Positions 1 to 64,000 of a stretch of 64,000 nt of DNA are shown piece after piece. The notes under the pieces are model-generated. The model saw only the letters and a program-made list of their open reading frames with translations, made no database searches and was not told the origin of the DNA. Both the position numbers and the translations under genes were made by a program. Source of the DNA: an uncultured Pelagibacteraceae bacterium (lineage in GTDB: Bacteria > Pseudomonadota > Alphaproteobacteria > Pelagibacterales > Pelagibacteraceae); contig CACGEW010000005.1 in the NCBI GenBank assembly GCA_902572345.1, positions 1 to 64,000 on the forward strand. The letters are read 5' to 3'. Position 1 is the first letter of the stretch. Each line of letters starts with the position of its first letter.

Positions 1-533
1 ACTTCTTTAATCATTTCAGGATCTAATGCTGATGTAGGTTCATCAAATAACATTATCTTGGGTTCCATACACAATGCTCTTGCTATTGCAGCACGTTGTT
101 GTTGGCCGCCTGAAAGTTGCCCAGGAAATTTTAAAGCTTGATCATCAATTTGAACTCTTTTTAAATTGTTCATTGCTATTTCTTCTGCTTGTTTTTTTGG
201 AAGTTTTTTTACCCATATAGGTGCCAAAGAACAATTGTCTAAAATAGATAAGTGAGGAAACAAATTAAATTGTTGAAATACCATTCCAACTTCAGCTCTT
301 ATTTTTTCAATATTTTTTGTGCTTTCAGAAAGTTCTGTACCATCAACAATAATATTTCCCTCTTGATGCTCTTCCAATCTATTAATACATCTTATTAACG
401 TTGACTTACCAGATCCAGATGGCCCACATATAACAATTTTTTCTTGTGGGGCTACTTCAAGATCAATATCCTTTAAAACTTGAAACTTATCAAACCATTT
501 ATTTACATTTTTAAGTTCAATTATTTTTGACAT
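1..533 (-). CDS. aapP: Polar amino-acid ABC transporter ATP-binding protein (AapP/GlnQ-like), 3' end truncated by window edge
   Basis: Reading the minus strand from ATG at 531-533 gives MSKIIELKNVNKWF...GPSGSGKST (Walker A)...LSGGQQQRAAIARAL (signature)...LFDEPTSALDPEM; adjacent to the two permease genes. Confidence 0.9.
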   Translation of the reverse strand, partial: MSKIIELKNVNKWFDKFQVLKDIDLEVAPQEKIVICGPSGSGKSTLIRCINRLEEHQEGNIIVDGTELSESTKNIEKIRAEVGMVFQQFNLFPHLSILDNCSLAPIWVKKLPKKQAEEIAMNNLKRVQIDDQALKFPGQLSGGQQQRAAIARALCMEPKIMLFDEPTSALDPEMIKE

Positions 534-535
534 TA

Positions 536-1789
536 CTATCTTTCTGTACTCAATTTTTTCTCTAAATTTTGACTGTATCTACTCATTGCATAACATATTA
601 CCCAGAAAACTAAACCTGCAAAAACATAACCTTCCATCGCCATTCCAAGCCATTTAGGATTAGTTTTTGCTAAACCTATCATACCTGCTAATTCCATCAA
701 CCCTACAACGAAAATTAATGGAGTATCTTTTACAAGAGCTAAAAGAGTGTTAGCTATTCCAGGTATCACTAATTTAAGCGCTTGAGGCAATATTATAAGT
801 GCATTCATTCTCCAATAACCCATTCCTAAAGATTTTGCAGCTTCATATTGACCTTTTGGTAAAGCTTGTAAACCTCCTCTAACAACTTCCGCCATATATG
901 CAGCTTCAAATAATGTGATAGCTATCAAAACTCTTATTAATTTATCAATAAAAGTTCCATCAGGTAGAAACATAGGAAACATAACAGCTGACATAAATAA
1001 AACTGTAATAAGTGGAACTCCTCTCCAAAGTTCTATAAAACCAATGGAAATATATTTTATTGCTGGCAAAGAAGATCTTCTTCCTAAGGCTAAAACTACA
1101 CCAATCGGAAAACAAAAAAGTATTGCAAAAGCAGAAATAATAAAAGTTAATGAAAGACCTCCCCAGGCTGCACTTTCAACATACTCTAGCCCAAAACTTC
1201 CACCTGATATTAGTTTTATTCCTAAGAATGGAAAAACAAAAACCAGGAACAAGATAAAATATTTTTTAAGTTTTTCAGCTACAAAAAATGAAACCCCGAC
1301 AACAGCAAATAAGATTAAAAAAGCTGTATTTATCCTCCATTGTTCTGCGTCAGGATATAGACCATACATAAACCTATTAAACCAAACTTTTATAAAAACC
1401 CAACAAGCACCATCACCTGTACAATCATCTTTTGAATTACCAACAAAATTAGCCTCTAAAATAAACCAGTCCAACATTGGAGGAATTGATTTTATAATAA
1501 TAAAAATTGTGAAAAGTGTTAATAAAGCATTAAAATTATTAGAATTTATATTTTTATTTAAAACATCTAAAGAGCGAACACCGCTAAATTCAATTCTGAT
1601 AAGATAAAATCCAATAAAGCCTAGCATTAGTGGTAAAAAATAGCTTAATTGAGAAGGCAAAAAACCCATTAAATTAAAATTAAAAAAAGCATTGATAAAA
1701 ACATCTAAAAAACTCAAAGAGACAAGAAATAAACCTATAGGAACATAAGTTTTAATATTTTCTTTTGAAGGTTTTGCAATTAAATTCAT
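536..1789 (-). CDS. aapM: Polar amino-acid ABC transporter permease (AapM-like)
   Basis: 417 aa, multi-TM, EAA-type loop 'EAAYMAEVVRGGLQALPKGQYEAAKSLGMGYWRMNALIILPQAL' typical of His/Glu/Gln permeases. Confidence 0.88.
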   Translation of the reverse strand: MNLIAKPSKENIKTYVPIGLFLVSLSFLDVFINAFFNFNLMGFLPSQLSYFLPLMLGFIGFYLIRIEFSGVRSLDVLNKNINSNNFNALLTLFTIFIIIKSIPPMLDWFILEANFVGNSKDDCTGDGACWVFIKVWFNRFMYGLYPDAEQWRINTAFLILFAVVGVSFFVAEKLKKYFILFLVFVFPFLGIKLISGGSFGLEYVESAAWGGLSLTFIISAFAILFCFPIGVVLALGRRSSLPAIKYISIGFIELWRGVPLITVLFMSAVMFPMFLPDGTFIDKLIRVLIAITLFEAAYMAEVVRGGLQALPKGQYEAAKSLGMGYWRMNALIILPQALKLVIPGIANTLLALVKDTPLIFVVGLMELAGMIGLAKTNPKWLGMAMEGYVFAGLVFWVICYAMSRYSQNLEKKLSTER

Positions 1790-2964
1790 TATTTTTCCTT
1801 GATAGCCATTTTTTTGTTATACCAATTCATAAACATTGAAATTGAGATACTTAAAGTCAAATAAGTAAGCATAGTGATTGAAATTATTTCAATAGCTCTT
1901 CCTGTTTGCATTAAAGCAGTCCCCGCAAAAACTAACACTATATCTGGGTAAGCAATAGCAGCTGCCAATGAAGAATTTTTTGTAAGATTTAAATACTGAT
2001 TTGTAGTTGGTGGAATAATTATTCTTAATGCTTGAGGCATCACTACGAGTTTTAAAATTTGATTCTTATTTAATCCTATACTTGCTGCGGCTTCTTTTTG
2101 ACCTTTGCCAACTCCCAAAATTCCAGCTCTTACATTTTCAGCAATAAATGTTGCTGTGTACATTGATAAAGCTAAAGCTAATGCAATTAATTCTGGAATT
2201 ATACTTACTCCCCCTTCATAAGTATAAACTGTTGAAGACAATTGTTTTAAAACTGGATATTCAAAAGTGAGAGAGACTCCTAGAAAAAGAAATGTAATTA
2301 AAGGTATCAATATCAATGTCACTAAAGAGATAGATGTTGATGGAAGCTGTTTTCCAAATTGTTCTCTTTGTTTAGTTGCGTAAGAATTAATAAAATAAAT
2401 TGCAATAAACGCAGCTATAACTGATAAAAGAAAAATATTAAAATTAGTCCATATAAATTTTGGTACATACCAGCCTTTTATCGTTAAAAATGATATATCA
2501 TTAAAACTTATACCGTTTTCAGGCAAAGGAAGTGCTCGTAAAGCGGCGAAATACCAGAAAAAAATTTGTAAAATCAAAGGTATATTTCTAAAGATTTCTA
2601 CATACCACTCAGCTACTTTAGCTATTAAATAGTTATCAGACAATCTAGATACTCCTACTACTACTCCAATAATTGTTGCAAAAAATATTCCTATTACTGA
2701 GACTAAAATTGTATTTAATAAACCTACTAAAAACGCTCTCCCATACGAGTGTGAACCATCATACTCGATCATTGAAAATGTAATATCAAATGATGCTTCT
2801 TGATTTAAAAAACCAAAACCAAAAGATATTCCTCTGTTGCCCATGTTAATTTGAGCATTAGTTGCAAAATAAATAATTACAGAGAGTAAAGCTAAAACAG
2901 TTATTGCTTGAGGGATTAAATCTCTTGCTTTTTTGTTTTCAATATTGAATTTTTTAAAAATCAT
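1789..2964 (-). CDS. aapQ: Polar amino-acid ABC transporter permease (AapQ-like)
   Basis: 391 aa, multi-TM, 'IAENVRAGILGVGKGQKEAAASIGLNKNQILKLVVMPQALRIIIPP'; abuts aapM. Confidence 0.88.
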   Translation of the reverse strand: MIFKKFNIENKKARDLIPQAITVLALLSVIIYFATNAQINMGNRGISFGFGFLNQEASFDITFSMIEYDGSHSYGRAFLVGLLNTILVSVIGIFFATIIGVVVGVSRLSDNYLIAKVAEWYVEIFRNIPLILQIFFWYFAALRALPLPENGISFNDISFLTIKGWYVPKFIWTNFNIFLLSVIAAFIAIYFINSYATKQREQFGKQLPSTSISLVTLILIPLITFLFLGVSLTFEYPVLKQLSSTVYTYEGGVSIIPELIALALALSMYTATFIAENVRAGILGVGKGQKEAAASIGLNKNQILKLVVMPQALRIIIPPTTNQYLNLTKNSSLAAAIAYPDIVLVFAGTALMQTGRAIEIISITMLTYLTLSISISMFMNWYNKKMAIKEK

Positions 2965-2979
2965 TATTTTGAGAATAAA

Positions 2980-3009
2980 AAAAAGGGCCAGATAAATCCA
3001 GCCCTTTTT
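2980..3009 (-). terminator. Intercistronic hairpin between aapJ and aapQ (partial terminator or 3'-stabilising stem-loop)
   Basis: AAAAAGGGC (2980-2988) pairs with GCCCTTTTT (3001-3009), located just after the binding-protein stop codon. Confidence 0.65.
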
Positions 3010-3023
3010 AATTTTATTAGCAA

Positions 3024-4070
3024 TTATCTTGCTGGTGGTACGTAAAGAATTCCACCTTTAGTCCATAATTGATTAGGACCTCTATTAGGTAAAATTCCAG
3101 TATCAGCTATGTGTTTTTTATAGCTTTCACCGTAGTTACCAACTTGCTCGATAATTCTTAAGCTCCACTCGTTATCTAAACCGAATGCTGCACCTAATTC
3201 ACCTTCGGAACCTACTAATCTTTTGATAGCTGGGTTCTCAGAGTCTTTTAGGCTAGAAGCGTTTGATGAATTAACACCGTACTCTTCTGCTTCGATCATA
3301 GTATTAAGAGACCATCTTACGATATCTTCCCATACTGCATCCCCTTGTCTTACAACAGGACCTAATGGTTCTTTAGAAATCGTTTCAGGTAATACTTTGT
3401 GCTCATCTGGATTTGACATTTTAGTTCTTTGTGCCGCTAAACCAGATTTATCTGTAGTGTAAGTATCACATCTTCCTGCATCATAAGCTTGAACTACTTC
3501 ATCCGCTTTTTCAAATGCGATTGGTTCGTAACTTATGTTTTTAGAATTAAAGAAGTCTCTCATGTTAAGCTCGGTTGTCGTACCTGTGTTTGTACAAGCA
3601 GAAATACCGTTTTTGAAATCATTCACAGAATTAATTCCAGAATTTTTTCTCACCATGAAACCTTGACCATCGTAAAAGTTTACACCAACAAAAGTTAAAC
3701 CAATGTCAGCATCTCTTGATAACGTCCAAGTAGTGTTACGTGCAAGAACATCGATTTCACCTGATGTTAATGCCGTAAATCTTTCTTTAGCACTTAACGG
3801 AGTGTATTTAACTTTGTCTGCATCACCTAATACAGCTGCAGCAACAGCTCTACATACGTCTACGTCAATACCAGACCAGTTTCCTGATGCATCAGCATTA
3901 GAAAATCCTGGTAGACCTTGTGAAACTCCACATTTCACAAAACCAGCTTTCTTAGTATTATCTAAAGTTTTAGATTTTTTGGAACCAGCTCCTCCTCCGC
4001 CTTGGCCGCAAGCGACTAAAAGCAAAGATGCAAATCCAACTAAAATCCAAGTTTTGATTGATTTGATCAT
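3024..4070 (-). CDS. aapJ: Amino-acid ABC transporter substrate-binding protein (AapJ-like), predicted lipoprotein
   Basis: ORF track gives 3024..4109, but an internal Met at about 4070 begins a cleaner signal peptide MIKSIKTWILVGFASLLLVAC; body matches AapJ-type SBP (GVSQGLPGFSNADASGNWSGIDVDVCRAVAAAVLGD). Confidence 0.85.
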   Translation of the reverse strand: MIKSIKTWILVGFASLLLVACGQGGGGAGSKKSKTLDNTKKAGFVKCGVSQGLPGFSNADASGNWSGIDVDVCRAVAAAVLGDADKVKYTPLSAKERFTALTSGEIDVLARNTTWTLSRDADIGLTFVGVNFYDGQGFMVRKNSGINSVNDFKNGISACTNTGTTTELNMRDFFNSKNISYEPIAFEKADEVVQAYDAGRCDTYTTDKSGLAAQRTKMSNPDEHKVLPETISKEPLGPVVRQGDAVWEDIVRWSLNTMIEAEEYGVNSSNASSLKDSENPAIKRLVGSEGELGAAFGLDNEWSLRIIEQVGNYGESYKKHIADTGILPNRGPNQLWTKGGILYVPPAR

Positions 4071-4112
4071 ATTATTATAATCCTCTTTAGTTATTATTAT
4101 TGTTAACAATAT

Positions 4113-4133
4113 TTTTGAAACGATGTTTCAAAA
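4113..4133. promoter_or_regulatory. Palindrome TTTTGAAAC-GAT-GTTTCAAAA upstream of aapJ (candidate operator)
   Basis: 9-bp perfect inverted repeat with 3-bp centre, about 43-63 bp upstream of the likely aapJ start. Confidence 0.5.
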
Positions 4134-4239
4134 CGGGTGGATTATTATCTACTTTGGTTCGAATTACAATTTTAAGCAGGCACTAAATATAGCTTGTTTT
4201 GTTGGGGTTCTCCAATATATATGATAATACCACTTGTAA

Positions 4240-5277
4240 TTAAGGACTTTTGGTCATCTCAAACATTCTGCTAATAGTTCTTTTAAAAACTTCAGAATGT
4301 TTGTTTGATGAGCTTAAATTATTTAAATTTTCCTCAATAGATAAAGTTAGTCTAATTTTTTTTTCATAAAATATATCAATCATAGTAATAAATCTAAGTT
4401 GCTGATTAGAATTTTCATTATTAAATTTTGGGATCTCTTCAATAAAAATATGATTACAAAGATCCGAAATATTTATGTAATCCTCAGCCCCTAAATTATT
4501 ATCACACAAATCTTTAAACTTAAATCGAGTAATACCAGAGTAAAAATTATTAATAATAAAATCTCTTCCTTTTGTTGTGACTATTTTATTATCTTTATTA
4601 ATGTTTCTAGTAAATTCACGAAATTTCTGATTTATTTTAAAAGAAGTTTTCTCATTTAATGGAAAAAAAATTTGTTGGAGTTTTTCATTATTTTTTGTTC
4701 TATAATCGTCCTGTATTTGTAATTCCTTTTGAATAGAAAAATTTTCTATTATTGAAATAAATGGTAAAAATTGATCTCTCTGAAGTCCATCTTTGTAAAG
4801 ATCATGTAGTTTTGTATTAGTAGTAATTATAATTTTAATTTTTTCCTCAAAAATTACTTCAAATAATTTACCCAATATCATTGCATCAACTATATTAGTA
4901 ACTTGAAACTCATCTAAATATATTAAATCATATTTTTTCTTAAGTTCTTTTACAAAATCGGTTACCGTATTATTATCTTTCTTTTCGTGCCTAAAGTTAT
5001 GAAAATTTATCATGAATTCATTAAAATGTTGTCTATGTTTCTTAATCTTTAAATTATCAAATGCAAAATTTAACAACATTGTTTTGCCTACTCCTACTTC
5101 GCCATAAAGGTAAAAACAAAGTTTTTCTTTTTTTTTAATAAATCTACTTAAAATTGTTTCTCTGTTACCTAAAAATTTTTCTAATGAATTAATAATTTTT
5201 ACTTGTTGTTCGTTTACTTCAAGCTTATTAATTTCACAAAATTCTTTAAATGAATCTTGTAAAAATATTTTAGACAT
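4240..5277 (-). CDS. zapE: ZapE/AFG1-family ATPase
   Basis: 345 aa; Walker A 'YGEVGVGKTMLLNF', 'LIYLDEFQVTNIVDAMILGKLFE' typical of AFG1/ZapE. Confidence 0.85.
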   Translation of the reverse strand: MSKIFLQDSFKEFCEINKLEVNEQQVKIINSLEKFLGNRETILSRFIKKKEKLCFYLYGEVGVGKTMLLNFAFDNLKIKKHRQHFNEFMINFHNFRHEKKDNNTVTDFVKELKKKYDLIYLDEFQVTNIVDAMILGKLFEVIFEEKIKIIITTNTKLHDLYKDGLQRDQFLPFISIIENFSIQKELQIQDDYRTKNNEKLQQIFFPLNEKTSFKINQKFREFTRNINKDNKIVTTKGRDFIINNFYSGITRFKFKDLCDNNLGAEDYINISDLCNHIFIEEIPKFNNENSNQQLRFITMIDIFYEKKIRLTLSIEENLNNLSSSNKHSEVFKRTISRMFEMTKSP

Positions 5278-6345
5278 TTAATTAATGTTGGATAGAACTG
5301 CTTTTGCGCACTGAACTGTATTGCTTGAACCGTGAAGATCTTTTGTTCGATTTTCTTTAACTGATAAAGTTTTTTCAATTGAATTTAATATAGATTTTGC
5401 TGCTTCTTTTTCTCCTAAATGATCAAGCATTAATGCACCTGACCATATTTGCCCTATTGGATTTGCAATACCTTTACCAGCAATATCTGGTGCTGAACCA
5501 TGAACTGGCTCAAATAACGAGGGATACTTATTTTCAGGATTAATGTTTCCTGACGGTGCGATACCTATAGTGCCGGTGCAGGCTGGGCCTAAATCTGATA
5601 AAATATCTCCAAACAAATTTGATGCAACCACTACATCAAACCACTCAGGAGTTAAAACAAATCTAGCAGTTAAAATATCTATATGAAATTGATCAGTTTT
5701 GATTTCAGGATATTTTTTTTTCATAATATCAAACCTTTCATCCCAAAATGGCATTGTAATTGAAATACCATTTGATTTTGTTGCATTAGTTACTTTTTTT
5801 CTTCCTTTAGATTTAGCTAATTCAAATGCGTATTTTTGAACTCTATCAACACCCTGTCTAGACATTATTGTTTCTTGAACGGCAATCTCTCTTTCAGTAT
5901 CTGCGTACATTCTGCCTCCAACTGAGGAATATTCTCCCTCCGTGTTTTCTCTTACTATTAACATATCTATATCGCCTGGTTTTTTGTTTGCTAAAGGACA
6001 CGGCACTCCATTAAATAATTTCACAGGTCTTAAATTTACATATTGATCAAATTCTCTTCTAAATTTTAACAATGATCCCCATAAACTAATATGGTCTGGG
6101 ACTTTTGAAGGATCCCCCACTGCTCCGAAAAAGATTGCGTCATGAGATCCAATTTTTTCTTTCCAATCATCAGGAAGCATTTTTCCATATTTTTGATAAT
6201 ATTCACATGAAGAAAAATCAAATTCATCAAATTGAATTTGAAACTGATGTTTTTTAGCAGTTTCTTTTAAAATCTTCAAACTTTCTGGAAGAACCTCCTT
6301 GCCTATTCCGTCTCCAGCAATAGATGCAATTTTATATTTCTTCAT
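5278..6345 (-). CDS. Isocitrate/isopropylmalate dehydrogenase family; D-malate/tartrate dehydrogenase-like
   Basis: 'IAGDGIGKEVLPE', 'LIVRENTEGEYSSVGG', 'LFEPVHGSAPDIAGKGIANP'. Confidence 0.8.
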   Translation of the reverse strand: MKKYKIASIAGDGIGKEVLPESLKILKETAKKHQFQIQFDEFDFSSCEYYQKYGKMLPDDWKEKIGSHDAIFFGAVGDPSKVPDHISLWGSLLKFRREFDQYVNLRPVKLFNGVPCPLANKKPGDIDMLIVRENTEGEYSSVGGRMYADTEREIAVQETIMSRQGVDRVQKYAFELAKSKGRKKVTNATKSNGISITMPFWDERFDIMKKKYPEIKTDQFHIDILTARFVLTPEWFDVVVASNLFGDILSDLGPACTGTIGIAPSGNINPENKYPSLFEPVHGSAPDIAGKGIANPIGQIWSGALMLDHLGEKEAAKSILNSIEKTLSVKENRTKDLHGSSNTVQCAKAVLSNIN

Positions 6346-6969
6346 TTAAGCAAATTTTTCTCTATAGAAATGTATTGGATCATACAATTCGGTGAATGCT
6401 TCACAATATTTAGACATTCTGGTGAATCGAAAAGGAATTTCTCCATTGAACATCTCTATATTGTTAGTATTTTTAGTTTTGAATTCTATAATAAGCTTAT
6501 CATTTTTTTTTATCTTATTATTATTAAAATAAGACTTATAATAAATATTTTGATCTAATGTTATTCTCACATCTTTTATTTGATAATATTCACGAGTATA
6601 TTCTATAATTAAATTAGGAAAACAATTTCCGTAAATATTATCATATATTCCTTTTTTAAGATAGTTGTTGAAATTGTTTAAATTGGTTTCTAAGGTTTTT
6701 TTATATTTACCTTCTGCGCTATTTATTTTGTATTCTAAACACCACGATTTTTTATCTTCATCTGGATAGTTTCTTAGCCTAATTTTTTTTCTAGGAACAA
6801 CACCTTCCTCAGAGTCTTTAAACATTTTATATTTTGAATTTTCAAAGTAAATGCTTCTTATACGTCTTTTGGGAAAAATAGATTTTCCGTTCATTTTCTT
6901 TATTAAATTTCTTATTTCGATGTAATTTACTCTAGCAAGTATAATTTTTTCCTCTTTTCTAAAACTCAT
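6346..6969 (-). CDS. VTC/TTM-fold domain protein (polyphosphate polymerase domain-like)
   Basis: 207 aa; 'FRKEEKI', 'RSIYFEN', 'KKIRLRNY', 'CLEYKI', 'KYKKT' follow the charged tunnel-strand pattern of bacterial VTC-domain proteins; next to a DUF4956-like protein. Confidence 0.7.
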   Translation of the reverse strand: MSFRKEEKIILARVNYIEIRNLIKKMNGKSIFPKRRIRSIYFENSKYKMFKDSEEGVVPRKKIRLRNYPDEDKKSWCLEYKINSAEGKYKKTLETNLNNFNNYLKKGIYDNIYGNCFPNLIIEYTREYYQIKDVRITLDQNIYYKSYFNNNKIKKNDKLIIEFKTKNTNNIEMFNGEIPFRFTRMSKYCEAFTELYDPIHFYREKFA

Positions 6970-9389
6970 AAATTATTAGATTTTAATATTTCAATATTAG
7001 ATTTATCATCAACTTCAATTTTTTTCGAGAACTCTTTACATTTAAAGTTTTTAACTTGAATTAAACCACCAGAAAATTCTTGTTTTTTATTATAAGCCTG
7101 TAAACAATACTCTGAATTACTTGAAAAAAAATTGTTAATTTTAACTTCTGCAAAATCTTTTGAGGCCACGACTGATTTAGATTTAATTGAATTAAGACTA
7201 TTTACATTTATATTGCTCAATTCACCTGCTGATATACCTTTATCACCACAATTTATCAAATCTATATCTTCAATTCTGTAATCTCCAAATGAAAAATCGG
7301 AACAGTCATTTCCGCTATTTTTAATATTAATTTTTTTAAAATAAAGTTTTGAAAAATCTCCATCCAATCCATCAAAAGATGAATTTGTAATATTTATTTT
7401 ATCAATTGATCCATTTGATCTAATAAAATTAATTGAGTCTTCACATTTGGCATCTTTTGTATTTATTTTTATATTTGCAACTTCCATATCAATCAATGAT
7501 ATGCATCCGGTTAGTCCGTTCGAGTCCCTTCTGATAATTTTAGATTTTTCAATTATCAAAGTATCTGTAAAATTTATTTCCCAGTCTTTCATATTGCCTT
7601 CAAAAATTACAATTTTACCTGACTTTTTAGATTTTATGATTTCAATTTTTTTTTTATTTTTATCTACTGTGAAATCAATGCCGCCAAACTTTTTAATCTT
7701 AAAATTATCAAACTGATATTCTTTCACTTGCAAAAATTTATTGAATTCTTTATTTCCAAACCATCCGTCAAAAATATCTTTTTTCTTATTTTTTCCAAGA
7801 AATATAAATTTTTTCTCTTTTTCTTTATATTTTTGAGAAATTAAATCTATAATTTTACTTTTATCTATTTTTAGATTCTTGCAGTTTTCACTCAATATAT
7901 TACAAGCTAAATATTCATTATTATGTTTTCCATTATATACTAGTAATCTATTGGCTTTATTAATTGAATTATCTTTAATAAATAAATTGTCGAAAATTTT
8001 TTTATTTTTAATATAAATTAAATTATTGTCTACTTTTTTTGTTTTTATAATTTTGTCTGCTTGTAAATTCTTTAAAAAGTTTAAATTGAATAAAATTTGA
8101 TCGATATATTTATCAAGAGTCTCTTTTTTAATTTTTACTCCTCTAGTTTTTAGTTTTAAGTGAAAACTTTTTTTGTCAATTTCATTTATTAAATCGTGAG
8201 CTTCTTCAGCAGTTGATGTAGAAACTTTAGGCACCTTACCTTTAAACATACCTGGATAATAAATATCTGGATTTTTATAAATTATTGAAATATTTTTACC
8301 TTCTAAATATTCCTTTTTTTTTAATTTGTTATCTTTATCCAATAAATCTGCTTGTCCATCGTAATAAATTGGAAAAAATTTTTTTGATATTGTATCAAAA
8401 TATATTCTTCTATTACCAGGAGTGAATGCATGTGTTGCATCCATTGAAATTAAAATTGTATCAAAGATTTTGAAATCTTTAAAAGAATTTTTATAAATAG
8501 TATTTTCTGCTGCGCCAACAAAATCTATCAGATCATCAGTATCAACATCACCCTGATCATAAAGAACGAGCTCATTTAAAATTGAAACACCAAATTCTGT
8601 TAAATATTTTTCATTTTTACCTTTTGAAATAAATTGATTGTTTATAGGTTTAAATTGGTGATTAAATACGGATCTTTTAATATTATATTTTTGCTTATCA
8701 CTAAAAGTGAATCTTTCATCACCTCTATAAACGGGATTTTCAATTTGATTATTAATTTCAATAAATTCCTTAACTATTTTCTCCTGAAAAATAAATTTTT
8801 TACTTTTATCATTGTAAGTTACTTGAACATTGGCCGTTCTAGGTGATAAAAAATTTATTTCATTTAAAAGAGTAGTTGCAATAACTTCATTATCGTATCC
8901 TCTTGTTATTGGTTTAAAAAGTATAAACTTTACTATCCCAAAAATATGACCATCTACTAAATTTACATTTAAGCTTGGAAGAAAATTCTCTGAGCGATGA
9001 TCAGCTAAATCACCATGGGGCCTGATTTTTGCTTTAATAAAACATTTTTTTTGTTTGTCTAACCCAACTACAATTCTGGCATCAACTCTTTTTCTAGTTT
9101 CATAAAATTTGTAATCGGAATTAAATTTTATTTGATTTTTTTTTGCTAAAATTTCTTCCTCAAGAAGTAATGTCTTCCATCTTCGATTATCTGAAATAAT
9201 AATCTCTAAATTTATTTTTTTAAATTCATTTGGATGTAATTGTAAGCTTTCTGAATAATTTAATTCATTACATTTTGGTATGCTGTTAATTTTAGTTTTT
9301 TTTATAATTTTATTTTGGTCGAAAACTATTTTTAAAATAATTGAAAATAGTAAAAATAAAAAAAAATACGAAACAATTCTTTTTACCAT
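6966..9389 (-). CDS. Exported/membrane-anchored CotH-like protein with C-terminal parallel beta-helix-like region
   Basis: 807 aa; N-terminal TM (IVSYFFLFLLFSIILKIVF); 'MDATHAFTPGNRRIYFDTISKKFFPIYYDG' resembles the CotH kinase-like core; C-terminus has repetitive short beta-strand pattern (INITNSSFDGLDGDFSKLYFKKINIKNSGNDCSDF). Confidence 0.6.
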   Translation of the reverse strand: MVKRIVSYFFLFLLFSIILKIVFDQNKIIKKTKINSIPKCNELNYSESLQLHPNEFKKINLEIIISDNRRWKTLLLEEEILAKKNQIKFNSDYKFYETRKRVDARIVVGLDKQKKCFIKAKIRPHGDLADHRSENFLPSLNVNLVDGHIFGIVKFILFKPITRGYDNEVIATTLLNEINFLSPRTANVQVTYNDKSKKFIFQEKIVKEFIEINNQIENPVYRGDERFTFSDKQKYNIKRSVFNHQFKPINNQFISKGKNEKYLTEFGVSILNELVLYDQGDVDTDDLIDFVGAAENTIYKNSFKDFKIFDTILISMDATHAFTPGNRRIYFDTISKKFFPIYYDGQADLLDKDNKLKKKEYLEGKNISIIYKNPDIYYPGMFKGKVPKVSTSTAEEAHDLINEIDKKSFHLKLKTRGVKIKKETLDKYIDQILFNLNFLKNLQADKIIKTKKVDNNLIYIKNKKIFDNLFIKDNSINKANRLLVYNGKHNNEYLACNILSENCKNLKIDKSKIIDLISQKYKEKEKKFIFLGKNKKKDIFDGWFGNKEFNKFLQVKEYQFDNFKIKKFGGIDFTVDKNKKKIEIIKSKKSGKIVIFEGNMKDWEINFTDTLIIEKSKIIRRDSNGLTGCISLIDMEVANIKINTKDAKCEDSINFIRSNGSIDKINITNSSFDGLDGDFSKLYFKKINIKNSGNDCSDFSFGDYRIEDIDLINCGDKGISAGELSNINVNSLNSIKSKSVVASKDFAEVKINNFFSSNSEYCLQAYNKKQEFSGGLIQVKNFKCKEFSKKIEVDDKSNIEILKSNNL

Positions 9390-10037
9390 TTAAGATTGCA
9401 AATCAGCTTTTACATTCACTATTCTTTTATCTTCTCTTATTTTTTTTTCAAAATCCTTTAATTCATTTCTTTCATTAAAAACAAGTCTGTAATAGTGATC
9501 ATTTTTTTCATGATAAAAATAAATCAATGATTTTGAGTTTTCAATTTCATCAATTCGCTCACTACTATTAATTTCAATTGAATAGTTTAAATTTCCATCT
9601 CCGAAAGAATAGTCAAATAAATTTAAACCAAACTTTCTAGTTATTATATTCGATAAACGTATTCCAAAAATTACAGAAACAATTAATAAAAAAAGCAGAA
9701 ATGCTAAATTCAAAGATACACTACAAGTTATTCCTAAAGTTAATAAACTAAAAAACATTACTAATTCAAATGGACTTTTTACTGGATTTCTGAATCGTAC
9801 TATTGATAATGCACCAATCATCCCAAGTGATAAAGCTATGTCAGATTTAATTACTGAAGTAATAATTAATGCTATAGATGGTAACAAAATATAAGTGCCA
9901 AGATGATGATAAGTGTTTGCCCATCTTTGACCCGATAAAACTAAAGATTGTCTGATAATAATTCCACTTATAGTTAAAAACAGTATTTTTATAAAATATG
10001 GATGTTGTAAATATTCGCTAAAATTTATAAGACTCAT
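9390..10037 (-). CDS. DUF4956-like membrane protein
   Basis: 215 aa; several TM helices then 'ALSLGMIGALSIVRFRNPVKSPFELVMFF' characteristic of DUF4956, then soluble C-terminus. Confidence 0.75.
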   Translation of the reverse strand: MSLINFSEYLQHPYFIKILFLTISGIIIRQSLVLSGQRWANTYHHLGTYILLPSIALIITSVIKSDIALSLGMIGALSIVRFRNPVKSPFELVMFFSLLTLGITCSVSLNLAFLLFLLIVSVIFGIRLSNIITRKFGLNLFDYSFGDGNLNYSIEINSSERIDEIENSKSLIYFYHEKNDHYYRLVFNERNELKDFEKKIREDKRIVNVKADLQS

Positions 10038-10039
10038 AT

Positions 10040-11020
10040 TTAATTAATTAACTTTTTTTCCCAGCTTATACAACTTTTTACTATTTTACCAAGATTATTG
10101 AATTTTGGTGTCCATTTAATGAATTTAATCAATTTCTCATTTGAGGCAATAATTTTAACCAGATCGTTTTTTCTTCTTTTTGCGAATATAATATCAACTT
10201 TTTTAGTTGTTTGACTTTTAAACTCTTTCGCTACGTCCAAAACTGAGGTGCCTTTATTGTATCCACAGTTGAGAATCTTTGAAATTTTTAATTTATCAAT
10301 TTTTTTTAAAATTAAAAAATGTATTTCAGCTATATCTGCGACATGTATGAAATCTCTAATACATGAACCATCTTTAGTTTTATAATCTGATCCATAAATT
10401 CTTAATTTCGGATTATTTTTCAAAATTTCTCTGGAAAAATTTTTAAATAAATGATCGCTTTTTTTATTGATCAATCCAAATTTACCTGACGGACTAGAGC
10501 CAGCTATATTGAAATATCTCAATATACCATAATTAATCTGATTTTTTTTTGCAAATTCCTTAATTAATTTTTCTGCTTTTAATTTTGTTTTTCCATATAC
10601 ACTTTTTGGTTTTATTATTGAATTTTCTGATACTCTATATTGTCCTTCTTTATAAATGGCTGCGGTAGATGAAAATATAAAATTTTTGACACCTGTTTGC
10701 TTACATGCATTGAGAATTTTTTTTGTTCCTAATACATTGTTCTTATAATATTTATCTGGTTTTTTTTGCCCTTCTTCAATAATTAAATTAGCTGCTAAAT
10801 GTATTATAGAGTCAATATTGAATTTTTTAATTAAATTATTTATCTTTAATTGATTTCGAATATTTATTTTAAAAAATTTGGCTTTTCTATTTAAAAGTTT
10901 TTTGTGACCAGTAGATAAATTATCAACTATAAAAACTTTTTTATTTTTTTTTAATAGAATTTCTGCAACATGAGAGCCTATATAACCTGCGCCGCCAGTA
11001 ATTAGAATATTTTTAATCAT
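10040..11020 (-). CDS. galE: UDP-glucose 4-epimerase family (extended SDR)
   Basis: 'ILITGGAGYIGSHVAEILL', 'FSSTAAIY', 'SVYGKTKLKAE' (YxxxK), 'ILRYFNIAGSSPSGKFG'. Confidence 0.85.
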   Translation of the reverse strand: MIKNILITGGAGYIGSHVAEILLKKNKKVFIVDNLSTGHKKLLNRKAKFFKINIRNQLKINNLIKKFNIDSIIHLAANLIIEEGQKKPDKYYKNNVLGTKKILNACKQTGVKNFIFSSTAAIYKEGQYRVSENSIIKPKSVYGKTKLKAEKLIKEFAKKNQINYGILRYFNIAGSSPSGKFGLINKKSDHLFKNFSREILKNNPKLRIYGSDYKTKDGSCIRDFIHVADIAEIHFLILKKIDKLKISKILNCGYNKGTSVLDVAKEFKSQTTKKVDIIFAKRRKNDLVKIIASNEKLIKFIKWTPKFNNLGKIVKSCISWEKKLIN

Positions 11021-11024
11021 ATTA

Positions 11025-11282
11025 TTAAGTTATATTAAACAACTTCTTTCCTAAAGGGCTTAATGGTTTCTGTGGAACTAAATCTTTACCAATTTTTTTT
11101 TTAGTTAATTCAAGTAGTTTTTTTGCTAACCCTTGTTTTCTAAAAGCTGGATTAACAAATATATATTCAATCTCACCATTATTATTAAAGCGAATAAACC
11201 CTATCGTCGTGTTTTTATTTTTAAATGTAATAACTCCATCATTTTCACTTATTAAATAATTTGAGATTTCATTTTTACTCAT
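11025..11282 (-). CDS. GNAT-family N-acetyltransferase-like small protein
   Basis: 85 aa; 'IEYIFVNPAFRKQGLAKKLLELTKKKI' is an acetyl-CoA binding motif A pattern. Confidence 0.65.
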   Translation of the reverse strand: MSKNEISNYLISENDGVITFKNKNTTIGFIRFNNNGEIEYIFVNPAFRKQGLAKKLLELTKKKIGKDLVPQKPLSPLGKKLFNIT

Positions 11283-11286
11283 AAAA

Positions 11287-11363
11287 TGGCGCGCCCTGAA
11301 GGATTCGAACCTACGACCCTCGGTTTAGAAAACCGATGCTCTATCCAACTGAGCTAAGGGCGC
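11287..11363 (-). tRNA. tRNA-Arg (anticodon TCT)
   Basis: Reverse complement GCGCCCTTAGCTCAGTTGGATAGAGCATCGGTTTTCTAAACCGAGGGTCGTAGGTTCGAATCCTTCAGGGCGCGCCA; 7-bp acceptor stem, TCGGT-TTTCTAA-ACCGA anticodon arm, GGTTCGAATCC T-arm, encoded CCA. Confidence 0.97.
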
Positions 11364-11381
11364 ATAAATTATATCTTTTAC

Positions 11382-12440
11382 TTAAAAACACACTAGATGG
11401 TCAATATAAATCGGTGTCTTTACTCCAAATTTTTCTTCAACCTCATGTTGATGGATATGATGGGAATGTACAAATACAGGTATTAAATCATCATTTTTAG
11501 TTTTTAGTGTATAAATAAAATTAGTTCCTCTAAATTTTCTGTCAATTATTTCTAGTTTTAAATTGCTTTTATCATCATGTTCTAAATCGTCTGGTTGTAC
11601 TAACAATTTTACAGCAGTTCCTTTTTTATATTTTTTTACAAAATTTCCTTTAATCACTCCTAAGCACTTATGTTCAACACTGCTATCATTTAAAACTGTA
11701 GCATCCACTAATATTCCTCTATTTAAAAAATTTACCACTTCAATAGAATTTGGATAATGATAAATATTGTATGGTGTATCAAATTGCTTCATAGTTTGGC
11801 TTAAGAGTATTCCACAATAATCAGCCATGTAAAAAGCTTCGTAGGAATCGTGGGTTACTATGATTGTGGTAATTTTCTTCTCTTTTAAAATCTTTTTTAT
11901 ATTTTGTTGTAATTCAACTTTTAAGCTTTCATCAACATTTGAAAAAGGCTCATCAAGTAGAAGTAGATCTGGTTTTGACATCAACGATCTTGCCAGTGAA
12001 ACTCTTTGTGCTTCACCCGCGCTTACTTGGTGAGGGTATTTTTTCGCTAAACCCTCTAAATGCAAAAGTTTAATTAATTCGTCTGACTCAAAATTGTAAT
12101 TTGCATTTCTATTTCTTTTTGCACCAAAATTAATATTTTCTAAAATTGTATAGTGAGGGAATAAACTGTTATCTTGAAATGAGAGAGCTACATTTCTTTT
12201 TTCAGGTTCAATGTGATCAATTTCAGATGATAAAAGTCTCCCCTTTAAAAAAATCTTACCTTTAGGTATTTTTTGTAATCCAGCGATTGATCTAAGTATT
12301 GTTGTTTTTCCTATACCAGAAGGTCCTAATAAACAAATGATATCACCCTCATTTTTAATAGTAAGATTAAAATCTAATACTTTATTTTTTTTACTAGCCA
12401 CAAAAGTGGTATTATTGATTTCAAGAAAGTTAATAGACAT
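11382..12440 (-). CDS. fbpC: Fe(III) ABC transporter ATP-binding protein
   Basis: 'LGPSGIGKTTILRSIAGL', 'VSAGEAQRVSLARSLMSKPDLLLLDEPFSNVDESL'. Confidence 0.85.
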   Translation of the reverse strand: MSINFLEINNTTFVASKKNKVLDFNLTIKNEGDIICLLGPSGIGKTTILRSIAGLQKIPKGKIFLKGRLLSSEIDHIEPEKRNVALSFQDNSLFPHYTILENINFGAKRNRNANYNFESDELIKLLHLEGLAKKYPHQVSAGEAQRVSLARSLMSKPDLLLLDEPFSNVDESLKVELQQNIKKILKEKKITTIIVTHDSYEAFYMADYCGILLSQTMKQFDTPYNIYHYPNSIEVVNFLNRGILVDATVLNDSSVEHKCLGVIKGNFVKKYKKGTAVKLLVQPDDLEHDDKSNLKLEIIDRKFRGTNFIYTLKTKNDDLIPVFVHSHHIHQHEVEEKFGVKTPIYIDHLVCF

Positions 12441-12455
12441 ATATTGAATATAATA

Positions 12456-14114
12456 TTATTTTTCAGAAAGTATATGCTTAGAGGTGAAAAATATTAAAAT
12501 TCCAGACCAAAAGATAAGCAATAATGAAGGAAGCGCTGCCGCTTCAAGCAAATCTTGTGATGCATATGCGTAAGCTTTTGTTGCAAAAGTCTCAAAATTA
12601 AAAGGTCTAAGTATTAAAGTAATTGGTAATTCCTTAATGATTTCAATAGCAATTAAAATACTAACTAAATAAATACTGTTTTTTAAATTAGGAATATGAA
12701 CTTTTCTGAAAGTTCTAAATTTTGAATATCCTAATAAGTAAGAACTATCGTCAATGGACTGATTTATTTTAAGATAGCTCGATTTTATTCCATTAAATGC
12801 CAGAGAATAGAATCTAATAAAATATGCAGCTATTAATCCAAATATTGATCCAATAAATATACTCTTGATGCTTATCAGACCAAAATTGTTAGTAAGAATA
12901 TCACTTAACCACGAAAAAAATGAAATAAATGCTACGGCTAATATAACCCCAGGTATCGCATAACCTGAAATTGAAAACATACTTAAATTATCTAATATTT
13001 TACTTTTTGATATTCTGTTTCCAAAATTAATTAAAAAGGCTAACGAAATTAATACTAGACTAGCAAGAAATACTAATAATAAAGTATTTAAATTTAGTTC
13101 TAATATGTTCGTGTCTTGGAAATATTTAGGAAATTTAGCTGTCCAATAAATCATCTGGCTTAATGGAAATATAAAACTCAATAAAAAAATAAGTGAGCAA
13201 AAGAATATCGGATATAATGATTTTTTTCCCTTCAACTCAATTTTTGGTATTTTGCGAAAACCTGCATTAGTATTTTGATGATATTTTGCACCTCCACGTG
13301 AGTAATTTTCAACTAAAAATAAAGATAATATAATAATTAAAAGAATAAATGATAATTGATTAGCTGTATTCAAATCATCAAAAGCCAACCAAGAATTATA
13401 AATTCCAGTAGTTAAAGTTGAAACACTAAAAAAAGAAACTGTTCCAAAATCAGATAAACACTCCATAGCGACCAAAGATAAACCAGCTACAATTGCAGGT
13501 CTTGCTGAAGGTAATATGATTCTGAAAAAACTCTCTTTTGCAGATAAGCCTAAATTTTTACTCACTTCGATTAAGTTATTTGATTGGTGGTAAAATGAAG
13601 CTCGAGTTAAAACATAAACATATCCAAATAATGAAAAAGACATTGAAATAATTGCACCAAATATTCCATCAAATTTTGGTATATGTTTATTATAATTATA
13701 TTCACCAAATATCCATGTTAATAAAGAGAACAAAGACCCATAGTTTTCAAAAAAAGCAGTTAAAGAGTATGCATAAATATAAGCAGGAACAGCGAATGAT
13801 AATATTAGTGACCATTTAAAAAAATTTACTCCCCAAAAATTATAAAATGACACGAAGTAAGCAGAGAGCACCCCAAAAATAAAAGTTAAGGATAAAACCC
13901 CAAATAAAATTATTGTAGAATTTATTATGTAATCTTTTAAAAATGTTGATTTTAAAAGTTCCATATACTCACTTGTAGAACTAAAATAACTTGAAAAAAC
14001 AGTTAATATTGGAATTGCAACAAATAAAGATACCGCAAATGAACTAATATACCAAAAATTTGGTTTTTTATTTATCATTTGAAGGGGTTTAAGACTTGAA
14101 TTAAAAAACGTCAA
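12456..14114 (-). CDS. fbpB: Fe(III) ABC transporter permease (FbpB-type, two fused permease domains)
   Basis: 552 aa, about 12 TM, two permease loops ('EVSKNLGLSAKESFFRIILPSARPAIVAG', 'DDSSYLLGYSKFRTFRKVHIPNLKNS'). Confidence 0.87.
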   Translation of the reverse strand: MTFFNSSLKPLQMINKKPNFWYISSFAVSLFVAIPILTVFSSYFSSTSEYMELLKSTFLKDYIINSTIILFGVLSLTFIFGVLSAYFVSFYNFWGVNFFKWSLILSFAVPAYIYAYSLTAFFENYGSLFSLLTWIFGEYNYNKHIPKFDGIFGAIISMSFSLFGYVYVLTRASFYHQSNNLIEVSKNLGLSAKESFFRIILPSARPAIVAGLSLVAMECLSDFGTVSFFSVSTLTTGIYNSWLAFDDLNTANQLSFILLIIILSLFLVENYSRGGAKYHQNTNAGFRKIPKIELKGKKSLYPIFFCSLIFLLSFIFPLSQMIYWTAKFPKYFQDTNILELNLNTLLLVFLASLVLISLAFLINFGNRISKSKILDNLSMFSISGYAIPGVILAVAFISFFSWLSDILTNNFGLISIKSIFIGSIFGLIAAYFIRFYSLAFNGIKSSYLKINQSIDDSSYLLGYSKFRTFRKVHIPNLKNSIYLVSILIAIEIIKELPITLILRPFNFETFATKAYAYASQDLLEAAALPSLLLIFWSGILIFFTSKHILSEK

Positions 14115-14118
14115 TTAC

Positions 14119-14289
14119 TTATTTTTCTTTAAATATTGAGGAAACTATACTTTTAATCTCTTGTATTTTCATTTCGGAAAGATCTCTACTCGCAATTTTT
14201 CTCTGCATTTTTTTAACTTCATTCATACAAGGCGAACATCCAGTTTTCAAACTGTTCAAATTCACATCTTTTTTTAATGTTCGCCTCAT
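14119..14289 (-). CDS. Small CxxC-containing protein (56 aa) inside the iron-transport operon; not in ORF track
   Basis: ATG at 14287-14289: MRRTLKKDVNLNSLKTGCSPCMNEVKKMQRKIASRDLSEMKIQEIKSIVSSIFKEK*; 4-bp gap to fbpB start and 23-bp gap to fbpA stop. Confidence 0.6.
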   Translation of the reverse strand: MRRTLKKDVNLNSLKTGCSPCMNEVKKMQRKIASRDLSEMKIQEIKSIVSSIFKEK

Positions 14290-14312
14290 AACTTAACTAA
14301 CAACTTTGGGTC

Positions 14313-15347
14313 TTACTTCCAACCTGCGCCTGTCATTGCTGCAAGAGCGTCGGCTTGTAATTTACCGTAGTTAACGACTTTAGTTTTAAGATCTTGTTTA
14401 AAATCTAACCCCATATTAACTACTAGTGGATGCGGTGAAACACCTGCAATCATTGGATACTCAAAAGTATTATTTACTATGTGGTTTTGTGCTTCTTCAC
14501 TTAGTAAAAATTCTACTAATTTTATCGCATTAGCTTTATTTGGTGCTCCTTTAACAAGTCCTGCACCACTAATGTTCATGTGGGTTCCTCTGCCATCTTG
14601 ATTTGGAAAGAAAGGTTTAACTTTTTTAGCTGCTGCTTGCTGCTCAGGTCCTTTTTTACCTGATAGCATAAGTGCTAAATAGTAAGTATTAGCTACAGCT
14701 ATATCCGCTTCGCCTGCTGCTACTGCAAGTATTTGAGCTCTATCATTTCCTTTTGGTGCTCTTGCCATATTAGCAACCATACCTTTTGACCAGTCAGCTA
14801 CAGCTCCTTTACCATTGTTTTTTATTAAAGATGCCACTAAAGACTGGTTGTAGATATTGTTAGACGCTCTTATAACAACTCTGCCTTTCCATTTTGGATC
14901 AGCTAAGCTTTCATAAGTTAAACCTGCTAATTCAGCTCCTGATACTCTCTCCGGTGCGAAATAAACTATACGTGCTCTTTTTGCTATACCTGTCCATTTA
15001 GAAGTTCTAAAATTACTCGGTACAGCAGATTTAATAACTTTTGTGTTTAACCCACCTTGAAGCATTCCTTTAGCATCAAAAGCTCCTAATCTTCCTGCAT
15101 CAGCAGTTATATAAAGGTCGGCTACACTGTCGGCACCTTCCTCTATTATTCTTTTCTCTAAAGCACCAGATTTTCCAGATATTACGTTTACTTTAATACC
15201 AGTTTTAGCTGTGAACTTTTCGTATAATTGAACATCAGAGTCATAATGTCTTGCACTGAAAATATTTACTTCATTAGCAAATAAACTAGAAACAAATGCA
15301 AATAACAATAAAACTGATGTTAATGTAACTTTTTTCATATTTTTCAT
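14313..15347 (-). CDS. fbpA: Fe(III) ABC transporter periplasmic substrate-binding protein
   Basis: Signal peptide + 'NEVNIFSARHYDSDVQLYEKFTAKTGIKVNVI', 'GRGTHMNISGAGLVKGAPN', typical FbpA/FutA family. Confidence 0.9.
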   Translation of the reverse strand: MKNMKKVTLTSVLLLFAFVSSLFANEVNIFSARHYDSDVQLYEKFTAKTGIKVNVISGKSGALEKRIIEEGADSVADLYITADAGRLGAFDAKGMLQGGLNTKVIKSAVPSNFRTSKWTGIAKRARIVYFAPERVSGAELAGLTYESLADPKWKGRVVIRASNNIYNQSLVASLIKNNGKGAVADWSKGMVANMARAPKGNDRAQILAVAAGEADIAVANTYYLALMLSGKKGPEQQAAAKKVKPFFPNQDGRGTHMNISGAGLVKGAPNKANAIKLVEFLLSEEAQNHIVNNTFEYPMIAGVSPHPLVVNMGLDFKQDLKTKVVNYGKLQADALAAMTGAGWK

Positions 15348-15363
15348 CTTTCTTCTTTAGATT

Positions 15364-15382
15364 GATAATGATTTGCATTTAC
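15364..15382. promoter_or_regulatory. Second, weaker Fur-box-like element
   Basis: GATAATGATTTGCATTTAC versus consensus GATAATGATAATCATTATC, 14/19 identities by eye. Confidence 0.5.
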
Positions 15383-15390
15383 AGTATAAT

Positions 15391-15409
15391 GAGAATGATT
15401 ATCATTAGC
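15391..15409. promoter_or_regulatory. Fur box upstream of fbpA
   Basis: GAGAATGATTATCATTAGC versus consensus GATAATGATAATCATTATC, 16/19 identities, upstream of a Fe(III) transporter operon. Confidence 0.8.
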
Positions 15410-15488
15410 AATATTGTCGCAGATTAAAAATTACATTAATTAAAAAACTATAAGTTGCCTGATAAAAGAAAATAGAGTTATATAAATT

Positions 15489-15704
15489 GTGCTTCAAATA
15501 AATCCAAAAAAATTTCAGCCTATTAAAAATAAATCTATTCCTAATGCAATGAGGCCTAAATTTAGAAATAAAGCGCAATCAAATATTTATTTCCTATCTC
15601 AAAGAAAAGTATCAGGTGAAAAAAAAGAAAAAATTTTAAAAAATGTTAAAATAATAGCTATTTTAACTATTCTTTTAGCTGGTGGATATTTTTTATCTAA
15701 CTAA
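15489..15704 (+). CDS. Small protein with C-terminal TM segment (GTG start), hypothetical
   Basis: 71 aa; basic N-terminus then 'VKIIAILTILLAGGYFLSN'; overlaps the stop of the convergent gene by 8 bp. Confidence 0.55.
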   Translation: MLQINPKKFQPIKNKSIPNAMRPKFRNKAQSNIYFLSQRKVSGEKKEKILKNVKIIAILTILLAGGYFLSN

Positions 15705-16473
15705 TTTTAGCTGATACGAAACCAAGTTTATCAATAACACCTTTATAAATTCCTTTTCCTAAAATTGGAACAACACCAACAGAAGAACCTGTAAAAACAT
15801 AAAAATTATTTTTAAGTTTGATTTTATCTTTTTGTAATTTTTTTAATACAAATAATAACGAATTTAATGGGTTCACATAAACTGTATTAGTGTTACCATG
15901 CACAGATTGATTTATTTTTTTATTATAAATTTTTGTATTTAGATTTTTTATATTTTGGTTTTTATATTCTTTTTTTGGACCAATTACAAATTTTACATTA
16001 CCCCCAAAATCTGAACATAAATCACCAAGACTTTTAATACCCTTTTTTCTTTGTCTGTAACCAACAACTTCTATACATGGTGCTATATGTGTTATAAATT
16101 TTTTTATATTTTTTTTTGTAGCTTTTTGCTTCAAATTAAAAAAATTTTTTTTGATCAAATAGCATACTTCTAATTCGATGCCCAAAGTAAATTTATTTAT
16201 TTTTACAGTTTTTTTATTTTTTAAAACATTATGTTTATAAACAGTTGCATAGAAAGGTTCTTTTTCTTTAAGTTTTTTTAAAACAGGGATCCCTGTACCA
16301 GCTGCTTTAAAACCGCTAATTGGTTTTTTTATTTTGCTTTCACATAACTTTCTAAACTTTTGTGCTTGAGATAGTTTTTTAATATATCTTGATGGAAGAG
16401 GTGAAATAATTTTATTTTTTAAAAAGGCGTTTACTATTTTATCTGCAAATTTATTTAAATTTTTATCAGGCAT
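15697..16473 (-). CDS. 2-keto-4-pentenoate hydratase / fumarylacetoacetase-fold (MhpD-like) protein
   Basis: 'GFKAAGTGIPVL', 'LGIELEVCYLI', 'HIAPCIEVVGYRQ', 'FTGSSVGVVPI'. Confidence 0.7.
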   Translation of the reverse strand: MPDKNLNKFADKIVNAFLKNKIISPLPSRYIKKLSQAQKFRKLCESKIKKPISGFKAAGTGIPVLKKLKEKEPFYATVYKHNVLKNKKTVKINKFTLGIELEVCYLIKKNFFNLKQKATKKNIKKFITHIAPCIEVVGYRQRKKGIKSLGDLCSDFGGNVKFVIGPKKEYKNQNIKNLNTKIYNKKINQSVHGNTNTVYVNPLNSLLFVLKKLQKDKIKLKNNFYVFTGSSVGVVPILGKGIYKGVIDKLGFVSAKIS

Positions 16474-17561
16474 TAAATATCATCTCCAATATAAATATCT
16501 AAAGATAATGCAGTTTCTACTAATGAGTCTTTTCTTTCAACATTTTTATATGTGCTAATTCCTTCATCAATTGGCACATCGACTACTTTTCTGTCTTTCC
16601 AAGCTACCATTCTATCAAATTTTTTTTGATTTAATAAGTCAACAGCATAAACTCCAAATGCACTTGCTAAAATTCTATCACTTGCAGTGGGAGGTGCTCC
16701 ACGCTGTACATGTCCCAAAGAAGTTACTCTACATTCAACGTCAGTTTTTTTCATTAATTCTTGCGCGATGTAATCTCCAATTCCGCCCAATCTCTTTTCT
16801 CCGTCCATATACTTATGCAAAACAGTACTACCATCTTCTTTTTTAACTGCCTCCGCAACTACGATTAAAGAATGTTGTATGTCATGTTTCTTCATAGAAT
16901 TAAGTTTTTTGATTATGCCATCTATTGAATATTTTATTTCAGGTATAAGTATAATATCTGCTCCGCCTGCAATACCAGCGTTTAAAGCTATATGACCTGC
17001 ATCTCTACCCATTACTTCAAGTATCATTGATCGTCTGTGACTTGCTGCAGTTGATTGAAGGTTATCTAAAGCTTGAGTTGCAACGTCAACGGCTGTATGA
17101 AAACCAATAGAGCTTTCTGTTGCCCCAACATCATTATCTATGGTTTTTGGTATAGCTACGATTTTCATATCACCCTCTTTAGCAAGTCTTTTTAAAATTT
17201 GCATGCTGCCATCACCTCCTATAATAATAAGACCGTCAAGTTTCAATTGGTGATAACCCTCTATAATTTCCTTTGATCTATCCAAATTTTTTCCATTTTT
17301 AGAGGGAAATTTAAATGGGTTTCCTTTATTAGTTGACCCTAAAAAAGTACCTCCCTGTCTTAGAAGATATCCTCCAAAAGTTTTATGAGTTAATTGAACA
17401 GCTGCGACTGGTCTTTTCATTAATCCGGCAGTCCCGTCTCTTATACCGAAAACGTCCATATTATATTTGTTTTTTGCCCTATAAAAGATTGATCTGATTG
17501 CAGCATTGAGACCGCCGCAATCCCCTCCACTCGTAAGAATTCCAATCTTTTTATTTGTCAT
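16473..17561 (-). CDS. pfkA: 6-phosphofructokinase
   Basis: 'ILTSGGDCGGLNAAIRSI', 'IIGGDGSMQIL', 'IPKTIDNDVGATESSIGFHTAVD', 'EVMGRDAGHIAL', 'LGHVQRGAPPTASDR'. Confidence 0.92.
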   Translation of the reverse strand: MTNKKIGILTSGGDCGGLNAAIRSIFYRAKNKYNMDVFGIRDGTAGLMKRPVAAVQLTHKTFGGYLLRQGGTFLGSTNKGNPFKFPSKNGKNLDRSKEIIEGYHQLKLDGLIIIGGDGSMQILKRLAKEGDMKIVAIPKTIDNDVGATESSIGFHTAVDVATQALDNLQSTAASHRRSMILEVMGRDAGHIALNAGIAGGADIILIPEIKYSIDGIIKKLNSMKKHDIQHSLIVVAEAVKKEDGSTVLHKYMDGEKRLGGIGDYIAQELMKKTDVECRVTSLGHVQRGAPPTASDRILASAFGVYAVDLLNQKKFDRMVAWKDRKVVDVPIDEGISTYKNVERKDSLVETALSLDIYIGDDI

Positions 17562-17631
17562 TTTATTTTATTTAAATTTTTCTTAAATATTTTTTTTTGG
17601 AATAAAGATGTTATAACATAAAAATTTCATA

Positions 17632-19044
17632 ATGGAAAAAAAAGCCAAAATTATCGCTACTTTAGGGCCAGCTATTTATAGTAATACTAAACTTAAACAA
17701 CTTGTAAATCTTGGAGTTGATGCTTTTAGAATTAATTTTAGTCATAAAACCCAAGGGATAGATAAGATTGTTTCAAAGATTAGAAAAATAGAAAGATCTT
17801 CAAATAAAAAATTATCTTTAATAGCAGACCTTCAAGGAGTGAAGCTTCGTGTTGGAAATATCAAAGGAGATAGTCAAAGAATAAGATATAATCAAAAATA
17901 TATTTTTGATACAAAAAAAATTATTGGTGATCTTTCAAGAATAAATTTTCCTTATCCAAAAATTCTTAAAAAATTAAAAATAGGTAATAAAATCTTGATT
18001 GATGATGGAAAATTTACTTTTGTTGTTACTGGTAAAAAAGGTTTAGCCGTGTCAACAATTTGCAAAAGCCAAAACTGCTTTATGAAAAGTAATAAAAGTG
18101 TTCATGTTCCTAATTTTGATATCGCCTTTGATAAATTAACTGCTAAAGATAAAAAAGATATTAAAACTGCAATTAAGCTTGGCTGTAATTGGATCGCACT
18201 TTCATATCTTCAAAATGAAAAGTTAATTCTTGAAGCAAGAAAATTAATAAAAAAAGATATGGGTATTATTTCAAAAATTGAAAATAAACATGCATTAAAA
18301 AATATTATTAAGATAATAAAAGCCACGGACTCAATTATGATTGCTCGGGGTGACTTAGCTATTGATATTGGTCATAGTGAGGTGCCAAAAGTTCAATTAA
18401 GTCTTATAAAAAAATGCTCTCAATTTTCTAAATCTGTAATCGTAGCCACCCAAATGTTGGAAAGTATGATTGAAAACAATACAGCAACCAGAGCTGAAAT
18501 TAATGACATAGCTACAGCAATTTTTCAAGGAGCGGACACGGTAATGTTATCTGCTGAAGCTGCAATAGGTAAATTTCCAACTCAAGCTGTTTCAACAATG
18601 ACTAAAACTATACTTTCAACTGAGAAATATAAAAGACAACATATTGAAGATTTCAAAAATTCAATAATTTCTAATAAGGATCCTGTAAAATCTATTTTAC
18701 TTTCTGTGAAAGATATTGCTTATAATCCAGATGTTAAAGCAATCATTGTTTTTTCTAATTCTGGTAAATCTGCAAAATTAGTTTCCGCGATGAGACCTGC
18801 AGCAAAAGTAGTTACAATTTCACCTAACATAAATGTTTCAAGGCAAGTCTCTTTGCTTTGGGGCGTTCAATCTATTAATAGCCGTGATGCAAGCGGTTGG
18901 AAAGACATGATGTCTATTTCAAAAGAAATAATAAAAAGGCTTAAATTTATCAAAAAAAATGATTTTGTTGTAATTACAGCTGGTTTACCTTTCGGAAAAG
19001 CTGGTATGACAAATATGGTTAGACTTTATAAAGTAGGTACTTAA
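17632..19044 (+). CDS. pyk: Pyruvate kinase
   Basis: 'KIIATLGPAI', 'FRINFSH', 'IISKIENKHAL', 'MIARGDLAIDIG', 'VIVATQMLESMIENNTATRAEINDIATAIFQGADTVMLSAE'. Confidence 0.95.
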   Translation: MEKKAKIIATLGPAIYSNTKLKQLVNLGVDAFRINFSHKTQGIDKIVSKIRKIERSSNKKLSLIADLQGVKLRVGNIKGDSQRIRYNQKYIFDTKKIIGDLSRINFPYPKILKKLKIGNKILIDDGKFTFVVTGKKGLAVSTICKSQNCFMKSNKSVHVPNFDIAFDKLTAKDKKDIKTAIKLGCNWIALSYLQNEKLILEARKLIKKDMGIISKIENKHALKNIIKIIKATDSIMIARGDLAIDIGHSEVPKVQLSLIKKCSQFSKSVIVATQMLESMIENNTATRAEINDIATAIFQGADTVMLSAEAAIGKFPTQAVSTMTKTILSTEKYKRQHIEDFKNSIISNKDPVKSILLSVKDIAYNPDVKAIIVFSNSGKSAKLVSAMRPAAKVVTISPNINVSRQVSLLWGVQSINSRDASGWKDMMSISKEIIKRLKFIKKNDFVVITAGLPFGKAGMTNMVRLYKVGT

Positions 19045-19214
19045 TGGAAAATAAATATAGTATTGAAGAAATTCTAAGTGCCATTGACGATCTCCAAAAA
19101 ATTAAAAAAGAAAAAAAAATAATTTCAATTAATAATACTCCTAAGAATGATAGTTCAATTATTCCAAAAGATACTTTAAAATTAATTGAGGAAGCTGAGA
19201 AAAATAAAAGTTAA
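19044..19214 (+). CDS. Small protein (56 aa) translationally coupled to pyk; not in ORF track
   Basis: taATG overlap with the pyk stop; MENKYSIEEILSAIDDLQKIKKEKKIISINNTPKNDSSIIPKDTLKLIEEAEKNKS*. Confidence 0.55.
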   Translation: MENKYSIEEILSAIDDLQKIKKEKKIISINNTPKNDSSIIPKDTLKLIEEAEKNKS

Positions 19215-20218
19215 ATTAAGCTAGCAATTTGAATAGCTGTATCACACATTCTGTTAGAGAATCCCCATTCATTATCGTACCAAGAGAGTACTCTACTAAA
19301 TTTCCCTTTAATAACCTGAGTCTGAGTTAAATCAAAAATTGAACTGTGCGGATTATGATTAAAATCTTTTGAAACTAATGGAGCTGAGTTTGTTGCTAAA
19401 ATACCTTTAAGAGGACCATTAGCAGCTTTACTCATTGCATCATTAATACTTTCAGCTGTTACTTCCTTATTTGGCACAAAAGTAAGATCAATTAAAGATA
19501 CATTAGGAGTTGGTACTCTTATTGCAGTACCGTCTAGTTTTCCTTTAAGACTTGGTAAAACTAAACTCATAGCTTTAGCAGCACCTGTTGAAGTAGGTAT
19601 CATTGCATCCCCCGAAGCTCTTGCTCTTCTAAGGTCTTTGTGAAGCGTGTCTAATAATTTTTGATCTCCAGTATAACTGTGAATTGTGGTCATGTAGCCA
19701 TACTCTATTCCAAAAGTATTTTCTAAAACCATAGCTACTGGGGCTAAACAATTTGTTGTACACGACCCATTTGAAATAACATTATGTTCTTTTGTTAATT
19801 CTTTGCTATTAACCCCTTGAACAACTGTAAAATCTACCTCTTTAGCAGGAGCAGAAATAATTACTTTTTTAGCACCAGCATCGATATGTTTGCCTGCTGA
19901 AGCTTTATCCAAAAAGAAACCTGTACACTCTAAAACAACATCGGCACCAATCTTTCCCCATGGAAGTTTAGCAGGATCTCTTTCAGCAAAAACTTTTATA
20001 TTTTGATCTCCTATTTGAAACCCTTCAGATGAAGTTTTAACTTCTTGAGTTAAAGTTCCATGCGTACTATCAAATTTAATTAAATGTGCATTAGCTTCGA
20101 TTGAGCCAAGATCATTAATACCTACTACTTGAATTTTACCTTTATAATTTTCTAGAAGAGCTCTTAAAATTAATCTTCCTATTCTTCCAAATCCGTTTAT
20201 ACCGACTTTAACCATCAT
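19211..20218 (-). CDS. gap: Glyceraldehyde-3-phosphate dehydrogenase
   Basis: 'VGINGFGRIGRLILRAL', 'SNGSCTTNCLAPVAMVL', 'SWYDNEWGFSNRM'. Confidence 0.95.
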   Translation of the reverse strand: MMVKVGINGFGRIGRLILRALLENYKGKIQVVGINDLGSIEANAHLIKFDSTHGTLTQEVKTSSEGFQIGDQNIKVFAERDPAKLPWGKIGADVVLECTGFFLDKASAGKHIDAGAKKVIISAPAKEVDFTVVQGVNSKELTKEHNVISNGSCTTNCLAPVAMVLENTFGIEYGYMTTIHSYTGDQKLLDTLHKDLRRARASGDAMIPTSTGAAKAMSLVLPSLKGKLDGTAIRVPTPNVSLIDLTFVPNKEVTAESINDAMSKAANGPLKGILATNSAPLVSKDFNHNPHSSIFDLTQTQVIKGKFSRVLSWYDNEWGFSNRMCDTAIQIASLI

Positions 20219-20222
20219 TTTT

Positions 20223-20579
20223 TTATACGTATTTAAACACTAGTACGAAATAAGCAACACAAATAATTGTTGCTATCCACAACATACTGCCTACAAGACC
20301 AAGCCACGCCAAATGTATAAATGCACTTCCTAATAAAGAAACAAAAAGTCTGTCTCCTCTTGTCGTGTCTAATCCTAAAATTCCTTTTCTCGGATTACCT
20401 CCTGGAGAATATTTTTCCCAAATTAACATTACGGTTATGCAAAGAGCTATGAAGATAAAGAATGATGCAGTTTGCCATGTCCACGCCATCCACGAAAATA
20501 AATCAAAATCAAAAAAACCTTTTTCTTTTGCTTTTCCAACATCTCCCCAAGTAGCTGCGTGTAATCTATTAAAAATCAT
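20223..20579 (-). CDS. DUF2160-type membrane protein associated with glycerol ABC transporter
   Basis: 118 aa, three TM segments, 'FSWMAWTWQTASFFIFIALCITVMLIWEKYSPGGNPRKGILGLDTTRGDRLFVSLLGSAFIHLAWLG'; in operon with the transporter. Confidence 0.75.
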   Translation of the reverse strand: MIFNRLHAATWGDVGKAKEKGFFDFDLFSWMAWTWQTASFFIFIALCITVMLIWEKYSPGGNPRKGILGLDTTRGDRLFVSLLGSAFIHLAWLGLVGSMLWIATIICVAYFVLVFKYV

Positions 20580-21376
20580 ACTCTTCCCATCGCAAACCCT
20601 TTGGCAATATAATTTCTTACAAAGTAAATTACTATTGCACCTGGAATTATTGTTAAACTTCCCGCAGCTGCTAGCAAACCAAGCTCATATCCAGATGTGC
20701 TTGCGGTTCTTGTCATAGTCGCTGCTATTGGTTTAGCTTCTGTAGCTGTTAATGTTTTAGCTAATAATAGTTCAACCCAAGAAAACATAAAACAGAAAAA
20801 CATAGTAATACCTATTCCTGCAGCAATTGTAGGAATGAATATTTTAAAGAAAAATCTATTAAAAGAATAACCATCTACGTAGGCCGTTTCATCTAACTCT
20901 TTTGGAACTGCAGACATGAATCCCTCTAAAATCCAAACAGCTAAAGGAATATTAAATAAACAATGTGATAGGGCAACAGCGATATGAGTATCAAATAAAT
21001 TTACTGATGAATAAAATTGGAAGAATGGTAAAGCAAATACTGCAGGGGGCGCCATTCGATTAGTTAAAAGCCAGAAAAATAAATGTTTGTCCCCTAAAAA
21101 TTTATACCTAGAAAAAGCGTAAGCAGCAGGTAAAGCAGCTGCAACTGATATAACCGTATTAAAAACTGTGTAGGTAATTGAGTTAACGTATCCCATATAC
21201 CAAGTACTATCTGTAAAGATCTTTACATAGTTTTCAGTCGTAAATTCTCGTGGCCATAAAGAATAAGTATTAATAATCTCAGTCGTTGTTTTAAAAGACA
21301 TATTGATTAACCAATAAATTGGCAGCATTAAAAAGATTATATAAAGTGTCGGTACTAACCATTTATATTTCTTCAT
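20576..21376 (-). CDS. glpQ: Glycerol ABC transporter permease (GlpQ-like)
   Basis: MalG-type permease: 'LPAAYAFSRYKFLGDKHLFFWLLTNRMAPPAVFALPFF', EAA loop 'ELDETAYVDGYSFNRFFFKIFIP'. Confidence 0.8.
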   Translation of the reverse strand: MKKYKWLVPTLYIIFLMLPIYWLINMSFKTTTEIINTYSLWPREFTTENYVKIFTDSTWYMGYVNSITYTVFNTVISVAAALPAAYAFSRYKFLGDKHLFFWLLTNRMAPPAVFALPFFQFYSSVNLFDTHIAVALSHCLFNIPLAVWILEGFMSAVPKELDETAYVDGYSFNRFFFKIFIPTIAAGIGITMFFCFMFSWVELLLAKTLTATEAKPIAATMTRTASTSGYELGLLAAAGSLTIIPGAIVIYFVRNYIAKGFAMGRV

Positions 21377-22239
21377 GACTTCACCTCATTTTTCATCATT
21401 AAACTATAAAACACCCAACAAACTAAAAGCACTATAAAGAAATAAATTAATGACATCGCAGCTGCAGGGCCTAAATCAAATTGACCTAAAGCCATCTTAA
21501 CTAAATCTATTGATAAAAATGCTGTAGCATTTCCTGGACCGCCACCTGTTAATACGAATGGTTCGGTGTAAATCATAAAGCTATCCATAAATCTTAAAAG
21601 AATAGCCAAGGTTAAAACTTTTTTCATTTTCGGAAGTTCTATATATCTGAAAGTTGCCCAACGGCTTGCACCATCAATTTCTGCAGCTTGATAATAAGCT
21701 GGTTGAATTGAGTTTAATCCAGCATAAGATAAAAGTACTACTAGTGAAGTCCAATGCCAAACGTCCATCAGAATTGTAGTAAACCAAGCATCACCAGGTT
21801 GTTGTGTAAAATTGAAATCAAATCCAATGGCATTTAAAGAATAACCAAGAAAACCGATGTCAGGTAATGCAAAAATATTCCACATTGCGCCTACAACATT
21901 CCATGGAATTAAAAGAGGCATTGACATTAAAATTAAACAAACTGGAACACCCCAACCTTTTTTTGGCATTGTTAAAGCGATACCAATCCCTAGTGGAATC
22001 TGAATTAATAAAATTATAAATGTGAAAGCAATTTGCCTTCCTAAGGCATCATGAAAACGTTCGGATAAGAGAATTTGTTTAAACCATCTTGTTCCTTCCC
22101 AAGCAAATACGTTATTACCAAACGTCTCTTGGAATGAGTAATTAACTACAGTCATTAATGGAATAGCTGCGTTGAATGCAACAAGTACAAACACAGGAAC
22201 AACAAAGAACCAAGCTTTTTGATTAATAGTTTTATTCAT
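21373..22239 (-). CDS. glpP: Glycerol ABC transporter permease (GlpP-like)
   Basis: MalF-type permease: 'YYQAAEIDGASRWATFRYIELPKMKKVLTLAILLR', 'LTGGGPGNATAFLSIDL'. Confidence 0.8.
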   Translation of the reverse strand: MNKTINQKAWFFVVPVFVLVAFNAAIPLMTVVNYSFQETFGNNVFAWEGTRWFKQILLSERFHDALGRQIAFTFIILLIQIPLGIGIALTMPKKGWGVPVCLILMSMPLLIPWNVVGAMWNIFALPDIGFLGYSLNAIGFDFNFTQQPGDAWFTTILMDVWHWTSLVVLLSYAGLNSIQPAYYQAAEIDGASRWATFRYIELPKMKKVLTLAILLRFMDSFMIYTEPFVLTGGGPGNATAFLSIDLVKMALGQFDLGPAAAMSLIYFFIVLLVCWVFYSLMMKNEVKS

Positions 22240-23300
22240 TATTCAATTATCCAGTTATCTCCATAAACGTAAGTATATTTTTGATCAAAGTTAATATGAG
22301 CACTCCCGCTAGGAATTTCTGTAGAGGCGTTAGATAAAACTTTGATTGTTCCTCCACTACATTCTGTATCAATTATTTTGTGTCTTCCAGTATTGCTAAC
22401 TCTTTTTACTTTGACGGGAATACCTTTGTCAGAAAAATTAATAAATTCTGGTCTTATTCCTAATTGCGTTGTTTTATAATTATTTTTTTTAATATTTGAG
22501 TTACTTTGTATTTCTTGTCCAGCAAAATTAATTTGACCATTTTTTATTTGGCAAGGTAAAATGTTCATACCTGGAGAACCGATAAAGTGACCAACAAAAG
22601 TATGTTTCGGCTTCTCGAATAATTCTACAGGAGTTCCAGTTTGAACTATTTGCCCTTCGTGCATAACTACAACCTGATCTGCAAATGTTAAAGCTTCTGT
22701 TTGATCATGCGTAACGTAAATCATTGTTCTATTAATTTTTTGATGTAATTCTTTTAGTTTAGATCTTAAAATCCATTTAAGATGTGGATCAATTACAGTC
22801 AAAGGTTCATCAAACATAATTACATTTACATCTGATCTCACTAATCCTCTGCCCAACGAAATTTTTTGTTTTCCATCTGCTGTAAGGCCAGAAGCTCTAT
22901 TGTCTAATGTTGATGTTAACTCTAACATTTCTGCTATTTCTCTAACTTTAGAGTCAATTTCTGTATCTGAAAGATTTCTATTTTTTAAAGGAAAAGCTAA
23001 ATTATTATAAACTGTCATCGTGTCGTAGATTACAGGGAATTGAAATATTTGAGCTATATCCCTTTCAACTGGATTTAAAGAAGTTACGTTTTTATCATCA
23101 AATAAAATATCCCCTTTTGATGGTTTAATTAATCCTGAAATGATATTTAACAGTGTTGTCTTCCCGCATCCTGAGGGACCTAATAAAGCGTATGCTCCTC
23201 CATCTTTCCAATCAATGTTGATGTCTCTTAATACTAAATCTGCATCTGTATAATCAGGAACATAACTATGACTTAAATTATTTAATGTAATTTTAGCCAT
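22239..23300 (-). CDS. glpT: Glycerol ABC transporter ATP-binding protein (GlpT-like)
   Basis: 'LLGPSGCGKTTLLNIISGL', degenerate signature 'LTADGKQKISLGRGLVRSDVNVIMFDEPLTVIDPHLKW'. Confidence 0.8.
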   Translation of the reverse strand: MAKITLNNLSHSYVPDYTDADLVLRDINIDWKDGGAYALLGPSGCGKTTLLNIISGLIKPSKGDILFDDKNVTSLNPVERDIAQIFQFPVIYDTMTVYNNLAFPLKNRNLSDTEIDSKVREIAEMLELTSTLDNRASGLTADGKQKISLGRGLVRSDVNVIMFDEPLTVIDPHLKWILRSKLKELHQKINRTMIYVTHDQTEALTFADQVVVMHEGQIVQTGTPVELFEKPKHTFVGHFIGSPGMNILPCQIKNGQINFAGQEIQSNSNIKKNNYKTTQLGIRPEFINFSDKGIPVKVKRVSNTGRHKIIDTECSGGTIKVLSNASTEIPSGSAHINFDQKYTYVYGDNWIIE

Positions 23301-24393
23301 GGTTTACCAATCTGTTATTTTCGTCAAAATATAAAAATTCATCTACATTCATAAATAATTTTGTATTTTCACCAATGTTTTTTTGTTGAATACCATTTGA
23401 TAAAGAAACCCAATTTAAGTTTCCATTAGTAAAATGTATTAAACTTTCTGAGCCACTAAGCTCAGAAATTAAAACTTTACCATTAATTTCAACAGTATTA
23501 TTTCCCTCTTTGTAAGTTGTTATGTTATGTGGTCTAATTCCTATTTTATAATTTCCATCTTTAATTTTGACATTAGATTTCCACTGAACACTGTTGTCGT
23601 TTAACTTGCAGGTGTCTCCGTTTTTAGAAATTTCTGCAATATTCATTGGTGGATCACTGAAAACTTTTGCTGAAGTTAAATTTTCAGGTTTATTATAAAC
23701 ATCTAAAGTCTTTCCGTATTGAATGATTTTTCCTTCTAGAATTGTAGCTGTATTTCCACCAATCATGAGAGCGTCAGATGGTTCTGTTGTTGCATAAACA
23801 ACAATGCATTCTCTATCTTCAAATAATTTTGGAAGTTCTTCTCTTAATTCTTCTCGAAGTTTGAAATCTAAATTAGCTAAAGGCTCATCAAGTAGTATTA
23901 AGTCTGAGTCTTTCACAAGAGCTCTCGCTAAAGCTGTTCTTTGTTGTTGGCCTCCAGATAGTTCATCTGGTTTTTTATTAAGCATTGCAGATAGTTTTAA
24001 TAATTCAGCAACCTTGCCTACTCTTTCTTTAATTTCATCTGAATTAACACCTGTAATTTTTAAAGGTGAAGCTATATTTTCAAAAACTGTAAAACTCGGG
24101 TAATTAATAAATTGTTGGTAAACCATAGATACATTTCTTTTCTGCACTTGTTTACCGGTAACATTTTCTCCATTGAACCAAATCTCACCATTTGTTGGTT
24201 TGTCCAAACCTGCCATGATTTGCATTAAAGTTGTTTTTCCAGCTAACGTTGATCCAAGTAGTACGTTGATAGTATTTTTTTCTAATTTGATGTTTGTAGG
24301 ATAAATATGAGTTTCTATTCCAACTTTTTTCTCAACGTTTTTTAATTCTAGGCTCATAATTTGTAATTTAGTTTTAAAAAAAGGGGGCAACAA
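23293..24393 (-). CDS. glpS: Glycerol ABC transporter ATP-binding protein (GlpS-like)
   Basis: 'LLGSTLAGKTTLMQIMAGLDKPT', 'LSGGQQQRTALARALVKDSDLILLDEPLANLDFKLREELREEL'; start may be internal (MSLELKNVEKK). Confidence 0.8.
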   Translation of the reverse strand: MLPPFFKTKLQIMSLELKNVEKKVGIETHIYPTNIKLEKNTINVLLGSTLAGKTTLMQIMAGLDKPTNGEIWFNGENVTGKQVQKRNVSMVYQQFINYPSFTVFENIASPLKITGVNSDEIKERVGKVAELLKLSAMLNKKPDELSGGQQQRTALARALVKDSDLILLDEPLANLDFKLREELREELPKLFEDRECIVVYATTEPSDALMIGGNTATILEGKIIQYGKTLDVYNKPENLTSAKVFSDPPMNIAEISKNGDTCKLNDNSVQWKSNVKIKDGNYKIGIRPHNITTYKEGNNTVEINGKVLISELSGSESLIHFTNGNLNWVSLSNGIQQKNIGENTKLFMNVDEFLYFDENNRLVNHG

Positions 24394-24405
24394 GTGCCCC
24401 CTTTT
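24379..24405 (-). terminator. Strong intercistronic stem-loop between glpV and glpS
   Basis: AAAAGGGGGCA-ACAAG-TGCCCCCTTTT, 11-bp perfect stem, 5-nt loop, directly downstream of the binding-protein gene. Confidence 0.8.
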
Positions 24406-24425
24406 AAATTTAGATTAACCTCTTA

Positions 24426-26156
24426 CTATTTCCAAGCTTTCGCGTATGGAACAGTTTTTCCTTGAGGTTTCTCGTTACGTTTTGCTTTTGGTGAACCTTT
24501 TTTATTTAACCAATAAGAAGCTTCTCTTGGTTTATTAAGTCTAGGTCCACATCCACCGTATGCGTTACTACCTTTATCAGCAGCTTCCATACGAGACATA
24601 ACTAGGTCCATCTCTTCTGCAAGACGATCCATAGCTTGTTGTGGAGTAAACGCACCTGAGTTTACATCTCCAATTTGTTGCCACCAGATTTGTGCTAACT
24701 TCGGATAATCCGGAACGTTAATACCTGTTGGTGACCAAATGTTTCTGTTGTCAGATCTGTAGAATTCTACAAGTCCACCTAATGCATCAGCTCTTTCTGT
24801 GAAAGATTTGTGATCAATTGAACTATCTCTAATGATAGTTAAACCAACGTGACTTTTCTTAAGATCTACAGTTTTTGATACAACGAATTGAGCGTACAAC
24901 CATGCAGCTTTTCTATTTTTAACTGGTGTAGACTTAAATAAAGTCCATGATCCAGCATCTTGATATCCAAGCTTCATGCCTTGTTCCCAATAAGGTCCTT
25001 TTGGTGATGGACCCATTCTCCATAACGGCTTACCGTTACCATCAACAACTTTATTGTTAGGATTTTTTCCTACTAAAGATGCTGTGAACGCTGTGTACCA
25101 GAAAATTTGCTGAGCAACGTTTCCAGAAGATAGAGACGGTAAAGACTGATAAAAGTCCATTGCCGCTGCACCTGGAGGTGCATAGTTTCTTAACCACTCA
25201 TCCCATTTTCTGATTGCGTATACTGCAGCTGGACCGTTAGCAGCTCCACCTCTTGTTACAGAAGCTCCTACAGGGTTACAAGAACCTTTTTCCATTCTTA
25301 TTCCCCACTCGTCCACTGGTATTCCATTAGGTTTTCCAACGTCACCTGCTCCAGCCATTGATAACCACGCGTCAGTCATTCTCCAACCTAAGTCAGGAGC
25401 TCTCTTACCGTAGTCCATGTGACCGTATATTCTTACACCGTCAATATTTTTTACATCATTTGTAAAATATTTTGCGATGTCTTCATAAGCAGACCAGTTT
25501 AAAGGAACACCTAAGTCGTATCCGTATTTCTTTTTAAACCCTTTTTTAATTTCAGGTCTGTCAAACCAATCTTTTCTAAACCAATAAAGGTTAGCAAATT
25601 GTTGGTCAGGTAATTGATATAAATCTCCATCAGGTCCAGTTGTAAACTGTTTACCGATGAAATCATTTATATCTAAAGTTGGTAAAGTTACATCTTTACC
25701 TTCTCCAGCCATCCATTTTGTTAAATTAACTGCTTGCTGCATTCTAGCGTGAGTACCAATCAAATCAGAGTCATTGATGTACGCATCGTAAATACTTACG
25801 TTAGTTTGCATTTGTGTTTGTACAGCCATTACAACATCACCTTCACCGAGTAACTGGTGATTAACTTTAATCCCAGTAATTTCCTCAAAAGCTTTTGTTA
25901 AAACTTTTGACTCATACTCGTGCGTTGGAATAGTTTCAGACAATACTTTAATAGACATTCCTTTGAATGGCTTTGCAGCATTGTGGAACCACTCTAGTTC
26001 TTTCTCTCTCTCTTTTGCAGATAAAGTTGAAAGACTAAATTCTCCATTAGACCATTTCTTGATTGCAGCCATATGACCGTCTGCAAAAGCACTAGAAATA
26101 GTTACGATTGAAAATGACACAGCAACAGCTAAGAAAGTTTTTAATGTTTTAAACAT
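24426..26156 (-). CDS. glpV: Glycerol ABC transporter substrate-binding protein (GlpV-like)
   Basis: 576 aa, signal peptide 'MFKTLKTFLAVAVSFSIVTISSAFADG', long SBP with 'EITGIKVNHQLLGEGDVVMAVQTQMQTN', and glycerol-specific gene context. Confidence 0.82.
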   Translation of the reverse strand: MFKTLKTFLAVAVSFSIVTISSAFADGHMAAIKKWSNGEFSLSTLSAKEREKELEWFHNAAKPFKGMSIKVLSETIPTHEYESKVLTKAFEEITGIKVNHQLLGEGDVVMAVQTQMQTNVSIYDAYINDSDLIGTHARMQQAVNLTKWMAGEGKDVTLPTLDINDFIGKQFTTGPDGDLYQLPDQQFANLYWFRKDWFDRPEIKKGFKKKYGYDLGVPLNWSAYEDIAKYFTNDVKNIDGVRIYGHMDYGKRAPDLGWRMTDAWLSMAGAGDVGKPNGIPVDEWGIRMEKGSCNPVGASVTRGGAANGPAAVYAIRKWDEWLRNYAPPGAAAMDFYQSLPSLSSGNVAQQIFWYTAFTASLVGKNPNNKVVDGNGKPLWRMGPSPKGPYWEQGMKLGYQDAGSWTLFKSTPVKNRKAAWLYAQFVVSKTVDLKKSHVGLTIIRDSSIDHKSFTERADALGGLVEFYRSDNRNIWSPTGINVPDYPKLAQIWWQQIGDVNSGAFTPQQAMDRLAEEMDLVMSRMEAADKGSNAYGGCGPRLNKPREASYWLNKKGSPKAKRNEKPQGKTVPYAKAWK

Positions 26157-26259
26157 TTTATTATTTCCCCCATTGTTGTTTTTAATGATGTTTTATTGAA
26201 CCAAAATTAACCCAAAGTGTACAGAGGTTTATTGGTTAATTATACAACTTAAAGGTGTG

Positions 26260-27741
26260 TTAATTGCTTAAAGTTTTTTTAATTGCTGCTGACCAACCTT
26301 TTAAAAGTTTTGTTCTTAAAGGATTTTTCATCTTCGGTGAAAATTTTTTATCTAAATGCCAATTTTTAGAAATATCTTTTAATGATTTATAAACTCCAAT
26401 TTGCAAACCAGCCATAAATGCTGCACCAAGAGCTGTAGTTTCTTGAACTTTAGGTCTAAGAACTTTTACATTTACTATGTCTGATAAAAATTGTGAAAAC
26501 CAATTGTTCATTACCATTCCGCCATCAACTTTCACAATTTTTGGTCTTAAACCATCATGTTTCATTGCTTCAAATAAATCAAAAGTTTGATAAGCAACTG
26601 CTTCAATTGTAGCTCTCACTATTTCTTTTGGACTTGTATCTCTAGTAATACCACTTAAAACTCCTCTAGCGTTAGCATCCCAGTAAGGAGCTCCGAGACC
26701 TGTAAAAGCTGGTACCAGATAAATATTATTATTATCTTTTAATGATTTCACAATTTTTTCTGTTTCAGGAGCTTTTTTAAAAAATTTCATTCTGTCTCTC
26801 AACCATTGCACGCCTGCACCAGCTATAAAAATTGATCCTTCCATAGCATATGTTGTTTTACCATTAATTCTATATGCAATTGTAGTTAATAATCTATTTT
26901 TTGAATAAATCTTTTTACTGCCTGTATTAAGTAAAACAAATGCTCCCGTGCCATACGTGCTTTTTAAAGACCCTGGCTCAAAACAACATTGGCCAATAGT
27001 AGCTGATTGCTGATCCCCTACTACTCCATTTATTGGTATAGACTTACCTGTTATCGATGAATGAGTTTGACCAAAATCATCGGCACAATCTTTTACTTCA
27101 GGAAGAATATGTTTTTTGATCTTTAATAAATTTAAAATTGTATCATCCCATTTATTTGAGCTTATGTTGTAGATCATAGTTCTGCTTGCATTTGTTGCAT
27201 CAGTTGCGTGAACTTTTCCTCGAGTTAATCTCCAGATTAAAAAACTATCGATTGTTCCAAATAATAATTGTTTTTTGCTCATTAGCTGTTTAGCTTTAGC
27301 AACATTATCTAAGATCCACTTAATTTTGGTGCCTGAGAAATAAGAGTCAATTAGCAAACCAGTTTTGTTAAAGATCATGGTATCTTTATTTTGTTTTCTT
27401 AATTTCTTACAAAACTCTTCTTGCCTACGATCTTGCCAAACTATTGCATTATAAACTGGCTTACCCGTTTTTTTATCCCATAAAACAGTCGTTTCTCTTT
27501 GATTGGTGATCCCTATACTTAAAATTTTGCCTCTTAATTTTTTAGCTTTTTGAATTACATCTTTTAAAGTTTTTAAAGTTGTTCTCCAAATCTCGTCAGG
27601 GTTATGTTCAACCCAGCCGCTCTTTGGAAAGTACTGTGTAAATTCTTTTTGTGAAGAAAAAACTGGCTTACCTTTTAAGTCAAAAAGAATTGATCTGTTC
27701 GAGGTAGTCCCCGCATCAATTGAAATTATAAATTTTTTCAC
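26260..27741 (-). CDS. glpK: Glycerol kinase
   Basis: 'SIDAGTTSNRSILFD', 'IGITNQRETTVLWDKKTGKPVYNAIVWQDRR', 'GVVGDQQSATIGQ', 'KVDGGMVMNNWFSQFLSDI'. Confidence 0.95.
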   Translation of the reverse strand: MKKFIISIDAGTTSNRSILFDLKGKPVFSSQKEFTQYFPKSGWVEHNPDEIWRTTLKTLKDVIQKAKKLRGKILSIGITNQRETTVLWDKKTGKPVYNAIVWQDRRQEEFCKKLRKQNKDTMIFNKTGLLIDSYFSGTKIKWILDNVAKAKQLMSKKQLLFGTIDSFLIWRLTRGKVHATDATNASRTMIYNISSNKWDDTILNLLKIKKHILPEVKDCADDFGQTHSSITGKSIPINGVVGDQQSATIGQCCFEPGSLKSTYGTGAFVLLNTGSKKIYSKNRLLTTIAYRINGKTTYAMEGSIFIAGAGVQWLRDRMKFFKKAPETEKIVKSLKDNNNIYLVPAFTGLGAPYWDANARGVLSGITRDTSPKEIVRATIEAVAYQTFDLFEAMKHDGLRPKIVKVDGGMVMNNWFSQFLSDIVNVKVLRPKVQETTALGAAFMAGLQIGVYKSLKDISKNWHLDKKFSPKMKNPLRTKLLKGWSAAIKKTLSN

Positions 27742-28784
27742 CTAAATGACTCCCAGTCTAATTCAAGTTTCTTATCATCTACAATAGCATTGATCATGCC
27801 AAGCATTAAAGGTAATTTTTTTTTATCAAAATCTTCGTTTACTTTTTTTGCGATTTCTTTTGCTAAATCTGCTCCTTCAACAGTTACTTTTTCCATCTTT
27901 TTTTTTTTAGCCTCTGAAAAAGTTAGTCCTTCACCAATATAAGATCCCATTTTGGCGTTTCTTCCACCACCAGAACTAACATAAAGATCTCCTAAACCCG
28001 CTAATCCTTTAACAGTTTCCTTTTTACCTTTTAAATGCTCAACAAAAATTTCCATTTCATGAATTGATTGTTTAATTAAAGCAGATGCAGTGTTTAAATA
28101 ATTTTTTTCTCTAACTTCATTAGATATATTTTGACTACACAAACCTTTAGCTGCTCCTACGGCCATTGAAAAAATATTTTTAATTGCAGCGGAAACTTCA
28201 ACACCATTTAGATCATCCGAATGTGATGTATGATAATAATTTGTATTAAGCATGTCTGCAATTTTTTTAGCTGTTTGAACATTTTTGTTTGCTATGACAA
28301 CGCTGGAGTGAACTCTGTTAGCTAATCCTGCAGCTAAACAAGGTCCTCCTACAGCTGAAATATCAACTTTTTTAATTCCTCTGTCTTCTAATAATCTCTC
28401 TAGTTTATCAACTAATAGTTCATATTGATTGTTGTGTATGCTTAGTCCTTTTGTAAGCATTAATAATTTTGGAATTTTACCGTTTTTATAAAGTCTGCTC
28501 AATTGATCAGCCACCCACTCAATACCTTTGGAACTTATGCCAAGGACAATTAAATCTATATTTGATTTTAAAAGCTCATCAAATTTTTCGAATTTAAAGA
28601 TTTTTATTTCTTGTGGAATTTTAGTGTTTAACCCTGGATGTAAATTATTATTTTTTTGTAAATCGCCAATAAAATCATTTTCTAGGTGAGTTCCAACAAT
28701 ATTGATGTCGTGATTATTATCTAAGCATGGTAAAGCGAAAGCTGAACCCATAGCACCTGCACCAATAATAACAATTTTTGACAT
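27738..28784 (-). CDS. gpsA: NAD(P)-dependent glycerol-3-phosphate dehydrogenase
   Basis: 'IVIIGAGAMGSAFALPCLDNNHDI', 'GGPCLAAGLANRVHSSVVIAN', 'EVSAAIKNIFSMAVGAAKGL', 'GLAGLGDLYVS'. Confidence 0.88.
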   Translation of the reverse strand: MSKIVIIGAGAMGSAFALPCLDNNHDINIVGTHLENDFIGDLQKNNNLHPGLNTKIPQEIKIFKFEKFDELLKSNIDLIVLGISSKGIEWVADQLSRLYKNGKIPKLLMLTKGLSIHNNQYELLVDKLERLLEDRGIKKVDISAVGGPCLAAGLANRVHSSVVIANKNVQTAKKIADMLNTNYYHTSHSDDLNGVEVSAAIKNIFSMAVGAAKGLCSQNISNEVREKNYLNTASALIKQSIHEMEIFVEHLKGKKETVKGLAGLGDLYVSSGGGRNAKMGSYIGEGLTFSEAKKKKMEKVTVEGADLAKEIAKKVNEDFDKKKLPLMLGMINAIVDDKKLELDWESFR

Positions 28785-30196
28785 TAATCTTTAAATAGTA
28801 TTTTTTTGAAAATTAAAAAAATTGATATTAGCTCAATTTTACCAATTATCATAAATAAAATTAAACTAATTTTTGAGGATGTTAATAGATTAGCAAAACT
28901 TAAATTTTGCATATTAAACATTTCAGAGTTTACAGTATTAGTTAAAGTTAATATTGATAATTTAAATGATTTCTCAAAACCAATATTATCAACTACTAAA
29001 AAACTTGAGAGAATAAAAAGACTTAAAAAAAAAGAAATAAATATCAAAAAAGATATTTTGACATGATCATCTGAAATTTTATTATCTGTTCCAAAGATTG
29101 TTTTGTTAATAATACTATTGGGACTTATAAGTTTAATAATTTCCAAAGAAGTTATTTTTAATAATATATAAAACCTTGTAAGTTTAATTCCTGATGAATT
29201 TGAAATTAACGATCCTCCAATAATTGTTATTAATAAAAAGTATAAACTTAAATTGTTATCAGATTTAATGAGTGAAAGTCCAGAGTTTGCTAAACTACTA
29301 GTCACACTTATTATAATATCTAACCCGTCGTAATTATTAAAATATATCAAACAACAGAATATAATACTTAATAAGATTAAGTATAAATCTTCTTTATGAT
29401 CTTTAATTAAAATATTTTTATTTAAAATATTAAAAAGCAGATAAAAATTTAAGAAAGAGACTATAAATGAAAAGATTAGAATAACTTTTTGAAAATTTGT
29501 TGAAATAATTTTACTTATACTTTCTATTGGCAAAAATCCTCCACCAGAAATCAACGTCATACTTAAATTCAGTGAATTAAACAACCGAACTCCAGATAAA
29601 TTTAATAAACTGAGTATTAAAATACTTAGTATAGAATATATAATAAATATTCTTAGCAAGTTATCTTTAATATTATTTTCGGAATTAAAATTACTTTCAC
29701 CAGAATATGTAAGATTTGTCATTTTATAGTTGAAAGATTTATTTGAAAAAACTATCAATAAGAAAAATAAAAAAAATAAACCACCTACCCATTGAGAAGA
29801 AGATCTCCAAAGAATTAAAGTTGGATCAAGGTACTTTATATCTTTAAAAATAGAAAAACCTGTACCTGTTAACCCAGATATAGACTCAAATATGGAATTT
29901 ATAAATGTTACTTGATAATTGCTTAAATAGAATGGAATAGATATCAAAAAAGATATTAAAATGTACGTAGAAATAATTAAAATTAATTGTTCAATAAAAT
30001 TTATATTTTTTGGACTTTTTTTTCCATAGTAAAGAAGACATAATCCAAACAATAAAGAAACTGCTAGAGTTATAAAATATGTATTAATGCTTAAAAAATA
30101 ATCAAAATACGAAGCGTATAAAATATTTATAAATGAAAGAAAGCTTATGGGAAAACAAAATAAGCTTAAATAAAAACTAATTCTTTTGAAATTCAT
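28784..30196 (-). CDS. trkH: Trk-type potassium transport membrane protein TrkH
   Basis: Multi-TM; 'ESISGLTGTGFSIF', 'LILWRSSSQWVGGLFFLFFLLIV'; likely start MNFKRISF at about 30196 rather than 30232, removing the overlap with trkA. Confidence 0.82.
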   Translation of the reverse strand: MNFKRISFYLSLFCFPISFLSFINILYASYFDYFLSINTYFITLAVSLLFGLCLLYYGKKSPKNINFIEQLILIISTYILISFLISIPFYLSNYQVTFINSIFESISGLTGTGFSIFKDIKYLDPTLILWRSSSQWVGGLFFLFFLLIVFSNKSFNYKMTNLTYSGESNFNSENNIKDNLLRIFIIYSILSILILSLLNLSGVRLFNSLNLSMTLISGGGFLPIESISKIISTNFQKVILIFSFIVSFLNFYLLFNILNKNILIKDHKEDLYLILLSIIFCCLIYFNNYDGLDIIISVTSSLANSGLSLIKSDNNLSLYFLLITIIGGSLISNSSGIKLTRFYILLKITSLEIIKLISPNSIINKTIFGTDNKISDDHVKISFLIFISFFLSLFILSSFLVVDNIGFEKSFKLSILTLTNTVNSEMFNMQNLSFANLLTSSKISLILFMIIGKIELISIFLIFKKILFKD

Positions 30197-30200
30197 TAAT

Positions 30201-31574
30201 TTAAACTGTGCCCAAACTAAAAATACTCTCAACAGCTTTTAACTCTTCTCTTTTGGCCAGAAATACCACAAGGTCATTTTTCTCAAAGATAAAATTAGAT
30301 CTAGGAATTATTACCTTGTCTTTTCTTATAATTGCACCAATTCTAATATCTTCAGGTAAATTTGAGTCTCGAATTTTTTTGTTTATTAATTCTGACTTTT
30401 CAGAAATTTTTGCTTCGATAAATTCATACTCCCCATCTAATAAAGAATATACTGTTCCAATGCTTCCCCTATGCACATGCTCCATAATTCTAGACACAGT
30501 AGTCATACGCGGATCAACCAAATCATCAATATTAAGTGAGTCTTGTAGAAGATTGTAATTAGTCTTATTTACTATCGCAATTGTTCTTTTTTTTAATCCT
30601 GTTTTTTCTGCCAAAACACAAACCATCATATTATTTTCATCATCATTAGTTAATGCTAAAACTGTTTCCGATCCTTCTAAATTTGCTTCTTTCAAAATTT
30701 CTTCATCTAAAGCGTCACCATTTATCACTATTGAGGAAGATAATTCGTTTGCAATTTCTTCTGCTCTTTGTTTGTTTTTTTCAATTATTTTTACCCTTAC
30801 ATCTTCAAAATTTTCTTCAAGCATTTTAGCAAGCTGTAAGCCTATGTTTCCACCTCCTATTATCAAAACATTTTTTGCAATTTTCTCCTCATGCCCAAAA
30901 GCTTTAAGTATAGGATTTAATTGATCGCTACTTACTACAACATAAACATTATCATCTTCCAACATCTGATCATCTTTTTTAAGATAAATAAATTTTTTTT
31001 TTCTCAGGGCTCCTAATATATTTGCTTTAAAATCTGGAAATTTCTCTGTTAATTTTTTTAATGGAATATTTTTAATTGGACAGTTTTTTTCAATTGAAAT
31101 TTCTAACATTTTCACTTTATTTTTTCCGAATGGTACATTATCCAATGCTCCTGGAGCCTCTAATCTTCTATACAAAGATTTGGCTACTTCTCGCTCAGGT
31201 GAAATGATAACATCTATTGGAATATTAGATTTGTTATACAATTTACCCCATTTGCCCTCTAAAAAATCTTTTGTTCTAATACGAGCAATTTTTTTTGAAA
31301 TGTTAAATAATGAACTTGCTAATTGGCAAACAATCATATTTGTTTCATCATTTCTTGTTACAGCAATTATCATATCTGCTTTCTCTGCACCGGCATTTTC
31401 TAAAACTGTAGGCAAAGTAGCTCTGCCGACTATTCCTTTTACATCCTGAGTATCGTTAATTTTTTTAATATCCTCTGATGATTGGTCTATTATTGTAACT
31501 GAGTGACCCTGAGCAGACAGTTGTTTACTAATTGAGAAACCTACTTTACCGGCCCCACATATAATAATATTCAT
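30201..31574 (-). CDS. trkA: Trk potassium transport regulator TrkA
   Basis: Two RCK_N domains ('IIICGAGKVGFSISKQLSAQGHSVTIID', 'VLIIGGGNIGLQLAKMLEENFEDVRVKIIEK') and TrkA_C regions. Confidence 0.92.
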   Translation of the reverse strand: MNIIICGAGKVGFSISKQLSAQGHSVTIIDQSSEDIKKINDTQDVKGIVGRATLPTVLENAGAEKADMIIAVTRNDETNMIVCQLASSLFNISKKIARIRTKDFLEGKWGKLYNKSNIPIDVIISPEREVAKSLYRRLEAPGALDNVPFGKNKVKMLEISIEKNCPIKNIPLKKLTEKFPDFKANILGALRKKKFIYLKKDDQMLEDDNVYVVVSSDQLNPILKAFGHEEKIAKNVLIIGGGNIGLQLAKMLEENFEDVRVKIIEKNKQRAEEIANELSSSIVINGDALDEEILKEANLEGSETVLALTNDDENNMMVCVLAEKTGLKKRTIAIVNKTNYNLLQDSLNIDDLVDPRMTTVSRIMEHVHRGSIGTVYSLLDGEYEFIEAKISEKSELINKKIRDSNLPEDIRIGAIIRKDKVIIPRSNFIFEKNDLVVFLAKREELKAVESIFSLGTV

Positions 31575-31575
31575 T

Positions 31576-32943
31576 TTAATTTATTCCTTTAATCCCTAAT
31601 GATTTTAATTTTCTGTGGAGTGCGGATCTTTCCATGCCTATAAAATCTGCAGTTTTTGAAATATTTCCATGATGTTTTTTGAGTTGGGTAGTTAAATATT
31701 CTTTTTCAAAGTGTTCTCTAGCTTCCTTTAATGGTGAGTCAAACGATTGTTTTAAGATATTTTCATTATTTGTATTAATAGACGAGAAATTTAATATGCC
31801 ATCTATAACTTGATTGATTTTTTGTTTACTATCATTTGATGATAAGATGGTAATTCTTTCAACTAAATTTCTTAATTCCCTTACATTTCCAGGCCAGTTG
31901 TAAGTGTATAAACTATCATTTTTTATATCTATATCGGGAATTTGAACACCATTGATCTCTGATAGTTTTGTTTTAAAGTATTCAATTAATAAGGGTATAT
32001 CTTCAGTTCTGGAAGAAAGGGAGGTTAGTTCAACAGGCATTACATTCAACCTATGATAAAGATCTTCCCTAAATTTGTTCATATTTACTAATTCATATAA
32101 ATTTTGAGACGAAGATGAAATAAGTCTTATATTTACACTAATATCTTTTGATCCATTTACTCGTTTAAATTTTTGATCAATTAAAACTCTTAAAACATTT
32201 GCTTGAGTCTCAAAAGGTATTTCGGAAACCTCATCAATCAATAATGTTCCTTTATTTGCTCTCTCCAAAGCTCCAAAAGAAATATTTCCATCTTCAAACT
32301 CTTCACCAAATAACTCTTTTTCATAGGAATTTTCCTTTAACAAAGCTGCGTTAATTATTACAAAGGGTTCTTTGGCTCTTAAGGAATTTTTATGGATTTT
32401 TCTTGCAACTAATTCCTTTCCAGAACCGGTTGGCCCAGAAATAAGCACTCTACTTTCATTTAATGAAAGTTTATCAATTATTTTTTTTACTTTTATAATT
32501 GAGGGACTTTTTCCAATTAGTTCAAAAGAGTGAAATAACTTATTTTCTATAATATCTTTCTCTTTTTTTAATAGTGCTGACTCCAAACCTCTGTTAACAT
32601 AATTAACAATTTTTTCTTTTGAAAAAGGTTTCTCTATAAATTCGTACGCTCCAAGCCTAATTGCCTCAACTGCAATTTGTACAGTAGCATGGCCTGAAAT
32701 CATTATCACAGGAGTATGTTTGTTTATTTTATTTATGAGTTTTAATAAATCAATTCCATCCTTATCGGGCTGATCTAACTTAATATCAATTATAGCAAGA
32801 TCGGGCAACCGATTATTAATTTCTATAATTGCTTGATTAAAATTAGCAGCAGAGCGGACTTTAAAATTTTGTTCCTCCAAGATATTACAAATTAAAAAAC
32901 GAATATCTGGATTGTCATCTATGACTAATATTTCTTTAAGCAT
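31576..32943 (-). CDS. ntrX: Response regulator NtrX (receiver, AAA+, Fis HTH)
   Basis: 'EILVIDDNPDIRFLICNIL', 'SGPTGSGKELVARKIH', 'GNISKTADFIGMERSALHRKLKSLGI'; next to ntrY and trkA. Confidence 0.9.
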   Translation of the reverse strand: MLKEILVIDDNPDIRFLICNILEEQNFKVRSAANFNQAIIEINNRLPDLAIIDIKLDQPDKDGIDLLKLINKINKHTPVIMISGHATVQIAVEAIRLGAYEFIEKPFSKEKIVNYVNRGLESALLKKEKDIIENKLFHSFELIGKSPSIIKVKKIIDKLSLNESRVLISGPTGSGKELVARKIHKNSLRAKEPFVIINAALLKENSYEKELFGEEFEDGNISFGALERANKGTLLIDEVSEIPFETQANVLRVLIDQKFKRVNGSKDISVNIRLISSSSQNLYELVNMNKFREDLYHRLNVMPVELTSLSSRTEDIPLLIEYFKTKLSEINGVQIPDIDIKNDSLYTYNWPGNVRELRNLVERITILSSNDSKQKINQVIDGILNFSSINTNNENILKQSFDSPLKEAREHFEKEYLTTQLKKHHGNISKTADFIGMERSALHRKLKSLGIKGIN

Positions 32944-34714
32944 ATATTGGTAATGAAATCTTAACTACTACACCTTTTCTTTCTTTAGAGTTTTTAATTG
33001 AAAATGTTCCAGAATGCTCATTAATTATTTTTGTTACGATTGGTAGTCCTAAACCAGTTCCTGTTTTTTTAGTTGTGAAATAAGGTGTCATTGCTTTTTT
33101 AGCGTCTGTAATACCATTGCCATTATCAGTTATACTAATGGTTATATAGTCATTATTATTAACTATTTCTATGTTAATATTTCCTTTTAAATCAGGCTCT
33201 TTTTGAGTTCTTTCCATTAAGGACTCTTCGGAATTTTTAATTAGGTTGATAAAAACTCTATTTAGCTGATCTTCATCACCATAAATAAATTTGGCATTGG
33301 TTCGATCAATTACATTAATAGTGTTTTTAGAGGAAATTTTAATAAAATCTAATGACTTATTAATTAATTCAATTGCATTAACTTTTTTAAGAATCGGTCT
33401 CGGCATTCTTGCAAAGTTTGAGAATTCATTTACTAATTTTTCAATATCTTTAATTTGTCTATTTATAGTTTCCAAATATTTTTCAAAATTTTTACCGTCA
33501 TCAGTAAATTTATCTTTGTATTTTTCTCTTAAACTATCAATTGATAATTGAATTGGTGTAAGAGGATTTTTAATTTCGTGTGCTAGTTTTCTTGCAACAC
33601 TTTCCCAAGCTTCATATCTTTCTGTTAGTAAAAGTTTATCTTGTTGTTCTTTCAATCTTTCGATCATTTGATTAAAATTTTGGTTTAGTTGAGTGAATTC
33701 ATCATCTGATTGAATATCTGGAACTTTAACATCTAAAGCCCCTTTGCTAATAGAGTCAGATGCACTTATTAAATTAATTATAGGTTTGGTTAATCTTGAA
33801 GCGAAAGTTATGGCAATTGCTGTTGATAAAAATAATAATAATGTAACTACTATGATGTATATAATTGCAAAAGTAACTTTTATTCCTGTCTGACTATTTT
33901 CGACAGAATAATAAAAATTAACCGCTTGTTCGGTTTCATTTAAATATCTTAAAATTTCTGTATCGATATTTCTCGATATATAAAGGTAAGTATCAACTAA
34001 AGATGTAAGTTTAACCATTATTGTAGTTTTATTTTCTAAGCTGTCTGTTACAAAAACTGCTTTTCCTTCTAGAGCTTGATCATAATCGCTATCAGCTGGA
34101 ACTATAAATTCTTCATTTATATCTCTTACATCTGAAAGCAAAATATTACCTAGACTATCAATTAGATAAACATCGTCAATTTTTCTTAAAAGTTTCTCAG
34201 ATCTTAAAATATTTTTAAAACGATTTGAATTAGAATAATAAAAACTTGATGCACGATTTAAACCAACACTCATTAGAATAACATCGGATAAAACGTTTTC
34301 TTTATTTTCCTCTAAATAATTTTTTGCAACATCGTATGAGTTATTAACAGCTTTTGTAATTTGTTTATCAAAATAATTTTGTATGCCAAAATTAAAAATG
34401 AATAATGAAAAAATTGCCACTATTAGTGAGGGTATTACGGTAAAAAGTGAAAAAACAGAAATATATTTTAAATTTGTTTGTGATCCCTTTTTATTTTTTT
34501 TTCCTGTATAGTAGAAACGATAAAAATTTCTAAATATTAATGTAAAAAAAATTAATAATAAAACGATGTCTACTATTAATAATGACTGAAGATTTTGATC
34601 TGTTAATGGAATAAATCCCTCGTTTATAAAAGTAAGAATAGTGACAATCCCCATAAAAATACATAAAAATGAGGATAAAATAATCCAATTAAAATTTTTA
34701 ATTATCTTGAACAT
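32936..34714 (-). CDS. ntrY: Sensor histidine kinase NtrY
   Basis: TM/periplasmic sensor, HAMP, 'LAHEIKNPLTPIQLSIDSLR' H-box, 'NLIKNSEESL', 'GTGLGLPIVTKII'. Confidence 0.9.
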   Translation of the reverse strand: MFKIIKNFNWIILSSFLCIFMGIVTILTFINEGFIPLTDQNLQSLLIVDIVLLLIFFTLIFRNFYRFYYTGKKNKKGSQTNLKYISVFSLFTVIPSLIVAIFSLFIFNFGIQNYFDKQITKAVNNSYDVAKNYLEENKENVLSDVILMSVGLNRASSFYYSNSNRFKNILRSEKLLRKIDDVYLIDSLGNILLSDVRDINEEFIVPADSDYDQALEGKAVFVTDSLENKTTIMVKLTSLVDTYLYISRNIDTEILRYLNETEQAVNFYYSVENSQTGIKVTFAIIYIIVVTLLLFLSTAIAITFASRLTKPIINLISASDSISKGALDVKVPDIQSDDEFTQLNQNFNQMIERLKEQQDKLLLTERYEAWESVARKLAHEIKNPLTPIQLSIDSLREKYKDKFTDDGKNFEKYLETINRQIKDIEKLVNEFSNFARMPRPILKKVNAIELINKSLDFIKISSKNTINVIDRTNAKFIYGDEDQLNRVFINLIKNSEESLMERTQKEPDLKGNINIEIVNNNDYITISITDNGNGITDAKKAMTPYFTTKKTGTGLGLPIVTKIINEHSGTFSIKNSKERKGVVVKISLPIYA

Positions 34715-34762
34715 CTTAAATAACCATTAAATATCTGTATAAATATTATATAAGTTAATATC

Positions 34763-35908
34763 ATGAGTTTTTGTTTAATAATTCTTGCTGGAGGTGATAG
34801 CCATAGATTTAGGTCTAAAATTGCCAAACCTTATCAAAAAATTGCAGGCAAATCATTAATCGAAATTAACATTATTAAAGCGCGTAAATTCAAACAAATT
34901 AAAAAGATTATTCTAGTTTATAACAAAAAAGACTTAAAAAAAGTAAAATCACTAAAACTTAAAAATGTTACATTGATAAAAGGTGGAAATAGCAGACAAC
35001 AATCTACTTTTAATGCTTTAAAGCATCTTAAAAATCAAAAAGGAGTTTCTAAGGTTTTAATTCACGATGTAGCTAGGCCTAATTTTTCATTAAGATTATT
35101 GAGTTCAGTTATTAAACATATGAAAAATGCTAGGGCTGTAGTTCCAAGGATCAGCATTCAAGATGCAATAAAACAAATAATCGACTCAAGTAAAGAGGAA
35201 TATATTATTGGTAAAAAAAGAGATAATTTATTTTTGACACAAACACCTCAAGCTTTCAATTTGAAAGAAATTTTTCATTTACATAAAACTAATTCTAATA
35301 AATACAGAGATGATGATATCTCTTTATTTATGGATCTAAATAAAATTGAATTTGTTGAAGGTGAAAAAAGTAATTTTAAAATTACAGACTATTCAGATTT
35401 TGAAAATTTAAAGAATATTTATAAATCTAAACAAAGTGTTGGAATAGGTTTTGATGTTCATAGATTAGTACCAAAAAGAAAACTTTATTTAGCTGGTTTA
35501 AAGATAAAATCAAAGCTGGGGACACTGGGTCATTCAGATGGAGATCCTGTTCTACACTCAGTGGCTGATGCGATTTTAGGTGCTTGTAAAATGGGTGATA
35601 TTGGCCAAATGTTTTCTGATAAAAATAAAAAATTTAAAAACATAAGATCCACAATTTTACTTCAAAAGGTGGTAGAACAAATTAAATTTAATGGTTATTT
35701 CATAAATAACATTGATATTAATATTATTACTCAAACACCTAAAATCAAAAATTATAAAAACAAAATGATCAATAATATTGCTAAACTTTGTAAAATTTCA
35801 AAAGACCAAATAAATATTAAAGGGAAAACAACTGAAAAACTTGGTGTGATAGGTAAAGAAAAGGCAATAGCATGTGAAGTTATATGTTCAGTTATAAAAT
35901 ATGATTAA
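34763..35908 (+). CDS. ispDF: Bifunctional IspD/IspF (CDP-ME synthase / MECDP synthase)
   Basis: IspD 'IILAGGDSHRF', 'LIHDVARPN' and IspF 'VGIGFDVHRLVP', 'GHSDGDPVLHSVADAILGAC' fused in one ORF. Confidence 0.93.
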   Translation: MSFCLIILAGGDSHRFRSKIAKPYQKIAGKSLIEINIIKARKFKQIKKIILVYNKKDLKKVKSLKLKNVTLIKGGNSRQQSTFNALKHLKNQKGVSKVLIHDVARPNFSLRLLSSVIKHMKNARAVVPRISIQDAIKQIIDSSKEEYIIGKKRDNLFLTQTPQAFNLKEIFHLHKTNSNKYRDDDISLFMDLNKIEFVEGEKSNFKITDYSDFENLKNIYKSKQSVGIGFDVHRLVPKRKLYLAGLKIKSKLGTLGHSDGDPVLHSVADAILGACKMGDIGQMFSDKNKKFKNIRSTILLQKVVEQIKFNGYFINNIDINIITQTPKIKNYKNKMINNIAKLCKISKDQINIKGKTTEKLGVIGKEKAIACEVICSVIKYD

Positions 35909-36404
35909 AACTTTCAATTATTTATTTGTAACATGTTTTGGAATTGGATCATTTAAATTTGCTCCTGGAACAATAACGTCTCTTATAACAACTGTTTTTC
36001 TATACAGCTTATTTCATATAATTAATTTACCTAACATCGCAATTTTGATTATTTTACTAATAGTTTTTATTTATTCTTTTTATGCTGTGTCTGAATATAT
36101 AAAATATAATGAAAACAAGGATCCTAAAGAAGTTGTTGTAGATGAATTCATCGGGCAATCTATTCCAATTTATTTATATGAAATTGCTCATGGAAGTACG
36201 AAAGACTCAAATGAAGCAGCTCTATTTTATTTATATATTTTTATTTTGTTTCGATATTTTGACATCAAAAAACCTTTTCCAGTCAGTTTTTTCGATAAAA
36301 AATTTAAAAATAGTTTTGGAGTAATAATGGATGATGTTGTTGCTGGCTTATATGTGGTTCTTACATTGATAATTTTTATGGTAATTAAATCAAAATTTTT
36401 CTAA
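35901..36404 (+). CDS. pgpA: Phosphatidylglycerophosphatase A
   Basis: 'GIGSFKFAPGTITSL', 'DPKEVVVDEFIGQ', 'FDIKKPFPVSFFDKKFKNSFGVIMDDVVAGLY'. Confidence 0.88.
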   Translation: MIKTFNYLFVTCFGIGSFKFAPGTITSLITTVFLYSLFHIINLPNIAILIILLIVFIYSFYAVSEYIKYNENKDPKEVVVDEFIGQSIPIYLYEIAHGSTKDSNEAALFYLYIFILFRYFDIKKPFPVSFFDKKFKNSFGVIMDDVVAGLYVVLTLIIFMVIKSKFF

Positions 36405-36883
36405 TGAGTTTAAATAAAAAGATAATTTCATTAATCAAAAGAAAAAAGATAAAACTTGCGATTGCTGAGTCTTGTACAGGAGGAATGCTGTCTAGCACTA
36501 TTACCTCTGTAAGTGGCTCATCAAAAGTATTTACGATGGGCTTAGTTACTTACTCAAATCAAGCCAAAACAAGTATTTTAAAAGTGCCTCAAAAAATAAT
36601 AAAAAAGTATGGCGCTGTAAGTGTTCAATGTTGTTTGGCTATGGTTAATAACCTAAGTAAAATTAGTAAATCAAAATTATGTGTTTCCATAACAGGGATA
36701 GCTGGTCCTAAAGGCGGATCTAAACAAAAACCAGTTGGTTTAGTTTATATTGGAATTAGAGTTGGAAAAAAGGTTGTTGTAAATAAATGTAATTTTAAAA
36801 ATAAAGGTAGAGCTTACATTCAAAGACAAACAGTAAAAAAATCTCTTAATCTGTTATTTAGATTAATTAAACAGGGTAACTAA
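36404..36883 (+). CDS. CinA C-terminal domain (nicotinamide-nucleotide amidase) protein
   Basis: 'IAESCTGGMLSSTITSVSGSSKVFTMGLVTYSN', 'SITGIAGPKGGSKQKPVGLVYIG'. Confidence 0.9.
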   Translation: MSLNKKIISLIKRKKIKLAIAESCTGGMLSSTITSVSGSSKVFTMGLVTYSNQAKTSILKVPQKIIKKYGAVSVQCCLAMVNNLSKISKSKLCVSITGIAGPKGGSKQKPVGLVYIGIRVGKKVVVNKCNFKNKGRAYIQRQTVKKSLNLLFRLIKQGN

Positions 36884-37178
36884 ATTCTGGGTTTACTATA
36901 AAATTCAACAAATGAGCCGTAAAACTATTTAATAATAAGAATATACCAAACGCATTAAGGTAAAGGATAAAAACTAAGAAATTTCTTGCTCTTTTTTTAG
37001 CTAAAAGATTTTTATTTTCGGGCACCCAATTTTTGTTTGGAGATTTAAAATCATATGAAAACATCCAATAAGTTATATCGCTTTCATTAGGGTCACCGGT
37101 TCTAATTTTTTTAATATATGAAGCTAGACTTTTAAATGTAAAAATAAAAACTACTAATAAGACTGTAATAACTAACAT
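36867..37178 (-). CDS. Hypothetical membrane protein
   Basis: 103 aa, two hydrophobic segments; adjacent (same strand) to ratA-like gene. Confidence 0.55.
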   Translation of the reverse strand: MLVITVLLVVFIFTFKSLASYIKKIRTGDPNESDITYWMFSYDFKSPNKNWVPENKNLLAKKRARNFLVFILYLNAFGIFLLLNSFTAHLLNFIVNPEFSYPV

Positions 37179-37621
37179 TATTTATATAATTGAACTGCCC
37201 TTTCTTCAAAAGCTTTTGCAATTTTATTTAAACCAAGCTCAAAAGATTTTTTCATTATTCCATTTAAAATGGGATTTTTCAATTCAAAATCAATAAAAAA
37301 TTCTAATTGAGTATTGTTGTTTATTTCTTTGAAATGCCACTCATTTTTTAAATGCTTTAAGGGACCATCTAAATTCGTAACAATAATTTTATCACTTTCC
37401 TTATGATATGAAACATGGCTTGAAAAAGTTTCATTTAAGATACTTTTACCGACTTTTAGATCCCCATTGAATGTAATTAAATCTGAACTTTCATTCTTGT
37501 CAAAAATCTTACCTTCAATACACCAAGGAACGAATTCAGGATATTTTTCAATATCAAGAACCATCTCGACAAGTTGATTTTTTTTACAAGGAATAATTTT
37601 TTTTAGTGTTGCGGATGACAT
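37178..37621 (-). CDS. RatA/COQ10 START-like protein (ubiquinone-binding)
   Basis: '[21 protein letters not shown]', '[32 protein letters not shown]'. Confidence 0.83.
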
Positions 37622-38547
37622 TCAAGCTTTTTATTTCTTGCGTCCTGTAATCTTCTGAAGTCTTCATCAGCGTGATATGATGATCTAGTTAAAGGTGAAG
37701 AAGAAACAAGTAAAAAGCCTTTTGTTTTAGCAATATTCTCAAATTCTTTAAATTCATCCGGATGATAATATCGATCTAAAGGATGATGTTTTGCTGAAGG
37801 TTGAAGGTATTGACCTATTGTAATAAAATCAACTTCTGCCGATCTTAAATCATCCATCACTTGAATTACTTCATCTTTTGTTTCACCTAGGCCAACCATA
37901 ATACCTGATTTGGTAAAAACTTTTTTATTAAATACCTTTGCATTTTTAAGTAATTCCAATGAAGCAAAATATCGAGCGCCAGGTCTTACTTTTGTATAAA
38001 GTCTCGGAACTGTTTCTATATTATGATTGAAAACATCTAAATCAGCTTCCAAAACTTTTTTATATGCATCATCTTTTCTTAAAAAATCAGGCGTTAGAAC
38101 TTCAATAGAAGTTTCAGGATTTTTTTCTCTTGTAGCTTTAACAACTTTATAAAAATGCTCTGATCCTCCGTCTTCAAGATCGTCTCTATCAACAGATGTA
38201 ATTACTACATGTTTTAAATTAAGGTCTTTTACTGCTGTAGAAATTTTTAATGGCTCAAAAATATCAAGATCAGTAGGTTTGCCAGTTTTGACATCGCAAA
38301 ATGCACAAGCTCTTGTACACGTATCTCCCATTATCATAAACGTTGCATGTTTCTTACTCCAACACTCAGTAATATTTGGACAGTTTGCTTCCTGGCAAAC
38401 TGTTACAAGATTGTTTTGATTTACAACTTTTTTGGTTTGAAAAAATACTTGAGAGTCCACGATTTTAGATCTTATCCAATCAGGTTTTTTCTTTATTGGG
38501 TTTATGGGTTTGTTTACTTTTTCTGGATGTCTAGGTTTTTCACTCAT
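37603..38547 (-). CDS. lipA: Lipoyl synthase
   Basis: '[39 protein letters not shown]', '[10 protein letters not shown]', '[13 protein letters not shown]', '[15 protein letters not shown]'. Confidence 0.95.
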
Positions 38548-38837
38548 TTTAATTTAATTATTATCTCATCCTCAGTCACATATTTAAATTTCTGTCTATA
38601 TAATATATCTAAATAATCTGGATCATTTTTGTTAATTAATGAAATTTTATGATCTAAATTTTTTAATTCGGAAGTCAAAACTTTTTCCTCCTCAAGCAAT
38701 TTTTCATAAGTATTTTTTTTATCAAAATAAGAGATCAATCCTCTTTCGCCTCCAATTAGATTGATACCTATGTAGAGAGTAAAAAAAATATTAAATAAAA
38801 GAAATTTCTTATTTTTTAAACTTTCAATTAACCTCAT
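38544..38837 (-). CDS. FtsB/DivIC-like septum formation initiator
   Basis: 97 aa; N-terminal TM + short coiled coil, between eno and lipA. Confidence 0.7.
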
Positions 38838-38840
38838 AAG

Positions 38841-40097
38841 CTAGATTCTAGCCATTTTGGCTTGATTGCCAAGTTCTTCTTCGACGCGTAATAATCTGTT
38901 GTATTTAGCTACTCTTTCAGATCTCGCTAATGAACCTGTCTTAATTTGAGTAGACAGGGTGGCCACTGCCAAATCAGCTATAAACGTGTCTTCTGTGTCT
39001 CCTGATCGATGTGAAATAATAGTACTGAAATTTGCTTTTTTTGCCATTGAAATTACTTCTAGGGTTTCGGTCAAAGTTCCTATTTGATTAGGTTTTATTA
39101 AAATACTATTAGCAGATTTTTCTTTTATACCTTTTTCTAGTCTTTTTGAATTCGTGACAAATAAATCATCCCCAACAATTTGGACTTTATTTCCTATTGC
39201 GGCAGTAACCTTTTTCCATGATTGCCAATCCTCTTCTGCAAATGGATCTTCAATAGATCTGATCGGGTAGCTGGATGTTAATTTTTTATAATAGTTTACA
39301 ACATCATCTACAGGCAGAAAGTTAGATGATTGAATAGAATATTCTCCTTTTTCATTCTTTAATTCGTTTGCAGCTACATCCAAACAAATTACAACGTCGT
39401 TACCTGGTTTTAATTTTGATTTTTCAATAGCTTGAACTATTAGGTCTAGAGCTTCCTCATTAGAATTAATTGATGGAGCAAAACCGCCTTCGTCTCCAAC
39501 ATTCGTTAACATTTTTTTAGATTGTAATAGTTTTTTTAAATTTTGTATTACAAGAAAACATTTTTCTATAGCATCTGTAAAATTTTTTGCAGAGTCAGGC
39601 CTAATCATAAATTCTTGAATATTTAAATCATTATCAGCATGTGCACCGCCATTAATAATATTCATCAATGGAATTGGTAGAGAGTAAGATTTGCCTAAAC
39701 TTTTATAAAGTGATTGCTTATTTGCAATCGCAATACACTTTGCATAAGCTAATGAAACTGCCAATGTTGCGTTTGCACCTAAGTTAGTCTTATTTTCACT
39801 GCCATCTAACTCTATTAAAATTTTATCGATTTTTTCTTGCTGATTGAATCCTAGGTTTTTTAGTTTATTTGAAATTTTACTATTAATATTTTGAACTGCA
39901 GTATTAACACTTTTACCTAAAAATTTATCTTGATCTTTGTCTCTTAATTCGTGAGCTTCGAATGCGCCAGTAGATGCGCCTGATGGCGATATTGCAGTAG
40001 CTGACAAACCGTCATCTAAAAAGATTTCAGCTTCAACAGTAGGATTTCCTCTGCTATCAAAAACTTGACGACCTTTAACACTTTTGATTTTTGCCAT
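38841..40097 (-). CDS. eno: Enolase
   Basis: 'RQVFDSRGNPTVEAEIFL', 'PIPLMNIINGGAHADNDLNIQEFMI', 'ILIKPNQIGTLTETL', 'ISHRSGDTEDTFIADLAV'. Confidence 0.96.
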   Translation of the reverse strand: MAKIKSVKGRQVFDSRGNPTVEAEIFLDDGLSATAISPSGASTGAFEAHELRDKDQDKFLGKSVNTAVQNINSKISNKLKNLGFNQQEKIDKILIELDGSENKTNLGANATLAVSLAYAKCIAIANKQSLYKSLGKSYSLPIPLMNIINGGAHADNDLNIQEFMIRPDSAKNFTDAIEKCFLVIQNLKKLLQSKKMLTNVGDEGGFAPSINSNEEALDLIVQAIEKSKLKPGNDVVICLDVAANELKNEKGEYSIQSSNFLPVDDVVNYYKKLTSSYPIRSIEDPFAEEDWQSWKKVTAAIGNKVQIVGDDLFVTNSKRLEKGIKEKSANSILIKPNQIGTLTETLEVISMAKKANFSTIISHRSGDTEDTFIADLAVATLSTQIKTGSLARSERVAKYNRLLRVEEELGNQAKMARI

Positions 40098-40101
40098 TCT
40101 T

Positions 40102-40922
40102 TTATTTAACTAACTTATCTATTTCAGTTAATTTTTTTAATAATGCTTTTACTTCATTTAATGGCACCATATTTGGACCATCTGATGGCGCATTGTCAGG
40201 ATCTTCGTGCGTTTCCATAAAAATTGCTCCAACCCCTACAGCTATTGCAGCTCGGGCTAGATAAGGAACAAACTCTCTTTGTCCTCCACTTTTTTCACCC
40301 ATGCCACCTGGTTGTTGAACTGAGTGCGTAGCATCAAAGACAATTGGAAAACCAAATCTTGACATTATTGGCAAAGCTCTCATGTCAGATACGAGAGTGT
40401 TGTAACCAAAACTTGCGCCTCTTTCCGTAATTAAAATATTTTTATTTCCACTCTCTTCAATTTTTTTAATCACATTTGCCATATCCCAAGGTGCTAAAAA
40501 CTGTCCTTTTTTCACATTAATTATTTTTCCAGTTTTAGCAGCAGCAATTAATAAATCTGTTTGACGGCAAAGAAATGCTGGGATTTGCAAAACATCAACA
40601 TGTTTAGCAACTACCGAACATTGCTCTGCAGTGTGTACATCTGTTAGCACAGGTAATCCAACTTCCTTTCTAATTTTGTCAAATATAGGCAGAGATTTTT
40701 CTAATCCCATACCTCTTTTTCCTTTAAGACTTGTTCTGTTAGCTTTGTCAAATGAAGTTTTGTAAATTAAATTAATTCCAAGTTCACTAGTAATTTTTTT
40801 AAGCTCTGATGAAATCTTTAAAGCATGTTTTTCATTTTCTAACTGACAAGGCCCTGCTATTAAAGTAAATGGCTTATCATTAGCTATTTCAAAGTTAGAA
40901 CATTTTACTTTATGATTTGACA

Positions 40923-40923
<1 letters not shown>
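40102..40923 (-). CDS. kdsA: 3-deoxy-8-phosphooctulonate synthase
   Basis: '[17 protein letters not shown]', '[12 protein letters not shown]', '[13 protein letters not shown]', '[18 protein letters not shown]'. Confidence 0.95.
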
Positions 40924-42554
<1,631 letters not shown>

Positions 42555-42589
42555 TTATACTTTATATTTTCTTAATTACAAAGACTTAA

Positions 42590-42889
42590 TTACTTAGACT
42601 GAGGAATTTGTGGAAGGTTTGAATTTTCTTCTTCCTCTTTCTCTAAAACTGACTGTGTTTCGCGAAGTTCATCCCTTGAAATTGCCACAATAGCAATACT
42701 GCAAATTATAAATAATGCAGCAACTATCGAAGTAAATTTTGTTAAGAAAGTACCAACTGATCTTGCTGACGTGAAATTATCTTGTGAAACACCTAAACCT
42801 AACGCGCCACCTTCAGATCTTTGCAACAAAATAATTATTACTAAGATTACAGCTAAAACTATATTTACAAAGATAAGTAAACTTTCCAT
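42590..42889 (-). CDS. secG: Preprotein translocase subunit SecG
   Basis: 99 aa; 'ILLQRSEGGALGLG', two TM. Confidence 0.88.
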   Translation of the reverse strand: MESLLIFVNIVLAVILVIIILLQRSEGGALGLGVSQDNFTSARSVGTFLTKFTSIVAALFIICSIAIVAISRDELRETQSVLEKEEEENSNLPQIPQSK

Positions 42890-42894
42890 TCTGT

Positions 42895-43638
42895 TTATCT
42901 ATAGTAATTTTTTATTATATCAATAAATTTTTTGGAAGTTTTTGAAGCTCCACCTATTAGAAAACCGTCTATTTCCCTGATTTCTTTAAACATCTTAACA
43001 TTGCTGCCATCTACAGAGCCGCCGTATAAAACTGCTGGACTATTTTTTTTAAATATTCCATTTAAAACTTTTTTGATATGGATTGTTGTTTTTTTTAATT
43101 CATTTGCAGTTGGAATTTTTCCTGTTCCAATTGACCAAATAGGTTCGTAAGCTACAATAATATTTTTTTTGTTAAATTTTTTTTCTAAAACTTTAGTCAA
43201 TTGTCTTTTTAGAACACTAAGTGTTTTTTGATTTTTTTTCTCTAATTTGTTTTCACCAATACAAAAAACTACTTTCAAATTGTTACTAAGAGCATATCTT
43301 ACTTTATCCTTTAACATTGAGTCAGTATCGCCTTCTCCTCTATTATCTGAATGTCCAACTAAAGTGTATTTAGCACCTACGCTTTTGAGCATATAAGGGC
43401 TTATAGCAGCAGTGTTAGAGGAAAATTGTTCTTTCTGATAGCAGTTTTGAGCACCTATTAAAACTCTCTTATTTTTAAAAAACTTAGAATAATTTTCAAT
43501 TAAAGTGTATGGAGGAGTAATTATTACTTTATAATTGTTTCTATTTTTGTCTTTTGCATAGTATGAATTAATTTTATTAAGAATACCTATAGATTTTGGC
43601 GTACCAAACATTTTCCAATTACCAATAAAATATCTCAT
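42895..43638 (-). CDS. tpiA: Triosephosphate isomerase
   Basis: 'FIGNWKMFG', 'VGHSDNRGEGDT', 'VAYEPIWSIGTGK', 'VLYGGSVDGSN', 'IDGFLIGGAS'. Confidence 0.93.
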   Translation of the reverse strand: MRYFIGNWKMFGTPKSIGILNKINSYYAKDKNRNNYKVIITPPYTLIENYSKFFKNKRVLIGAQNCYQKEQFSSNTAAISPYMLKSVGAKYTLVGHSDNRGEGDTDSMLKDKVRYALSNNLKVVFCIGENKLEKKNQKTLSVLKRQLTKVLEKKFNKKNIIVAYEPIWSIGTGKIPTANELKKTTIHIKKVLNGIFKKNSPAVLYGGSVDGSNVKMFKEIREIDGFLIGGASKTSKKFIDIIKNYYR

Positions 43639-43701
43639 AATTTGCCTTAATATAAATTTTAATTTATAGGTGTATAAATTTGAACTTATTAAATTAATAT
43701 A

Positions 43702-45159
43702 ATGGCAACATCAATAGGAAAATTATCAAAATCTTTTTTTCTAAAGCTTCTGGTGGGTATAATAATCTTGCCTTTTGTCTTCTGGGGAATGGGTGATGTT
43801 TTTAGAGGTGGAAATCAAAATGTGATTGCAACAGTTGACTCTAAAAAAATAAGCACACAAGAATTCGTTAATTATATTAATCGACTAAATTTGAAAGAAG
43901 AACAGATTAAAAATTTGTCGAAAACAGACCTAGTTGAACAAATCTTATCTGACTATATTGGAAAAAAAGTTATGTCACTAGAAATAGAACAACTTGGCAT
44001 TGTTATTACAGATAAGGCTCTTAGAAACGTAATTAAAAACGATAAATCATTTTTTAAAGATAAAGAATTTTCAAGAACTGAGTATGAAAAATTTTTAATT
44101 AAAAGTGGAATAACTGCGCCTCAATTTGAAGCTAATATTGTTGAACAAGAAAAAAGAAGACAGTTTTTAAGCTCTTTAGCTGGAGGAATAGTTATCCCAG
44201 AAATATTAACTGAAAAGGAATTTAGAAAAGAAAATCAAACAAAAATAATTCAATATATTGACTTAGATAAATATCACTCAAAAAATAAACCGTCTCAAGA
44301 AAGTATTAAAGAGCTTTATGAGAGAAATAAAAATGTGTTTATTGCTGAATTTAAATCAATAAGGTACGCAGAAATTAAGCCAGAGTTAATTAGTGGTAGT
44401 AAAGAATACAACGAAAGTTTTTTTAAACAATTAGATATTATAGAAAACAAAGTTTTAGATGGACAGTCTTTTGAAGCAACAGCAAAAGCAAATAATTTAA
44501 AGATTGTAGAATTCAATAAAATTAATGCAAAAAAAGAAAACGAGGCTAAAACCAAAATAGAAAACCTGCCAGATAATCTCTTTCAAAAGATATATAATAT
44601 AAAGTTACCTCAATCTCCTGAGGTTATAAATATTGAGAGCAAATATTATTTAGCTGAGATTAAGGACGAAGAGAAAAAAAATAGATCAATTAATGATCCT
44701 GAAGTTTTAGAGGCGCTTAACGCACAACTAAGTTTTAAAGAAAAAATTGAAAATAATACATCTCTAGCTAAAGATATTAGTTTAGGTGCTTTTGATGGAG
44801 ATAATTATAGAAAATTTGCTGACGATAACGGATTGGTTATAAAAGATTATCAAATATCTAGTTTAAAACAAAATGATATATTTAGCGAAGGTTTGATAAA
44901 ACAAATTTTCTTAACTAAAGATGGTGACATTAATCTTTTAACTAACAACACGCTTACCAAAAGTTTTTTAATATCTACAAAAAAAACAGAATATAAAAAA
45001 CTTGATAAAAATAGTAATGAATTTGAGCAATACGAAGCTAAGGCACGCTTAAACTTGATTAATAAAATATATCAATCTTATGACGAAAATGCTAATCAGA
45101 AATATAAGGTTGAGGTAAATCAAAGAACTATAGATCGTGTCAAAAATTCATTTCAATGA
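43702..45159 (+). CDS. SurA N-terminal / PpiD-like periplasmic peptidyl-prolyl isomerase
   Basis: 485 aa; N-terminal TM, 'VDSKKISTQEFVNYINRLNLKEEQ', SurA_N pattern. Confidence 0.75.
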   Translation: MATSIGKLSKSFFLKLLVGIIILPFVFWGMGDVFRGGNQNVIATVDSKKISTQEFVNYINRLNLKEEQIKNLSKTDLVEQILSDYIGKKVMSLEIEQLGIVITDKALRNVIKNDKSFFKDKEFSRTEYEKFLIKSGITAPQFEANIVEQEKRRQFLSSLAGGIVIPEILTEKEFRKENQTKIIQYIDLDKYHSKNKPSQESIKELYERNKNVFIAEFKSIRYAEIKPELISGSKEYNESFFKQLDIIENKVLDGQSFEATAKANNLKIVEFNKINAKKENEAKTKIENLPDNLFQKIYNIKLPQSPEVINIESKYYLAEIKDEEKKNRSINDPEVLEALNAQLSFKEKIENNTSLAKDISLGAFDGDNYRKFADDNGLVIKDYQISSLKQNDIFSEGLIKQIFLTKDGDINLLTNNTLTKSFLISTKKTEYKKLDKNSNEFEQYEAKARLNLINKIYQSYDENANQKYKVEVNQRTIDRVKNSFQ

Positions 45160-46613
45160 AAATAAACTTAAGTTTAAAAGAATTTAAAAATAATCATTCT
45201 AAAAAAAAACATCAAATTTTATTTAGATCAAGATCTTGTGATCAATATAATAAAGTTGAAAACTTATTCAGATTTCTATTGGCTGAAAAAAATAGCTTTA
45301 TTTTTGAGTCAGTTGAAAAAGGGACTATTAAGGGTCGTTATACAATAATTGGCCTTAATCCTGATAAAATATGGGATATTAATAAGAACATAATTACAAT
45401 TAATAGCTCAGATAAAAAATCTAAAATTAAATCTGATCCATTAAAATATATAAACAAACTAATTAAGGAATTTAAAATAAAAATTCCAAATCAATTGCCT
45501 TCAATGTCTTCAATGCTTGTAGGTTATTTTTCTTATGATGTTATCCGTTATATAGAAAAAATACCCAACAGTTGTAAAGATGATCTTAAAGTGCCTGATG
45601 TAAGGTTATCAAGACCTAAAAATTTGGTTATTTATGATAATATTAAAAAAAAGATTTTTTATGTAGAAAATGTTTACGCAGATACAAAAATCAAAAATTA
45701 TAAAGAAGAATATGATGCAATAAACAAAAGGTTTGATTTGTATGAAGATTTTGAAAAAATCAAACTTCCTGAGCAATTCACATTTAAACCTAATAAGAAT
45801 TTAATAAAATCAAATATCTCAAAAGAAAAGTTTAAATCTCTTGTTAAAAAAGCAAAAAAATACATAGAAAAAGGAGATATTTTTCAAGTTGTATTAAGTC
45901 AAAGATTTGAAAGAAAAATGAATAAAACACCGATAGAAATTTACAATCATTTAAGAAAATCTAATCCTTCACCTTTTATGTTTTATTTCAATTATAAAGA
46001 TTTTAACATTTTAGGTAGCAGTCCAGAAATATTAGTAAGGCTTAGAGGTGGTGAAGTAACAATTAGGCCAATTGCTGGTACTAGACCTAGAGGAAAAAAT
46101 ACTAAAGAGGATAAAAAATATGAATTAGATCTTTTAAAAGATAAAAAAGAATTAGCAGAACATTTAATGTTATTAGATCTTGGAAGAAATGATGTTGGAA
46201 AAGTATCTAAAGTAAATACAGTGAGGGTTACTGAAAAGTTTAAAGTTGAGAGATATTCTCACGTAATGCACATCGTCTCTAATGTTATTGGAAAATTTAA
46301 TAATAAATTCTCATTGTTTGAGACTTTATTGTCAGGCTTTCCTGCTGGAACTGTAAGTGGTGCTCCTAAAATAAGAGCTATGGAAATCATTGATGAATTG
46401 GAAAAAAATAAAAGAAAATTATATGCAGGAGGTATAGGCTATTTCACTCCTGATGGTGAATTTGACACGTGTATTGCTTTAAGAACAGCATTAATTAAAA
46501 ATAAAAAATTTTACGTACAAGCTGGTGCTGGTATCGTTGCTGATAGTAAACCTGAAAAAGAGTATGCTGAAACAGTGAACAAAGCTAAAGCTTTAATGAG
46601 AGCGGTAGATTAA
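45156..46613 (+). CDS. trpE: Anthranilate synthase component I
   Basis: 'GDIFQVVLSQRF', 'GSSPEILVRL', 'PIAGTRPRG', 'LFETLLSGFPAGTVSGAPKIRAMEIIDELE'. Confidence 0.93.
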   Translation: MKINLSLKEFKNNHSKKKHQILFRSRSCDQYNKVENLFRFLLAEKNSFIFESVEKGTIKGRYTIIGLNPDKIWDINKNIITINSSDKKSKIKSDPLKYINKLIKEFKIKIPNQLPSMSSMLVGYFSYDVIRYIEKIPNSCKDDLKVPDVRLSRPKNLVIYDNIKKKIFYVENVYADTKIKNYKEEYDAINKRFDLYEDFEKIKLPEQFTFKPNKNLIKSNISKEKFKSLVKKAKKYIEKGDIFQVVLSQRFERKMNKTPIEIYNHLRKSNPSPFMFYFNYKDFNILGSSPEILVRLRGGEVTIRPIAGTRPRGKNTKEDKKYELDLLKDKKELAEHLMLLDLGRNDVGKVSKVNTVRVTEKFKVERYSHVMHIVSNVIGKFNNKFSLFETLLSGFPAGTVSGAPKIRAMEIIDELEKNKRKLYAGGIGYFTPDGEFDTCIALRTALIKNKKFYVQAGAGIVADSKPEKEYAETVNKAKALMRAVD

Positions 46614-47180
46614 ATGAAAATTTTACTAATAGATAACTACGATAGTTTTACTTATAACTTATACCACTATATCTCTAATTTTAAAAAGAATGTTGAAGTA
46701 GTGAGAAATGACAAAATTGATGGTAAAACAATTTTAAGAAAAAAATATAATAAAATTGTTATATCACCTGGACCAGGTAATCCAAATCAAGCCGGTAACT
46801 GTTTAAAAATAGTAAAAGAAATTCATAAAAAAATACCCATTCTTGGAGTGTGTCTAGGTCATCAAATCATTGGTCAGGTTTTTGGTGGAAAAATAGTTAG
46901 AGCTAAGAATTTAATGCATGGAAAAACAAGTAAAATTAAGCATCAAAGAATGGGTCTTTTTAAGAATATCCAAAATAATTTTGAGGCCACGAGATATCAC
47001 AGCCTGGTAGTCGATCGTAAAAAGTTCCCAAAAGACTTAATAATTACTGCAGAAACTAAAAATAAGACAATAATGGGATTGATGCATAAAAATTATAATA
47101 TTCACGGGTTTCAGTTTCATCCTGAAAGTATAAGTACTAAAATGGGTATGAAATTAATTAAAAGTTTTATCACTAATTAA
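46614..47180 (+). CDS. trpG: Anthranilate synthase component II (glutamine amidotransferase)
   Basis: 'LLIDNYDSFTYNLYHY', 'ISPGPGNPNQAG', 'ILGVCLGHQIIGQVFGG', 'GFQFHPESISTKMG'. Confidence 0.93.
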   Translation: MKILLIDNYDSFTYNLYHYISNFKKNVEVVRNDKIDGKTILRKKYNKIVISPGPGNPNQAGNCLKIVKEIHKKIPILGVCLGHQIIGQVFGGKIVRAKNLMHGKTSKIKHQRMGLFKNIQNNFEATRYHSLVVDRKKFPKDLIITAETKNKTIMGLMHKNYNIHGFQFHPESISTKMGMKLIKSFITN

Positions 47181-47181
47181 T

Positions 47182-48177
47182 ATGTCTGATATAACAACTA
47201 AATTAAAACAAGGTCAAAATCTTTCATTTGAAGACAGCAAATCTCTATTTTCAGATTTAATGGAAGGTAAACACGCAGAAGATAAAATTATTGAAATTCT
47301 AGAGGCATTAATAAAAAAAGGTGAAACAAAAGATGAATTAGCCGGTGGTATCTATATTTTAAGAGATAAAGCAACAAAAGTTTCTTGTGACCCAGGCACT
47401 ATTGATACTTGTGGAACTGGCGGAGACGGTCAAAATTCTTTAAACATTTCAACAGCCGCTGCGATTGTTTTAGCTAGTATGGGGGTTAAGGTGGCAAAAC
47501 ATGGTAATAAAGCTGTTTCGTCTAACTGTGGTTCAGCAGATGTTTTGGAAGCTTTAAAAATAAACATTAATTTAAAATCAAGTGAAGCAGAGGATAGTAT
47601 AAAAAATTTTAATTTTGCTTTTATGTTTGCTCCAAATTATCACTCAGCTATGAAACACGTTGGGCCTGCTAGAAAAAAGATGGGTAAGAAAACTATTTTT
47701 AATTTAATTGGTCCTTTAAGTAGTCCAGCTCAAGTTAAAAGACAAGTGATAGGTGTTTTCGATAAAAAATGGATGAAACCTTTTGCTGAAGCTTTAAAAG
47801 AAAATAATGTTGTGCATGCTTATATTGTTCATAGCGATGATGGAATGGATGAAATTTCACCTTTTGCAAAAACTAATGTTGTGGAATTAAAAGATGGTAG
47901 AATAAATGAATTTACAATTAATCCAAAAGATCTTGGCATAAATGAAGGTAATAAAGAAAATTTGAAAGGTAAAAATGCAGGATACAATGCAGAAAAAATT
48001 ATAGATATCTATAAAGGAACTTCTAATGAGTTCTCACAATCTGTTGCTTTAAATGCTGCGGCAGGGTTAATTGTTTCGGGGAAAGAAAATGATTTTAAAA
48101 ATGCTTTTAACAAAGCTACTAAACATCTAAGTTCTGGTAAAGTTTTTGAACATTTGACAAAATTACAATCGAAATAA
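47182..48177 (+). CDS. trpD: Anthranilate phosphoribosyltransferase
   Basis: 'DTCGTGGDGQNSLNISTAAAIVLASMGVKVAKHGNKAVSSNCGSADVLE'. Confidence 0.95.
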   Translation: MSDITTKLKQGQNLSFEDSKSLFSDLMEGKHAEDKIIEILEALIKKGETKDELAGGIYILRDKATKVSCDPGTIDTCGTGGDGQNSLNISTAAAIVLASMGVKVAKHGNKAVSSNCGSADVLEALKININLKSSEAEDSIKNFNFAFMFAPNYHSAMKHVGPARKKMGKKTIFNLIGPLSSPAQVKRQVIGVFDKKWMKPFAEALKENNVVHAYIVHSDDGMDEISPFAKTNVVELKDGRINEFTINPKDLGINEGNKENLKGKNAGYNAEKIIDIYKGTSNEFSQSVALNAAAGLIVSGKENDFKNAFNKATKHLSSGKVFEHLTKLQSK

Positions 48178-48971
48178 TGACTAATGTTTTAAACAAAATC
48201 ATCGAAGATAAAAAAGATTCTTTGAAAAGTATTAAGAAGACAAATTCTTTAGATTCTATTGAAAATACAATTAAATCTTTAAACAACTTCTTAAATTTTA
48301 AAGAAGTTATAGCCAATAATAACAGGGCATCGATAATTTCAGAGATAAAAAAAGCAAGCCCTTCTGCAGGAGAATTAGTGAAAGATTTCAATCATTTAAA
48401 TATTGCAAAAATGTACGTAGATAACGGCGCTACATGCCTTTCGGTTTTAACTGAAGAAAAACACTTTCTTGGTAAACTCGATTATATAAGAGATATTAAA
48501 AAAAAGTTTAAAATTCCTGTTTTAGCAAAAGATTTTTTTATTGATCCTTACCAAATCGCTTTATCTAAAAGTTATGGTAGTGATTGTATTTTGATCATAG
48601 TTGCTGCTTTAGATACTAAACTAGCAGATGATATTTATGCCGAGGCAATGAGACATAAACTTTCAGTGATAGTTGAAGTGCATGATAAGAAAGAAGCTGA
48701 AAGTGCTTTAAAGTATGAAAATGCTTTAATTGGAATTAACAATAGAAATTTAAAAACATTAGAGATCTCTATAAATAATACGATTTCTATTTTTGAAACT
48801 TTAAAAGAGCATAAAGGCCCTATCATTTCAGAAAGTGGGATTAAGAATGACGCTGATGCTAAATATATTTATGAAAAGACAGGAATTAAAAATTTTCTAA
48901 TTGGTGAATCACTTTTAAAATCCGACAATCCTGCCGAGTTATTAAAAAAATTTACTCAAATAATCCAATAA
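48177..48971 (+). CDS. trpC: Indole-3-glycerol phosphate synthase
   Basis: 'IISEIKKASPSAGEL', 'CLSVLTEEKHFLG', 'VLAKDFFIDPYQI', 'IGINNRNLKTLE', 'ISESGI'. Confidence 0.95.
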   Translation: MTNVLNKIIEDKKDSLKSIKKTNSLDSIENTIKSLNNFLNFKEVIANNNRASIISEIKKASPSAGELVKDFNHLNIAKMYVDNGATCLSVLTEEKHFLGKLDYIRDIKKKFKIPVLAKDFFIDPYQIALSKSYGSDCILIIVAALDTKLADDIYAEAMRHKLSVIVEVHDKKEAESALKYENALIGINNRNLKTLEISINNTISIFETLKEHKGPIISESGIKNDADAKYIYEKTGIKNFLIGESLLKSDNPAELLKKFTQIIQ

Positions 48972-49004
48972 AATAAGGACTTATTTCAAGTTGTAATTTA
49001 AATA

Positions 49005-49019
49005 GAACTTTTATAGAAC
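49005..49019. promoter_or_regulatory. Alphaproteobacterial-type LexA/SOS box upstream of lexA
   Basis: GAAC-TTTTATA-GAAC (reverse complement GTTC-N7-GTTC) 23 bp upstream of the likely lexA ATG. Confidence 0.82.
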
Positions 49020-49041
49020 ATAGATGTACGAGGTTTGTTCT

Positions 49042-49716
49042 ATGCTTACAAAAAAACAAAAAAACTTACTAATATTCATTAATAAGAAGATTAGATCTTC
49101 TGGAATTTCTCCATCATATGAAGAGATGAAAAATTCACTCAACCTTAAGTCGAAATCAGGAATTCATAGATTAATATCAGCTTTAGAAGAGCGGGGATTT
49201 GTAAAAAGATTAGCACATAAAGCTAGAGCTTTAGAAGTTGTCAAATTGCCAGAAAATGCAAGTGCTAACGATATTTTTAATACTTTCACACCAAGCGTTA
49301 TAAAAGGTGGACTTGATAAAGAAAAAACAAAATCAACTGATGTATCTGTTTTAGGAAGTATCGCAGCAGGAACTCCAATTGAAGCAATTCAACAAGAAGT
49401 TGATAGAGTAGCTTTGCCCGAAGATTTACAGAATAACGGTGAACATTATGGATTGAAAGTAAAAGGTGACTCAATGATAGAAGCTGGTATTAATGATGGC
49501 GATACAGTAATAGTTAAGAAAACTTCTAATGTAGATAGTGGTCAGATTGCAGTTGTTTTAATTGATGAACAAGAAGCAACTTTAAAAAGAGTAAGAAAAA
49601 AAGGTAACACTATTGCTCTAGAGGCAGCAAATAGAAATTACGGTACAAAGATTTACGCTGCTAACAGAATAAAAATTCAAGGTAAACTTGTTTCTTTATA
49701 TAGAAACTTTCACTAA
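49042..49716 (+). CDS. lexA: SOS repressor LexA (start revised from ORF-track 49024)
   Basis: MLTKKQKNLLIFINKKIRSSGISPSYEEMKNSLNLKSKSGIHRLISALEERGFVKRL HTH; AAG cleavage site 'GSIAAGTP'; 'KGDSMIEAGI' and 'QEATLKRV' catalytic Ser/Lys; GAGG RBS before ATG at 49042. Confidence 0.93.
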   Translation: MLTKKQKNLLIFINKKIRSSGISPSYEEMKNSLNLKSKSGIHRLISALEERGFVKRLAHKARALEVVKLPENASANDIFNTFTPSVIKGGLDKEKTKSTDVSVLGSIAAGTPIEAIQQEVDRVALPEDLQNNGEHYGLKVKGDSMIEAGINDGDTVIVKKTSNVDSGQIAVVLIDEQEATLKRVRKKGNTIALEAANRNYGTKIYAANRIKIQGKLVSLYRNFH

Positions 49717-49735
49717 AATAGTCTAATTAATAGAA

Positions 49736-51124
49736 ATGTCTTTTAATTGTAGGTTTGCGCCCTCTCCTACTGGGCCTCTTCACATTGGCGGTGTCCGAAC
49801 AGCTTTGTTTAATTGGCTTTTAGCTAAGAAGAATAAAGGAAAATATTTCTTAAGAATTGAAGATACAGATAAAGAAAGATCAAAAGACGAATTTAAAAAG
49901 CAGATTATTTCATCATTATCATGGTTAGGCATTAAGCATGATGGTGAAGAATATATCCAATCTAAAAATATAAATAGACACGTTGCTGTTGCTGAAGAGC
50001 TTATTAAAAAAGGTTTTGCTTATGAATGCTATTGTTCTGAAGATGAAATAAATGAACAAAAAGAAAAGTGTAAAAAACAAGGTATACCGTATGTTTATAA
50101 TAGAAAATGGAGAGACGCTAAAGACCTCAAAATTCCAGAAGGAGTAAAACCAGTAATCAGATTTAAGAGTAAAATTTCAGGAAACACAATTATAAAAGAT
50201 TTAGTTCAAGGAGAAAGAAATATCTCTAATTCTACAATTGAAGATTTTGTAATATTAAGAAAAGATAAATCACCAACATATCAATTATCAGCAACAGTTG
50301 ATGATCATGAGATGAAAATTACTCATGTAATTAGAGGTGACGATCATATGATTAATTCTTTTAAACAAAAACAAATCTATAATGCCATGGGTTGGGACGT
50401 CCCGAACTTTGCTCACATTCCATTAATACATAGTGAACAAGGAAAAAAATTATCTAAAAGAGATAATGCATCTACCCTTGAAGATTATGTTAAAATTGGA
50501 ATTATTTCAGACGCATTAAGAAATTATTTATTAAGATTAGGATGGTCTTATAAAGATAAAGAGATTTTTACTAAGCAAGAAAGTATTGATTTATTTGATT
50601 TAAGTGGCGTTGGTAAATCACCCTCAAAGCTAGATATGAATAGAATTTATTCAATAAATGAAACTTACATAAAAACAATAGATGAGAAAGATCTTTTTAA
50701 TTTTTTCAAAGAATACGTCTCGAAATACAAAAAACCTATAGATCAATCTAAAGAGAATATACTTTTAAAATCAATGAGTTTTTTAAAAAATAAAGCAAAA
50801 ACCCTAGAGGATATTTGGAATAATGCTCAATATATTATTAATGATAAAATTGAGATTGGCGCAGATGATAAAAAACTCATTGATGATTTATCCAAAAAAG
50901 TAATAAATGACTTTATCAATGAATTTGAAAAACTTTCCTCTCCGTCTAGAGAAACTTTAGAGCCTGTAATTAAATCTTTAATAGATAAACATAAAACTAA
51001 TTTTAAAGGTGTGGGACAGCCTTTGAGAATATCTTTGGTGGGCTCAAGATTTGGACCAGGTCTATATGATGTAATATTATCCTTAGACAAGGCTGAAGTA
51101 ATAAAAAGACTAAAATCAGTTTAA
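49736..51124 (+). CDS. gltX: Glutamyl-tRNA synthetase
   Basis: 'RFAPSPTGPLHIGGVRTALFNWL' (HIGH-type), 'LSKRDNAST' (KMSKS-type). Confidence 0.95.
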   Translation: MSFNCRFAPSPTGPLHIGGVRTALFNWLLAKKNKGKYFLRIEDTDKERSKDEFKKQIISSLSWLGIKHDGEEYIQSKNINRHVAVAEELIKKGFAYECYCSEDEINEQKEKCKKQGIPYVYNRKWRDAKDLKIPEGVKPVIRFKSKISGNTIIKDLVQGERNISNSTIEDFVILRKDKSPTYQLSATVDDHEMKITHVIRGDDHMINSFKQKQIYNAMGWDVPNFAHIPLIHSEQGKKLSKRDNASTLEDYVKIGIISDALRNYLLRLGWSYKDKEIFTKQESIDLFDLSGVGKSPSKLDMNRIYSINETYIKTIDEKDLFNFFKEYVSKYKKPIDQSKENILLKSMSFLKNKAKTLEDIWNNAQYIINDKIEIGADDKKLIDDLSKKVINDFINEFEKLSSPSRETLEPVIKSLIDKHKTNFKGVGQPLRISLVGSRFGPGLYDVILSLDKAEVIKRLKSV

Positions 51125-51892
51125 ATGAAAGACGCTGTATCTTTCAGAACAAGAAAAACATCCATTTACGATAAAAAATCAAACACCCCTTTTAAAATAA
51201 GTAGGTCTAAATTTTTTAATTTTCTCAGTTGTAAACGGTGCTTTTATCTAGATCGAGTTAAAGGCCTAAAAGAACCTTCTATGCCTGGTTGGGCTCTAAA
51301 TGTTGCAGTAGATGAGTTGTTAAAAAAGGAATTTGATCTTTATAGAGAAGAGCAAAAACCTCATCCAATTATGATTAAACACAATTTAAATTTTGTCCCT
51401 TATCAGCACAAAGATTTAAATACATGGAGAAATTCTTTAAAAGGTGGAATTTCATATTTAGATGAAAAAACTAATCTTATTATTCATGGAGGAATTGATG
51501 ATCTTTGGTTTGATTTGAATGAAAAGAAGATAGTTGTTGTAGATTATAAAGCTCAATCTTCAACTTACCCTGTTACTGTTTCCTCTTACCTCGATGCTGA
51601 ATGGCATCTTAGTTATAAATTGCAAATGGATATATATGTTCATATTTTAAGAAAAATGAATTTCGATGTCTCAGACCGAACTTTTTTTTATGTTTGTAAT
51701 GGAGAGAAAACAAATGACAAATTTGAAAACAAAATAGATTTTAAAACTACATTAATACCGTATCGTGTAGATACATCGTGGATTGAAAAAAAATTAGTTG
51801 AGATGAAAAATGTTTTAAATCTTGAAAAAGCACCTGAAATTGAAAAAACTTGTGAGAAGTGTGCTTATTTAGAAGGAGGAAAAAAATTTTAA
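51125..51892 (+). CDS. PD-(D/E)XK (RecB/Cas4-like) nuclease-family protein with two CxxC pairs
   Basis: 'GGIDDLWFDLNEKKIVVVDYKAQ' (D...DxK), 'LQMDIYVHILR' (QxxxY), N-terminal CKRC and C-terminal CEKC. Confidence 0.72.
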   Translation: MKDAVSFRTRKTSIYDKKSNTPFKISRSKFFNFLSCKRCFYLDRVKGLKEPSMPGWALNVAVDELLKKEFDLYREEQKPHPIMIKHNLNFVPYQHKDLNTWRNSLKGGISYLDEKTNLIIHGGIDDLWFDLNEKKIVVVDYKAQSSTYPVTVSSYLDAEWHLSYKLQMDIYVHILRKMNFDVSDRTFFYVCNGEKTNDKFENKIDFKTTLIPYRVDTSWIEKKLVEMKNVLNLEKAPEIEKTCEKCAYLEGGKKF

Positions 51893-51904
51893 AACTTTTT
51901 TGAT

Positions 51905-52999
51905 TTATTTTAATAAGTTTCTAATGGATTTATTATCGTAATCACCAGTTATTGAATGATAAGTTAAAACTCTATTTTTTTCTAAATCAATATGAATGTG
52001 TTGGCTACCATGACCACGCATTTCTGCATGTCTCGACTTATTTTTACTATCGTACCAAAAGTATCCTGAATATTTAGAATTCTTGTTATCAGATTTATCT
52101 TTCATAGATTCAATATTTTTTAGGTAATCTCCAATACAAGTATTAGAATTCCAATCTTTAGAAACTTGAATACCAAGTTTTAAAAAGTCTTCTCTTGTAG
52201 CATAAGTCCAAGCATGTAATAAAGGCCATCCGTTATCATCAATTATAAAAAACATTTCTGAACTAGTGCCTGCTTTATTTGCAAAATCTTGATAAGCCTT
52301 TTTAAGACCTCCAGAAGATTTTGTGTCTATTGCTCTAGCTACCAAATCGGTAAGGAAGTTATTATAATTAAAAACTTTCTTTGTAGTTTTTAAATTGCTC
52401 GATGAAGCTAAATATTCTTTTACTGTCTTTTTTTTTTGAACAACTTGACCAGCATAAATGAATGTTGCGGAACCTGCTTTTCTGCTTGCAAAATTAGTAT
52501 CACCAGCTTTCATGTTAATTAAATCTTTAAACGTAGAATTTTCATATATTGTTCCTTTAGTTTCTGGAACGTAGTCAGAAATCTTATCATCTAAACTTTT
52601 TATATCTCCATTGCAAATAGCATTACCTAAAATGTAGCTTACAAAACTTTTTGAAATAGAAAAACTATATAACTTTGTATCGTCTTGAATTTTATCGGAT
52701 TTTTTATCTACTACTACATTTTGACCATCAAAATATAAAACACTTAACAAACTTTTTTTCTTAAGATTTTCATCTATTTTTTTTGTATTTTTGTTTTCTA
52801 TTAATTCTCTATTCAAGTTTTTGACAGTTGAAGCTGGTGAAATTTTTATTTTTTTAAATCCAGCAGGTATGTCTACTATTCTAGCTTTTAAGTAACCATC
52901 CTTTTCAGCTTTAGACTTTCCTTTTAAGTGCTCTGCTAGTGCAAGTGTGTTAAATAAAATACTTAAAGTTAATGTTAGAAAAATTGTTCTTAATTTCAT
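51905..52999 (-). CDS. Serine hydrolase, beta-lactamase/PBP class C family
   Basis: Signal peptide; 'SISKSF' SxxK; 'YNN' YxN; 'HGSQHIHID' C-terminal motif region. Confidence 0.78.
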   Translation of the reverse strand: MKLRTIFLTLTLSILFNTLALAEHLKGKSKAEKDGYLKARIVDIPAGFKKIKISPASTVKNLNRELIENKNTKKIDENLKKKSLLSVLYFDGQNVVVDKKSDKIQDDTKLYSFSISKSFVSYILGNAICNGDIKSLDDKISDYVPETKGTIYENSTFKDLINMKAGDTNFASRKAGSATFIYAGQVVQKKKTVKEYLASSSNLKTTKKVFNYNNFLTDLVARAIDTKSSGGLKKAYQDFANKAGTSSEMFFIIDDNGWPLLHAWTYATREDFLKLGIQVSKDWNSNTCIGDYLKNIESMKDKSDNKNSKYSGYFWYDSKNKSRHAEMRGHGSQHIHIDLEKNRVLTYHSITGDYDNKSIRNLLK

Positions 53000-53036
53000 T
53001 CTTAATTATCAATTAATTTTGTAAAATTGTAAAGTG

Positions 53037-53693
<657 letters not shown>

Positions 53694-53808
53694 TATTAAG
53701 TTTTAAACCTTAATTCACAAAATTCACTTATAAACATGGACAAATTGGGTGCTATCTGTGAACAAAAAAGCTTCAATAATAAGAGATTTTTATTTAATTA
53801 GATGGTCT

Positions 53809-54267
53809 TCACTCTGGCTTAAAAATTAAACAAAGTCCATTATTACAAAATCTTTTACCCGATTCTTTTGGACCGTCATTGAAAACATGTCCATGATGCG
53901 CACCACACTTTGCACAATGGTATTCTACTCTCTCCATGCCAAAACTTCTATCAATTTTTGTTTTAAAAGCTCCTGGTAAAGCTTCAGAAAAAGAAGGCCA
54001 GCCAGTACCGCTGTCAAATTTCGTAGTTGATGCAAATAGTTTATTTCCACAATTAGCACAATGATAAAAACCCTTTCTTTTTTCATTTAATAATTCACTT
54101 GTAAACGGTCTTTCTGTCTTTTCATTAAACATAATGTTTTTTTGCTCTCTAGATAAATTTGGATTAACGATTTTTTTAGAAGCTGCTAAAAGAGTTTTGA
54201 CTGGAAATAGTAATACTAAAGCCGAAAAACTAAGGATTTTAGTAAATTTTCTTTTACTAAATTTCAT
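53809..54267 (-). CDS. msrB: Peptide-methionine (R)-S-oxide reductase, exported
   Basis: N-terminal signal-like segment 'KFTKILSFSALVLLFPVKTLLAA'; 'HCANCGNKLF', 'FDSGTGWPSF', 'EYHCAKCGAHHGHVFNDGP', 'RFCNNG'. Confidence 0.9.
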   Translation of the reverse strand: MKFSKRKFTKILSFSALVLLFPVKTLLAASKKIVNPNLSREQKNIMFNEKTERPFTSELLNEKRKGFYHCANCGNKLFASTTKFDSGTGWPSFSEALPGAFKTKIDRSFGMERVEYHCAKCGAHHGHVFNDGPKESGKRFCNNGLCLIFKPE

Positions 54268-54292
54268 AAGATTAGTTTAATATATTAAAGAA

Positions 54293-54415
54293 ATGAAAAC
54301 AATTTTTTTGTTTTTTCTAACAATATATATTGCTTACTATCTATTTAGACCGGTAACTGAAAAAGAAATAAAAAAATTTAATGACCCAGATAATTGGTCA
54401 AACATGGGGTTTTAA
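54293..54415 (+). CDS. 40-aa single-TM small protein; not in ORF track
   Basis: MKTIFLFFLTIYIAYYLFRPVTEKEIKKFNDPDNWSNMGF*; convergent overlap with the 3' end of the HDAC-like gene. Confidence 0.45.
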   Translation: MKTIFLFFLTIYIAYYLFRPVTEKEIKKFNDPDNWSNMGF

Positions 54416-55327
54416 AGCATTTAAGTGTTCTATAATACTTTCAGACAAAGCTTGTAAATCATAACCACCCTCAAGAAAAGATATAACTCTACCTTTAGAA
54501 TGTGTGTTAGCAATATCGACAATATTTTTTGTGATTTTAAAAAAATCATCCGACTCCAAACTTATATTTGCTAAAGGATCTCTTTTATGAGCATCAAAGC
54601 CTGCTGAAATTAAAATTACCTCTGGTTTAAATTTATCAATAGCTCTAAGAACTTTTTGATCAAATATTGCTATAAACTCTTTACTTTTAGTGCCAGCTTT
54701 TAAAGTTGCATTAAAAATATTTCCAACTCCAGTTTCATTTTCCGCTCCTGTTCCTGGAAATAAAGGATATTCATGAGAAGACCCATATGCAACTGATTGA
54801 TCTTTATAAAAAATTTCTTGGGTCCCATTACCGTGGTGAACATCAAAATCAATTATTGCAACTTTATTTATTTTGTATTGTTTTTGCAAATATCTTGCTG
54901 CTACTGCAATGTTATTGATAAAACAAAAACCATTAGCTCTTACAGTTTCAGCATGATGCCCTGGTGGTCTTACAGCGCAAAACACCCTCTCATTTTTAAC
55001 CATGAGGTCCTTTACTGCAGCAATACCAGCTCCACACGATCTTAAAATTGCATTTTTACTTTCTGGACAAAGCATAGTATCTGCATAAGGTTCTTTTTCA
55101 ACACCTACTACACCTTCTTTAGGAATATTAGAAAAAATTTGGTCTATATGCTGTTTTGGATGAACTAATGTAACAGTTTCTAAATCAGCCAAAGGAGCTT
55201 CTTTAAATTCTACTTTTAAATTTGATGATTTTATTGAACTTAAAATACTCTCTAGTCTTTCTTTTCTTTCAGGGTGAGTATGACCATTGAATTTTTTTAA
55301 GCAATCATTATGAGTATAAATGATCAT
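54398..55327 (-). CDS. Histone deacetylase / acetylpolyamine amidohydrolase family protein
   Basis: 'RPPGHHAETVRANGFCFINNIAVAARYL', 'VAIIDFDVHHGNGTQEIFY', 'LISAGFDAHKRDPLA'. Confidence 0.9.
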   Translation of the reverse strand: MIIYTHNDCLKKFNGHTHPERKERLESILSSIKSSNLKVEFKEAPLADLETVTLVHPKQHIDQIFSNIPKEGVVGVEKEPYADTMLCPESKNAILRSCGAGIAAVKDLMVKNERVFCAVRPPGHHAETVRANGFCFINNIAVAARYLQKQYKINKVAIIDFDVHHGNGTQEIFYKDQSVAYGSSHEYPLFPGTGAENETGVGNIFNATLKAGTKSKEFIAIFDQKVLRAIDKFKPEVILISAGFDAHKRDPLANISLESDDFFKITKNIVDIANTHSKGRVISFLEGGYDLQALSESIIEHLNALKPHV

Positions 55328-56469
55328 AAATGCTTATTTATCGCATTAGCAGCTAAGATTGAGGATAAAGTATTAGTTTCAAAACTTTTTAAAATCATTT
55401 GAGTTTTTGATACCTGTTCGTCAATTTTATTTGGGTTATCCAAATAATCAGAAACAACTTCAAATATTTTTTTTGGGTTGCAGTTGGATTGTAGTAATTC
55501 TGGTATGATCTCTTTTTTAGCAGCTATATTAATAATATTTGCAAATTTAGTTTTTACTAACATCTTTATAATAAAAAAATTTATTAAACCTATCTTATAT
55601 AATATTACTGACGGTATTTTAGCTTTACATATCTCAAGAGATATTGTCCCTGATTTGGAGACGGCAAATACTGATTTTTTTAAAATATGATTTTTAATTT
55701 TATCATCATTTATAACTTCACAATTACTTAAATTATTATTTTTTATGTGATATAGAATTAAATCTGAATATTCTTTTGTTGCATGAAAGACGTAAGAAAA
55801 ATCATTATACTTTTCATTCATTAGTTTAATAAAATTTAAAAGTATTGGAGTTAAAACATCTATCTCAGACTTTCTGCTACCTGCAAAAATAGAAATTAAT
55901 GCCTTGTTCTTTCCTAAAATTTGATTGATATCAATTGCACTCTCTGTTGATGAGTCAAGTAAAGGGTGGCCGACAAACTCATGACTCATATTTTCTTTTT
56001 CAAAATAGCTTTTTTCAAAATTAAATAATAAAAGTATATGATCAATATATTTTTTAATTTTTTTAACTCTACCTTCTCTCCAAACCCATACTTGGGGAGC
56101 CACGTAGTGAATAGTTTTAATTTCTGGGTTTCTTTTTTTTATTCTTTCAGCTACTCTCATAGTAAAATCAGGGCTATCGACGGTAAATAATATATCAGGT
56201 TTAAAATTTTCTATAGCCTTAACTGTTTGATTAATTTTTTTCTTAATCTTAAAAAGATTAAATAATACATTTGTAAATCCTAAATATGTTATTTCTTTAA
56301 GATCATAAATAGATCTAATACCTAACTTTCCTAAATTTTCACCTCCGACAGATAAATATTCTATATTTGAATTTAGTTTATTTAATTCACCTATGACTTT
56401 TGACGCTAATTTATCTCCCGATGCTTCACCTGTAAGAATAAATATTTTTTTCACTTTTGTAGTCTCCAA
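55324..56469 (-). CDS. lpxB: Lipid-A-disaccharide synthase
   Basis: 'FILTGEASGDKLASKVI', 'DSPDFTMRVAERIKKRNPEIKTIHYVAPQVWVWREGRVKKI', 'FAGSRKSEID'. Confidence 0.92.
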   Translation of the reverse strand: METTKVKKIFILTGEASGDKLASKVIGELNKLNSNIEYLSVGGENLGKLGIRSIYDLKEITYLGFTNVLFNLFKIKKKINQTVKAIENFKPDILFTVDSPDFTMRVAERIKKRNPEIKTIHYVAPQVWVWREGRVKKIKKYIDHILLLFNFEKSYFEKENMSHEFVGHPLLDSSTESAIDINQILGKNKALISIFAGSRKSEIDVLTPILLNFIKLMNEKYNDFSYVFHATKEYSDLILYHIKNNNLSNCEVINDDKIKNHILKKSVFAVSKSGTISLEICKAKIPSVILYKIGLINFFIIKMLVKTKFANIINIAAKKEIIPELLQSNCNPKKIFEVVSDYLDNPNKIDEQVSKTQMILKSFETNTLSSILAANAINKHL

Positions 56470-57518
56470 ATAGAACCTTCATCTGATAAAAGAAAAATTT
56501 TTCCTGTACTTTCTTGAATTTCTATATCTCTAATTCTTCCGATAGTGTCCTTAAATATAATTTTTTCATCAAGAAATTTATTATCTTTAAATTTAATTTT
56601 TCTTAGTGATTGATCACGAAGAGAGGTTACTAAAGCATCGCCATTCCATTCTTTAAATTCATCTCCTTTGTATATAATCATTGAACTTACTGCTATTGAA
56701 GGCACCCAATATTTGATAGCTTTTGTAAATCCTGGTTTCCATTTAGGTCCAATTTTTGTTCCTGAATAATTTGTTCCTCCCCATCCTAAAATTTTCCAAC
56801 CATAGTTTTCACCATACTTAGCTTCACCAAACCAATCACCGCCTCTAGCTCCATGATTTGTTAAATAAATTTTGTTATCATAAGGAGATACGTCCATGCC
56901 TTGAGGATTTCTTACGCCTATTTGGTAAATCTCTGGTAGCCAATTACTTTTACCATTAAATTTGGGATTATCTTTCGGAATCTTGCCATCTAAATGTATC
57001 TTTATAATGCTCCCAGGATGTTTTGTGGGATCTTGTGCAATCATTCCCTCGCCCCTTTCTCCAGCTGTTATAAATAGAAAATTATCTTTTATAGCAAGCC
57101 TAGATCCGAAATGATAACCAGAGTTTATAGGTGGCTCAGCTCTAAAAATATTTTTAAATTGTAAATTATCATAATCAAAATTTGCAGAAGCCACAGAAGT
57201 GCTAGATTTACCTTTTCCTCTATTTTCTGAATAAGAAACAAAGACTATTTTATTGTGATAAAGTATTTCAAGTAGTCCACCCTGCCCGTCTTCTAGTATT
57301 TTTAAATTATGATTTATCTTTTTTTTTTTATTATCTTTTAAATTGACTAATATAATTTGACCTGATTTTTCTGTTATCAAAATTTCATTTTGACTTTTAA
57401 AAGTCAAACTCCAAGGTTTGTCAAATGTAGAAATGATTTGATTTAATTCAATGTCTTTAGCTTTAAGATTTAATGTTTGGATCAGAATAATAATCAAAAA
57501 TGAGGTAATTTTTCTCAT
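56451..57518 (-). CDS. Exported PQQ-type sugar (sorbosone/aldose) dehydrogenase family protein
   Basis: Signal peptide; 'FDKPWSLTFKSQNEILITEKSGQI', 'HFGSRLAI', 'IYQIGVRNPQGMDVSPYDNKIYLTNHGARGGDWFGEAKYGENYGW'. Confidence 0.87.
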   Translation of the reverse strand: MRKITSFLIIILIQTLNLKAKDIELNQIISTFDKPWSLTFKSQNEILITEKSGQIILVNLKDNKKKKINHNLKILEDGQGGLLEILYHNKIVFVSYSENRGKGKSSTSVASANFDYDNLQFKNIFRAEPPINSGYHFGSRLAIKDNFLFITAGERGEGMIAQDPTKHPGSIIKIHLDGKIPKDNPKFNGKSNWLPEIYQIGVRNPQGMDVSPYDNKIYLTNHGARGGDWFGEAKYGENYGWKILGWGGTNYSGTKIGPKWKPGFTKAIKYWVPSIAVSSMIIYKGDEFKEWNGDALVTSLRDQSLRKIKFKDNKFLDEKIIFKDTIGRIRDIEIQESTGKIFLLSDEGSIWRLQK

Positions 57519-58300
57519 ATTACTAAAATAAATATCTTATTTTTGTTTGCATAATTGATCGCTTTAATCTTGTCTAAAAAAATATTATTTTTATGTTTTA
57601 ATACTATTCCTTTTAAACCAGCAAATTTACATTGTTTTATAGTATTTAAGCCGACTGTAGGTAAATCTAATCTCTTGTCTTGTTTTTTTTTAGGAAATTT
57701 AACTAAAACACCACTTTTGTTTTTATTTTTTTTTATATTTTTAAGCATATCTTGAGTGCCTTTTCGTTTTTCAAGAATCACTGAATTATTCCTTCCAACA
57801 GCAGCTTGAACATAGCTATAAGGTTTGGATTTATTCAAAAACTTAATTGCATTTTTAATATTCCTTTTATCATCATTATCTGGCTTAAATTTTGTATAAT
57901 TTCCTCTTGAAAGATTAAGTTCTGGAGTAAAAAAAGTTGAACTTATCGTTTTTATACCTTCTCTTTTAAAAATGTTAATTATTTCTTTTAAAATTGCTGC
58001 GTCACCTATTTTTGATTTTTTTATAATCTTAGAAATATAATAAACTCCTTTAAAATCTAATTTCAGTTTTGAAAACTTAGGTTTATAAACTTTTCCAGCA
58101 AATAAAACTTTTTTACAATTTTTTTCTTTTAAAATAGATATTATCTTTCCAAATTGACCAATTGAGACTTTATGTGAGTTTTTATCTTTTTTAAAAAGAT
58201 TTTTATTTGTTAAATCAATTATTGTATATTTTTTTTTATTTTTTATTTTTCTATATATATACTTTGGAAAGTCAGTTTCTCCAAAAATTAGACCAATCAT
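57515..58300 (-). CDS. lpxI: UDP-2,3-diacylglucosamine pyrophosphatase LpxI
   Basis: 'VLFAGKVYKP', 'GDAAILKEIINIFKREGIKTIS', 'LDLPTVGLNTIKQCKFAGLKGIVLK' (DUF1009/LpxI pattern), between lpxA and lpxB. Confidence 0.87.
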   Translation of the reverse strand: MIGLIFGETDFPKYIYRKIKNKKKYTIIDLTNKNLFKKDKNSHKVSIGQFGKIISILKEKNCKKVLFAGKVYKPKFSKLKLDFKGVYYISKIIKKSKIGDAAILKEIINIFKREGIKTISSTFFTPELNLSRGNYTKFKPDNDDKRNIKNAIKFLNKSKPYSYVQAAVGRNNSVILEKRKGTQDMLKNIKKNKNKSGVLVKFPKKKQDKRLDLPTVGLNTIKQCKFAGLKGIVLKHKNNIFLDKIKAINYANKNKIFILVI

Positions 58301-58303
58301 AAT

Positions 58304-59083
58304 TTAATTTTGAGGTGTGCAAATAGGTCTTTTTTTATCTTTCTCAATAAATCTTATTACTTCCTTTACCAATTCATTATCTTTATATTCTCCATTAATT
58401 TTATTTAAATTTTCATGTAAATTTTTCGAGGAAAAAATTTCTTTGTAAGCTTTATCAAGTCCTATAATTTTTTTGTTATCATATTTTTTTCTTCGTAATC
58501 CAATTAGATTTAACCCTTGTAGATAATTTCTGTTCCCAATTGATAGTCCAAATGGTGTAACATCTTTTAAAACTCCCGTCATACCCCCAATCATTGCAAG
58601 GCGACCTATTCTTGTAAATTGTTGAACTGCAGAATTTCCTCCAATTACTACAGAGTCCTCTATTGTTACATGTCCTCCTAACGGTACATTGTTAGCTATT
58701 ATAACGTTATTACCGATTTTACAATCATGAGCAACATGTGATGAGATCATGAATAAGCAGTTATTACCTATAATTGTTTTTGAACCACCGCCCTCGGTTC
58801 CAGGATTTATAGTCACATATTCCCTAATAATATTATACTCGCCTATTAATAAACTATTTTTTTCATTTTTAAATTTTAAATCTTGAGGTTGTGTGCCTAT
58901 AGAAGCAAAAGGAAAAATTTTCGTTCCATTTCCAATTTTTGTATTACCTTCTATATGAACATTAGAAACTAATTCTACATTTTCAGATAACTCCACCTCA
59001 GGCCCTACGTAACAAAATGGTCCAATTTTAACTGATTTTGAAACTTTGGCTTTTTTATCGATTACGCTTGAAGTATGTATCAT
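58304..59083 (-). CDS. lpxA: UDP-N-acetylglucosamine acyltransferase
   Basis: Hexapeptide repeats; 'ASIGTQPQDLKFKNE', 'REYVTINPGTEGGGSKTIIGN', 'SHVAHDCKIGNNVIIANN'. Confidence 0.95.
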   Translation of the reverse strand: MIHTSSVIDKKAKVSKSVKIGPFCYVGPEVELSENVELVSNVHIEGNTKIGNGTKIFPFASIGTQPQDLKFKNEKNSLLIGEYNIIREYVTINPGTEGGGSKTIIGNNCLFMISSHVAHDCKIGNNVIIANNVPLGGHVTIEDSVVIGGNSAVQQFTRIGRLAMIGGMTGVLKDVTPFGLSIGNRNYLQGLNLIGLRRKKYDNKKIIGLDKAYKEIFSSKNLHENLNKINGEYKDNELVKEVIRFIEKDKKRPICTPQN

Positions 59084-59541
59084 TTTTTTCTATCTACAAT
59101 AGTTGCTGACCACTCTGCATCAGCCATTCTTTTTCCATCAACTTTAGCAGTCCCTTTATATTTCCATACTCTTCCATGAGATCTGATAGCTTCAATTTCA
59201 AGATGAAGTTCGCAATCTGGTATTACTGGGTTTCTAAACCTAGCTTTATCGACACCCATTAAATAAACCAGTTTGTTAGCATATTCTTTTGGATCAATTC
59301 CATGAGCTGTCAAAGCTGCGGCGGCTTGGCCAAAAGCTTCAACAATTAAAACACCTGGCATTACTGGTTGATCTGGAAAATGACCTTGGACATAGAAACC
59401 ATTTTTTTTAACATACATTATTGCGGTGGCTGATTTTAGATGGATGATATTTATTAACTTATCAATCAACAACATAGGTTCTCTATGGGGTAGTAATTTT
59501 TCAATCGCTTTTTTATCTAATTCAGTTGTGTTCATTTTCAT
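59080..59541 (-). CDS. fabZ: 3-hydroxyacyl-ACP dehydratase
   Basis: '[14 protein letters not shown]', '[23 protein letters not shown]'. Confidence 0.95.
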
Positions 59542-60494
59542 TTTTTTTTTAAAAACTCTCTTAATGGCACCGCAGGATATCCCATTACTACTTGATTATC
59601 GTCAATATTTTTTACCACACCACTACCACCGCCAATTTTTACATTGTTTCCTATTTTTAAATGACCAGAAACACCTGCTTGACCACCAATAGAAACGTTA
59701 TTTCCAACTTGAGAGCTCCCGGCAAAACCGACTTGCCCTGCAATCATGCAATCAGATCCAATCTGAACATTATGAGCAATGTGAACTTGGTTATCAAGAT
59801 ATGTATTATTACCAATAATAGTATCGCTAATAGAGCCACGGTCTATTGTGCATGAAGAAGCAATTTCCACATCATCTTTGATAAGAACTTTACCTATATG
59901 CGGAAACTTAAAATTTTTATTTTTCATAGGAATGAATCCAAACCCTTTTTGTCCGATTTTGCAACAATCTTGTATTACTACTCTATTTCCAATTATTGTG
60001 TTTTTTATTATATTTCCAGATCCAATAACACAATTATTGCCAATAAAGACACCATGTTCAATAATTGTATTTGAACCAACAAAGGTATTTTTACCAATTT
60101 TAACATTTTTCCCAACCAAAACATTATTACCAAATTTTACATATTTAAATTTACTTTTTGCTGGTTTTTTTAATGTATAATCAGGATGATCAATATCTGC
60201 ATTTGGATAAATATTTTTTAAAACTTTTGCAACTTCAAATAATACATTTGAAACAATTATTTTTTGAATAGTTTGTGGTAAAAAAGACTCTAGTTTACTC
60301 GTAGTAATACATAATCCTGCTTTGGTCGTTTTCGCCTGATCTTTATACTTAATAGAGTCAAAAAAAGTAAGATCATTTTTATTTGCCAAATTTAAAGTTT
60401 TAAAATCATTAATTTTAATATTATCTTTAAATCTTATATTAGGGAAAATTTTATTAATATGTAATTTTTTTTTTTTGAAAAAATTTGAATTCAT
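59538..60494 (-). CDS. lpxD: UDP-3-O-acylglucosamine N-acyltransferase
   Basis: Hexapeptide repeats; 'GQKGFGFIP', '[32 protein letters not shown]'. Confidence 0.93.
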
Positions 60495-60500
60495 TCAAAT

Positions 60501-61022
60501 TTATTTTATATCAATCGACTTAAGTTCTTTATTTAGTAATGTCATAATATCTTTTGTAATATCTAGACTCTCATCGGCTAATAGTATGCTTTTTTTATCT
60601 AAAACTATTCTAATATTTTTTTCTTTCATATAATTTTCTACTATCGGATTGAGTGTTTTCAGAAGATCTTTTCTTGCTTTACTTCTTTTTTTAGCAACAT
60701 CATCTAATAAAAAATTTCGCTCTTTTTGTAGGGAAGAAACTTTAGTTCTTAGCGCTTGAACTTGTTTTTTATATTCTTCTGGCGCTAATATTTTTTTTTG
60801 TTGAATAATTTTTTTTTCTTCTGCTTGAATGTTCTTCTGCTTATCATTAATATTTTTTATTCCTTTTTCAAGCTTCGACTTTAAGAAAGATTGTGCTTTT
60901 TTGCCAGCATCACTTTGATTTAAAATCAGCTTGAAATCAATATAATGAGGTATCGTAGAATTTGCATTTTTAAAAAATACTGTAGAAAACAAAATTATTA
61001 AAATTATTTTTTTTAAATTCAT
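60501..61022 (-). CDS. skp: OmpH/Skp-family periplasmic chaperone
   Basis: 173 aa; signal peptide, long charged coiled-coil, between bamA and lpxD. Confidence 0.83.
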   Translation of the reverse strand: MNLKKIILIILFSTVFFKNANSTIPHYIDFKLILNQSDAGKKAQSFLKSKLEKGIKNINDKQKNIQAEEKKIIQQKKILAPEEYKKQVQALRTKVSSLQKERNFLLDDVAKKRSKARKDLLKTLNPIVENYMKEKNIRIVLDKKSILLADESLDITKDIMTLLNKELKSIDIK

Positions 61023-61023
61023 T

Positions 61024-63255
61024 TTAGAAAGTTGTTCCTAAATTAAAGCTAAAGCTTCTAGTTTCGTCTGTTTCAGCTTTTGATAAATTTTTTGAAAATA
61101 TTACAGATAATGGACCTATAGGTGACATCCAGTTTGCAGCCACACCAGTTGATGATCTTAATTTATTACTTTCATCCAAAGAGCTATCGTAATCAACGCC
61201 CCAAACACTTCCAAAATCAAGAAAAACACTTAAATCTGTATTAGTATTTTCTGGTAAAACATTAGGTAAGCTAGCCTCAAAATTAACAGCTGCAGCATAA
61301 TTTCCCCCTATGTGGTCACTTCCATCCACTGGGCCAATTTTATTTCTCTCAAATCCTCTTAATCTTCTCTCGCTGAGCCCTTTTCTTTTACTTAATCGAA
61401 CGTCATCTTCTCCTAATCCATTGATGGAAGATAAGTAAATTTTACTCGCGCTTATTACACCATTTGTAAGTTCCTTGTATTTGCTGGCTGAAAAAGTGTT
61501 GGAGATGAAAGATTTGTCAGCATAAAATGGTAAAGTTTGTCCAAAATCAATTATTGAACCACTTGTTGGCATAAATGATCTATCTCTTCCATCAAATGTA
61601 AATCCATAAATTGCAGCCATTTCGCTAAATTTTCCACTTTGTTTTTTAAGTGAGTCACTTGCGTTACTAGTGGTTTGTAAATCATCGTAACTAGCACTTA
61701 AACCTAAAGAGGCGATTACATTTCTGTATTGTTCAAATGATGTTCCTATTCTTCCTGATATAATAGAATTTTCATAGCCTTGGTCTGGCTTATCATTTTG
61801 CTGACTCGAAATAGAATAGTTAACAGAGTTTCCTAAAAAATCATAATTTGGATTTGTGTATCTTAAAGTTCCGTGCAATGACTCCTCGTCTACTTGAAGA
61901 TCTAGACCAACTATTTTACCTTCTCCTAACCAATTGTTTTCTTGTATATTAAAAGCAAACGTCCCTCCACTAGAACCAACTCCTGCTCCAGCACTTATTT
62001 CACCTGTTGGCTGCTCCTCCACAAGGATATCAATAATTTTGAGATTTTTTTTGCTTCCATTTTTAACTTCGTAATTTACACTGCTAAAAATTCTTCTAGC
62101 TTTTAATTCAGCAATGGACTTTTCTAAGTTTAATTTGGTGAAAGGATCTCCTTCATCCAAAATCAACTCCCCTCTTAAAACATCCTCGTTAGTAATTCGA
62201 TTCCCTTTAATATTTATTCTTTCAACTAAAATCTTTTCTCCCTCAAAAACATTAAAAGTAATATTAATTTTATCACCTTCAAGAGTTTCTTCTACATTAT
62301 GTTCTACAAACTGAAGATTGTTATTAGCTATAATTTTATCTAGTTCTTCTAAAAGTTTTTTAGTTTTGAATGGAGAATAATACTGACCAACGTAATCTTT
62401 ATAAAAATTGTTTAGTGGAAAAAAAATTTTTTTATCAAAAACTGGATCAACATTCGTTGAAATTTTATCTACTCTATACCTTGTTCCTTCATCAATTGAA
62501 TAAACTAAATCAATTTTTCCTTGTTTTGTGATATTTGCAGAGTTAGAGGTAACTTTAATATCGTAATATCCAAGAGATTTATAATAATTTGTTAAAAGAC
62601 GTAAATCTAAATCAATCAGCCGTTTGCTAAAATTTGTATTGTTAGTAAGAACTTTCCAAAATTTGTCTTCCTCACTGGCTATAACATCTTTTAATCTATT
62701 TGCTCTGATATTTTTATTGCCTATAAAATTAATTGAGGAGATTTTACTTTTTTCTCCTCGATTGATCTCAATTAAAAGATCAAAACTATCTTCATTTAAT
62801 TTTTTTACTTTTGCTTCAACAGAGCTTGAGTTGTAACCTACTGAAGAGTACAAGTTTTTAATAATTTCGATATCTTGCGCAAGATATGATTTTATATAGG
62901 GTCTTTTCTCTTTTAACTTAAGATTGTCTCTTATTAGTTTTTTGTATTTGTTACTTTTTTCTCCAACAATAATTAATTGGTTGACTATGGGATACTCTTT
63001 AACTTCTACAATAAGAGTTTTATTCAAGATTTTTAACTCAACATTTTCAAAAAAATCTGTTTTATATAAATTTATCAATACTTGATTTAAATCTTTTTCT
63101 AAATAGTTTTGATTTAATTTTATTTCACCATAAACTTTTATTGTCTCTTCAGAAATTCTTTTGTTACCACTTATTTCTAGTTTATTAATAATTTCTGCAT
63201 TAACACTTGAGATGATAAAGAAAATCGTTGCTGCTATTATTAAAAGTTTATTCAT
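61024..63255 (-). CDS. bamA: Outer-membrane assembly factor BamA
   Basis: POTRA repeats ('INFIGNKNIRANRLKDVI', 'INIKGNRITNEDVLRGEL'), C-terminal barrel ending in 'SFSFNLGTTF', 'RLRGFERNKIGP'. Confidence 0.93.
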   Translation of the reverse strand: MNKLLIIAATIFFIISSVNAEIINKLEISGNKRISEETIKVYGEIKLNQNYLEKDLNQVLINLYKTDFFENVELKILNKTLIVEVKEYPIVNQLIIVGEKSNKYKKLIRDNLKLKEKRPYIKSYLAQDIEIIKNLYSSVGYNSSSVEAKVKKLNEDSFDLLIEINRGEKSKISSINFIGNKNIRANRLKDVIASEEDKFWKVLTNNTNFSKRLIDLDLRLLTNYYKSLGYYDIKVTSNSANITKQGKIDLVYSIDEGTRYRVDKISTNVDPVFDKKIFFPLNNFYKDYVGQYYSPFKTKKLLEELDKIIANNNLQFVEHNVEETLEGDKINITFNVFEGEKILVERINIKGNRITNEDVLRGELILDEGDPFTKLNLEKSIAELKARRIFSSVNYEVKNGSKKNLKIIDILVEEQPTGEISAGAGVGSSGGTFAFNIQENNWLGEGKIVGLDLQVDEESLHGTLRYTNPNYDFLGNSVNYSISSQQNDKPDQGYENSIISGRIGTSFEQYRNVIASLGLSASYDDLQTTSNASDSLKKQSGKFSEMAAIYGFTFDGRDRSFMPTSGSIIDFGQTLPFYADKSFISNTFSASKYKELTNGVISASKIYLSSINGLGEDDVRLSKRKGLSERRLRGFERNKIGPVDGSDHIGGNYAAAVNFEASLPNVLPENTNTDLSVFLDFGSVWGVDYDSSLDESNKLRSSTGVAANWMSPIGPLSVIFSKNLSKAETDETRSFSFNLGTTF

Positions 63256-64000
63256 AAATTTCTTTAATTTTTTTTAATGTAATGTTTCTTGCCCAAGTAT
63301 CAATTTCGTTGATTTGTTTAATATTTTTAGCAATTCTTATAGCATATTTTTTATAATTAACATCTTTAAGAATGCTCATAATGATTTTAAAAATACTTAA
63401 AAATGGTATCTTTTTAATGAGAAATTGATCAACTAATATTTCATTACTAGCATTGATAATAATTGGAGCAGATGGATGCTTATTTGCTTTTGCCTTAAGT
63501 TTTATAGCTGGAAATAATTTATGTGAGACTGGTTTAAAAATAAGATTTTCAGGGACAAAACTCTCCTGTTTTTTTGATTTATAAAATTCGCTGATATCTA
63601 AATTTCCATCAAATATAGCATTTACCAAAGGTATAGTCATAGACGTTTCATGATAAATAAATTTTTTAATTCCATTATTAAGCTCTATAATTGCATGTAC
63701 TAATGAGTTTGGGTGTATCAAAATATCAAGCTTATGATTTGGTAAATTAAAGAGTTTTTCAGCTTCAACAATTTCAAATATTTTATTCATTAAGGTTGAT
63801 GAGTCTATAGTGATTTTTTTTCCCATTTTCCATTTTGGATGTTTTAGAGCGTGTTTAGGTTCGATTTTATTAAATTGTTTTTTTTTATAATTTAAGAATG
63901 GTCCTCCTGATGCTGTAATATAAATTTTTTTAATAGAGGTCGGTTTAATGTCTTTTATTAATTTGGATATTGAATAATGTTCTGAGTCAATTGGAACTAT
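63248..64000 (-). CDS. dxr: 1-deoxy-D-xylulose 5-phosphate reductoisomerase, N-terminus beyond window edge
   Basis: Minus-strand reading upstream of the track ORF gives ...ALKHPKWKMGKKITIDSSTLMNK, the DXR catalytic motif; then 'LDILIHPNSLVHAIIELNNG'. Confidence 0.92.
   Translation of the reverse strand: MVPIDSEHYSISKLIKDIKPTSIKKIYITASGGPFLNYKKKQFNKIEPKHALKHPKWKMGKKITIDSSTLMNKIFEIVEAEKLFNLPNHKLDILIHPNSLVHAIIELNNGIKKFIYHETSMTIPLVNAIFDGNLDISEFYKSKKQESFVPENLIFKPVSHKLFPAIKLKAKANKHPSAPIIINASNEILVDQFLIKKIPFLSIFKIIMSILKDVNYKKYAIRIAKNIKQINEIDTWARNITLKKIKEIYE

Follow-up and report, generated by a model that had tools for sequence, protein, structure and literature searches.

A three-gene DUF4956-CotH-VTC block passed among small ocean bacteria, with a possible role in supplying polyphosphate to surface glycans

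The genome of an uncultured Pelagibacteraceae bacterium carries three contiguous genes, encoding a VTC-domain protein, a large protein that joins a CotH-fold domain to a beta-helix, and a DUF4956 membrane protein, and this trio has moved between tiny ocean bacteria as one unit. The reading that we prefer, with a probability of about 0.4, is a horizontally exchanged system in which the VTC protein would make polyphosphate, DUF4956 would export it, and the CotH-fold/beta-helix protein would use it or anchor it on a surface glycan.

The window, a 64,000-nucleotide stretch of contig CACGEW010000005.1, belongs to a small genome of 990,790 bases. The four adjacent, tightly coupled minus-strand genes listed in a preliminary description of this DNA were all confirmed as open reading frames. 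They encode the VTC-domain protein (6346..6969, 207 amino acids), the CotH-fold/beta-helix protein (6966..9389, 807 amino acids), the DUF4956 protein (9390..10037, 215 amino acids), and a GalE-type epimerase (10040..11020, 326 amino acids), with a 4-bp overlap between VTC and CotH, 0 bp between CotH and DUF4956, and 2 bp between DUF4956 and GalE. The stretch around the four genes is AT-rich. The flanks hold amino-acid ABC transporter genes, ZapE, tartrate dehydrogenase, tRNA-Arg, and an ABC transporter; apart from GalE, the immediate neighbors here include no polysaccharide genes, which counts against a glycan-modifying role.

The epimerase (Epimerase profile, E=1e-52; TIGR01179 above cut-off) had been described as the fourth member of the module, a proposal that was rejected. 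Because five relatives (L232, L234, L235, L238, and L239) have GalE but no trio at this locus, and most trio loci lack a GalE neighbor, the conserved unit is DUF4956-CotH-VTC, three genes rather than four. GalE is the occupant of a separate variable slot, bordered upstream by tRNA-Arg(TCT) (11287..11363, minus strand, found by ARAGORN and Rfam) and downstream by a tartrate dehydrogenase-like gene (5278..6345, minus strand; NCBIfam TIGR02089, 568 bits against a cut-off of 470) that lies at the same place in relatives with 86-96% identity. The slot is empty in relatives L233 and L237, where 10 bp separate tRNA-Arg and the tartrate dehydrogenase gene. A small GNAT protein (11025..11282, minus strand, 85 amino acids; Pfam GNAT) is optional cargo of the slot, present alone in L236 and together with GalE in L232, the closest relative.

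Co-conservation of the three remaining families, by contrast, holds in Pelagibacterales and beyond. All three occur in 32 of 197 genomes in the family, with pairwise co-occurrence at a p of about 1e-32, and DUF4956 and VTC are both present in 34. Intact named loci range over SAR11, Prochlorococcus, Actinomarina, and Flavobacteriales, and 66 of these 68 keep the order DUF4956-CotH-VTC. Prochlorococcus MIT 9201 is among the carriers of the trio. Among 398 Pseudomonadota genomes, all eight with a VTC protein over the cut-off also have DUF4956, the two genes being close neighbors in nearly all of them; two of these pairs lie next to a PHO4 phosphate transporter and have no CotH gene in the vicinity. 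This DUF4956-VTC coupling, the PHO4 neighbors, the fixed order, and the pyrophosphatase fusions described below all count in favor of the polyphosphate model.

The 207-residue protein matches the VTC domain in Pfam (PF09359, E=1.1e-21, 77.9 bits, cut-off 23), and its family profile matches the Vtc4 structure 3G3Q (E=2.9e-12), in agreement with the TTM fold first assigned to it. Sixteen residues are invariant in 28 members (R4, E6, K8, K62, R64, R66, E79, K81, K90, R126, R135, D139, E162, K164, S186, and K187), and all mappable Vtc4 tunnel residues, both the basic ones and the metal-binding Glu, are kept. These include the equivalents of R264, R266, and E426, whose mutation impairs Vtc4 (PMC9911596); their invariance, together with the Vtc4 homology, argues for a polyphosphate product. 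So do the absence of both PPK1 and PPK2 from the source genome and the rarity of PPK1 in VTC genomes of the family sample (1 of 13, compared with 32 among the 81 other genomes; p=0.03, a value that ignores phylogeny and completeness). The protein shares with the eukaryotic VTC complex the TTM fold, the catalytic tunnel residues, and the pairing of a polymerase gene with one for a membrane partner (PMC9911596). It differs in its length of 207 residues and in having neither SPX nor DUF202, domains that Pfam detected in none of the three trio proteins, and the membrane part is supplied here by another protein, DUF4956, for which no relationship to the Vtc membrane domains was detected.

This membrane protein (PF16316, E=5.4e-8, 33.2 bits, cut-off 30.6) was modeled with AF2 at a pLDDT of 89.3 as five helices followed by a C-terminal ferredoxin/ACT-like domain. 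The alignments contain an invariant GALSI-x-R-x-R motif (R81 and R83). Foldseek matches were confined to the C-terminal domain, were ACT/Lrp-like, and had E values no lower than 0.02; there was no fold match to the VTC membrane domains, which counts against DUF4956 as their substitute. The trio supplies this family with a candidate function.

The CotH-fold domain of the 807-residue protein (8169..9110, minus strand, about residues 94-407) was missed by the Pfam CotH model with the window protein alone, and a PDB search with that single sequence gave only chance matches. A profile built from 34 relatives resolved the miss, matching Bacillus cereus CotH (5JD9) at E=1.8e-13; the collection search used the closer subset of this alignment (A1) as the query, as full A1 is too divergent. 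The AF2 model (pLDDT 87.6, pTM 0.89) retrieved 5JDA and 5JD9 in Foldseek at E=2-3e-9. By profile and by predicted structure, the large protein is thus truly of CotH fold, as had been suggested from its core. Of the CotH key residues, E203 is invariant and the metal-binding Asp (D251 in CotH, D344 here) is kept in 32 of 34 members of A1 and is invariant in alignment A5, whereas the equivalent of the essential Asp228 is H320, with His in 30 of the 34. Action as an ordinary CotH kinase is therefore not supported, and phosphotransfer by the domain is doubtful because its catalytic Asp is replaced, which also weighs against the model. A family-specific GDxxDH motif, the fused beta-helix, and marine hosts that do not form spores set it further apart from the spore-coat kinase. 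At locus L180, a canonical CotH beside VTC and DUF4956 retains the catalytic Asp. The hydrophobic N-terminal helix, a possible signal or anchor, and the conserved cysteines of a short-form subfamily fit a non-cytosolic location, so that the protein is predicted to be membrane anchored or secreted.

Its C terminus, previously called beta-helix-like, is a right-handed beta-helix in the AF2 secondary structure (6984..7721, minus strand, about residues 557-802). Alignments of relatives place an invariant polar strip on it (7086..7439, minus strand), formed by D651, D673, D676, D678, D695, D698, D716, K717, S720, G722, E723, S725, K744, D745, and K768. Foldseek matched the domain to AlgE4, PL3 pectate lyases, and polygalacturonases, and profile-profile comparison gave GH28 at E=3e-4 and PL3 at E=8e-4, with reversed or shuffled controls at 0.14 or worse; these matches count for a glycan-directed role. 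The Asp/Lys/Glu strip lies in register with motifs of the glycan-cleaving PL3 and GH28 enzymes and with AlgE4: SDxxDxD corresponds to NTDGID, NDC to DD, DKGIS to DKxxQ or GHGIS, and ASKD to RIK. The trio protein differs from these enzymes in falling below the family cut-offs and in having Lys in place of the His of GHG. The Pfam PL3 match, found in one member, reaches 17.8 bits against a cut-off of 25, and a PDB sequence search with the beta-helix profile found nothing at E values up to 10; both count against the model. The trio shows a kinase-fold family whose catalytic Asp was lost even as the fused beta-helix remained invariant.

In the proposed mechanism, the VTC protein, a predicted cytosolic polymerase, would make polyphosphate from ATP, and DUF4956, its putative membrane partner, would move the polymer through the inner membrane, a task that falls to the transmembrane domains in the yeast VTC complex. 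Once outside, the polymer would meet the CotH-fold/beta-helix protein, whose kinase-like fold may bind or transfer phosphate and whose beta-helix, built like enzymes that act on uronate polymers, may bind a surface polysaccharide or act on it; this would yield a surface glycan bearing phosphate or polyphosphate. Polyphosphate would stand in for ATP, which is missing outside the cell; a CotH study calls the source of ATP outside the cytosol an unanswered question (PMC7821199). With a polymerase and a membrane partner encoded beside a CotH-fold protein, polyphosphate as an extracytoplasmic phosphate source becomes directly testable. In its most specific form, the model has a bacterial VTC complex divided into soluble VTC and a DUF4956 channel, which would export polyphosphate; an extracytoplasmic CotH-fold transferase of non-canonical type, working with a glycan-active beta-helix, would take phosphate from it to modify surface polysaccharides. 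This version we hold tentatively. The system for a surface component envisaged in the preliminary description survives in part: the link to surface glycans is plausible, given a beta-helix of carbohydrate-active type and frequent sugar genes nearby, but GalE does not belong to it.

Somewhat unlikely is an alternative in which polyphosphate is made and exported for storage or metal chelation and held on the envelope with no glycan chemically modified, the CotH-fold part being a polyphosphate-binding pseudokinase and the beta-helix a glycan anchor. The loss of the catalytic Asp would suit it, as would the PHO4 gene adjoining the two-gene form and an acidic strip that could bind metal. Five CotH/beta-helix relatives, although not the window protein, carry a complete C-terminal family I pyrophosphatase (PF00719), a fusion that could recover phosphate. 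Fifteen invariant, nearly all polar residues in an active-site-like strip would, however, be superfluous for an anchor.

The combination of the three families is already published: Gram-positive Pel clusters have accessory genes for CotH, a poly-phosphate polymerase, and DUF4956 (plus DUF4832), of unsettled function (Whitfield et al. 2020, PMC7112168). Those genes are likewise contiguous and are linked to exopolysaccharide, whereas no pelDEADAFG genes contiguous with the trio were found in the flanks at this locus; the CotH protein here, in which the catalytic Asp has been lost, continues into a beta-helix bearing an invariant strip, the hosts are marine picoplankton, and some relatives have the pyrophosphatase fusion. 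CotH as a putative extracytoplasmic protein kinase regulating exopolysaccharide production, as proposed for that cluster (PMC7112168), is improbable here. True CotH homology and the conserved E203 and D344 speak for it, but D228Q kills Bacillus subtilis CotH (PMC7821199) and His holds this position in most members, no polysaccharide operon lies beside the trio, and the invariant strip would go unexplained.

TTM enzymes have varied substrates, and the 207-residue protein might use another triphosphate, a nucleotide or sugar nucleotide, to make a surface-polymer precursor with no polyphosphate involved. Genes of sugar-nucleotide metabolism often lie close to the trio: by raw count, uncorrected for background, 26 of 81 loci have an epimerase-type gene within five genes. 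This, too, is an improbable account, since Vtc4 is the closest match, all mapped polymerase residues are invariant, and the PHO4 neighbors and pyrophosphatase fusions point to phosphate.

The trio protein tree requires horizontal transfer. Presence of the trio is patchy, and transfer spans phyla. A defense or selfish cassette at a tRNA hotspot, which the variable slot beside tRNA-Arg and this distribution might suggest, is very improbable, as the PADLOC and PHROGs libraries gave no match to the trio, no relative was found among 2.9 million viral contigs, and the slot holds no integrase. A literature search, covering few subscription journals, found no report of the trio in SAR11. Phosphorus is often scarce in the sea, where encounters with phages and grazers depend in part on surface glycans; the carriers of the trio include some of the most abundant marine bacteria.

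The preliminary description listed four minus-strand genes, for a VTC-domain protein (6346-6969, 207 amino acids), a CotH/beta-helix protein (6966-9389, 807 amino acids), a DUF4956 membrane protein (9390-10037), and a GalE-like epimerase (10040-11020). All four are present exactly as described, and Pfam assigns VTC, DUF4956, and epimerase to three of them. The Pfam CotH model does not match the 807-amino-acid protein, whose sequence is too divergent. A profile built from 34 relatives matches Bacillus cereus CotH (5JD9; E = 1.8e-13, residues 94 to 407), and Foldseek with the AlphaFold model (pLDDT 87.6, pTM 0.89) retrieved only 5JDA and 5JD9 below 0.001, bearing out the proposed CotH fold. HipA-like kinases and Fam20A rank after CotH, while the C-terminal part retrieves the beta-helix enzymes AlgE4, PL3 pectate lyases, and polygalacturonases.

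The proposed co-conservation of VTC, CotH, and DUF4956 is also upheld. Among 197 Pelagibacteraceae genomes, VTC occurs in 35, DUF4956 in 37, the CotH/beta-helix protein in 34, and all three in 32, with pairwise Fisher p values of about 1e-32 to 1e-34 that assume independent genomes, which these are not. A wider search, of 85,462 species genomes, gave at least 389 relatives, and from these we took the best 80 loci by similarity. The order DUF4956, CotH, VTC, in one direction, is found in 66 of the 68 loci long enough for all three, and the genes are mostly no more than about 20 bp apart. Among the carriers are Pelagibacteraceae, SAR116, SAR86, Prochlorococcus, Actinomarina, roseobacters, Flavobacteriales, and others, in a sampling from which taxon abundances cannot be read. 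In cultured Brevirhabdus pacifica DSM 27767, the 16 kb fetched with a CotH/beta-helix protein (L129:6719-8938) contain neither VTC nor DUF4956.

GalE had been counted as a fourth member of the module, which the neighborhoods contradict. The trio and GalE occupy a cargo slot (window:5278-11363) with tRNA-Arg(TCT) at one border and a tartrate dehydrogenase-like gene (TIGR02089) at the other. In relative loci L233 and L237 the slot is empty, its borders 10 bp apart; L236 holds a small GNAT gene; L232, the nearest relative here (tartrate dehydrogenase and ABC protein 96 to 97% identical), holds GNAT and GalE; L234, L235, L238, and L239 hold GalE alone; and L081 holds GalE with the trio. The trio thus lies cleanly between GalE and the dehydrogenase, and GalE, occurring without it in L232, L234, L235, L238, and L239, is a neighbor. 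At least five different contents are seen among the close relatives (L232 to L239), and no integrase or obvious attachment repeat was seen in the slot of the window or of these loci. The adjoining ABC transporter genes (window:11382-15347) resemble 2-aminoethylphosphonate, ferric, and polyamine transporters, all under curated cutoffs.

In a tree of 58 proteins, several groups are split, with Prochlorococcus in two places, and the Pelagibacteraceae labels require at least seven changes, so transfer is frequent. A Flavobacteriales sequence is sister to a SAR116 sequence (support, 100/100). Some carriers are metagenome assembled, and binning error could explain single placements; the general point is safe because Prochlorococcus, SAR86, Actinomarina, and Brevirhabdus are cultured or single-cell carriers. 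The window's own genome holds a second, more divergent trio (DUF4956 42% and VTC 38% identical), apparently split by an assembly gap between a contig end (C6:93337-95110, L079) and C19:1-1062 (L058).

VTC is rare in Pseudomonadota (8 over the cutoff among 398 genomes), and DUF4956 is present in all 8, adjoining VTC or one CotH gene away (p = 3e-15 across the 398). Six of these VTC-DUF4956 loci, from five genomes of one alphaproteobacterial family, have no CotH in the fetched neighborhood, and a PHO4 phosphate transporter gene directly adjoins two of these pairs (L175:8199-10772 and L183:6023-8443). The DUF4956 model has five helices and a ferredoxin/ACT-like domain, with an invariant GALSI-x-R-x-R at the end of helix 67-83. 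The yeast VTC channel is lined with Lys/Arg (PMC9911596), and from pairing and charge, not homology, DUF4956 may be an analogous conduit.

The beta-helix is the most conserved region of its protein, with fifteen invariant residues (fourteen polar, one Gly) that run from D651 to K768 at intervals of about one coil. In profile comparison, SDxxDxD, NDC, DKGIS, and ASKD are in register with NTDGID, DD, GHGIS, and RIK of GH28, and the profile is also in register with the DK motif of PL3. Single comparisons gave E = 3e-4 (GH28) and 8e-4 (PL3), with hhalign probabilities of only 39% and 24%; reversed and shuffled controls were all 0.14 or worse. This supports a putative pectin-lyase-like active or metal/substrate site, not membership in GH28 or PL3. 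In five relatives, the CotH/beta-helix protein (L066:6122-9109, L082:618-3527, L091:2-2707, L124:6902-9847, and L152:6169-9174) carries a full family I pyrophosphatase domain at its C-terminus, with E values from 1e-29 to 1e-32. Together with the PHO4 neighbors, these fusions tie the system to phosphate chemistry. The tail of the L071 protein resembles only the end of this domain.

We propose that VTC would synthesize polyphosphate in the cytosol, that polyphosphate would cross the membrane through DUF4956, and that the extracytoplasmic CotH-fold/beta-helix protein would use it or anchor it on a glycan at the cell surface; the orientation, the product, and the target are inferred. The polyphosphate could instead serve storage or chelation, with no chemistry. 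Alternatively, the TTM protein could act on a different substrate. The VTC profile matches Vtc4 (3G3Q) with E = 2.9e-12, and the Vtc4 tunnel-equivalent residues are invariant in 28 members. R64, R66, and E162 of the window's VTC protein align with Vtc4 R264, R266, and E426, and the triple mutant R264A/R266A/E426N served as a catalytically impaired VTC (PMC9911596). Neither PPK1 nor PPK2 was found in the window's own genome (92% complete). Among 94 family genomes, PPK2 is absent and PPK1 occurs in 1 of 13 with VTC versus 32 of 81 without (p = 0.03), a near mutual exclusion that is suggestive only.

A third alternative is a regulatory protein kinase, a role suggested for accessory genes of these families contiguous with Gram-positive pel operons, whose clusters hold the same three families as the trio (PMC7112168); a Clostridium perfringens locus likewise contains both VTC and CotH genes (PMC2879425). 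In the 5JD9 construct, the catalytic pair FDGF/PWDYD is 23 residues apart, the same spacing as the D228 and D251 that are essential in Bacillus subtilis CotH (PMC7821199). In the window protein, His320 takes the place of the first Asp (30 of 34 members have His here, as do over 90% of the 58-member set), D344 retains the second, and E203 is invariant. A family-specific GDxxDH motif (residues 126 to 131) is strongly conserved. Both Asp are gone in some subfamilies (L041, L053, and L152 ORF 4), and L180 has a canonical CotH, Asp kept, beside VTC and DUF4956. The domain is thus a true CotH relative but probably not a standard kinase. A defence cassette fares worst, with no match in defence and phage libraries (PADLOC, PHROGs) and no viral relatives among 2.9 million viral contigs.

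Several features did not turn up in the papers searched and are possibly new: the fusion to a beta-helix that bears an invariant strip, the replacement of Asp by His, the pyrophosphatase fusions, the strict VTC-DUF4956 pairing, the spread in marine picoplankton, and a module that excludes GalE. A long-form CotH/beta-helix subtype (about 875 to 925 amino acids; L041, L042, and L048 to L052) is accompanied, between or beside the trio genes, by an extra gene of about 340 amino acids.
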